36,103 nt of DNA from a virus: positions 1 to 36,103 of IMG/VR virus record IMGVR_UViG_3300025880_000039; one strand, written 5' to 3'. Positions 1-36,103 of the stretch are shown here, one piece after another. Numbering within the stretch: the first letter of the stretch is position 1; every line of letters starts with the position of its first letter. The translations under genes were made by a program, and so were the position numbers. The notes under the pieces were generated by a model, which did no database searches, had not been told where the DNA came from, and saw only the letters and a list, made by a program, of their open reading frames with translations.

Positions 1-262
1 CCGCATTGGCGCTGGGGATCAAGTTATGAGCGTGACTGAGCTTCTGCCGGATGAAAAGTCGCAAGGTGACGTAAATGCCGTCTTTAAGACGCGCTTTTAT
101 CCAAATGGCACTGAGCGGTCATACGGGCCTTATTCCATGAGCAACCCGACATCTGTGCGGTTTACCGGGCGTCAAGTGCGTATGCGCGTTGAGGGTCAGC
201 GCTTGTCTGACTGGCGCGTTGGTATTAATCGGCTTGAAGCTGTTGGCGGTGGCCGTCGATGA
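1..262 (+). CDS. Tail nozzle protein, 3' fragment (allele A)
   Basis: This is the C-terminal end of the protein encoded in full at 33651-35132; the upstream part lies outside the window. All visible residues are identical to that copy although 8 bases differ, so purifying selection acts on it. The family looks like the beta-rich tail tube or nozzle proteins of short-tailed phages (P22 gp10-like role), which close the tail distally and hold fibres. The stop overlaps the ATG of the fibre gene at 259, indicating translational coupling. The nozzle function is inferred from position and from the full-length copy. Confidence 0.75.
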   Translation, partial: RIGAGDQVMSVTELLPDEKSQGDVNAVFKTRFYPNGTERSYGPYSMSNPTSVRFTGRQVRMRVEGQRLSDWRVGINRLEAVGGGRR

Positions 263-921
263 CGCAGCAGAACCGTCCACCAGAGCCGCGAGACAAGGAC
301 TGGCAGACGTGGGGTCGGCGCATGATGTCGTACCTCTCGCAAACCCGTTCTGCGCTGGTTCAACAGACTGGCAGTGAAAGCGCAGCCGATGACGGCACGT
401 TGATGTGGGACAGGGAAAACTTGTATCCGGTTGTAAGTAAAAACGGCGAGTGGGTTCAGGTTGTGCTGGAGGACGGCCACGCTGACTTCATTCTAACGTC
501 TGATGTTACGCCAGCCGCCGCAAACACAGCTTACAAAATTACATATGACGCTCCTGTAGGTAATGACGGCATTACGCAAGGCACTCCCGCATCTCGCATT
601 GTTTTTGAGGAGGCTGGCCAGTACGTCATATCGTTTTCCGCGCAAATATCATCGACATCTGCCAGCACGGTTCACTTTTACTTTTGGCCCAGCATTAACG
701 GCACAGACGTGTCTGACAGCGCGATGACAACGGCGCTGCACCAAAACAACGCCACGCTGGTTACGTCGCGCACGCAGATATTTACCGTTGCAGCAAATGA
801 CTATTTTGAGGTCAACTATATGATTGACAGCACGTCGGGCTTTTTAAACTACACCGCAGCGTCCTCTCCGGTTCCAGCAATCCCCTCGTCAACTTTAGCA
901 ATAACGAGGTTGCATGGATAA
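259..921 (+). CDS. Tail fibre / receptor-binding protein (allele A)
   Basis: This 220-residue protein directly follows the nozzle gene with an ATGA overlap. Residues 1-75 are nearly identical to the protein at 35129-35788 and probably form the virion anchor. Residues about 76-220 are only loosely similar to that copy. The distal part has the pattern FEEAGxYxxSFSAQ, then alternating hydrophobic strands and a conserved LAITRLHG-like end, which suggests a C1q/TNF-like jelly-roll head such as many phage fibre tips carry. The gene probably encodes the host-contact tip. Conserved anchor with variable head is the usual signature of receptor specificity change. The fold assignment is inference. Confidence 0.75.
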   Translation: MTQQNRPPEPRDKDWQTWGRRMMSYLSQTRSALVQQTGSESAADDGTLMWDRENLYPVVSKNGEWVQVVLEDGHADFILTSDVTPAAANTAYKITYDAPVGNDGITQGTPASRIVFEEAGQYVISFSAQISSTSASTVHFYFWPSINGTDVSDSAMTTALHQNNATLVTSRTQIFTVAANDYFEVNYMIDSTSGFLNYTAASSPVPAIPSSTLAITRLHG

Positions 922-1276
922 CGAGCTTGAAAGATGTCGGCCTTGGATCGAAGCTGCTTTGGGCTATTCTGGAGGCACTCATGACTTCATTGACGTGGCC
1001 GAGGGCATCTACAAAGGTACGATGCAGTTGTGGCCAACGCCAAAGGGGTGCATAGTAACTGAAATCGTGGTATATCCGCGAAAGAAAGTTTTAAACGTGT
1101 TCCTCGGCGGCGGTGAATTGGAGCAAATTTTGGATATGCACAACGATGTGATAGAGTGGGCAAAAGCGCAAGGATGCGCGGCCCTAACCATGACTGGTCG
1201 CTTTGGCTGGAAAAAACCATTGGCGAAGCACGGTTGGAAGCCACTGCACACGTCCTATGTTAAGGAGTTTGAATAA
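914..1276 (+). CDS. T7 gp13-like internal virion protein, GNAT-like (allele A)
   Basis: A 120-residue protein with the motif pattern of the gp13-like family of short-tailed phages: QLWPTPKGCIVTEIV, a VYPRKKxL strand, GGGELEQIL, a WAKAQGC helix and GRFGWKKPLxKxGW near the end. The layout resembles a small GNAT acetyltransferase fold. In T7 the equivalent protein is needed for internal core assembly. Its ATG lies inside the fibre gene's last codons. The first 35 residues differ from the copy at 35785, whereas the rest is almost identical at the base level. It is followed without a gap by the first large ejection protein. Enzymatic activity is not demonstrated by the sequence. Confidence 0.65.
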   Translation: MDNELERCRPWIEAALGYSGGTHDFIDVAEGIYKGTMQLWPTPKGCIVTEIVVYPRKKVLNVFLGGGELEQILDMHNDVIEWAKAQGCAALTMTGRFGWKKPLAKHGWKPLHTSYVKEFE

Positions 1277-2718
1277 TGTCAAAAGGTGGATCAACCTCTT
1301 CAACAGTTGAAGTCCCAGAGTACATTGAGAAAGCGGCGCGGCGCAATCTGACCGAAGCTGATAAAATCAGAAGGTTGGGATTTATCCCTGAGTATGGCCC
1401 AACCGTTGCTGCGTTTACTCCTATGCAGGAAGCTGCGTTTCAAGGCACGGCACAAGCAGCTGGCGCTTTTGGCCTGCCCGGTGGTGGAATGTCAATGCAA
1501 GATATTTCTGGTGGTATGCCAGCGCCAACGACATACGCAGGCGGTGTGCGTGGCTATTCTGCTCTGCCAATATATGAGCAAGCCCTTGAGGCTTTTGGGC
1601 AAGCTCGCCCCGGACAAAAGAGATATGCAGAAAGTTTCTTTATTGACCCAGTTACAGGCCTTCCCGGCTCAAACATGCAAGCTCCAGTTGATTACACCGT
1701 AGCGTCCACTCCGGGTGATTTGGGTGGGATTAGCGCTGGTGGTGGAGACGACCCTTATTTTCCACCTGTCACTCCACCTGTCACTCCACCTGTCACTCCA
1801 CCTGTCACTCCACCTGTTGTTACACCGGTTGTTACACCGGTTGCTCCCGGCCCGGTTTACGGAGGAGTGCCTACATCACCTACCGAAGGCGCTGTTTTCA
1901 CGTCAACTGATTTTAGCGGCGAAGAAACGCCTTATACAATAGTAACCCCCACAGATGTACGTCCGCCGGGATATGTTGACAATACGCCCTCAACTTTCCC
2001 AGAGGTGCGTGAGTACTATGATTCGAGTCCACTGAACCCTTCGGCCCCAGCTGTATTAAAGTTTGACGATGGCACGTCAGTTGACTTGGGCTATGACCTT
2101 GGCCCGTCCGTTGCAGGCGGCCGAGGAACAATTGTGCCGGGTCAAACTACAGACATAGGTCTATTCACTGGCGGCGGCGCTGACGGAGTTGGCAACTTTG
2201 GCCAAGTGGGCGACTTCTTCGGAGGCATTGGTGACGCGCTCGGCATTACAGATTACAGCGGAACTGGCGGGGGCCTTCTTGGCGGATTGAACGTAACGGG
2301 TCCACCAGTGGAAAATAAAGTTACCTCATACTCCCACGCAACGGACAATGACAGACCTGCTGGGCCGGGCGACACTGGCTACGAGCAAGCGCAACTTTTG
2401 GACAGTCTTCAGAGCGGTGAAACCGGGATTATATACAAAGACGACCGTCGAGAAGTTTATTTAGATGGGGTTTTAATCGGCAAACCCAAGCGCGCCGATG
2501 AGGCAAGAGAAATGCTGGCCAAGGCGAAAGAGGAAAAAGCAGCGGCTTCCCAGCCTTTGCAGCCCTCCAGCCCTCAACCGCCTCCCCCGCCTCCCCTGCC
2601 TCCCTCGCTTCCCTCGCCTCCCCGGCAGCCTACCTCTACAGGCATGGAAGTAAGAGCGCTATCGAATGGCACTGAATACTATGTTGACGCCGCAGGCAAC
2701 TTCGCAGGTTTGAAATGA
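1276..2718 (+). CDS. Ejection / internal virion protein, proline-rich
   Basis: A 480-residue protein starting MSKGGSTSSTVEVPEYIEKA, an opening I recognise from virion proteins of marine short-tailed phages located between gp13-like and other core proteins. Residues about 25-60 (YGPTVAAFTPMQEAAF) also fit that family. Two proline-rich linkers stand out: residues about 163-190 built from TPPV units encoded by a 12-base tandem repeat, and residues about 430-460 with long proline runs. The middle is Gly/Ser/Thr-rich and low in complexity. The ATG overlaps the previous stop (TAATG). A structural or ejection role is inferred from neighbours; no enzyme motif was seen. Confidence 0.6.
   Translation: MSKGGSTSSTVEVPEYIEKAARRNLTEADKIRRLGFIPEYGPTVAAFTPMQEAAFQGTAQAAGAFGLPGGGMSMQDISGGMPAPTTYAGGVRGYSALPIYEQALEAFGQARPGQKRYAESFFIDPVTGLPGSNMQAPVDYTVASTPGDLGGISAGGGDDPYFPPVTPPVTPPVTPPVTPPVVTPVVTPVAPGPVYGGVPTSPTEGAVFTSTDFSGEETPYTIVTPTDVRPPGYVDNTPSTFPEVREYYDSSPLNPSAPAVLKFDDGTSVDLGYDLGPSVAGGRGTIVPGQTTDIGLFTGGGADGVGNFGQVGDFFGGIGDALGITDYSGTGGGLLGGLNVTGPPVENKVTSYSHATDNDRPAGPGDTGYEQAQLLDSLQSGETGIIYKDDRREVYLDGVLIGKPKRADEAREMLAKAKEEKAAASQPLQPSSPQPPPPPPLPPSLPSPPRQPTSTGMEVRALSNGTEYYVDAAGNFAGLK
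1762..1845 (+). repeat. 12-base tandem repeat encoding TPPV units
   Basis: CCACCTGTCACT occurs four times perfectly at 1762-1809, then as a degenerate fifth unit, followed by two ACACCGGTTGYT units to 1845. The array keeps the reading frame and encodes a Pro-Val-Thr linker. Copy number may vary by slippage in steps of four residues. Confidence 0.95.
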
Positions 2719-2763
2719 TTATGACACATGAGTTAAGAGCTAAAATAAGGAAAGGCGTGTAAA

Positions 2764-3615
2764 ATGGCAGGCGGAACAGGAATGCCTACAAGCGCACTAG
2801 GCGCAGCAGCAGGCGCAGCATTAGGTGGTAGTGGAACACCCGTTACGACAGAGGCTATGCCCGCAGGCGGCAAAGGCGGCATAAGCAATGTCCAGCCAGC
2901 AGCTGCCCCAACGGTCCAGCCAGCTCAAGCAGTCGCGCAACCTGCGGCTACTTACCAGCCAGCTGTAATGCCTCAACAGCAGGGCTTTAACGTAAACCAA
3001 GCATCCGCAAGCGCATTGCAAGGCGCGCTTGGCTCAACACAGAAAGCCATGCAAGACCCGCTAAATGTCGGAGCGTACGCAAACCCGTACACCAGCGCAG
3101 TCATTGACCGCACTCAGCAAGACATTGAGCGGCAACGTCAGATGGCAATGAACACGCTTGGCGCGCAGGCAACTGCGGCCAACGCATTCGGCGGGTCTCG
3201 CCAAGGTGTTGCTGAAGGCGTTATGGCTGGCGAATATGGCCGCATGGCTGGAGACATGGCGGCGCAGCAGCGTCAGCAAAACTACAGCCAAGCGTTGCAG
3301 GCTGCGATGTCTGACCGTCAGGCTCGCCTTGCCGCTGCGTCTCAAATGGGTCAACTCGGCCAGCAGGCGTTTGGCACAAGCCAAGCAATCCAGCAGCAGC
3401 AAGCCCAGCAGGGTCTGTTGCAGCAAGGCATCCAGCAAGCACTTATCGACGCGGCGAGACAGCAATACGCTGGATATACTGGTGCGCCAGCTCAATCCCT
3501 TCAAGCACCGCTGGCTGCGCTTGGGATTGCGCAGCAAGGTGGGGCATCAACAACGACGAAAAGCGCAAACCCCGGCTTGTTTAGCTACCTTCAGATACCG
3601 GGGTTATTTATGTAA
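2764..3615 (+). CDS. Internal virion / ejection protein, Ala/Gln-rich
   Basis: A 283-residue protein with an Ala/Gly-rich N-terminus (residues 1-75) and a Gln/Ala-rich helical C-terminal region (residues about 115-240) with long heptad-like helices. The segment NPYTSAVIDRTQQDIERQR followed by AFGGSRQGVAEG is a pattern I know from internal virion proteins of marine short-tailed phages in this position, comparable in place to T7 gp14. A purine-rich site (GAAAGG) lies about 8-13 bases before the ATG. It is followed by an overlapping ATG (TAATG) for the next gene. The role is inferred from context and composition. Confidence 0.6.
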   Translation: MAGGTGMPTSALGAAAGAALGGSGTPVTTEAMPAGGKGGISNVQPAAAPTVQPAQAVAQPAATYQPAVMPQQQGFNVNQASASALQGALGSTQKAMQDPLNVGAYANPYTSAVIDRTQQDIERQRQMAMNTLGAQATAANAFGGSRQGVAEGVMAGEYGRMAGDMAAQQRQQNYSQALQAAMSDRQARLAAASQMGQLGQQAFGTSQAIQQQQAQQGLLQQGIQQALIDAARQQYAGYTGAPAQSLQAPLAALGIAQQGGASTTTKSANPGLFSYLQIPGLFM

Positions 3616-5315
3616 TGCCACAAGGTTTCATCCCACTATCAAAGCAAATGGACTTTCTCTGGAATGAAGTGCAGGGAAAGGAAAAATCTGGCTTCGGCAA
3701 GTTCCTTACAGCCAATGCGTCTTCGCCAGAAGACTACGCAACCTTGTGGGATAAATACTATGAGCGTTCCGGCGGTGCTGGCGATGAAAAGGCTCGCAAC
3801 TACGCAAGCAGCGTTTACGCAGCAATGGCCGATGGCACATCCAACGAGGCTTTAATATCGCCAAACGCCAAGTTCGCCTACGGATACTTGACGCAGAAGG
3901 GCTTAACTCCGCAGCAAGCCGCCGGCATCACTGGCCGCCTGATGGCTGAGAGTTATGAGGATATGAACCCAGACGCACGCAACACTCTTGCCGGCGGTCA
4001 AGGCACATATGGCGTTGCGCAGTGGCGTGGTTCTCGCTTGCAGGATTTGGCCGACTTCACTGGCGTTGACATTGGCGACATAACATCACTGCCCGCGACC
4101 AAACCCGGCGGCGGTTTACTTACAAGCAATCAAGGGGGTCAAGACATGGCCATTTCTAATAAGCCTCCATATATGATGGGCGGCGAGCAAACTTACAATG
4201 CACCCAACATGCGTCAACCAGCGGCACAGCAAGCTCAGCAGGGCGGGATGCGTGGGCTTCTGTCAACGCTGAAAGATGCGGCAACGGCTGTTGACCCCAA
4301 TACTGGGCTGACAGGTTATCAGCGGTTTGCCCGTGCGCTTGATCCACTGATTATGCCGGAGATGCGCGCTGGCGCAGCGATTGAAAAGCAGGGTGCAGCT
4401 AGGGTTGCGGCAGACCGGAGAAATAAGACCGCAGACTATTTAGAGAAAATATCACCAGACGCAGCGGCTCTTTTGCGTGAGGGCTTCTTGTCTCCATCTG
4501 ACGCGCTTAGAATATCAAGCGACAACAGAATGAAGGCAATGGCCAAGTCTGCTGGTGATGCGTTTCGGGCTGGGAATATGCAGGAGGCAATGGCTATATT
4601 AACTGAAATGTCGCCTACTGCGATGGGGCAGCAAATTGCGGCGCAAGCAATGAAGCCACCAAGCGAAGTTATGGGTGGGGGCAAATACACAGTCACTTAT
4701 CCAGAAGGCAGGTCTGGCGAGCCAGTGATAACGGTGAACGAGGATGTTGTCGCGGCAGAGCAGCGCATTCGCCAAGCTGAGCTTGAGCAACAGCGCGCTG
4801 CTGCTGGATTGCCAAGCGACGCTCGCAAAGCCGAAGAAGCAGATTTTGAGGCAATATCGTCGTTAGATAATATTATTCAGGACATTGGCGGGATTGTTGA
4901 TGACTTTGGATACAACGCCGAAACTGGCGAATTTACTGGCCCCCTAAATATAGGCTTGGGCGGGTTTATAGAAGGAGCATTTGGCTCAATTGGCGTTGGA
5001 GGCAAGGGCGCAGTTGAGACCGCAAAAGCGCGAGAGGAATTTGATAGGTTCAAGACTAGGCTAATTGCAGAAAGTTTGAGATTGAACGCTGGTGTGCAGA
5101 CAGATGGCGACGCGAAGCGAGCCGCCGCGGAGCTTGGAGATGCTAAGACCGAGGCCACTGCATACGCTGCAATTCAAGAGCTTTTGAAAATAAATCAGCG
5201 GGCAAGGTCAGCAAGGGAGGCAGCCATCATTCGCCGAAGAGAGAGATTTAAGGTTTCGGGGGTAGATGTACCCGAGCCAGCGGCGGCTCCAGACCTTGGT
5301 TGGAGGGTTAAATAA
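3615..5315 (+). CDS. Ejection protein with tail-lysozyme-like domain, halves swapped
   Basis: A 566-residue virion protein predicted to open the peptidoglycan during DNA entry. Residues 86-150 match the start of the Phage_lysozyme2 type: AYGYLTQKGLTPQQAAG, ITGRLMAES with a candidate catalytic Glu112, then GTYGVAQW and RxxDLxxF. Unusually, residues 8-75 look like the end of the same domain type (MDFLWNEV, a helix, YYERSGGAGD, then Ala-rich helix) and come first, so the domain appears circularly permuted. The rest (about 200-566) is helical, with a Gln-rich linker near 205-215 and a coiled-coil-like segment near 380-410. It sits between two other ejection proteins with TAATG overlaps. Domain family recognition is from memory of motifs. 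Confidence 0.65.
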   Translation: MPQGFIPLSKQMDFLWNEVQGKEKSGFGKFLTANASSPEDYATLWDKYYERSGGAGDEKARNYASSVYAAMADGTSNEALISPNAKFAYGYLTQKGLTPQQAAGITGRLMAESYEDMNPDARNTLAGGQGTYGVAQWRGSRLQDLADFTGVDIGDITSLPATKPGGGLLTSNQGGQDMAISNKPPYMMGGEQTYNAPNMRQPAAQQAQQGGMRGLLSTLKDAATAVDPNTGLTGYQRFARALDPLIMPEMRAGAAIEKQGAARVAADRRNKTADYLEKISPDAAALLREGFLSPSDALRISSDNRMKAMAKSAGDAFRAGNMQEAMAILTEMSPTAMGQQIAAQAMKPPSEVMGGGKYTVTYPEGRSGEPVITVNEDVVAAEQRIRQAELEQQRAAAGLPSDARKAEEADFEAISSLDNIIQDIGGIVDDFGYNAETGEFTGPLNIGLGGFIEGAFGSIGVGGKGAVETAKAREEFDRFKTRLIAESLRLNAGVQTDGDAKRAAAELGDAKTEATAYAAIQELLKINQRARSAREAAIIRRRERFKVSGVDVPEPAAAPDLGWRVK

Positions 5316-7366
5316 TGTTTATTGAAATTGACGGAATTGGCGACGTTGAAGTTGACGATGAATTTGCAAATTTAACGCCCGCTGAGCAAAACGCTTTTGT
5401 TGAGCGTATTAGGAGTCAGGTTGAGGCCGGGTCCGTGTCAAGTGACGCGCCCGCTGAAGCCCAGCCAGCGGAGAAACAAAGGCTACGATCCATAGCTCAA
5501 GGTGTAACGCTTGGTTTCGCTGATGAGCTTGAGGCCGCAATTCGCAACCCGCTTTCGGCTTTAGGGTCAGCGTTAGGTCTTTCGGAGGGTCAGGACTACA
5601 AAGAGCGGTTAGACATTGTTCGCAAGAAGCTAGAAAGCTATCGCACAGAAAACCCTCTGGAAGCGATGGCTTACGAAATGGGAGGTGCGGTACTTCCAGC
5701 CGTTGCCGGTGGCGTACTGACAGCTGGCACTGGCACAGCCGCCGTTGGCGCTTCCACGGCAGCCAGACTTGCGCCAACCCTCGCACGCGCCGCAAAGGTG
5801 GGAGCGGTTGAGGGTGGCATTGCAGGCTTTGGCGCGGGTGAGGGAGGCTTTACTGAGCGGGCAAAAACTGCTGCCACTGGCGCAGCACTTGGCGGAACGC
5901 TCGGCGCCGCTGTTCCGGTCGCTGGCCAGAAGGTTGGTCAAGTTGGCCGAAGGGCCATGGACGCACTTGGCGTTGGTGGTGAAAAGCGCGCACAAACCTT
6001 TTCTCAGCGCAAAATGCTTGAGGCTCTTGAGCGTGAAGGTATGACGCCAAGGGATGCGATGCGCCGACTTGATGAGGCTCGCAGGCTTGGAGTTGAGGAT
6101 ATTACACCAGCTGATTTGGGCGAAAATTTACGCGGAGCGGCTTGGCGCGCTCAGGCCACTCCGAGTGCTGGTCGGCAAGGTGTTCTTGAGCAATTTGCCG
6201 AGCGTCAGGCTGGTCAGGCGGAGCAAATATCTTCACGCGCTTCAGAAATGGCTGGAGTCCAAGGCGACACTGGCTTGGCGTATCTTGACGATCTTGCGCA
6301 AAAAGTTGAGGCAGAGGCTAGGCCCGCTTACCGTGCGGCTTATGAGGTTGAACTGAACGCAGCTCCATTTCAAGGTATGGCCAAAAGTAAAGTCGTAAAG
6401 GACGCATACAATAAAGCGGTTGAGCTTGCAGATATTGACCCGGACATTGACATCTCATCTATGCCAAAAGACTTGAGCAAATTCTTTGACGAGCAGATGG
6501 TTCCCGGCCAGCGTGTTTTTATGCCAACAGAGGTGGCGCACAATATAAAAAAGGGACTTGATGTATTAATTGATTCCGAGACCGACGCGCTTACTGGAAA
6601 AGTAACACAGCGTGGGCGCGCATTGACTAAATTGAAAAACTCTTGGAACGCAGAGATTGTTAATCAAAACGACGCATACAAAGTGGCAAATGCACAATTT
6701 GCAGACAAGGCCAAAATGAAGCGTGCCTATGACATTGGTTTTGACTTCAACAAAACTCCAGAGGAACGCCTTGCCAAGTCAGTTGGCGCAATGACCAAAG
6801 CTGAAAAGCAATCACTCCGCGTCGGCTTGATAAGCCAAGTTGAGGAGCTGGCGTCTAAAACTGGAGACGCAACAGACTTTGTTAAGACAATTTTCGGCAC
6901 TCCTCGCCGACGCGCGGCACTTCGGCTAGCCTTTGATGACGCCAAGCAGTTTGATCGTTTTGAGCGGATGATGAAAATACAGGCCGACAAAATGAGAACG
7001 CAGCGCAAGGTATTTGGCGGTTCTGACACGGCTGAAAGGCTAATGCAGGGGGGAGATGCTGAAATTGACGCAAGCTCAGTTTTCGGCGTTGGGTCACAGC
7101 TTGGCATGGGGAATATTCCCGGCGCAGCAATGGCCGCAGGCTCTCAAATTGCTTCCAGAATGCAGGGCATGAACGAGAAGAGCGCTCAGGCAATGTCGCG
7201 GATGCTGTTTGAGCCTGATGCTGCGAAGCAAAGGCAGATGCTTGGTGGATTGCTTGGTCAACAAGAGATAGATGAGGCTATGCGGCGGCGAATGATCCAG
7301 CGTCCAGAGTTTTACTCTGGAATGATTGGCGGCATGAGCGGGCTTCTCGCTGGTGGTAGTGAATAA
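5315..7366 (+). CDS. Large ejection / internal virion protein
   Basis: A 683-residue protein, the largest of the ejection block. The N-terminus (residues 1-35) is a small acidic domain, MFIEIDGIGDVEVDDEF, seen in this class of virion proteins. Residues about 125-205 are very rich in Gly, Ala and Val with small amphipathic stretches, plausible for insertion into or passage through membranes. The remainder is charged and helical, with Arg-rich heptads at 230-330 and 500-560. The C-terminus again has Gly/Met-rich hydrophobic patches. It would correspond in place to T7 gp15/gp16. No catalytic motif was recognised. It starts on the previous stop (TAATG) and is followed by the portal gene. Confidence 0.6.
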   Translation: MFIEIDGIGDVEVDDEFANLTPAEQNAFVERIRSQVEAGSVSSDAPAEAQPAEKQRLRSIAQGVTLGFADELEAAIRNPLSALGSALGLSEGQDYKERLDIVRKKLESYRTENPLEAMAYEMGGAVLPAVAGGVLTAGTGTAAVGASTAARLAPTLARAAKVGAVEGGIAGFGAGEGGFTERAKTAATGAALGGTLGAAVPVAGQKVGQVGRRAMDALGVGGEKRAQTFSQRKMLEALEREGMTPRDAMRRLDEARRLGVEDITPADLGENLRGAAWRAQATPSAGRQGVLEQFAERQAGQAEQISSRASEMAGVQGDTGLAYLDDLAQKVEAEARPAYRAAYEVELNAAPFQGMAKSKVVKDAYNKAVELADIDPDIDISSMPKDLSKFFDEQMVPGQRVFMPTEVAHNIKKGLDVLIDSETDALTGKVTQRGRALTKLKNSWNAEIVNQNDAYKVANAQFADKAKMKRAYDIGFDFNKTPEERLAKSVGAMTKAEKQSLRVGLISQVEELASKTGDATDFVKTIFGTPRRRAALRLAFDDAKQFDRFERMMKIQADKMRTQRKVFGGSDTAERLMQGGDAEIDASSVFGVGSQLGMGNIPGAAMAAGSQIASRMQGMNEKSAQAMSRMLFEPDAAKQRQMLGGLLGQQEIDEAMRRRMIQRPEFYSGMIGGMSGLLAGGSE

Positions 7367-7378
7367 AGGACACGGCAC

Positions 7379-9460
7379 ATGGAACTTAAACCAAAATCAC
7401 GCAGCGAAATTGAGGCCATTGTTCAGGACGCAATCTCAAGTGCAGTGGACTTCATTGAGAGTGAGATCAGCGATGACCGGATCAAGGCTCAGCGCTACTA
7501 TGATGGCGAGGTTGACCTTGGCTATGAGGATGGACGCAGCAAGGTTGTAGCCACAAAAGTACGGGATACTGTACGTTCCGTGAAGCCAAGCCTGATGCGC
7601 ATATTCCTCAGCACAGCCAAGCCCGTTGAATTTGTGCCGCGCGGTCCAGAGGACGTGGCGATGGCTGAGCAGGCCACTGAGTTTATGCACCACGAGTTTA
7701 CCCGGCTCAACGGATACCGTGTCATCAGCGACGCCTTCCAAGATGCGCTGGTCAAAAAACAGGGTATCGTGAAGGCATACTGGATGACATATCCAGAGGC
7801 CGAGATTTTCACATTCACGGACTTATCCGACGATGAGTACACATATCTGGTGGACGATGACAACGTAACTGTGCTTGAGCATAGCGTTGAGATGGCAATC
7901 TCAATGGATCAGATGGGCATGGAAATTGAGCTGCCCGTCCATAGCGTAAAGCTAAGCCGCCAGAAAGAAATGGGCGAGCTGTGCATTGAGAGCGTCCCGC
8001 CGGAAGAGTTCTTCATCAACCGTGATGCACGCAGCTTTGACGATGCGTATATAGTTGCGCACCGCACAGACATGCGCGCTGGCGATTTGATCGCGATGGG
8101 CTACGATCCTGACGTTGTTCTCAAGCTAGATAGCTTGGAAAGCGGGTCAGAAATGACAGAGGCAGAGGTGTATGAGCGCCGTGGCTATGACATGGACACC
8201 TCTGACGATGATGAGCAAGACCCGGCGATGCGCAACGTCACTGTGACGGAAGCGTATATGCGCATTGATGCTGACGGAACTGGCGTGCCAATTCTGCACA
8301 AGCTCACATGCGGCGGCACTGCCTATGAGTTGCTGGACGTTGAGCCATGCGATGAGTTGCCGTTTGCCAAGTTTGAAATCGACCCAGAGCCACACACATT
8401 CTACGGCCGCTCACTGGCCGAGATTGTTATGGATGACCAAGACGCCGCCACATCTGTGCTGCGCTCCATCCTTGATAACGTGGCGATGACAAACAACCCT
8501 CGCCTTGGCATCGTTGAAGGCGCAGTTAATATTGACGACGTTTTAAACAACGAGATTGGCGCAATCGTGCGTATGCGCCAGCCCGGCTCAGTTCAAGAGT
8601 TGTCCGTTCCATTTACTGCCGGGCAGACACTTGGCGCGCTGACATACCTAGATGGCCTCGTAGAGAGCAAGACAGGCGTTTCCAGAGCATCAATGGGCCT
8701 CGACCCAGATGCAATGCAGTCAACCACAAAGGCTGCTGTGCAGGCCACTGTGCAGGCCGCAGCGGGTCAGGTTGAGGTTATGGTGCGCAACCTTGCTGAT
8801 GGTATGCGTGATCTATTTGGCATCATGCTGCGCTTGATGAGCAAGAATGTTGACGAAGAGCAAATGATGCGGATGAATGGCTCGTTTGTGCCAGTTGACC
8901 CGCGCGTTTGGGATCAGTCAATGGACGTGAGCATTAACGTGGGCCTCGGCACTGGCCGTGAGGAAGAGAAGGCTATGGCTCTCAGCCAAGCCCTCCAGAT
9001 GCAAACAATGGTTTATCAAAACTACGGCCCGATGAATGGTTTGGTCAGCTTAACTAATATCCGCAACACATTGGCAGATCAGCTGGCTGTGTCGGGCATA
9101 CGCAACGCCGACCGCTACTTTGCACCAATCACGCCAGAGATTGAAATGCAGATGTTGCAGATGCAGCAACAAGCACAGGCCCAGCAGGGTCAGGCCGCTG
9201 ATCCAAACGCTGCGTTCTTGCAGGCTGAGCAAATGAAGGCTCAGACCAAGGCGCAGACGGATATGGCTAAGTTGCAACTTGAAATGCAGAAGGCTGCCGC
9301 AAATGATGACCTCAAACGGGATCAGATGGCGCAGGACTTGCTGGTTGATGCCGCCAAAATCTATGGCGAATACGGCACAGCGGTTGACGTTGCCCGCGTG
9401 CAGGCTGAGCAGGATAAAATGCGCATGATTGGCGGCATGGCTCAGGGAGTGCCGCAGTAA
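7379..9460 (+). CDS. Portal protein (P22-type)
   Basis: A 693-residue protein, the size of P22-type portals, which form the dodecameric ring for DNA packaging and tail attachment. Supporting segments are an N-terminal helical region, RYYDGEVDLGYEDGRSKVV near residue 40, a DTVRSVKPSLMRIFLST helix, the wing/stem-like PEEFFINRDARSFDDA near 210, and PFxKFEIDPEPHTFYGRSL near 325. Residues about 580-650 form a Gln/Ala-rich helical C-terminus like the portal barrel. AAAGGA precedes the ATG at a good distance. It heads the portal-scaffold-capsid block, which here lies after the ejection genes. Confidence 0.9.
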   Translation: MELKPKSRSEIEAIVQDAISSAVDFIESEISDDRIKAQRYYDGEVDLGYEDGRSKVVATKVRDTVRSVKPSLMRIFLSTAKPVEFVPRGPEDVAMAEQATEFMHHEFTRLNGYRVISDAFQDALVKKQGIVKAYWMTYPEAEIFTFTDLSDDEYTYLVDDDNVTVLEHSVEMAISMDQMGMEIELPVHSVKLSRQKEMGELCIESVPPEEFFINRDARSFDDAYIVAHRTDMRAGDLIAMGYDPDVVLKLDSLESGSEMTEAEVYERRGYDMDTSDDDEQDPAMRNVTVTEAYMRIDADGTGVPILHKLTCGGTAYELLDVEPCDELPFAKFEIDPEPHTFYGRSLAEIVMDDQDAATSVLRSILDNVAMTNNPRLGIVEGAVNIDDVLNNEIGAIVRMRQPGSVQELSVPFTAGQTLGALTYLDGLVESKTGVSRASMGLDPDAMQSTTKAAVQATVQAAAGQVEVMVRNLADGMRDLFGIMLRLMSKNVDEEQMMRMNGSFVPVDPRVWDQSMDVSINVGLGTGREEEKAMALSQALQMQTMVYQNYGPMNGLVSLTNIRNTLADQLAVSGIRNADRYFAPITPEIEMQMLQMQQQAQAQQGQAADPNAAFLQAEQMKAQTKAQTDMAKLQLEMQKAAANDDLKRDQMAQDLLVDAAKIYGEYGTAVDVARVQAEQDKMRMIGGMAQGVPQ

Positions 9461-9702
9461 TGACAACAGAAATACGCATCGAGGCCGATGAGGCACGTCG
9501 CTTGAAAAACGACACTGCATTTAAGCAGTTCATGCAGAGTGTGCGCGAAAATCAAATGCAGATTTTCGCAAGCAGTGGGGCGGCTGACGTAGCCGCCCGT
9601 GAGGAGGCGCACGCGATAATCCGTGCGCTTAACCAGATCGAAGTGAACCTTGACGCCGCGCTTGCGGCAGAGACACTTTTGGATCGCAAACAGAGGAAGT
9701 AG
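9460..9702 (+). CDS. Small head-module protein between portal and scaffold
   Basis: An 80-residue, highly charged and helical protein with no recognised domain. Its start overlaps the portal stop (TAATG) and the scaffold gene begins 6 bases after its end, so it is translated as part of the head module. Proteins of this size in this slot are common in short-tailed marine phages, and a head assembly role is plausible but unproven. Residues 1-45 and 50-80 look like two long helices. Confidence 0.7.
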   Translation: MTTEIRIEADEARRLKNDTAFKQFMQSVRENQMQIFASSGAADVAAREEAHAIIRALNQIEVNLDAALAAETLLDRKQRK

Positions 9703-9707
9703 CACCG

Positions 9708-10697
9708 ATGGAATCGACTACCCTAGAACAAGCCGCAGAAAGCCTGCTGGCAACCTCCGAGGAAGTATCCGCAGGAGGAGATAATCTTGACGCAGCCGTT
9801 GATGAAATTACTGAACCCGATGACGATCAGGTTGAGGAAGTCGAAGCTGGCGGTGAAGAGCAAGATGACGTTGAGGCATCCAGCGAAGATCAGGATGAGT
9901 ATGATCTTGATGATGTCGAGGTTGACGACGAAGACCCTGTAGAGGCTACTGAAGACACCACTGTTTTCTCCGTCAAGGTTGACGGCAAGGAAGAACAGTG
10001 GACACTGGATCAGTTAAAGCAATCTGCTGCGGGACAAGCGGCAATTAATAAGCGGTTTCAAGAAGTTGCTGAGGCGCGCAAGCAAATTCAGCAACATGCA
10101 GCCGCATTGCAACAGCAGCAGCAGCAAATCATGCAGCTGCACCAGCAAGCGCAAAACGGTGGACTGCAAGCTCCAACCCCGCCAACACGAGAGCTATTTG
10201 AAAGTGACCCAATCGGGTACATGGAAGAAAAGCTCAAGTATGACGAGGCTCACGCACAGTACGCCCAAAATATGCAGCAACTAAACCAAGTGCAGCAGCA
10301 ACGGACGCAGGCTCAAGAACAGGCACGTCAAGCCTACCTTCAAGAGCAAGCCGAAATTCTGCAAAAGCACATTCCTGAATTTGCCGACCCCGATAAGGGA
10401 GACAAGCTCAAGAATAGTTTAGTCCAAACTGGCGTCCAGTACGGCTTTACGGAGCAAGAAATGTCGGCGGTTACAGACTCACGTTATGTGCGGGCATTGA
10501 ATGATGCGCGCAAGTATCGCGAGCTGGTTGCGAAGCGCAAATCAGTACAGGCCAAAGGCGAGAAAGCCCGGCCAGTGGTGAAAGCTGGAGCGAAAAAGCG
10601 AAATGATGGCAACGCTGCAACTCGTAACAAGGCGAAAACTCGCTTGCAGAAAACTGGCTCAATCGACGACGCATTGAGCTTGATCTTAAATCAGTAA
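9708..10697 (+). CDS. Scaffolding protein
   Basis: A 329-residue protein expected to direct capsid assembly and then leave the prohead. Residues 20-85 are extremely acidic (Asp/Glu runs). Residues about 115-215 are Gln-rich coiled coil. The C-terminal 60 residues are strongly basic, as is typical where scaffolds touch the coat protein. It lies directly between portal and major capsid genes. Sequence identity of scaffolds is poorly conserved, so the call rests on composition, length and position. Confidence 0.85.
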   Translation: MESTTLEQAAESLLATSEEVSAGGDNLDAAVDEITEPDDDQVEEVEAGGEEQDDVEASSEDQDEYDLDDVEVDDEDPVEATEDTTVFSVKVDGKEEQWTLDQLKQSAAGQAAINKRFQEVAEARKQIQQHAAALQQQQQQIMQLHQQAQNGGLQAPTPPTRELFESDPIGYMEEKLKYDEAHAQYAQNMQQLNQVQQQRTQAQEQARQAYLQEQAEILQKHIPEFADPDKGDKLKNSLVQTGVQYGFTEQEMSAVTDSRYVRALNDARKYRELVAKRKSVQAKGEKARPVVKAGAKKRNDGNAATRNKAKTRLQKTGSIDDALSLILNQ

Positions 10698-10717
10698 GTC
10701 TTTGAAAGGACACACCA

Positions 10718-11674
10718 ATGGCACAGCCAGCACAGACATTCGATTCATACGATTCCGTAGGAATTAGGGAAGACCTCAGCAATGTTATTCATAACATTTC
10801 CCCAGAGGAAACTCCATTTTACAGCAAGTCTGCTAAAAAATCTGCCAAGAATACTTTGGTAGAGTGGCAGACAGATAGCCTTCGTGCTTCCGCTGCAAAC
10901 GCTCACATTGAGGGCGATGCAACGGCAGGCGAAGCTCGCTCCGCTACAACACGTCTCGGCAACTACACACAAATCTTCAAAAACGCTGTTGTCGTTCCAG
11001 ACACAGACGAAGGTTTGGACAAAGCTGGTCGTGCAAAAGAAGTTGCATACCAAACTTTGAAAATCGCCAAAGAGCAAAAATTGGACATCGAAAAAGCACT
11101 TTTCGACAACAATGCTCGCGCTGCTGGTAACTCCACCACAGCCCGTGAACTTGCTGGCGCTCCTGCATGGATCAACACCAACACCGACTTCGGTGCCAAC
11201 GAAGGTGCTGACCCAACTGGCGACGGTACAGATGCTCGTACTGATGAGACCACAACTTTGATTGCGTTCTCACAGGCTCGTTTCGACGGCGTTATGCAGT
11301 CCATCTGGGAAGAAGGCGGCAAGCCAGACACAGTTTATTTGTCTGCTTTCCAAATGAATGTAGCTCTGGGCTTCACAGGTAACAACAACCAGCGTTCAGC
11401 AGTACAAGCTGGCGATGAGCGTGTTATCAAATCCTTGGCAGTATATGTAACCCCTTGGGGAAGCGTAGAATTTATGCCAAGCCGTGAGAACCGTTCCCGT
11501 GACATCTTCATCATGCAAGATGACATGTGGGAAGTTGCATCCCTGCGCGGCACAAAGAACGTAGCTTTGGCAAAAACTGGCGACAACACTACTCGCCAAG
11601 TTGTAACAGAGCTTACACTTTGCGCCAAAAATGAAGCTGCTAACGGCGGCATCTTCGACAACACAACTTCTTAA
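10718..11674 (+). CDS. Major capsid protein (DUF5309/SU10-like)
   Basis: A 318-residue protein with the typical opening of SU10/DUF5309 coat proteins: FDSYDSVGIREDLSNVI, then ISPEETPFYSKSAKK and VEWQTDSL within the first 60 residues. Later hallmarks are a long helix ending in EKALFDN near 130, an acid loop, and the segment LAVYVTPWGSVEFMPSREN near 245, followed by LRGTKNVALAKTGD. The fold is expected to be HK97-like. A strong GAAAGGA site precedes the ATG. Codon use is visibly more T-ending and uniform than in neighbours, consistent with high expression. A stem-loop terminator follows at once. Confidence 0.93.
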   Translation: MAQPAQTFDSYDSVGIREDLSNVIHNISPEETPFYSKSAKKSAKNTLVEWQTDSLRASAANAHIEGDATAGEARSATTRLGNYTQIFKNAVVVPDTDEGLDKAGRAKEVAYQTLKIAKEQKLDIEKALFDNNARAAGNSTTARELAGAPAWINTNTDFGANEGADPTGDGTDARTDETTTLIAFSQARFDGVMQSIWEEGGKPDTVYLSAFQMNVALGFTGNNNQRSAVQAGDERVIKSLAVYVTPWGSVEFMPSRENRSRDIFIMQDDMWEVASLRGTKNVALAKTGDNTTRQVVTELTLCAKNEAANGGIFDNTTS

Positions 11675-11685
11675 TTGTGTAAATT

Positions 11686-11710
11686 GGGGGCGGCCTGTGT
11701 CGCCCCCTTT
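11686..11710 (+). terminator. Intrinsic terminator after the capsid gene
   Basis: GGGGGCG at 11686-11692 pairs perfectly with CGCCCCC at 11701-11707 across an 8-base loop, followed by TTT. It lies 12 bases after the capsid stop and would limit read-through, letting capsid mRNA be produced in excess. Confidence 0.8.
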
Positions 11711-11728
11711 CACCATCTGGAGGCTTAA

Positions 11729-11980
11729 ATGAAAAAAGTTATTGTAAACGCGCTGAAGATGAAGTGCAGCAAAGGCCGGATTGAGAAGGGCGAAACAGTT
11801 ATTCTCTCCGATGAAGAAATTGAAAAAATCACCAAAATTCGCCCAGCCATCTTAACTGTGCTGGAAGACGTAAAGCCAGTGGCCGCTGCGCCAGCTAAAC
11901 CCGCAAAAACCAATGGCGCGAAGGTTGCCAAAAAGCCAACTAAAAGGTCGATCAATGTTAAAAGCAAATCACTCAACTAA
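11729..11980 (+). CDS. Small protein after capsid gene, basic tail
   Basis: An 83-residue protein with a short beta-like N-terminal domain (KKVIVNALKMKCSKGRIEKG, then LSDEEIEKI) and an Ala/Pro/Lys-rich disordered C-terminus from residue 50. CTGGAGG lies 8-14 bases ahead of the ATG. Its last 26 bases overlap the next gene. Position just after the coat gene suggests a head-associated or completion role, but no family was recognised. Confidence 0.7.
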   Translation: MKKVIVNALKMKCSKGRIEKGETVILSDEEIEKITKIRPAILTVLEDVKPVAAAPAKPAKTNGAKVAKKPTKRSINVKSKSLN

Positions 11981-12263
11981 GGTCTCGGAAAAGTTTACCG
12001 TTGACGATGATAAGATCATTATCAAGAAAACCTTTGACGCATCCCACATGCTCAAGGACGCGGCACAAGCGCGTGAGGTAACGCAAAACAGCTTTGGCTC
12101 AGACTACAAGCATGTGGGCAACGTAGACATGGGCTTGCTGGCCATATGGCTTAAAGAGGCAGGTGTATCATGGACTGATACACAAGCGGTCAAAGATGTG
12201 TTAAAACGTAAGCTAATGAGCAACGAATTTAGCGCCCTTCGGGTCTGGGAAGGCAGTTACTGA
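11955..12263 (+). CDS. Conserved-looking phage protein of unknown function
   Basis: A 102-residue protein whose ATG at 11955 lies within the previous gene, preceded by an AAAGG purine site. It opens with a beta-rich segment (EKFTVDDDKIIIKKTFD) and continues with helices including GNVDMGLLAIWLKEAGV and VKDVLKRKL. No catalytic motif was seen. An upstream in-frame start at 11913 is possible but would lie deeper in the previous gene and lacks a clear ribosome site. The gene bridges the head and lysis modules; function unknown. Confidence 0.7.
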   Translation: MLKANHSTKVSEKFTVDDDKIIIKKTFDASHMLKDAAQAREVTQNSFGSDYKHVGNVDMGLLAIWLKEAGVSWTDTQAVKDVLKRKLMSNEFSALRVWEGSY

Positions 12264-12264
12264 A

Positions 12265-12498
12265 ATGGAAATGGACGCAATCTTGAATATACTATTCGGA
12301 GTTGTCATCGCTGGCATTAGCTGGTGGTTAAAGACGCAACGCGAAGAGCTGGATCGCCTTCGTATTTTGCTTAATCGAACCCGCGAAGAAATGGCTAAAG
12401 AATACGTCACAAAGTCTGACAGCTCTGAGGTTCTTTCTCAAATTATGAATAAGTTTGATCGGCTTGAAGAAAAAATTGACCGGCTAATGGAGCGGTAA
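12265..12498 (+). CDS. Membrane-anchored coiled-coil protein, lysis-region
   Basis: A 77-residue protein with one N-terminal membrane helix (ILNILFGVVIAGISWWL, residues 6-22) and then a continuous charged coiled coil to the end, including EKIDRLMER. This layout resembles an inner-membrane spanin or a XhlA-like lysis accessory protein, but neither family can be confirmed. It starts one base after the preceding stop (TGAAATG). Its place at the head of the lysis cassette supports a role in lysis. Confidence 0.6.
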   Translation: MEMDAILNILFGVVIAGISWWLKTQREELDRLRILLNRTREEMAKEYVTKSDSSEVLSQIMNKFDRLEEKIDRLMER

Positions 12499-12499
12499 A

Positions 12500-12973
12500 A
12501 TGATTGAGGTTCTCGCTCTCGCAAGTGCGGTTAGCACTATCGCAGGCGGGATCAGCTCCGCCGTTCAGGCTGGCAAGGACGTTGGCTCTGTGCTGCCGCA
12601 GTTTGGCAAGCTGGCCAAATTAGAGGCTGACATTCACCTCGCGGAGCAAGGCCGACACAAAGGCCCACTTGGCAGGCTTACCTCAACTGAGGAAGAAGGC
12701 TTTGCAATTGCCAATGCCAAGATAAAACATAAGGAAGCTATGGATACCCTTCGCAGCCATTGCCAGCTATATGGACCGCCGGGCATGTGGGAGACAGTCC
12801 AACGTGAGATGGGCGCAGCCAGAGCGCGGCAGAAACGTGCGCTTGAGGAGCAAGCCGCTAAACGTGACCGCATCTTTTACTTCATTACGATTGCGGTCGC
12901 CTGCATAGTTTTTGCAGTCGGCAGCGGCGGCTTGCTCTGGCTCGCAGCCTTGCTAGCGGATGAGGTGAGATAA
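12500..12973 (+). CDS. Putative membrane protein in lysis cassette
   Basis: A 157-residue protein with a small-residue-rich N-terminus (residues 1-30, LASAVSTIAGGISSAVQAG), a charged central region, and one clear C-terminal membrane helix (residues about 127-151, with IAVACIVFAVGSGG). Lys/Arg residues at 115-123 before the helix suggest an N-in orientation. Its stop overlaps the ATG of the next small gene (TAATG). Function unknown; the context is lysis, so a holin partner or anchor is conceivable. Confidence 0.6.
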   Translation: MIEVLALASAVSTIAGGISSAVQAGKDVGSVLPQFGKLAKLEADIHLAEQGRHKGPLGRLTSTEEEGFAIANAKIKHKEAMDTLRSHCQLYGPPGMWETVQREMGAARARQKRALEEQAAKRDRIFYFITIAVACIVFAVGSGGLLWLAALLADEVR

Positions 12974-13137
12974 TGTGGGTGCTTCTTTGGTTTCAGCTTT
13001 CTGCAAGCGTAGTTCACTTCGAGGTTGGGCAGTATGGCTCTGAAAAAGATTGCACGGATGAGCTGCGCAGGGCGTCTGTTCTGGTGACGAAGAACAATGA
13101 GTATCTGCAATGCTTAAAAATTACGAAAGGTAAATAG
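12973..13137 (+). CDS. Small exported-like cysteine protein
   Basis: A 54-residue product with a short hydrophobic leader (MWVLLWFQLSASVVHF) followed by a YGSEKDC helix, VLVTKNNEYLQC and a basic end. It overlaps the previous stop and is followed one base later by a holin-like gene. Its pattern of an aromatic residue, Glu, Cys, helix, second Cys, Lys resembles the product at 13731-13919, so the two may be diverged copies of one small periplasmic protein. Function unknown. Confidence 0.6.
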   Translation: MWVLLWFQLSASVVHFEVGQYGSEKDCTDELRRASVLVTKNNEYLQCLKITKGK

Positions 13138-13138
13138 A

Positions 13139-13390
13139 ATGGCACACACGATACTTGATGACTGGAAAGTTCTGCCGCGTTTGATGATGCTGGCAGTTAC
13201 TGTGCTGACCTATCAGGCGGTGCATTGGTTTATGGGGTTAGATGATCCCAGCGTTGCTCAGTCAGGGCTTGTCAGCGTGTGTATGGGGGCGCTCACAGGC
13301 TGCTTTGGCATCTGGATGGGTAAGGAGTCCAAAACAAGCGTAACCAACACTGGTTCAAGCTCAAAAGTAGAGTATGAGGTGGGGCAATGA
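13139..13390 (+). CDS. Holin candidate, two membrane segments
   Basis: An 83-residue protein with two probable membrane helices, residues about 12-30 (LPRLMMLAVTVLTYQAV) and 39-60 (AQSGLVSVCMGALTGCFGIW), a short charged N-terminus and a polar C-terminal tail. This is the layout of a small class II holin. GAAAGG lies ahead of the ATG. The stop overlaps the next gene. A companion holin-like gene follows, so either may be holin and the other antiholin. Confidence 0.65.
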   Translation: MAHTILDDWKVLPRLMMLAVTVLTYQAVHWFMGLDDPSVAQSGLVSVCMGALTGCFGIWMGKESKTSVTNTGSSSKVEYEVGQ

Positions 13391-13731
13391 TTGGCCAAAT
13401 CATAGGATCACTCGGCGGTCTGGCTGCAAGCTACATTGACGGCAAGACTGCCGTGAAGAAAGCGGAAGCCGAGACCAAGATGAAAATTGCTACTGGCGAG
13501 ATCAGCTGGGAGCAGGCTGCCATCGAGGCCAGCAATAATTCGTGGAAAGATGAGGCGTGGACAGTGGCCTTCATAGCCATAGTTCTTGGCAGCTTCATAC
13601 CGGGCATCCAGCCTTACATGGCGCAGGGTTTTGCTAATCTGGACGCTGCGCCAGAGTGGTTTCAGTGGGCAATGTACGCTTCGATTGCGGCGAGCTTTGG
13701 CATACGCACGGTAAAGGGGTTGAAAAAGTAA
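13387..13731 (+). CDS. Holin candidate, three-membrane-segment type
   Basis: A 114-residue protein with a hydrophobic start, an amphipathic helix rich in Lys/Glu (residues 20-45), the segment ASNNSWKDEAWT typical of this phage holin-like family, then hydrophobic segments near 60-76 (FIAIVLGSFIPGI) and 92-108 (WAMYASIAASFG) and a basic tail KGLKK. The order recalls three-segment holins of marine phages and gene transfer agents. It overlaps both neighbours (ATGA start, TAATG end), so it is translated within the lysis cassette. Confidence 0.65.
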   Translation: MIGQIIGSLGGLAASYIDGKTAVKKAEAETKMKIATGEISWEQAAIEASNNSWKDEAWTVAFIAIVLGSFIPGIQPYMAQGFANLDAAPEWFQWAMYASIAASFGIRTVKGLKK

Positions 13732-13919
13732 TGTTCCTCGCGGCCCTACTGATATGCTCAACATTGGAGGCACAATCCTGTGTGGTCGTCGCAAATACGA
13801 ACAATATATGGTACAACGAGGCTAAGTGTCAGGCAGACGCGATGAACTTGGCGCTTGAACTGGTTGACAAGGGCTTTGCTGTAAGGCCGTATTGCTTCAA
13901 GGTAGGAGACAGCACATGA
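13731..13919 (+). CDS. Small exported-like cysteine protein, second copy
   Basis: A 62-residue protein with a signal-peptide-like start (MFLAALLICSTLEAQS) and a mature part with WYNEAKC, a helix and PYCFKV. The preferred ATG overlaps the preceding stop; a longer start at 13656 would lie within the holin gene. Its Cys/aromatic spacing matches the product at 12973-13137. It may be secreted to the periplasm and act in lysis, perhaps as a spanin-like or inhibitor protein, but no lipobox is clear. Confidence 0.6.
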   Translation: MFLAALLICSTLEAQSCVVVANTNNIWYNEAKCQADAMNLALELVDKGFAVRPYCFKVGDST

Positions 13920-14176
13920 GCAGAACTACACCAGCGAAGGGCAAGGCCCGAGTTAAAGTTACATCAAGCGGGCGTAAAGTCAGCTACGGTCAAGCGGGCA
14001 AAGCGAAAGACGGCGGGCCACGGGTCAAGCCCGGCACGTCCAAGGGTGATGCGTATTGCGCGCGTTCTGCCGCGCAGAAGAAAAAGTTTCCCAAGGCTGC
14101 GGCTGATCCAAATAGCCCGCTAAATCTTTCACGCAAGCGCTGGAAATGCTCCGGCACTAAATCGAAGAGGACTTAA
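13916..14176 (+). CDS. Small basic phage protein (DUF6321-like)
   Basis: An 86-residue, Lys/Arg-rich protein. The block GPRVKPGTSKGDAYCARSA, followed by KKFPKAAADPNSPLNLSRKRWKCSG, matches what I recall of the DUF6321 family found next to phage lysis genes. Two Cys and conserved Trp suggest a compact basic fold that could bind DNA or RNA. Start overlaps the previous stop (ATGA) and GTAGGAG precedes it. Function unknown. Confidence 0.75.
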   Translation: MSRTTPAKGKARVKVTSSGRKVSYGQAGKAKDGGPRVKPGTSKGDAYCARSAAQKKKFPKAAADPNSPLNLSRKRWKCSGTKSKRT

Positions 14177-14180
14177 TGAA

Positions 14181-14330
14181 ATGGGACTGTATTCAAACAT
14201 CGCAAAAAAGCGTGCGCGCATTAAAGCCGGAAGCGGAGAGAAAATGCGCAAGCCCGGCACTAAAGGAGCGCCAACGGCCAGTGCATTTAAAGCGGCTGCC
14301 AAGACAGCAAAGAAAAAGGCTAAAAAATGA
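14181..14330 (+). CDS. Tiny basic phage protein
   Basis: A 49-residue protein, almost wholly basic, starting MGLYSNIAKKRARIKAGSGE, then MRKPGTKGAPTASAF and an Ala/Lys tail. I recognise this pattern from small proteins paired with the DUF6321-like gene in phages. It starts 4 bases after that gene and its stop overlaps the endolysin ATG (ATGA), so all three are coupled. Its role is unknown. Confidence 0.75.
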   Translation: MGLYSNIAKKRARIKAGSGEKMRKPGTKGAPTASAFKAAAKTAKKKAKK

Positions 14331-14947
14331 GCAAGGCAATGGCAACGCTCCAAGCTAAAATCGGCACAACAGCCGATGGCGAGTTTGGCCCGAATACAGC
14401 GCGAGCAATCGCAAAGCACTTCAACCTATCCCCGGCGCGTGGCGCACACTTGATGGGTCAGGCATCGCATGAAAGCGGTGGCTTCAAGCGCACCCGTGAG
14501 AGCCTGTATTACAGCACGCCAGAACGCATCCAAGCCGTCTGGCCATCTCGCTTCCCAACCGTTGCCGATGCAGAGCCGTATGCCAAAAACCCAACAGGGC
14601 TTGCTGGCAAGGTTTACGCTGGCCGCATGGGCAATGAGAATGAAGCGCAGGCTAGCCTGTACATTGGGCGAGGTTTCTTGCAGCTTACCGGGCGTAATAA
14701 TTATCGGGCGTTTGCGTCTGACATGGGAGTGCCGAAGGTTATGACCGACCCAGACTTGGTGGCTGACGAATATGCCTTTGAGACTGCGCTGTGGTTCTTC
14801 AATAAGAATGGGTTGTTTGACATTGCAGACGAGGGCGTAACGAATGACGCCATCAAGCGCATCACGCGCAGGGTGAACGGCGGCTATCATGGTCTGGATG
14901 ATCGAAGCAACCAGAGCAAGAAAATCCACACTTGGCTCATGGCCTAG
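14327..14947 (+). CDS. Endolysin, GH19 chitinase-like
   Basis: A 206-residue lysis enzyme of glycoside hydrolase family 19, cleaving peptidoglycan glycan strands. Residues 1-30 resemble a short peptidoglycan-binding-type repeat (DGEFGPNTARAIAK). The catalytic domain follows: ASHESGGF with the likely acid Glu49, a YYSTPERIQAVWPSRF segment, and the hallmark YIGRGFLQLTGRNNY at 112-126. The C-terminus has ITRRVNGGYHGLDDR. No signal peptide is seen, so release would need the holin candidates just upstream. It closes the lysis cassette. Confidence 0.93.
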   Translation: MSKAMATLQAKIGTTADGEFGPNTARAIAKHFNLSPARGAHLMGQASHESGGFKRTRESLYYSTPERIQAVWPSRFPTVADAEPYAKNPTGLAGKVYAGRMGNENEAQASLYIGRGFLQLTGRNNYRAFASDMGVPKVMTDPDLVADEYAFETALWFFNKNGLFDIADEGVTNDAIKRITRRVNGGYHGLDDRSNQSKKIHTWLMA

Positions 14948-14948
14948 T

Positions 14949-14966
14949 TTAGCTAAGTTAGCTAAG
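14949..14966. repeat. Tandem 9-mer before a GTG start
   Basis: TTAGCTAAG occurs twice head to tail and its last G is the first base of the GTG start at 14966. The core TTAGCTAA is palindromic. It fills the whole gap after the endolysin stop and leaves no good ribosome site, so it may control translation or bind a regulator. Confidence 0.7.
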
Positions 14967-15349
14967 TGGCGAAGCAAGATCAAAAAGCAAGCGCGGCGGT
15001 GGGTAGGGCCGGAGAGCATTTAGCTCTCGCCTACTTATCGCTTGCTGGATACATCTGCACGTTGTGCCAGATTAAAGATCACGATGCGTATATACAAACG
15101 GATACACAGACGTTGACCTTGCAGGTTAAAACCGCAAGCAAGACGCACAAGACCACCAATAGATACGCATTCCACACGCCGAAAAAGAACGTCGATGTGT
15201 CAGACGTGTTTGCGTTTGTATCTATTGATTTAGGCGCTGTGATCTTCCGCCGGGGTGATGAGCTGACCTCTGTGACAACATACATTTCGCCAGAGGAATT
15301 TATGGATGAAAAGCAGTCAATGCAAAAAACATTCGACAGCTTCAAATAA
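14966..15349 (+). CDS. PD-(D/E)XK-like endonuclease
   Basis: A 127-residue protein with a compact restriction-nuclease-like core: AVGRAGEHLALAYLSLAGY (Glu in the first helix), CQIKDHDAYIQ (candidate metal-binding Asp), then LTLQVKTA (the xVK element). This fits group-I-intron-type or archaeal-type PD-(D/E)XK endonucleases. The start is a GTG, since the next ATG would remove the core. It is the last plus-strand gene before the minus-strand operon. It could serve in DNA processing or against host or competing DNA; that is inference. Confidence 0.65.
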   Translation: MAKQDQKASAAVGRAGEHLALAYLSLAGYICTLCQIKDHDAYIQTDTQTLTLQVKTASKTHKTTNRYAFHTPKKNVDVSDVFAFVSIDLGAVIFRRGDELTSVTTYISPEEFMDEKQSMQKTFDSFK

Positions 15350-15388
15350 TCGCTTGTGACCGAGTGCGGCTTTCATTACAAAGTTTGA

Positions 15389-15498
15389 GTGGGTGGCTAT
15401 CATCACAAGTAAGATCGACTTGCCGCGGGACGGCGGTTGTTTAGCCTAGTGTGACGTTGCTACCAAATGTGCCAGCATTCAATTCAACGGCCACCCAC
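15389..15498. other. Stem-enclosed element, possible structured RNA
   Basis: GTGGGTGGC at 15389-15397 is perfectly complementary to GCCACCCAC at 15490-15498, enclosing 92 bases. Inside are CAAGT at 15406-15410 pairing with ACTTG at 15418-15422 across a 7-base loop, and a small GC hairpin at 15422-15434. It lies between converging genes. It does not fold as a tRNA (no U before the would-be anticodon, no T arm). Strand is unknown. It could be a regulatory RNA, a transcript-end structure, or a protein-binding site. Confidence 0.45.
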
Positions 15499-15505
15499 AC
15501 GATTA

Positions 15506-15616
15506 CTAGAATATAATACCCACTAGCGCCATCAAGCCAGCGCCGCTTGCGAAGCCAAAGATGGCTCCGACAAGTCCGGCGATGTGAATTTTACGCTCTA
15601 CCTCTTCGTCAGTCAT
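15506..15616 (-). CDS. 36-residue single-pass membrane microprotein
   Basis: A very small gene with a strong GGAGGGTG site and an ATG that overlaps the stop of the HTH gene upstream (ATGA). The product is MTDEEVERK, then one hydrophobic helix IAGLVGAIFGFASGAGLM with GxxxG-type spacing, then VGIIF. It is the last gene of the minus-strand operon. The GxxxG pattern suggests helix pairing in the membrane. Function unknown. Confidence 0.6.
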   Translation of the reverse strand: MTDEEVERKIHIAGLVGAIFGFASGAGLMALVGIIF

Positions 15617-16383
15617 CACTCACCCTCCTCAAAGCAGTTGTTCAACGGCTGAATAGGTTGCTTGCTAAACACCCATCGCCACTGCCGCTTGGTGTAACCC
15701 GGAACTTCCACGAAATCACGCGCGCGGTAAACCTTGTTCGCTTGCCACATTTTCTTGAGATAGCTTGACGTGCGAGGGACGCTATCACCCAGCAGCTCAG
15801 CGGCCTCTGCTGCCGTCACGCGCTGGTCATACGGGATCAAAGAAAACAGGCGATTGCCTTGGTCAATGCTGTGTTGTTTGCTGGCATCGGCTGCGCGCTG
15901 CATAGATGGGGCCACAGTTGTCGGCCTGCGCGGGCCAGATGGTAGAGCTTCACGTTTGCGCTGGCGATACATGAGATTTTCAAACTCCCACAGACAGTGG
16001 CCGTATGTGATCTCGTAGCGCTCGTGCTTATCGGTAACGCCCTCCAGCTTAGCCCTCAATCGCTCTGCTGCATCTTTTTCATATCGCGCTTTAGCAGATC
16101 GAGAAGCGCTTGCTGCTCTTCCAGCCGCTGCTTCAAGTTTGGCCGCATCGCCGTCTTCTGCTCCGTCAGCATTATGCTGTTGTTGCGCTCCAGCCTTTTT
16201 ATAATAATCTGAGTTTGGTCCGTACTCACGTTTTTTCCTTTCAAGTTTTATGTTCGCAGCCGAACAAATGCGATATATTGTTGACGGTGATACGCGCAGC
16301 AATTCTGCGGTTTCAATCTGTGACATGCCTTGCTGAGCGCAGTCAAGAACGTGGCGGGTGAGCGCATCTGGATCGTATTTCAT
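15616..16383 (-). CDS. HTH DNA-binding protein with second winged-helix-like part
   Basis: A 255-residue protein from ATG 16383, which has GGAGG 7-11 bases ahead; a longer frame to 16488 overlaps the upstream gene and is less likely. Residues 5-45 form a resolvase-type helix-turn-helix (MSQIETAELLRVSPSTIYRI). Residues about 70-120 are an Ala-rich, charged linker. Residues 120-160 contain YGHCLWEFENLMYRQRKRE, and residues 185-250 (VTAAEAAELLGDS, SSYLKKMWQANKVYR, KRQWRWVF) look like a winged helix. A likely transcription or replication regulator. It is coupled by ATGA overlaps to both flanking small genes. A candidate gene is nested in its linker. Confidence 0.75.
   Translation of the reverse strand: MKYDPDALTRHVLDCAQQGMSQIETAELLRVSPSTIYRICSAANIKLERKKREYGPNSDYYKKAGAQQQHNADGAEDGDAAKLEAAAGRAASASRSAKARYEKDAAERLRAKLEGVTDKHERYEITYGHCLWEFENLMYRQRKREALPSGPRRPTTVAPSMQRAADASKQHSIDQGNRLFSLIPYDQRVTAAEAAELLGDSVPRTSSYLKKMWQANKVYRARDFVEVPGYTKRQWRWVFSKQPIQPLNNCFEEGE
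16056..16229 (-). CDS. Nested coiled-coil protein in alternate frame
   Basis: A second reading frame inside the HTH gene, same strand. It opens with GTG at 16229, 6 bases after a good AAAGGA site at 16241-16236, just past an in-frame TAA, and encodes 57 residues: MSTDQTQIIIKRLERNNSI, then a Leu/Glu/Lys/Gln coiled coil ending KKMQQSD. The host frame here is an Ala-rich linker, as expected where one frame bends to fit another. A chance frame cannot be excluded without comparing relatives. Confidence 0.45.
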   Translation of the reverse strand: MSTDQTQIIIKRLERNNSIMLTEQKTAMRPNLKQRLEEQQALLDLLKRDMKKMQQSD

Positions 16384-16547
16384 TGGTAATCCTCCAAGGG
16401 GTCTATCTGGCCTACGCCGTTGCAGACTTCGCATTCTTCCATGTGGCTTCCAAAGTCGCCATGCCAAGTTGAGCTTTGACGAACCCAAACATCGCGCTCA
16501 ACCTCGCCTTCGCCATCGCATTCAGGGCAGTTGATTATATTAGTCAT
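16380..16547 (-). CDS. Small zinc-ribbon-like protein (two CxxC)
   Basis: A 55-residue protein with NCPECDGEGEVE near the start and ECEVCNGVGQID near the end, a DnaJ-like CxxCxGxG pair that would bind one zinc ion. Between them is a Trp-containing loop. The ATG at 16547 has AGGAGC upstream and overlaps the stop of the 29-residue gene; its own stop overlaps the HTH start. Such proteins often assist a larger partner, here possibly the HTH protein. Function unknown. Confidence 0.7.
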   Translation of the reverse strand: MTNIINCPECDGEGEVERDVWVRQSSTWHGDFGSHMEECEVCNGVGQIDPLEDYQ

Positions 16548-16633
16548 AGCATTGCGCTCCTGATGAACAATGGCACTGCAAACAGAGCCAAGAGGAATGT
16601 GATTTCGGCGGCGATTTCTAGCTTATGTTTCAT
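16544..16633 (-). CDS. 29-residue single-pass membrane microprotein
   Basis: The product is MKHKLEIAAE followed by a hydrophobic helix ITFLLALFAVPLFI and a short RSAML end. GGGAGA precedes the ATG. The stop overlaps the start of the zinc-ribbon-like gene (ATG-TGA overlap), which argues that it is translated. Function unknown; a second membrane microprotein lies at the other end of this operon. Confidence 0.55.
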   Translation of the reverse strand: MKHKLEIAAEITFLLALFAVPLFIRSAML

Positions 16634-16655
16634 TGCTGGTTCTCCCGGTTTGAGT

Positions 16656-16673
16656 GGGGAGCCGAAGCTCCCC
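16656..16673. terminator. Stem-loop within the minus-strand operon
   Basis: GGGGAGC at 16656-16662 pairs with GCTCCCC at 16667-16673 around a CGAA tetraloop. There is no U-run on either side, so it may be a weak attenuator or an mRNA-stabilising or processing hairpin between the first gene and the downstream small genes. Confidence 0.55.
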
Positions 16674-16680
16674 GGTTGTG

Positions 16681-16995
16681 TTAAATGTAAAATTTGCCTG
16701 CGCCGCCACCAATGTCTGAGAACCGTCTATCAGCGCGCAAAACTTTTTTTCCACCGCGCGGGCCGATAACAACAGACAAGGTGGTGGCGTATAACGTGCC
16801 TTCCCCGAAGCAGCAGAAGCTGGCGTATGAGCCATGATCGGATACATCAATGCGTAAGTCATACTCTGGAGCATCTCCTTCGATTGAACTCTGCGTGTTT
16901 TTCTTCATTGCAGACATCAAGCGAAGTGCTGCTCGCTTTTGAGACATGTTGAGTTTTGATGCGTCGATTTTTTCGATTGCTGTTGCGATTGTCAT
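16681..16995 (-). CDS. Unknown protein, first gene of minus-strand operon
   Basis: A 104-residue protein. Residues 1-35 are a helix-rich, basic segment (SKLNMSQKRAALRLMSAMKK); residues 42-104 look like beta strands with LRIDVSDHGSYASFCCFG and VVIGPRGGKKVLRADRRF. GGAG lies about 8 bases before the ATG. It is the first gene from the divergent promoter region. No family was recognised. Downstream hairpin and microgenes suggest an early regulatory or host-takeover role. Confidence 0.65.
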   Translation of the reverse strand: MTIATAIEKIDASKLNMSQKRAALRLMSAMKKNTQSSIEGDAPEYDLRIDVSDHGSYASFCCFGEGTLYATTLSVVIGPRGGKKVLRADRRFSDIGGGAGKFYI

Positions 16996-17039
16996 ATCCG
17001 TTCTCCATCTGTTTATACAATTACACTAATCCGCAAATC

Positions 17040-17098
17040 ATCCTATGTAAATACTAAAGATGCACTTGCATAAACTTTTTTTAGGATGTAACGTCCTA
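17040..17098 (+). promoter_or_regulatory. Promoter/operator between divergent operons
   Basis: A promoter-like pair, TTGCAT at 17066-17071 and TAACGT at 17089-17094 with a 17-base spacer, faces the plus-strand early genes. Over the -10 lies an inverted repeat, TAGGA 17082-17086 and TCCTA 17094-17098. A further half-site ATCCTA occurs at 17040-17045. The next gene encodes a ribbon-helix-helix protein, so autoregulation is likely but inferred. Confidence 0.55.
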
Positions 17099-17121
17099 TC
17101 AAATTAACCTTGGAGGGTGAC

Positions 17122-17283
17122 ATGAAGAAAGAAAGTCGAGTGGTCTTAACTGAAGCCCAGCATGAGGCGCTGACGTTAGCCGCCGAGCGCACTGGCATGG
17201 CGCTGGCCACGTTTATCAGGTCGGCGGCACTAACCGTGGCGGCCAATGCAGGCATTCACGCTGAACAGCCGCGAGCTGACTAA
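17122..17283 (+). CDS. Ribbon-helix-helix regulator (Arc/CopG-like)
   Basis: A 53-residue protein with a beta strand (ESRVVLT) followed by two helices (EAQHEALTLAAERTGMAL and TFIRSAALTVA), the exact length and order of a ribbon-helix-helix repressor that binds DNA as a dimer. TTGGAGG gives a strong ribosome site. It is the first plus-strand gene after the divergent control region, which contains an inverted repeat suited to a dimeric repressor. The stop overlaps the next ATG. The family call is firm by pattern; its target is inferred. Confidence 0.8.
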   Translation: MKKESRVVLTEAQHEALTLAAERTGMALATFIRSAALTVAANAGIHAEQPRAD

Positions 17284-17672
17284 TGGTCAACGGGCGCAAT
17301 AAGGGTGCAAGTTTCGAGCGGGAAGTTGCCAACATGCTTCGCGATGAGCTGGGCATAGGTTTCAAGCGCGACCTTGAGCAATACCGGGCTGGCGCTCATG
17401 CTGACCTGATCCCAGACGATCCGGCATTCCCGTTTACCTTGGAGCTAAAGCGTTACAAGGACGGCCCAATTGGCGGTGCGCCTGCATGGTGGGAGCAAGT
17501 TAAAATTGCCGCTGAGCGTGAGCAGAAGATGCCGTGCCTAATATATAAATACGACCGTAAGCCAATGCGATGTGTGATCCCGCTGGCTGCGTTAACCGAT
17601 TGCGATCACGATTACACTGTAGAGGTCGATTTCGAGACCTTCTGCTATATTGCTAGGGAGGCAATGCAATGA
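17283..17672 (+). CDS. Holliday-junction-resolvase-like PD-(D/E)XK nuclease
   Basis: A 129-residue protein with NKGASFEREVANMLRDEL (Glu in helix 1), RAGAHADLIP (metal-binding Asp region), and FTLELKRY (ExK), the ordered core of PD-(D/E)XK nucleases. Such small phage enzymes commonly resolve branched DNA before packaging. It sits directly before exonuclease, SSB and helicase genes, consistent with recombination-dependent replication. Start overlaps the regulator stop, end overlaps the next gene. Resolvase rather than another nuclease role is inferred. Confidence 0.72.
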   Translation: MVNGRNKGASFEREVANMLRDELGIGFKRDLEQYRAGAHADLIPDDPAFPFTLELKRYKDGPIGGAPAWWEQVKIAAEREQKMPCLIYKYDRKPMRCVIPLAALTDCDHDYTVEVDFETFCYIAREAMQ

Positions 17673-18022
17673 CTGAAATAAAACTTACAGGCAAAGAAGA
17701 CCTTTGCGAAATTTCCGAAAAAAATTACTTTCCTACTGGTCGAAATTGGTCAGACGACAGCAAATCATTTGAAAAAATATTAAATGATAGTTGTGACTTT
17801 GCTCTTCGCCTTGGGATGCTTGAGGCGTTGGATTCAATGTTTCTGAAAATTAATGTAGTTGATGGGGAACCTGAATTTACGGCTTATGTAGCAATCGCTG
17901 ACCACAAATTTTCGGCGTTAAAGGTTTTAGACAACAGCTTTATTCAAGGAGACGTTGATTGTGATATGAAGTTAAGATTTGATTATCCCGACAACGAACT
18001 TACGGCGGAGATTGTTGAATGA
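17669..18022 (+). CDS. Unknown acidic protein, AT-rich gene
   Basis: A 117-residue protein with alternating helices and strands (ALRLGMLEALDSMFLKIN, FTAYVAIADHKFSAL, then an acidic end). The bases are clearly more A/T-rich than in the flanking nuclease and exonuclease genes, suggesting separate acquisition. It overlaps both neighbours by 4 bases, so it is embedded in the operon. No family recognised. Confidence 0.65.
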   Translation: MTEIKLTGKEDLCEISEKNYFPTGRNWSDDSKSFEKILNDSCDFALRLGMLEALDSMFLKINVVDGEPEFTAYVAIADHKFSALKVLDNSFIQGDVDCDMKLRFDYPDNELTAEIVE

Positions 18023-18813
18023 TCCCTGCTGACAGATTATCCAACACGGAATACCATTCCAAAAAGGATCACATATCGTCATCTGACGTTAAGATGGTCC
18101 ACAGCAAATCGCTGGCACATTGGAAGGCGAAGACATACAGCTCAAGCCCAGTGTTTGATATGGGAACCGCCGTACACGCAATGGTGCTAGAGGATGGCAA
18201 GGGTATCATCCGTGGGCCAGAGACCCGCCGGGGTAAGGCTTGGACGGAAGCACATGAAGAAGCACAGGCAAACGATCAGACCTTGCTGACCGCCGGCGAC
18301 TATGACCTTGCGCGGAATATTGCCGATAGCGTACTGTTTCATCCAGCTGGTCAACGCATGGCTGGGCCGACAACGGTCAACGAGGCCAGCTTCTTTGCCA
18401 CTGACCCTCAGACTGGGCTGAAAATCAAGTGCCGCCCAGATAGCTACTGGGATGCCAAAGGTGTCCTATACGATCTCAAGACGTGTCAGGATGCTTCACC
18501 CAGAGGCGTGGCGAAGGACATGATTTCGTACAACTACGCAATACAGCAGGCCTTTTACATGCACTGCATTGAGCAGGCGGGATATGAGGCGTCACAATTT
18601 GTATTTGTTAACGTCGAGAAGTCTGGCGCGTTTGCAGTCTCGACAAATATCATACATGAGGAATATCTTGACTGGGCCAAGGGCGAAATGCACATGACCC
18701 TGCGCAAGATTGCTAAAGCCAACGAGGCCCAGAAGTGGGACACTGGTTGGTCAGATCAAACTAATGTGATTGATCTGCCACGATGGCTGCGCTTAGATGC
18801 AGTCGAACTTTAA
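18019..18813 (+). CDS. RecE-like 5'-3' exonuclease (PD-(D/E)XK)
   Basis: A 264-residue protein like the nuclease domain of RecE (exonuclease VIII). Residues 20-60 carry ISSSDVKMVHSKSLAHW and DMGTAVHAMVLE with the conserved His. Residues about 130-165 carry LKIKCRPDSYW and LYDLKTCQDAS, the metal-binding Asp and DxK motifs, and NYAIQQAFYM follows as the Q/Y motif. The enzyme would resect double-stranded ends and hand single strands to the SSB-like protein encoded next. It has the usual length for phage homologues. Confidence 0.87.
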   Translation: MIPADRLSNTEYHSKKDHISSSDVKMVHSKSLAHWKAKTYSSSPVFDMGTAVHAMVLEDGKGIIRGPETRRGKAWTEAHEEAQANDQTLLTAGDYDLARNIADSVLFHPAGQRMAGPTTVNEASFFATDPQTGLKIKCRPDSYWDAKGVLYDLKTCQDASPRGVAKDMISYNYAIQQAFYMHCIEQAGYEASQFVFVNVEKSGAFAVSTNIIHEEYLDWAKGEMHMTLRKIAKANEAQKWDTGWSDQTNVIDLPRWLRLDAVEL

Positions 18814-18831
18814 TAGCTTGGAGAAAAACAG

Positions 18832-19476
18832 ATGGCTAAAACAGACTTTAAACCCGTAATGATCCGCAACGTGGAATTTAAGTACCCCCGGCTCAACGCC
18901 TGTTACCGTTACAATACTTCGGAAAAGAAAAGCGAAGAGTGCGCGCCAACGGCGTCAAACGCGGCTTACTCTATCGCTTGGGAGATGTCAGCTGATGACG
19001 CTAAAACGCTGCACGCCGATCTGAAGGCACACTATGAGACGTGCCAGACTAAAGCGCCATTCAATAAAATTTTCGGAATGAAGAAACTTGACAGCGGCAA
19101 CTTTGAGTTCCGCGCCAAGCGCAACGGCACAAACAGCCAAGGTCAGCAGAACGAAAAGCCTCGCGTCATCGACGGCATGAAGCAGCCTCTGGCAGACACA
19201 GCTTTCTGGGGCGGCTCAAAGGGTAGCATCAAGGTGACAGCGTATCCCGTGACCGATCCAGACGGCAACGGTGGCATCTCGCTGCTGATTGATACCGTGC
19301 AGGTTACGCACGCAGTCTACGGCGGCGGCGGCCTCGATGACTTTGATGAAGTGCCGACAACAATGGCTGGCGGCGTTGACGCATCGCTGGATGACTTTGG
19401 CCCAGCCGCTGCACCAGCTCAGTCGCCAGCGCAAGACATGGCCGACGCGCTCGACGGGGACGAAATTCCGTTTTGA
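18832..19476 (+). CDS. Single-stranded DNA-binding protein
   Basis: A 214-residue protein with a basic OB-fold-like core and a strongly acidic tail ending DALDGDEIPF, the hallmark C-terminal tip of SSB proteins used for partner contact. Segments such as APFNKIFGMKKL, FRAKRNG and AFWGGSKGSIKV fit phage SSBs of the T7 gp2.5/DUF2815 kind. A TTGGAG site precedes the ATG. It follows the RecE-like exonuclease and is followed by a strong terminator. Confidence 0.83.
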   Translation: MAKTDFKPVMIRNVEFKYPRLNACYRYNTSEKKSEECAPTASNAAYSIAWEMSADDAKTLHADLKAHYETCQTKAPFNKIFGMKKLDSGNFEFRAKRNGTNSQGQQNEKPRVIDGMKQPLADTAFWGGSKGSIKVTAYPVTDPDGNGGISLLIDTVQVTHAVYGGGGLDDFDEVPTTMAGGVDASLDDFGPAAAPAQSPAQDMADALDGDEIPF

Positions 19477-19487
19477 GTATAAGAAAA

Positions 19488-19517
19488 CCCCCGGCAGTTG
19501 GGACGCTGCCGGGGGTT
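19488..19517 (+). terminator. Strong stem-loop after SSB gene
   Basis: CCCCCGGCAG at 19488-19497 pairs perfectly with CTGCCGGGGG at 19506-19515 across an 8-base loop, with AAAA before and TT after. It starts 11 bases after the SSB stop. The U-tract is short, so partial termination between SSB and primase-helicase is likely. Confidence 0.75.
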
Positions 19518-19560
19518 AAAGTGAAAGCGAACCCACGATTGGATGGAGAAAGGTCCGAAC

Positions 19561-21864
19561 ATGCACAGACTAACAAAGACAAGCGACGTTGGCAAGAAAG
19601 AGCTGCTACTTGCAGCAGGTGCGCGCGACACTCGCATTAATCAAACCGGGTCAGAGTACGACGGCATTACAATCGGTAAAATAGCTAAGCTCGTCAGCGA
19701 ACCGCAGGCGACCGAAAAGGCCGACGCGCTGTTTTTCATTCCGTCAACTTATCGCGAACACGATGGCAGAAGTCACGCGACACAGCGCGAGCATGGCGAG
19801 TATTGGATGCTGGCCATTGACGTTGACGAGGGCGACCCATCGCTCACCGAGGTCAAGTCAGCCGTTGAGCGTGTCACTGGCAACGCATCCTCACTGATCT
19901 ATTCGTCATCCGGGGCAACAGAAGACAATCGCAAGTGGCGTGCGCTCATCCCGCTGTCAGAGCCGATCAGCGGTGAGGACTACGTTGACGCCCAGCTCGC
20001 ACTGTTTGACCTCATGCAACAGGAAGGCATCACATGCGATGCAGCCCTCTCACGCACTGGTCAGCCGATCTATCTGCCAAATGTGCCGCCAGCTCGACGT
20101 GATAACTTCGGACAGCCAGAGTTTTATCACGGGCTGCGCAATCGCGGTGAGGGTTTACTGATCCCAACCGAAAGCAAAATCTGGGCAAACTTAGAGTTTC
20201 GCCGGAAGAATGAAGCCATCGCAGCTGAACGTGCCGCCGCCGAGCGCCAGCTGCGTGCGCAAAATCGTGCGCAACAGCGAAAAGATTTCGATGACGTTGA
20301 TCCAGTTGCCGAGTTCAACCGTAATAATACAATAGCCGACATGATGCTGCGCCACGGTTACGAGAAACTTGGCCGATCAGACAGCTACCGCTCCCCAATG
20401 CAGACATCCGGCTCACACGCCACTAAAGATTTCGGCACGCATTGGGTCAGCCTGTCAGGCTCAGACCGGGCGGCTGGCATTGGCCAGACCAGCGCAGAGT
20501 TTTGCTGGGGTGATGCCTTCGATCTTTACTGTTACTTTGAACATGACAACGACATGCGAGCCGCCGTGCGCACTTACGCCGCCGAGCTGCGGCCCAGTAA
20601 GTTTGATGAGGTCAACCAACAGTTACCTGAGCCAGATGACGGGCTGGATGACTTTGACACTATACCCGACCCCGAGATTGAGCCTGAGAGCCAACCTGAG
20701 CCTGCACAGAGGCTCGAATGGCCAACGCCGGTTGGAACTATCGACGAGGCAAGTTTACCTCGCAGACGGTGGATTTACGGGCATCACCACATTCGCGGCT
20801 TTGTCAGCGTCACGGCGTCAGCTGGTGGCATCGGCAAAACCTCGCTCACAATGGTTGAGGCGCTGGCTGTGGTCACTGGCCGGCCATTGCTGGGCGAGAA
20901 GGTACATGAGCCAACAAATGTTTGGATCGTCAACCTAGAAGATGACATGGCCGAGATGCAAATCAGACTGGCCGCCGCCATGAAGCAACATAACGTCACG
21001 CACCCGGAGATAGCTGGCAAACTGTTCATGGATGCGGAAGACACAATTGGCATCACGCTGGCTGCGGAAACCAGAGACGGCATCGAGACCAATGACGCCT
21101 TCCTGAGCCACATGCGAGACAAGATAAAAGCCAACGACATCGGCCTTGTGATAATTGATCCATTCATCTCGACGCACGAAGTCAACGAAAACTCAAACAT
21201 GAGTGTGCAGAAGGTGGTCGCAATGCTGCGCCAGCTGGCCAGAGAGGCTGGCTGCGCCGTGCATGTGGTTCACCATGTGCGCAAAGGCAACGGAGAGGAT
21301 GCTGATATTGACAGCGTGCGCGGCGCAGGCTCACTGATCGGCGCAGCTCGCGCAGCCAGAGTTATCAACAAAGTTAAGTTTGAGGACGCCGTGGCGCTCG
21401 GAGTGCCAGAGGCCAGCGCGACAGGTGTCTTCCGGGTAGATGACGGGAAGGCCAATCTCAGCGCACCTCTGCCAGCGGATAAGGCAATCTACCGCCGCAT
21501 GGTCAGCACAAAGCTCGACAACGGCGAATACGTTGGCGTGGCCGTTGAGTTCAAGCTACCCGATCAGTGGGAGGGCATGACGACCCGTGTGGTTAACAAC
21601 ATGCTTGATCTGATCGACAAAGGCCCAGAGGACGGCGAGAAGTATTCTATCAGGCCGCAGGACAAGCAACGCTGGGTTGGCTCGGTCATCACAGGTTACA
21701 GGTTCTCAGACCTAGACCACACAAAGACAGCAGGGCAGGCAAAGGCAATCCTGCGCCAGTGGAATGACGAAGGTCTGCTGGAGGAAATTGTCTATCACAG
21801 CCCAAGCCAGCGCCGGGAGCGCAAGGGCGTTGTATCAACGGGCAGAGTTGGGGAGATGAACTGA
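19561..21864 (+). CDS. Primase-helicase, RepA-like ATPase
   Basis: A 767-residue replication protein. ATG 19561 is preferred over 19543 because GGAGAAAGG lies just before it. Residues about 60-190 look like a degenerate primase-type domain (YWMLAIDVDEGD, LIYSSSGATEDNRKWRALIPL, SRTGQPIYLPNVPPAR). From about residue 405 the ATPase is RecA/RepA-like (AAA_25): ASAGGIGKTSL Walker A at 418-428, LVIIDPF Walker B near 530-535, VVHHVRKG, and RGAGSLIGAARAARV. The C-terminus holds a helical domain. No DNA polymerase gene is present, so this protein would load host polymerase. It is followed by a repeat array resembling an origin. Confidence 0.85.
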   Translation: MHRLTKTSDVGKKELLLAAGARDTRINQTGSEYDGITIGKIAKLVSEPQATEKADALFFIPSTYREHDGRSHATQREHGEYWMLAIDVDEGDPSLTEVKSAVERVTGNASSLIYSSSGATEDNRKWRALIPLSEPISGEDYVDAQLALFDLMQQEGITCDAALSRTGQPIYLPNVPPARRDNFGQPEFYHGLRNRGEGLLIPTESKIWANLEFRRKNEAIAAERAAAERQLRAQNRAQQRKDFDDVDPVAEFNRNNTIADMMLRHGYEKLGRSDSYRSPMQTSGSHATKDFGTHWVSLSGSDRAAGIGQTSAEFCWGDAFDLYCYFEHDNDMRAAVRTYAAELRPSKFDEVNQQLPEPDDGLDDFDTIPDPEIEPESQPEPAQRLEWPTPVGTIDEASLPRRRWIYGHHHIRGFVSVTASAGGIGKTSLTMVEALAVVTGRPLLGEKVHEPTNVWIVNLEDDMAEMQIRLAAAMKQHNVTHPEIAGKLFMDAEDTIGITLAAETRDGIETNDAFLSHMRDKIKANDIGLVIIDPFISTHEVNENSNMSVQKVVAMLRQLAREAGCAVHVVHHVRKGNGEDADIDSVRGAGSLIGAARAARVINKVKFEDAVALGVPEASATGVFRVDDGKANLSAPLPADKAIYRRMVSTKLDNGEYVGVAVEFKLPDQWEGMTTRVVNNMLDLIDKGPEDGEKYSIRPQDKQRWVGSVITGYRFSDLDHTKTAGQAKAILRQWNDEGLLEEIVYHSPSQRRERKGVVSTGRVGEMN

Positions 21865-22229
21865 TGGAAGTGAAAAGCACACGACGTGAGTGGACGGGGG
21901 ATTGGAGCGATTGCTTCTACCGAGATGACGATTACGAGCAATATGACAACGTGCAGATGTTCGCAAACATAGCCGACCATTTGTACGACCTATGTGGAGG
22001 CGAAACGCCGCTGTACTGGCCAAACTACGAGAAAGCGCCGTGGCACCTGCAATGCGCAATCACAGTAAATGGCAGGCCAACGGAGATGAACTTCTGGCCG
22101 CACAAGGCAAAGGCTCAGATCAGCTATCAAAAGGTGACTGAGGGGTGGATGGAAATCCATATGCTGATAAACTCAGTGTTCTTCGCCAACGACGATCAAG
22201 ACGAGGATGATTTCGATGTTATCGAGTAG
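21864..22229 (+). CDS. Unknown acidic protein after helicase
   Basis: A 121-residue protein, rich in Asp, Tyr and Trp (YRDDDYEQYDNVQMF, YWPNYEKAPWHLQCA, MNFWPHKAKAQISYQ) with an acidic end. Its ATG overlaps the helicase stop (TGATGG), so it is coupled. The stop adjoins the repeat array. No family recognised; an acidic DNA-mimic-like or helicase partner role is only a possibility. Confidence 0.65.
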   Translation: MEVKSTRREWTGDWSDCFYRDDDYEQYDNVQMFANIADHLYDLCGGETPLYWPNYEKAPWHLQCAITVNGRPTEMNFWPHKAKAQISYQKVTEGWMEIHMLINSVFFANDDQDEDDFDVIE

Positions 22230-22396
22230 TGCGTCAGTGGAAAATTTCAGTGACGCATGTGTGACGCGCAGTGACGCATTGCTGAAATTCGGTCAATTTG
22301 TGGGTGATTCGGAAATCGAGCAAACCCCTTATTTATATAGTGCGTCAGTGGATTTGCTGAATTTTCCTACGGAAAATTTACCTCCAGTGACGCACT
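22229..22396. repeat. Nested TGCGTCA/TGACGCA repeats, candidate origin
   Basis: TGCGTCA occurs at 22230 and 22341, its complement TGACGCA at 22251, 22272 and 22388, and a variant TGACGCG at 22262. Copies at 22230-22239 and 22248-22257 form an inverted repeat around AAATTT. A 14-base inverted repeat (22340-22353 with 22383-22396, one mismatch) encloses a second palindrome, AATTTTCC-TAC-GGAAAATT at 22360-22378. This noncoding stretch after the helicase gene looks like an iteron-type origin or a multi-site operator. Together with the terminator it makes up most of the gap 22230-22573. Confidence 0.7.
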
Positions 22397-22415
22397 TTGT
22401 CAAGGCGCAGGTCTT

Positions 22416-22452
22416 AAAAAGAGTTCGCAAAAGCGAACACTCTCTTTTTTTG
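22416..22452 (+). terminator. Intrinsic terminator of early operon
   Basis: GTTCGC at 22423-22428 pairs with GCGAAC at 22433-22438 around AAAA, followed after a short bulge by TCTC and T8 at 22445-22452; an A-run precedes the stem, giving it some two-way potential. It ends the replication transcript. The remaining bases 22453-22573 show no clear promoter. Confidence 0.88.
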
Positions 22453-22573
22453 AGACGACCAGCAGCTCCACTGTCCCGCCTTCCTTCGCTGGCGCGAAGT
22501 CGGGCCAGAGGCGCAGCTTTGCGTCCTAACTCCTGCTGGCAGGGTTATCAGGGTTTACGGGAGCTGGTCCACA

Positions 22574-23167
22574 ATGGTTAAAAAAGCAAAAGCAAAGTCG
22601 GATAAGGCTAAAGCGGCGATGGCCAATCGTGGCACGTTTGAGAGCAAGCATACGAACTATGGCAAGCCGATCCACTACAAGGTAGCAGCAGCGGTCGAGC
22701 CGTTCAGCTTTGCGTCAGCAGCGGCGGCTAAGGTGTGGGGAGATACGCTGGTTGATTGCGTGCCGCCAGCATACGCGCTGCGTTACCGTGAGCTGAGAGG
22801 TAATCTGGAAGCCGCAATGGTCGCAGAAGATTACACGCTGTGTGTCGAGCTGGCCACAAGCCTGATTAAAGCGCTCAAGATGATGAACGTGAAGGCGAGA
22901 CAGGATGGACATGAGCCACCAAAGGTTGACGGGCATATAGCCGAGTTTAAGGGGAAGACATACTGCTTCCTCGCCAGCGGTGATCTGGCAGCTGTCAGGC
23001 GTAAGTATCCAACGTGGGCCGTGTATCATATCAGCGAAGTTTGCGCCGTCATGAGCGTGCGCACAGATGAGATGATGGCAGCTGTGACGAAAGAGTTTGC
23101 CGGCGCGAAGGTTGTGGAAGTCCGAGCGTTTGATGATGAGATTAACTTTGAACCAACAGGAGAGTGA
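22574..23167 (+). CDS. Unknown protein with basic N-terminus
   Basis: A 197-residue protein with a Lys/Ala-rich start (residues 1-17), a central helical region (WGDTLVDCVPPAYALRYREL and CVELATSLIKALKMMN) and a mixed C-terminal part (FKGKTYCFLASGDLAAVRRK, YHISEVCAVM). GGGAG precedes the ATG. It starts a small group of accessory genes after the terminator. The C-terminal half is suggestive of a small alpha/beta domain, but no family was recognised. Confidence 0.7.
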   Translation: MVKKAKAKSDKAKAAMANRGTFESKHTNYGKPIHYKVAAAVEPFSFASAAAAKVWGDTLVDCVPPAYALRYRELRGNLEAAMVAEDYTLCVELATSLIKALKMMNVKARQDGHEPPKVDGHIAEFKGKTYCFLASGDLAAVRRKYPTWAVYHISEVCAVMSVRTDEMMAAVTKEFAGAKVVEVRAFDDEINFEPTGE

Positions 23168-23168
23168 G

Positions 23169-23465
23169 ATGACGAAGAATGTACGCACAACGGTGCTAGA
23201 GGAAGCCATCGGGCTGATTAACGGGCCAAGACAATCCCACTATGGGACGCCGCAGGAGAATTTCGGTGCAACGTCGCATATGTGGTCAGCCTATCTAGGC
23301 ATCAAGGTATCGCCCGGCGACGTGTGCAGGCTCATGTGCTTGCTGAAGCTGGCTAGGCTGCGCAATGGGCCGCATCACGATAGCAGCTGCGATGGTGCTG
23401 CATACTTGGCGCTGGGCTGTGAGCTGGATGAGGGTATGCTTGACGTGCCGACCGAGCAGCCTTAA
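23169..23465 (+). CDS. DUF6378-like phage protein
   Basis: A 98-residue helical protein with the pattern LEEAIGLINGPRQSHYGTPQ, NFGATSHMWSAYLG, PGDVCRLMCLLKLARL and HHDSSCDGAAYLALG, which matches my memory of DUF6378, a family common in phages. His/Asp positions in HDSSCD recall small metal-dependent helical nucleotide hydrolases (MazG-like), though activity is not shown. AGGAG sits before ATG 23169. The longer frame beginning at 23097 lies inside the previous gene. Confidence 0.8.
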   Translation: MTKNVRTTVLEEAIGLINGPRQSHYGTPQENFGATSHMWSAYLGIKVSPGDVCRLMCLLKLARLRNGPHHDSSCDGAAYLALGCELDEGMLDVPTEQP

Positions 23466-23507
23466 CGTAAGCAGCAGGCAGCGCATCCTCCCGCGCTGTC
23501 CAACTTG

Positions 23508-23552
23508 CCCTCGACGGTTTTTGCATCCAGTTTGTCCGTCGGGGGCATTTTT
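23508..23552 (+). terminator. Terminator-like stem after DUF6378-like gene
   Basis: CCCTCGACGG at 23508-23517 pairs with CCGTCGGGGG at 23536-23545 (one T-G pair), with an 18-base loop, followed by CA and T5. It ends just before the ribosome site of the next gene. Confidence 0.6.
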
Positions 23553-23567
23553 GTGAAAGGTGGGAGA

Positions 23568-23777
23568 ATGTCCTATCGAATTAAGTTGACCTTAGACATA
23601 GCGTGCGAGGACAATCAGGCGGCTGAGGATGAGATTGATTGGCTGGCCGATTACGTTAGCGACAGGTTAAATGAAGGCGCAGACATGCAGCGGATCGTGC
23701 AAGCAATGGTCGAGGCTCTGGTTGAGTTGTCCGACATTAACGAGCTGATGGGCGCAGAAGGCAACACAATACACTGA
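23568..23777 (+). CDS. Small acidic helical protein
   Basis: A 69-residue, acidic, mostly helical protein (MSYRIKLTLDIACEDNQAAE, then IDWLADYVSDRLNE and VQAMVEALVELSDINE). GGTGGGAG gives a strong site before ATG 23568; a longer frame starting at 23505 would run through the terminator-like stem. Function unknown. Confidence 0.65.
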   Translation: MSYRIKLTLDIACEDNQAAEDEIDWLADYVSDRLNEGADMQRIVQAMVEALVELSDINELMGAEGNTIH

Positions 23778-23856
23778 GGTGATCTGTGCGTGAGCGTGAG
23801 GGGTGCTGAAGCTCTCCGCAACACTGGTTGGCATCGACGCGCCGGGTGCGCTCGCT

Positions 23857-23878
23857 TAATTGAACGCTTGTTCAATTA
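23857..23878. promoter_or_regulatory. Perfect 9-bp inverted repeat, operator-like
   Basis: TAATTGAAC at 23857-23865 and GTTCAATTA at 23870-23878 with a GCTT loop. No T-run follows, and the arms are AT-rich, so a dimeric repressor site is more likely than a terminator. Confidence 0.55.
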
Positions 23879-24002
23879 CAAGCCCTCAATACTACATGTT
23901 GTGTTTGATGGTGCTGGCGCAGTTAACAATAACGCCGAAACAGGCTAAGTCACTGTAAACATTGATGGCGTGACTTTACATATGATGGATTATGGCATTT
24001 TT

Positions 24003-24136
24003 CTGTTAAACGACACTCAAAATAGCCCCCCCCGGTCAGCGTTTCGACGGGGGAGTGTGTGTGTAGTTCTCCGCACGCACGCTCGCGAAAAAAATGTTGA
24101 CCACCTGTCTCAAAACAATTAACTGTTAAGCGACAC
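24003..24136 (+). repeat. Direct repeat CTGTTAARCGACAC, two copies
   Basis: CTGTTAAACGACAC at 24003-24016 and CTGTTAAGCGACAC at 24123-24136, 120 bases apart, before the HNH/terminase genes. They may be protein-binding or promoter elements. Confidence 0.65.
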
Positions 24137-24763
24137 CAGATGGAGGATATGTCAAAATGTGCAGTAATTGTGATCGAGATGATGTCATGTCGCGTGGGTT
24201 GTGTTCGGCCTGTTATATGCGTGCGCGCCGCATACAGCAGAAAGGTGGCTTAGAGTTTCGCCGCCCGCGTGGTGAGAATGAGGACCTAGCGCTGGCTAAT
24301 AAGCGGCTCTGGCTGCATAGGTTTACGAGCAAGATTGATGCGACTGGCGATGGTTGCCACGAGTGGATGGGCGGCAAGACGAAGGGCGGCTACGGTATGT
24401 TTAATGCTATGGACCGCTCGATCTTGGCGCACCGCATGGTTTACCGCCTAGCGGGCAATGGTTTTCATGATGTTGTGATGCACACATGCGATAACCCGAG
24501 TTGCTGCAACTTGGCACACCTTCGCGGCGGTAGCTACAAGGACAACACGGCTGACATGGATGCGAAGGGGCGGCGCCGGCTTGGACGATCTGACCACCTG
24601 CGTGACCGAGCGAGCCACCCTCGTGCTCGCGCAGTATTTACGCCGCTGGGTGAGTTTGCGTCTGCCGCGTTGGCCGCTGACGCGCATGGGCTTGCCGCTG
24701 GCACGGTTCAGCGAAAGTGCCGCGATGGTGAGGCTGGGTACGGTTACATTTAGCCCCCCCCGG
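24023..24763. repeat. 13-base direct repeat flanking the HNH gene
   Basis: TAGCCCCCCCCGG occurs at 24023-24035 and again at 24751-24763, the second copy starting with the TAG stop of the HNH gene. Two identical C8 tracts bracketing one endonuclease gene may mark an inserted cassette. Confidence 0.7.
24157..24753 (+). CDS. HNH homing-type endonuclease
   Basis: A 198-residue protein. Residues 1-22 form a zinc site (MCSNCDR, LCSACYMRAR). The nuclease core follows: CHEWMGGKTKGGYGM near 67, LAHRMVYRLAG near 90, then VVMHTCDNPSCCNLAHL near 108-124, the HNH_3 signature with a second Cys cluster, and YKDNTADM. Residues 165-198 (GEFASAALAADAHGLAAGTV) look like a small DNA-binding repeat as in homing enzymes. 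GGAGG precedes ATG 24157. Its position just upstream of terminase is typical for HNH genes of phages, which may also help packaging. A 13-base direct repeat flanks the gene. Confidence 0.85.
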   Translation: MCSNCDRDDVMSRGLCSACYMRARRIQQKGGLEFRRPRGENEDLALANKRLWLHRFTSKIDATGDGCHEWMGGKTKGGYGMFNAMDRSILAHRMVYRLAGNGFHDVVMHTCDNPSCCNLAHLRGGSYKDNTADMDAKGRRRLGRSDHLRDRASHPRARAVFTPLGEFASAALAADAHGLAAGTVQRKCRDGEAGYGYI

Positions 24764-24823
24764 CCCCCTCTTGCCAACCGACGCTCACTCAGAGTAAAAT
24801 TTAAAAAAACGGGAGTTATCACG

Positions 24824-25324
24824 ATGGCTGGGAAGGCTTTACGCAAAAAGATATTAGCTGAGGTCGCCAAGAATGGCGGCGCTGAGTATATATTCGATCG
24901 CCTGTCGTCTGGCACTACGGTGACGGCGATGGCTAAGGAGTTTGAGTGCAGTCGGGAATATTTGCGCAATAGCTTGCATACTGTGCCTGAGTACAAGGCG
25001 GCGATGGAGAGCGCCAAGTTGACGGCAGCTGACGCGCTGGTTGAGCAGGGCTTGGAGATGGTTGACGCGTTAGACGGCGGTAGCTCAACGCAGGAGATTG
25101 CTGCCACGCGTGAGAAGGTGCAGTGGCGCAAGTTTATGGCTGGCTCGTATAATCAGGAGCGTTACGGCAACCGGCCTCAGACCAATGTTACGATTAGCGT
25201 GAGCGACATGCACTTGGACGCGCTGCGCAAGGTTAATGCTGACTTGGCACAGATTGACGCTGAGGACCGCCAGCGTGAGGCGATGGCCATTGACGCGGAT
25301 TACGAGGATGTCACCGATGAGTAA
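24824..25324 (+). CDS. Terminase small subunit
   Basis: A 166-residue DNA-recognition subunit of the packaging motor. GGGAG lies before ATG 24824; longer in-frame starts run into the HNH gene and lack support. Residues 20-55 form an HTH-like region (IFDRLSSGTTVTAMAKEF, CSREYLRNSL). Residues 60-110 are helical for oligomerisation, and residues 103-125 (ATREKVQWRKFMAGSYNQER) match small terminases of this class. The acidic C-terminus overlaps the large-subunit start by 8 bases. Confidence 0.87.
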   Translation: MAGKALRKKILAEVAKNGGAEYIFDRLSSGTTVTAMAKEFECSREYLRNSLHTVPEYKAAMESAKLTAADALVEQGLEMVDALDGGSSTQEIAATREKVQWRKFMAGSYNQERYGNRPQTNVTISVSDMHLDALRKVNADLAQIDAEDRQREAMAIDADYEDVTDE

Positions 25325-26717
25325 TGATAATCCGCTTGAGGAGTTTGTGCTGCGTTACCGTGACGACCCTGCGTTGTTTGTGCAGGAGGTGTTGGGCGCT
25401 ACTCCGCACGATTATCAGGCTGAGTTTTTGCGGGCTGTTGCAGACGGTGAGCGCAAGGTTAGCATTCGCAGTGGCCACGGCACGGGTAAGTCCACGTCGG
25501 CCAGCTGGATTATGCTGTGGTTTGTTCTGCTGCGTTTTCCAAATAAGGTTGTTGTTACGGCCCCTACCAGTGGCCAGCTATTTGATGCTTTGTTTGCCGA
25601 GCTGAAGCGTTGGATTAACGAGCTGCCGCCGCAGTTGAAGGTTTTGCTTACGGTTAAATCTGACCGGGTTGAGTTAAACGCGGCTCCAAGCGAGGCTTTC
25701 ATTTCGGCTAGGACGAGCCGTGCAGAGACGCCGGAAGCGTTGGCTGGGGTTCACTCGGAGAATGTGCTGTTGGTTGTGGACGAGGCTTCTGGTGTGCCTG
25801 AGAAGGTGTTTGAGGCTGCTGCTGGCTCGATGTCTGGCCACGCTGCGACTACGATTTTGCTAAGCAACCCGACGCGCTCGTCTGGCACGTTTTACGAAAG
25901 CCAGACGCGGATGGCAGACAGCTGGTGGACACGGCGTTGGTCGTGCATAGATAGCCCGCTTGTGTCTGACGAGTTTGTTGACGAGATGCGCGCGAGGTAT
26001 GGCGAGGAGAGCAATGCGTTTCGCATTCGTGTGCTTGGCGAGTTTCCTATGGCGGATGACGACACGATCATTCCGTTTCACTTGGTTGAGAGCGCGATAC
26101 ATCGTGACGTTGAGGTGACGCCTGACGTTAAGCCTATTTGGGGTTTGGACGTTGCGCGCTTTGGCTCGGACAAGACTGCTCTGTGCAAGCGATATGGCAA
26201 TGTTGTAACTGAGATTACGTCTTGGCAGGGTTTGGATTTAATGCAGACTGTTGGGCGCGTTATGGCCGAATACGAAGGCTTATCGCCTTCTATGCGGCCT
26301 AGCGAGATACTAGTTGATAGTATTGGCGTTGGCGGCGGTGTGGTTGATAGGCTGCGCGAGCTTGGCGCGCCAGTCAGGGGCATTAACGTGGGCGAGGCTC
26401 CTGCTATGGGCAAGACGCACATGAACCTTCGCAGCGAGCTTTGGTTTAAGACAAAGGGTTGGCTTGAGGATCGGTCGTGCAAGCTGCCGAATAACGACCA
26501 GCTTCTCGCGGAGCTGACTGCAATACGCTACTCGTTCACATCGTCGGGCAAGATGAAGGCTGAAAGTAAGGATGAGATGCGCAAGCGTGGGCTGAGATCG
26601 CCTGACCTTGCGGATGCGCTCTGCCTGACAATGGCCAGCGACGCTGCGACTGCGTTATCTGGCGCGATGTCGAGTTGGAAGCAATCTATTAAACGCAATT
26701 TGAAGGGTATTGCTTAA
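25317..26717 (+). CDS. Terminase large subunit
   Basis: A 466-residue packaging motor. ATG 25317 is inside the end of the small subunit gene. ATPase motifs: SGHGTGKST (Walker A, residues 52-60) and VVDEAS (Walker B, 153-158), with SNPT near 183 as motif III. The nuclease domain follows: GLDVARFGSD at 276-285 (first catalytic Asp), ILVDSIGVGGGV near 325, and SPDLADALCL near 435. It is complete. The ends overlap a converging HNH gene by 4 bases. Terminase type would tell whether headful packaging occurs; circular permutation seen at the contig ends suggests headful. Confidence 0.95.
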   Translation: MSNDNPLEEFVLRYRDDPALFVQEVLGATPHDYQAEFLRAVADGERKVSIRSGHGTGKSTSASWIMLWFVLLRFPNKVVVTAPTSGQLFDALFAELKRWINELPPQLKVLLTVKSDRVELNAAPSEAFISARTSRAETPEALAGVHSENVLLVVDEASGVPEKVFEAAAGSMSGHAATTILLSNPTRSSGTFYESQTRMADSWWTRRWSCIDSPLVSDEFVDEMRARYGEESNAFRIRVLGEFPMADDDTIIPFHLVESAIHRDVEVTPDVKPIWGLDVARFGSDKTALCKRYGNVVTEITSWQGLDLMQTVGRVMAEYEGLSPSMRPSEILVDSIGVGGGVVDRLRELGAPVRGINVGEAPAMGKTHMNLRSELWFKTKGWLEDRSCKLPNNDQLLAELTAIRYSFTSSGKMKAESKDEMRKRGLRSPDLADALCLTMASDAATALSGAMSSWKQSIKRNLKGIA

Positions 26718-27274
26718 AGGCCGTGCCGGTTTGTGTATGAGTATTTTTTTGCTGCTTTTTTTCGAGCTGCAATTGCTTCCTCTTTTTTGTAAAAAAAGCC
26801 AACGTACTTTCTGCGGCCATTAATATTTATTGTTGCGGCCCATTTTTTATTATTTTTCAACCAAGAAACCCCAGTATGCCCGCTGGTATTGTCCTTTCTT
26901 TTTCTTGAATTTTTTACGTTAACGGCTTGGCTAACATCTCTTAAATTTTCAATTCTGTTGTCGTCTCTTATGCCGTTTATATGGTCTATTTGCTGCTCTG
27001 GCCATTGGTTAAAATAAATTGCCCAGCACACGCGGTGAGAGGAAAATGTCATATTAAATACTTTTCCTCTTTTATATCCATCTTGGTTGTAAACTTTAAA
27101 TGCCTCTTTTCCAGAATATTTTTTGTTCCAGCCAAGGCAACTTTTTTCAGCGTTTAATTGACTGTTGTCAAACATGTCTGGGCTTCGTTTCCTCCAATAC
27201 AGTTTTCCCGTTTTGCTGCTGTACCACAAAACACTTTGCAGTTCTTCTGGCGTTGGAATATTTGATTTATTCAT
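26714..27274 (-). CDS. HNH homing endonuclease with AP2-like domain
   Basis: A 186-residue protein on the opposite strand, converging on terminase. Residues about 80-125 hold the HNH core: SSHRVCWAIYFNQWPEQQ, IDHINGIRDDNRIENLRDVS and NVKNSRKRKDNTSG. Residues 130-180 (GVSWLKNNKKWAATININ, KYVGFFYKKEEAI) form an AP2-like DNA-binding domain. GGGAGG lies before ATG. The gene is far richer in A/T than its neighbours and overlaps the terminase stop by 4 bases, the signs of a selfish gene inserted by homing. It should be read as an intruder, not part of packaging. Confidence 0.9.
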   Translation of the reverse strand: MNKSNIPTPEELQSVLWYSSKTGKLYWRKRSPDMFDNSQLNAEKSCLGWNKKYSGKEAFKVYNQDGYKRGKVFNMTFSSHRVCWAIYFNQWPEQQIDHINGIRDDNRIENLRDVSQAVNVKNSRKRKDNTSGHTGVSWLKNNKKWAATININGRRKYVGFFYKKEEAIAARKKAAKKYSYTNRHGL

Positions 27275-27305
27275 AATGGCCTCCCACTAAGATTGTTTTT
27301 ATACT

Positions 27306-27335
27306 ATAATGAACGCGCAAGATTTATAATGTCAA
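27306..27335 (-). promoter_or_regulatory. Promoter of the AP2/HNH gene
   Basis: On the minus strand, TTGACA (27335-27330) and CATTAT (27311-27306) are 18 bases apart, leaving about 30 bases to the ATG at 27274. A perfect TATAAT also occurs on the plus strand at 27305-27310 but without a good -35. The selfish gene thus seems to bring its own promoter. Confidence 0.5.
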
Positions 27336-27349
27336 CCTAAAGGTATTGC

Positions 27350-27538
27350 ATGAAGCCAGTTCCGTTCCACAAGCTGTCACCTAAGATGAAAAACATCCGC
27401 ATGAACCAGTGGATTAAAACTTACATTGGGAAGGGCTTGAGTCTAGAGGAAGCGCAATTTGCGGCTCGCTGGCGCGCCGGCCATTGGAAGCTGAGTGCGC
27501 GTATGGAAAAGATTATGGATGACTTGGGCGAATTGTGA
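27350..27538 (+). CDS. Small basic protein of unknown function
   Basis: A 62-residue, basic, helical protein (PFHKLSPKMKNIRMNQWIKT, then LSLEEAQFAARWRAGHW). AAAGG lies a few bases before the ATG. It is the first plus-strand gene after the homing gene. No family was recognised; a DNA-binding role would suit its charge but is not shown. Confidence 0.65.
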   Translation: MKPVPFHKLSPKMKNIRMNQWIKTYIGKGLSLEEAQFAARWRAGHWKLSARMEKIMDDLGEL

Positions 27539-27604
27539 TATGCGGCTTGGATAGCCATTTGCAAACAAATGTGCTAATGTGCAGAAAAGTTAGAGGATGA
27601 TGAC

Positions 27605-27685
27605 ATGAAACCATGTAAAGGTTGCCCCACCCCCGCAGCGTGTAAGCGTGCTGGAACTTGTCTTGCGAAAAAATACGGGAAGTAA
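27605..27685 (+). CDS. 26-residue four-cysteine microprotein
   Basis: The product MKPCKGCPTPAACKRAGTCL plus a KKYGK-like tail has four Cys in a CxxCx5Cx5C layout, suited to a tiny zinc knuckle. GAGGATGA precedes the ATG. I recall similar microproteins near phage structural genes. It ends 3 bases before the TTG of the next gene. Confidence 0.6.
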   Translation: MKPCKGCPTPAACKRAGTCLAKKYGK

Positions 27686-27688
27686 GTT

Positions 27689-28903
27689 TTGGTTGGATTG
27701 CTAAGCCCATCTGACTACGCTGGTTATGCTGACGAGGGTCGCAGGCTTGCCGTTGACGTGCCGAATGTCACGCCGATGGACGCGGCTCGCTTTATAGCTG
27801 AGGCCACGCCGATCATTGGCGACGCGATGGCAGCCAAGGAGATTTACAACGAGGCCACGTCAGAGAACCCTAACTGGGCGATGGTTGGCGCACTTGGCGG
27901 TGCGGCTGTGTTGGGTTTATTCCCCGGCATAGGTGACGCGGCTGCGAAGGCTGTTAAGTCTGGTGCGCGTGGCTTGCTGGATACGGCGAAGCGCGTTGAG
28001 GTTGATCCTAATAATTTGCAATTAAAGCCAGAAACGCCTCCTTTGCTTGTCGCGGGTCGAGGCATTGGGGACAATGGAGGCCCGGCATTAAATAGTTTGT
28101 CTCCAGCGCAAGAAATCTCTAACTTACTGGCGTCTGGTCGTGCTGACGAAGTGACCGACGAAATGCTTAGCAAGCTGACGCCTAACGATAATATGGAATT
28201 GTTTGAGCTTTATCAAAGCGGAGCCACTGGCATGGACTTGCCTATGGACGAGGCATCACGGATGGCGCGAGCTGAAGCTATGTTTCCTAGAGATGGTTAT
28301 CACGGGACAAACGCAGACATAAAGGGCTTTCAAGGCAATGTTTTTTCGTCAGATAACCCAACACTTTCTAGTACTTATGCTAGGGGTTCAGCTGATGCTC
28401 AAATTTATCCACTTCGGCTTGGAAGTAAACTTGGTGACACGGTGGTTGAGGGCGGCGGCGTAAATTGGAGCCAGCTTGATATAGGAGACGTAAAAGACCC
28501 AGCTGTAGCCGAGTGGCTTGATTGGGCGGAAGGCCAGAAAATATCAACGCGAGAAATTGAGCAAGCTGCTATTCGTGAAGGGCGCAGCGGTGTTCAGTTT
28601 AAAGACATTAATGACACTGGCCCCGGCTTCAATTCCAACCAATTTAAAAACTTAGGCTACACAAAAGAGCAAGAGCGCGCATTGCAAAAGCAGTATATGG
28701 AGGATTTGTCTAAGCCCTCAAATGTAGATGTTAGATTGTCGCCTAATTTAGTTCGCTCCAAATTTGCCCGCTTTGACCCACGCCTGTCTCACTTAAAAGA
28801 CCTGTCGGCGGCAATGGCATCTGTTCCCGGCGGCTTACTAGCCTTACAAGAAATGCAAAAACGTGCTAATGAAGAGCAACAAAGGCAAGGACTGTTACAG
28901 TAA
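27689..28903 (+). CDS. Virion-module protein with ADP-ribosyltransferase-like fold
   Basis: A 404-residue protein starting at TTG, 6 bases after GGGAAG; no in-frame ATG is nearby. Residues about 60-90 form a Gly/Ala hydrophobic segment. Residues 205-385 look like an ART-type domain of phage polyvalent proteins: GYHGTNADIKGF (H-motif), VFSSDNPTLSSTYA (S/Y element), EGRSGVQFKDI, and LSPNLVRSKFARFDP, the usual end. The expected catalytic Glu before the last motif seems replaced by NVDVR, so activity is doubtful. It may be injected to modify host proteins. It overlaps the adaptor gene. Confidence 0.65.
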   Translation: MVGLLSPSDYAGYADEGRRLAVDVPNVTPMDAARFIAEATPIIGDAMAAKEIYNEATSENPNWAMVGALGGAAVLGLFPGIGDAAAKAVKSGARGLLDTAKRVEVDPNNLQLKPETPPLLVAGRGIGDNGGPALNSLSPAQEISNLLASGRADEVTDEMLSKLTPNDNMELFELYQSGATGMDLPMDEASRMARAEAMFPRDGYHGTNADIKGFQGNVFSSDNPTLSSTYARGSADAQIYPLRLGSKLGDTVVEGGGVNWSQLDIGDVKDPAVAEWLDWAEGQKISTREIEQAAIREGRSGVQFKDINDTGPGFNSNQFKNLGYTKEQERALQKQYMEDLSKPSNVDVRLSPNLVRSKFARFDPRLSHLKDLSAAMASVPGGLLALQEMQKRANEEQQRQGLLQ

Positions 28904-29523
28904 TGGCAATCACAACTTACGCAGAGCTGCAATCAGCCATCACGGATTTTCTTAACCGTGATGACTTGGCTGCTATTGCGCCGACTTTCATCTCGATGGC
29001 GGAAGCTGACATGCAGCGTCAAGTCCGTCACTGGCGTCAAGAGAAGCGCAGCACTGCTGAGCTTGATACGCAGTATAGCGCCATCCCGGCTGACTTTCTT
29101 GAGGATATTCGGTTTTACATCACTTCGGGCGATACTAGACCGTTGGAGAAGATCAGCCAGTTTGAGCTGCTTGACCGCAAGTTTCGCAATCTTAACACCA
29201 GCGGCCAGCCTGCATACTATGCTTTGACTGCTGGCGAAATTGAAGTTTACCCTGTGCCAGATGGAACATACACAGCTGAGTTGTATTATTACTCTGAGAT
29301 TGAGGCGCTGTCTGACAGCAACACGTCAAACTGGATGTTGCAGTATTTCCCCGACGCATACTTGTACGGCTCGCTGATACATTCTGCGCCGTATTTGAAG
29401 GATGATTCGCGTTTGCAAATTTGGGCGGCTTTGTATCAAAGTGCGATTGATGCTATAAACTTGTCAAGTGATGCAGCAAAATATGGCGGATCAGGCCGCC
29501 GCATGAAAATAAGGGCGTACTAA
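28903..29523 (+). CDS. Head-tail adaptor protein (P22 gp4 / T7 gp11-like)
   Basis: A 206-residue protein that would bind the portal and join it to the tail. The pattern is typical of short-tailed phage adaptors: ITTYAELQSAITDFLNRDDL, then FISMAEADMQRQVRHWRQEK, a strand with IPADFLEDI, a beta part with AGEIEVYPVPDGTYTAELYYY, and a C-terminal helix region with YLYGSLIHSAPYLKDD. Start overlaps the previous stop (TAATG). One base separates it from the next tail gene. Confidence 0.83.
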   Translation: MAITTYAELQSAITDFLNRDDLAAIAPTFISMAEADMQRQVRHWRQEKRSTAELDTQYSAIPADFLEDIRFYITSGDTRPLEKISQFELLDRKFRNLNTSGQPAYYALTAGEIEVYPVPDGTYTAELYYYSEIEALSDSNTSNWMLQYFPDAYLYGSLIHSAPYLKDDSRLQIWAALYQSAIDAINLSSDAAKYGGSGRRMKIRAY

Positions 29524-29524
29524 C

Positions 29525-29905
29525 ATGAGCTTATCCAATACCTTCGAGACGCACACACTAAACTATTTGTTTACGGCTACGTCAGTCACGCGGCCAACTG
29601 CTTGGTATGTTGCGTTGTTTACCAGCAATCCAGATGAGGATGCGTCAGGCACGGAAGTATCCGGCGGCGCATACGCTCGGCAGTCTGTTGCGTTTACTGT
29701 GTCTGGCAACACTGCGTCAAACTCAGCTGCGATTGAGTTTCCGACTGCGACTGCTCCGTATGGCACGGTCACGCACATCGGCGTGTTTGATGCGTCGTCT
29801 GGCGGCAACTTGATTGCGTATGCTGCGCTAACAACCAGCAAGGCAATTGACACGGGCGACGTGATGCGCATTCCTGCATCTGACCTTGACGTGACTATGG
29901 ACTAA
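29525..29905 (+). CDS. Small beta-rich tail protein
   Basis: A 126-residue, Thr/Ser/Ala-rich protein: THTLNYLFTATSV, YVALFTSNPDEDASGTEVS, YARQSVAFTVSG, APYGTVTHIGVFDASSGG, YAALTTSKAI. I recognise this family as tail- or fibre-associated in many phages. It follows the adaptor and precedes the repeat protein and long fibre. It is probably a beta-sandwich virion part. Confidence 0.7.
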   Translation: MSLSNTFETHTLNYLFTATSVTRPTAWYVALFTSNPDEDASGTEVSGGAYARQSVAFTVSGNTASNSAAIEFPTATAPYGTVTHIGVFDASSGGNLIAYAALTTSKAIDTGDVMRIPASDLDVTMD

Positions 29906-29909
29906 GCCA

Positions 29910-30635
29910 ATGGCTGACACCACATACAGGACTGGCTTTGGCACTGGTGCATTCGGTGTCAGGGCTTACGGCGTTGATGGTGTTTTAAAAGACGGTGAAG
30001 CCATTGTTATTGGCGTCACCTCGACTGCGGCAGCGAATGTTCGCGTTAGGCTTTCCGGGTCTATTGTTGCATCCAGCTCCAGCAACACGTCAGACGCCAC
30101 AAGAGTGCGCGAAGTCAGCGCGTCTGCCTCAGTGTCAGCGAGCAGCACTTCCGCAGCCCAGCGCGTCCGTGAGAGCGCCTCAAACGTATCTGCAAGTGCA
30201 ACGGGTGCTGCATCGGTTGAGCGCGTGCGTGAGCAGAGCGCAGCATCGAGCATTGCCGCGAGCAACACGGCGGCTTGCGAGAGAGTGCGTGAGCAAAGCG
30301 CGGCGGCAGCGTCCAGCGCGTCAGCAAGCGCAAACGCAATTACAATTGTCAGCGCTGCCTCAACTATATCTGCCGTTACTACAAATGTTGTAACGGTTAA
30401 CCGCGTTCAGTTTAGCGGTGCTTTGATTAGTGCTGTCAGTAGTATTACTTGTAATGCTATTGAAAAGTGGGAGCCTTTGCCCGGCACGGCTGAAGTGTGG
30501 ACGGAGGTTGATCCTGCGTCTGAAATATGGCAAGGTGCATCTAACGCAACCGAAAGCTGGTCTGCGGTTTCCCCTGACAATTCAGAATGGACACCAGCCC
30601 CGGCTACAGGTGAAACATGGGCTGACGCCGCATAG
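29910..30635 (+). CDS. Repetitive Ser/Ala virion protein
   Basis: A 241-residue protein. Residues 1-40 (TGFGTGAFGVRAYGVDGV) look like a capping segment. Residues about 45-145 contain imperfect repeats of 22-24 residues marked by RVRE followed by a Ser/Ala stretch, five or more times. Residues 190-241 hold a second short repeat with Trp every 9-11 residues (EVWTEV, EIWQGA, ESWSAV, EWTPAP, ETWADA). The repeats suggest a rigid rod or bundle. It sits between tail and fibre genes; function inferred only. Confidence 0.7.
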   Translation: MADTTYRTGFGTGAFGVRAYGVDGVLKDGEAIVIGVTSTAAANVRVRLSGSIVASSSSNTSDATRVREVSASASVSASSTSAAQRVRESASNVSASATGAASVERVREQSAASSIAASNTAACERVREQSAAAASSASASANAITIVSAASTISAVTTNVVTVNRVQFSGALISAVSSITCNAIEKWEPLPGTAEVWTEVDPASEIWQGASNATESWSAVSPDNSEWTPAPATGETWADAA

Positions 30636-30659
30636 GCTAACGCCGAACAGGAGAATATC

Positions 30660-32696
30660 ATGGCTGATACAACCACCACAACGCTAGGTTTAACCAAACC
30701 AGAGGTCGGCGCTTCCGAGGATACTTGGGGCGAAAAAATCAATACTAACTTTGACTTAGTAGACGACGCGCTTGATGGAACAACGGCTGTATCACTTGAC
30801 ATTAACGGTGGCACAATTGACGGCGCAGTAATCGGCGGTGCAACGCCTGCTGCTGGCACGTTTACAACGCTGACTGCAAACACAAGCCTTGGCGGCACTT
30901 TGTCTACGGCTGCGCAGCCAAACGTGACATCTGTTGGCACGCTGACGGGCTTAACGGTTAGCGCCAGTGCATCTTTAGCAGGCGCAAGCACCTCCGCAGA
31001 CATTACCTTCGGCGACAACGACAAGGCCATCTTTGGTGCTGGCAGTGATTTGCAGATTTATCACGATGGTAGCAATAGTTATGTTGAGGACACCGCAACA
31101 GGTAGTCTTGTTTTAAAGGGTGCTAATGTTCTTGTTAGAGATACTTCTGACAACGACATTATGAAAGCCAATGACGGTGGATCGGCTGTTTTATTTTACG
31201 CAGGTGACAATAAAATCGCCACCACCTCCAGCGGAATTGACGTAACTGGCACAGTGACGGCTGATGGGCTGACTGTGGAGGGTTCTGACCCAGTTATTTT
31301 GCAGCATAGTGCTACTGGACCAACATTAAGGTTTAATAATATTGACCAAACTGTTGCTGATGATCAACAATTAGCGCGTGTAGAATTTAGCACTGATGAC
31401 GCTGGTGTAGAAAAAGATGAAGCATACTTACAGCTAACGGCTGATGGTAATGCTGGTGCATCTTTTTTTGATATTATGACTGGTGATGGTACGCCGACTA
31501 AAACAGCACGTTTTAGTAACAACGGCGACATTAGCTTCTACGAGGACACAGGCACGACACCAAAGTTCTTCTGGGATGCGAGTGCGGAGAGCTTGGGCAT
31601 TGGGACGAGTTCGCCTAGTGATGACCTTGAAATAAGCACAAGTGCAGATGCTAAAGGGCTTACAATTAAGAATGCTGGCAATAATAGGCCATATTTAAAT
31701 TTTGATTCTAATAGAAGTGGTGCAGGGAACAATCTAGCACAGCTTAACTTCAAGTGGAACGGAGCCGATGTTGCTAGGATTATAGCCGTAGCAGGGTCAG
31801 ACACAACTAATAAAGATGATGGTCATATAACTTTTAACACTTCTTCATCAGGTAGTGTAGAAGAACGCATGCGCATCGACTCATCGGGCAACCTGCTTGT
31901 GGGGACTACGAGCAATTCTCCCACAACTACAGCAGGTATTAATCTTGGCTCCAACAACAAGCTGCACGCAACCCGTAGTTCTGGTACGTCTGGTTACTTT
32001 AATCGCTTAACTTCAGATGGCGGCATTGTGGAGTTCGCCAAAGACGGCTCCACGGTGGGGAGTATTGATAGTGTTGCTGGTAGTGGAGGAGCCACTCAGG
32101 GGAAATTAAGAATAGGAACTGTTGATACTAAAATTCTTTTTGATGATGGTTTTGACGAAATATACCCTAACCAAAATGGGGTTACTACTTTAGGTGACCC
32201 AGGTGCAAGGTTCAAAGACCTCTACCTCTCTGGCGGTGTCTTCCTTGGCGGGGTAGGGTCGTCCAATAAGTTGGACGATTATGAAGAGGGGACTTGGACG
32301 CCTACATTGGTAGCAACAACTACAGATTTTGATAGTGTTACATACGATGGTGCAATAACGAGAGGCGTATATACTAAGGTTGGAAACATAGTAACTGTTA
32401 CTGGTTCTTTAATGACCGACGCCGTGACAGTTGGCTCGGCCGCTGGCAGTATTGCAATAGCTGGACTGCCTTTTACTTCTGACGGTAATTATTCCACTGC
32501 TGGCTCAGTTGCACAAACGTTAGATTGGGCTGGAGAAGAACCTAGTGAGGCATTAATTTTTAACGGCCAAAATAAAATTAGCTTGTTTTATAAATCGGCC
32601 TCCGATGGAGATTCAGTGGCTTTGGCAGTTGCTGATGTTGGAGGTGGCGGGAATGACAATCGTGTTTACGTTACCGTTACATATCGTGTTGCTTAA
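30660..32696 (+). CDS. Long tail fibre protein
   Basis: A 678-residue fibre. Its N-terminus, [20 protein letters not shown], then [12 protein letters not shown], is the classic virion-binding start. The shaft has repeated beta-motifs ([52 protein letters not shown]). The end from about 570 has [14 protein letters not shown] and a final beta domain. The distal half is more A/T-rich, suggesting mosaic exchange. GGAG lies before the ATG. It probably reaches the host surface, whereas the fibre at 35129 is shorter. Confidence 0.88.
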
Positions 32697-32746
32697 TTAC
32701 CCCGCACCATAGGGGTGGACAGTCCAACCATCACAGGAGATAAACG

Positions 32747-32998
32747 ATGGCACTATCAGAACGCACAGAACAGGATAAGATTGAGATAGTTTCGGCTCAT
32801 AAATTTATCCAAATACGCACAGCCACAGTCATTGAACGTGATGGCGTAGAGATCAGCCGATCATTCTCACGCCATGTTGTTGCACCAGATGCAGACATCA
32901 CAGGCGAAAGCGCAGAGGTACAAGCCATCTGTGCAGCCGTACACACACAAGCGGTTAAGGATGCTTACGCCGCCCATATAGCCGCACAGGAGGTTTAA
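32747..32998 (+). CDS. Small fibre-module protein
   Basis: An 83-residue protein, MALSERTEQDKIEIVSAHKF, then beta segment IQIRTATVIERDGVEISRSF and an Ala-rich helix. AGGAGA precedes the ATG. It is of a type commonly found just after fibre genes in marine phages. Possibly a chaperone or small structural protein; function unknown. Confidence 0.68.
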   Translation: MALSERTEQDKIEIVSAHKFIQIRTATVIERDGVEISRSFSRHVVAPDADITGESAEVQAICAAVHTQAVKDAYAAHIAAQEV

Positions 32999-33001
32999 CC
33001 C

Positions 33002-33310
33002 ATGGCCGTAACTTACACTTGGACTATCCCCACTTGCGAACACGACATCGCAACGGGTGGAATTAACGTAGTACACTGGCGCTGCACAGGCGTTGACGGA
33101 GATCACTCTGCGTCATCCTATGGCACAGTGGGCTTAACACCTGACCCATCTGCCGCTGACTTCGTTGCGTATGCTGACGTGACTGAAGCACAAGCGCAGG
33201 GCTGGGTCTGGGCCAGCGTATCACAGGATGATACGGAAGCTGCTATCGCTGCACAGATTGATGCGATGGCAAACCCAACCGCTGCCTCGGGAACACCTTG
33301 GGCTGCTTAA
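33002..33310 (+). CDS. Small conserved phage protein
   Basis: A 102-residue protein: MAVTYTWTIPTCEHDIATGG, HWRCTGVDGDHSASSYGTVG, TPDPSAADFVAYADVTEAQ, WVWASVSQDD. I know this pattern from many marine phage genomes, near fibres; function unknown. GGAGG lies ahead of the ATG and the previous gene ends 4 bases before. Two-layer beta structure with a C-terminal helix is likely. Confidence 0.75.
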   Translation: MAVTYTWTIPTCEHDIATGGINVVHWRCTGVDGDHSASSYGTVGLTPDPSAADFVAYADVTEAQAQGWVWASVSQDDTEAAIAAQIDAMANPTAASGTPWAA

Positions 33311-33332
33311 CTTAACTTAAAAGGAGATCACT

Positions 33333-33551
33333 ATGACTGAAGACAAAAAGGTCATTACGATTGACGACATCGAGTACACAGAAGACCAACTGTCAGACGA
33401 GGCGAAGGTGTGCATAAATCACATTGGCTCTCTGGATCAAAAGATTGGTTCAGCGCAGTTTAACCTGACGCAGCTTCAAGGTGGTCGTGAGTTCTTCATG
33501 GCTAGGCTGAAGGCTGCTTTGGAAGCACCAGCGGAAGACGAAGCTGAATAG
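33333..33551 (+). CDS. Small phage protein (DUF6447-like)
   Basis: A 72-residue protein: MTEDKKVITIDDIEYTEDQL, then a coiled-coil helix (VCINHIGSLDQKIGSAQFNL) and an acidic end. It matches what I recall of DUF6447 phage proteins, usually near fibres. AAGGAGA precedes the ATG. A terminator follows 21 bases after the stop. Confidence 0.75.
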   Translation: MTEDKKVITIDDIEYTEDQLSDEAKVCINHIGSLDQKIGSAQFNLTQLQGGREFFMARLKAALEAPAEDEAE

Positions 33552-33572
33552 CTCGCACAACATAACGCAACT

Positions 33573-33595
33573 GGCCAGCTATATGCTGGCCTTTT
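33573..33595 (+). terminator. Intrinsic terminator before nozzle gene
   Basis: GGCCAGC at 33573-33579 pairs perfectly with GCTGGCC at 33585-33591 with loop TATAT, followed by TTTT. It closes the adaptor-fibre transcript. Confidence 0.88.
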
Positions 33596-33621
33596 GCATA
33601 TTTGGTACAATGTGCTATATT
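33594..33621 (+). promoter_or_regulatory. Promoter for nozzle/fibre/ejection genes
   Basis: TTGCAT at 33594-33599 and TATATT at 33616-33621 with a 16-base spacer, directly after the terminator and 30 bases before the ATG at 33651. The same -35 hexamer occurs in the early promoter at 17066. Confidence 0.6.
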
Positions 33622-33650
33622 GGCCGCAATGCGTTTTCCGAGAGGCGACA

Positions 33651-35132
33651 ATGGCTTTAATTGATCTAAACATTCCAGCTGGCGTCTATCGCAACGGCAC
33701 TGACTTGCAGAGTATGGGCCGTTGGCGTGATGCAAGCCTTATTCGCTGGCATGACGGCGTTATGCGTCCGGTAGGCGGGTGGCGCACGCGCAACAACAAC
33801 GCTGCAAACGCAAGCATACGCGGCATAACTACTTGGAACACAAATAGCAGCGACCGCTGGATTGCCGCTGGCACATACAACAAACTTTATGCTTGGGCCG
33901 AGACTGGCGTTCAATATGACATTACCCCGGTTGGATTAACTGCTGGGCGTGAGGACGCAATATCTTTCACAGGCTACGGCGGCGCGGAGTTTGGCGCATA
34001 CGCATACGGCATTGCCCGGCCTGACACAGTTCGCATTCAGCCAGCGACCAGCTGGGATTTGGAAACGTGGGGCGAATACTTGCTGGCGTGCAACGAGGAC
34101 GATGGCAAGATTTACGAATGGCAGCTCGCCACAGGCACGCCCGCTGCGGTGTTGTCTAACGCGCCGACAAGTAATCTTGGTTGCGTTGTAACTGAAGAGC
34201 GCTTTTTGTTTGCGCTTGGCGCGGGCGGCAACCCTCGCAAAGTGCAGTGGTCTGACCGTGAGGATAACAATTCATGGACGCCAGCCGCTACAAACGAGGC
34301 GGGTGATCTTGAGCTAAACACGTCTGGCGCATTGATGAAGGGCTTGACTGTTGCTGGTCAAACCTTGCTTTTGACAACGCGCGATGCCCACGTTGCTAAC
34401 TACATTGGCCCGCCATACGTTTACGGCATTGAGCGCGTTGGCACGTCCTGCGGGCTTGCAGCAAAACAGGCTGCCGTTGTTGTGGATGCGGGTGCATTCT
34501 GGATGGGCGTTAATTCGTTTTATCTGTATCAGGGTGGGCAGGTTCAGGAGTTACCCTGCGACGTGTCAGATTATGTCTTCAACGACATCAACCGTGGCCA
34601 GATCAGTAAATCGTTTGGAATGTCTAATTCCATGTTTGGTGAGATTACTTGGTTTTACCCAAGCGCGGCATCAACGGAAAACAATCGCTATGTGACGTTT
34701 AATTACACAGAAAACACATGGTACATTGGCGAGCTGGCCCGCACAGCTGGCGTTGACCGCAGCGCATTCCGCCAGCCAATGATGGCTGATCCAGCGGATT
34801 ACAAGATTTACGAGCATGAGATTGGCTTTGATTACGGTGCGTTGACACCTTACGCCGAGACAGGTCCGTTCCGCATTGGCGCTGGGGATCAAGTTATGAG
34901 CGTGACTGAGCTTCTGCCGGATGAAAAGTCGCAAGGTGACGTAAATGCCGTCTTTAAGACGCGCTTTTACCCGAATGGCACTGAGCGGTCATACGGGCCT
35001 TACTCCATGAGCAACCCGACATCTGTGCGGTTTACCGGGCGTCAAGTGCGGATGCGCGTTGAGGGTCAGCGCTTATCTGATTGGCGCGTTGGCATTAATC
35101 GTCTTGAAGCTGTTGGCGGTGGCCGTCGATGA
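33651..35132 (+). CDS. Tail nozzle / stabilisation protein (P22 gp10-like role)
   Basis: A 493-residue, beta-rich protein. ATG 33651 has a GAGAGG site; an earlier in-frame ATG at 33594 would overlap the promoter. It opens ALIDLNIPAGVYRNGTDLQS, then ASLIRWHDGVMRPVGGW, a start I know from nozzle/stabilisation proteins of marine short-tailed phages. Repeated strands with Trp (WIAAGTYNKLYAW, WGEYLLACNEDDGKIYEW, KVQWSDREDNNSWTP) suggest a beta-propeller. The end matches the fragment at 1-262. It overlaps the fibre gene by ATGA. Confidence 0.78.
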   Translation: MALIDLNIPAGVYRNGTDLQSMGRWRDASLIRWHDGVMRPVGGWRTRNNNAANASIRGITTWNTNSSDRWIAAGTYNKLYAWAETGVQYDITPVGLTAGREDAISFTGYGGAEFGAYAYGIARPDTVRIQPATSWDLETWGEYLLACNEDDGKIYEWQLATGTPAAVLSNAPTSNLGCVVTEERFLFALGAGGNPRKVQWSDREDNNSWTPAATNEAGDLELNTSGALMKGLTVAGQTLLLTTRDAHVANYIGPPYVYGIERVGTSCGLAAKQAAVVVDAGAFWMGVNSFYLYQGGQVQELPCDVSDYVFNDINRGQISKSFGMSNSMFGEITWFYPSAASTENNRYVTFNYTENTWYIGELARTAGVDRSAFRQPMMADPADYKIYEHEIGFDYGALTPYAETGPFRIGAGDQVMSVTELLPDEKSQGDVNAVFKTRFYPNGTERSYGPYSMSNPTSVRFTGRQVRMRVEGQRLSDWRVGINRLEAVGGGRR

Positions 35133-35788
35133 CGCAGCAAAACCGTCCACCAGAGCCGCGAGATAAGGACTGGCAGACGTGGGGTCGGCGCATGATGTCG
35201 TACCTCTCGCAAACCCGTTCTGCGCTGGTTCAGCAGACTGGCGACGAAAGCGCTGCCGATGATGGCACGTTGATGTGGGACAGAGAAAACTTGTATCCTG
35301 TCGTGAGTAAGAACGGCGCGTGGGTTCAGGTTGTGTTAGAGGACGGCAATGCCAGCGGCTCAATTACAACTGACCAAACAGCTGTTGCGATAAACACAGC
35401 GTACGCTTTAACGTACACTTTATCATCATCTGATGGCATTACTAGCGGCACACCAGCCTCGCGCTTGGTGTTTGAGGAAGCTGGCGAGTACATGGTTAGC
35501 TTTTCAGCGCAGATTGCGTCCACATCCGGTTCAACTGTAAACTTCTGGTTTTGGCCTCGCGTCAACGGAGTTGACCTTGCGGGTTCGACTATGAAAAACG
35601 CTTTACATCAAAATGGCGCAACTCTTGTGGTTAGCCGATCTGCAATACTTAACCTTTCCGCTGGAGATTACTTGGAAGCTATGTGGGCCGTTGACAGCAC
35701 CAGCGGTTTTCTTGATGCAACTGCGGCAACTGCATTTGCACCCGCAGCACCAGCGTCCACTATTGCAATAACGAGGTTGCACGGATGA
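35129..35788 (+). CDS. Tail fibre / receptor-binding protein (allele B)
   Basis: A 219-residue protein, allele of 259-921. Residues 1-73 differ at only two places. From there to the end many residues change while glycine and hydrophobic positions stay (DGITSGTPASRLVFEEAGEY, FSAQIASTSGSTVNFWFWP, VDSTSGFL, TIAITRLHG). The head is one residue shorter than in A. The stop overlaps the gp13-like ATG (ATGA), unlike allele A where the start lies 8 bases before the end of the fibre gene. Confidence 0.77.
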   Translation: MTQQNRPPEPRDKDWQTWGRRMMSYLSQTRSALVQQTGDESAADDGTLMWDRENLYPVVSKNGAWVQVVLEDGNASGSITTDQTAVAINTAYALTYTLSSSDGITSGTPASRLVFEEAGEYMVSFSAQIASTSGSTVNFWFWPRVNGVDLAGSTMKNALHQNGATLVVSRSAILNLSAGDYLEAMWAVDSTSGFLDATAATAFAPAAPASTIAITRLHG

Positions 35789-36103
35789 GTGAAGAACTAG
35801 CGCGCTGCAAGCCTTGGATTGAGGCAGCTTTAAGCTACAGCGGTGGCACTCATAACTTTGAGGATGTGGTTGTTGGCTTGCAAAAGGGTACGATGCAGTT
35901 GTGGCCAACGCCAAAGGGGTGCATAGTAACTGAAATCGTGGTATATCCGCGAAAGAAAGTTTTAAACGTGTTCCTTGGCGGCGGTGAATTGGAGCAAATT
36001 TTGGATATGCACAACGATGTGATAGAGTGGGCAAAAGCGCAAGGATGCGCGGCCCTAACCATGACTGGTCGCTTTGGCTGGAAAAAACCATTGGCGAAGC
36101 ACG
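35785..36103 (+). CDS. T7 gp13-like protein (allele B), cut by window end
   Basis: The first 106 residues of the allele of 914-1276. Residues 1-34 differ (MSEELARCKPWIEAALSYSG, then HNFEDVVVGLQ) and from KGTMQLWPTPKG on the sequence is the same in protein and almost the same in DNA. The truncation comes from the contig end, not from a mutation. Confidence 0.7.
   Translation, partial: MSEELARCKPWIEAALSYSGGTHNFEDVVVGLQKGTMQLWPTPKGCIVTEIVVYPRKKVLNVFLGGGELEQILDMHNDVIEWAKAQGCAALTMTGRFGWKKPLAKH

Follow-up and report, generated by a model that had tools for sequence, protein, structure and literature searches.

A circularly permuted Phage_lysozyme2 domain at the N-terminus of a putative virion protein in uncultured podoviruses

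In the window, by which we mean the whole 36,103-nucleotide stretch of viral DNA that was analysed, we found a gene whose product begins with a Phage_lysozyme2 domain (PF18013) that has its two halves encoded in reversed order (Table 1). Residues 1-160 are in all likelihood a circularly permuted lysozyme that forms one fold with Glu112 as its catalytic residue, and that would act as the N-terminal wall-cutting module of a virion protein, likely an ejection protein.

When searched against PF18013, a profile of 140 positions with a curated cut-off of 28.2 bits, the whole 566-residue protein scored 77.9 bits (E 1.1e-21). Residues 1-81 alone matched profile positions 75-140 at residues 8-71 (33.8 bits, E 4.4e-8) and residues 76-172 alone matched positions 2-66 at residues 84-149 (55.6 bits, E 8.2e-15), so that each half passes the cut-off by itself. 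The initial annotation had placed swapped halves at 3615-4065 with limits at residues 8-75 and 86-150; the two reversed matches bear out the swap, and the limits were nearly right, needing only to be moved to the residues given above. A complete lysozyme from residue 86 onward, which that annotation had named as evidence against its own proposal, is absent, as the profile match stops near residue 150. A six-frame search of the whole window returned these two matched places only and no other copy or remnant of PF18013. Both halves of the profile are thus found, with the catalytic half not encoded before the C-terminal half, and because this reversal is seen in the window and in 41 relatives we consider the domain encoded within 3615-5315 to be a permuted offshoot of PF18013 rather than a canonical member.

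Table 1. Features of the permuted lysozyme gene and its neighbours (window coordinates)
Feature	Residues	Position	Strand	Remark
Upstream gene, phrog_4287 DNA ejection protein match		2764..3615	+	its stop and the lysozyme-gene start codons overlap
Whole gene: permuted lysozyme module and common C-terminal part		3615..5315	+	566 aa
Phage_lysozyme2 C-terminal half (profile 75-140), encoded first	8-71	3636..3827	+	
New joint, canonical C-terminus to N-terminus	72-83	3828..3863	+	alignment with canonical relatives; pLDDT ~90
Phage_lysozyme2 N-terminal, catalytic half (profile 2-66), encoded second	84-149	3864..4061	+	
Codon of Glu112, putative catalytic acid		3948..3950	+	aligned with phi29 gp13 Glu45
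Domain's new C-terminus and linker	150-177	4062..4145	+	
AAGGGGGT with the in-frame ATG of Met178, a putative internal start of translation		4132..4148	+	module junction
C-terminal part common to phages with other N-terminal hydrolases		4149..5312	+	without named family
Downstream gene, phrog_5880 (unknown function)		5315..7366	+	candidate ejection protein by position only
Portal protein gene		7379..9460	+	two genes past the lysozyme gene

IMG/VR scans supplied relatives both of the entire protein and of the domain, and their half order was read with the same Pfam profile. In the first set, 30 of 40 records contain both halves, invariably with the C-terminal half first, and the other 10 share the C-terminal part of the protein alone and have no PF18013 match. 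A second set added 11 clade members with reversed halves, together with 29 more distant records that each give a single uninterrupted match in normal order. The reversed order is therefore found in all 41 uncultured relatives possessing the domain. One might suspect an artefact of assembly or reading frame, the window being a viral contig of metagenomic origin, but the same order recurs in at least 41 separately assembled contigs as one open frame without stops, and we regard this explanation as practically out of the question. HMMs built from the permuted halves only likewise place the halves of canonical loci in the opposite order, and across all fetched loci they gave 104 N-C patterns and 129 C-N patterns, every one of the latter in the permuted clade, although many of these 129 matches come from overlapping loci. 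Bacterial genomes with matches above the cut-off (8 seed genomes) each have one in normal order, and, with the seed genome counted, normal-order matches occur in 6 of 385 genomes in the class of the Paracoccus seed genome (G082) and in 6 of 299 genomes in the phylum of a second seed genome (G084). Against genome contigs, the permuted profile found no relative and the canonical profile found canonical domains only, none of them permuted. The premise that known Phage_lysozyme2 proteins begin with the half containing QAAGI...ES...GxAQW thus holds in 29 of 29 distant viral records as well as in the bacterial matches above the cut-off.

Each permuted half is homologous to its canonical counterpart. 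By hhalign, the C-terminal half aligns to canonical columns 81-143 (prob 98.5, E 1.4e-15) and the N-terminal half to columns 7-75 (prob 98.8, E 6.1e-17). The family profile also finds the solved lysozyme of phi29 gp13 (E 5.3e-15; PDB 3csq, 3csr), with profile positions 64-129 falling on gp13 residues 7-72 and positions 10-68 on residues 92-157, the reverse of the profile order, although the 92-157 stretch is weak when taken alone (E 0.026). The same search shows the halves swapped likewise in the Gp16 chain of 9m7n. In a single-sequence search, counting along the alignment, Glu112 pairs with gp13 Glu45, which we take to be the catalytic residue. The window domain therefore resembles PF18013 proteins, phi29 gp13 included, in the sequence of both halves and in the position of the catalytic glutamate, and differs from canonical members in the reversal of its halves, in having new termini in the loop between them and in forming the very N-terminal end of another protein. 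Phi29 gp13 is a virion-associated wall hydrolase, as the window protein probably is too.

Both halves are under purifying selection, with a mean dN/dS in the main clade of 0.086 for the C-terminal half and 0.063 for the N-terminal half. The motifs of residues 1-75 are kept down to 33-38% identity, the YGxAQW/F and YER motifs are kept in the alignment of permuted and canonical sequences, and Glu112 is invariant across the permuted set in all alignments made. This conservation bears on whether the domain, though permuted and folded, might have lost hydrolysis and now serve as a peptidoglycan-binding or structural module. Such a loss appears improbable given the invariant glutamate, the retained motifs and the presence of other hydrolases in the same slot of sister phages; we favour an active enzyme, in which Glu112 would be the catalytic acid.

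A comparison of permuted and canonical sequences places the cut in a loop between the canonical helices '..RQTDLVRFAG' and '..TQLRFLVSE'. In the proposed arrangement the new termini would open in the corresponding loop, between a helix ending '..QDLADFTG' and one starting 'SKQMDFLWNE', and the old N- and C-termini would be linked through the short loop of residues 72-83. Permuted sequences form one clade in the tree of both halves (support 0.90) and in the tree of the C-terminal half (0.895), and therefore a single permutation event probably gave rise to them; in the tree of the N-terminal half only, the permuted clade is not fully separate and includes two canonical sequences with support of 0.62. 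Permutations usually arise by tandem duplication and later trimming, and hence a relic stage must once have existed. The initial annotation had offered as its alternative that residues 1-75 are such a relic, left from a first lysozyme copy and fused to a shortened second copy. Selection on the first half is, however, near that on the other half and both lie at 0.06-0.09, the motifs of the first half persist in divergent sequences and no second copy of either half was found in the window or across the fetched loci, and we therefore judge the relic highly improbable. By contrast, the genuine circular permutation that the same annotation proposed agrees with the fixed order in 41 relatives, the purifying selection, the swapped map onto one solved lysozyme and the compact model described below. 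Tandem or intermediate architectures (N-C-N-C or C-N-C) were not found across the fetched loci, and duplication with trimming is therefore a route that we infer for the window domain. In a subgroup of relatives (L108, L109, L110, L113 and L116) the Pfam match of the N-terminal half extends to profile position 112-113, which might be a weak trace left by a second C-terminal half; our own C-terminal-half HMM finds none in this group and we treated the extension as probably spurious.

Structure prediction points to a single domain. With 26 close relatives as input AlphaFold2 gave a pLDDT of 82.5 and a pTM of 0.84, and with 70 rows it gave one compact domain with a pLDDT of 93.9 and a pTM of 0.91. 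The 70-row input includes canonical half-fragments, which aid each half and supply no cross-half signal, and the high pTM argues that the halves hold a defined relative position. Residues 1-75 are therefore not predicted as an independent fold, in keeping with the initial annotation, and the permuted chain would still fold as one lysozyme-like domain. Ejection proteins are oligomeric (PMC8954989) and the linker at residues 72-83 is short, so the halves might instead stay unpacked within a chain, the lysozyme being completed between neighbouring subunits by domain swapping; the single-chain model is nonetheless confident over both halves and its linker is ordered (pLDDT about 90), which makes swapping distinctly improbable beside a domain completed within one chain. 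Model residues 77-156 align to residues 10-88 of 3csq (Z 2.5, rmsd 3.6, 75 aligned), residues 4-73 on 86-160 of the same structure (Z 2.3, rmsd 3.0, 68 aligned) and residues 82-156 on hen lysozyme 2-82 (Z 2.0). Order-bound aligners recover one half per match, at low Z values that unrelated helical proteins equal, and the gp13 matches count only because their ranges agree with the sequence mapping. The VIA-align rows that stood above gp13, histone pairs and TFIIB, were taken as generic helical matches. Foldseek gave no match at E<=0.001 against PDB and BFVD. Its top BFVD row, A0A6J5MAM7, aligns over 161 columns (25% identity, E 8.7e-3, rmsd 19) with the order permuted, and may represent a tandem or a further permuted lysozyme.

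The module occupies a slot that is filled differently in sister phages. In ten sister records this C-terminal part follows a different N-terminal module: SLT in L019, with near-identical starts in L022 and L029, glucosaminidase in L024 and, by similarity, L031, or, in L041 (L041:5497-5870), a module without a Pfam match. The L041 module matches phrog_14527 (unknown function) weakly and is a candidate new wall hydrolase. Hydrolase_2 takes this place in the corresponding gene of Octadecabacter Antarctic DB virus 2, the isolate whose portal is closest, and the gene order of ejection block and portal is the same in Octadecabacter phage DB2 (gp19). The slot is also filled differently in L103:5744-7315. 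Pfam and phrog searches of the C-terminal part gave no named family and no named ejection protein, and a tblastn search with residues 201-566 across 50,697 phage records returned one weak match, to an unnamed protein.

These surroundings recall T7 gp16, which has a transglycosylase in its N-terminal 156 residues that is required with highly cross-linked peptidoglycan, and movement of such domains from one ejection protein to another is known (PMC8954989). Like T7 gp16, the window protein has an N-terminal peptidoglycan hydrolase module, ejection and portal neighbours and modules that swap, but T7 gp16 is 1318 residues long rather than 566, its hydrolase is of a different family and the searches above detected no similarity of the C-terminal part of the window protein to gp16 or gp15. 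From the ejection-gene neighbours, the portal, the slot swapping and the T7 gp16 parallel, we infer an entry-stage wall hydrolase: the permuted module would be the N-terminal peptidoglycan cutter of a protein in the virion, which is most likely an ejection protein. When the genome enters, it may breach the cell wall locally, in the manner of the T7 gp16 transglycosylase. A separate endolysin gene with a Glyco_hydro_19 match lies at 14327-14947 of the window, and the permuted lysozyme is therefore not the sole wall hydrolase of this phage. At the contig ends, 2-921 and 34870-35788 encode proteins that are near-identical and then diverge (ORFs 2-262 and 259-921 at one end, the end of 33594-35132 and 35129-35788 at the other), reflecting either the overlap of a circular genome assembled from mixed variants or a duplicated gene.

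At the junction between module and C-terminal part, the ATG of Met178 (4146-4148) is preceded by AAGGGGGT, a Shine-Dalgarno match. Among in-frame ATGs, the match at the junction ranks first or second in all 17 genes tested, which include swapped-module genes and that of the Octadecabacter phage, with the caveat that this ATG was chosen after being seen; its absolute strength is modest (-5.6 to -6.9) in L047 and in the genes with SLT, glucosaminidase or L041-type modules. Within the main permuted clade the site codons CAA GGG GGT do not vary among 23 genes, although GGG makes up 12.5% of glycine codons in the rest of these genes. Invariant runs of at least three codons number only four in 178 codons, two of them at the module junction. 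This sequence pattern suggests that the junction ATG would give a second, hydrolase-free product. Internal starts are known to yield short isoforms of endolysins such as CTP1L and phi2638A (PMC4777826, PMC12203907), in which, as predicted here, an in-frame start lies between the enzymatic and the second part; the short form of those endolysins is a wall-binding domain, whereas in the window gene it would be a virion protein part. It seems unlikely to us that the permutation is itself adaptive, providing a free end at the very N-terminus from which the module could unfold, pass the portal and refold at ejection, with the conserved internal start leaving the hydrolase on some subunits only of an ejection assembly.

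Among open-licence PMC papers, we found no report of a permuted Phage_lysozyme2 domain. A permuted lysozyme core does already have one structural precedent, the Enc34 endolysin (PMC8943055). In its ORF39 catalytic domain the helix with the catalytic glutamate comes last rather than first, giving a permuted core as in the window domain. ORF39, however, is an endolysin and not a virion protein, is all-helical without a beta-lobe and recognisable by structure only, and has one helix moved, whereas in the window domain whole halves have moved. Natural circular permutation within a cell-wall hydrolase family is also seen in the YaeF-like and LRAT-like NlpC/P60 enzymes, which have a permuted catalytic core (PMC6403190, PMC12994826). 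Unlike the window domain, which belongs to a glycosidase family, these are papain-like cysteine enzymes, and their permutation accompanies a shift to lipid substrates of which the window domain gives no indication.

Natural circular permutations whose sequence still leads back to the unpermuted family seem rare among cell-wall glycosidases, the Enc34 case, at the level of structure, being the only one found in the papers searched. The permutation described here looks like a single event and was found in just one group of podoviruses, uncultured and mostly of marine type, and order-bound fold searches miss such a domain as a whole. Its many canonical relatives provide natural controls for testing how it folds, whether it is active and how it leaves through the portal. 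The exchange of unrelated hydrolases in one slot beside a conserved internal start can serve as a model of the way in which wall-cutting modules enter ejection proteins.
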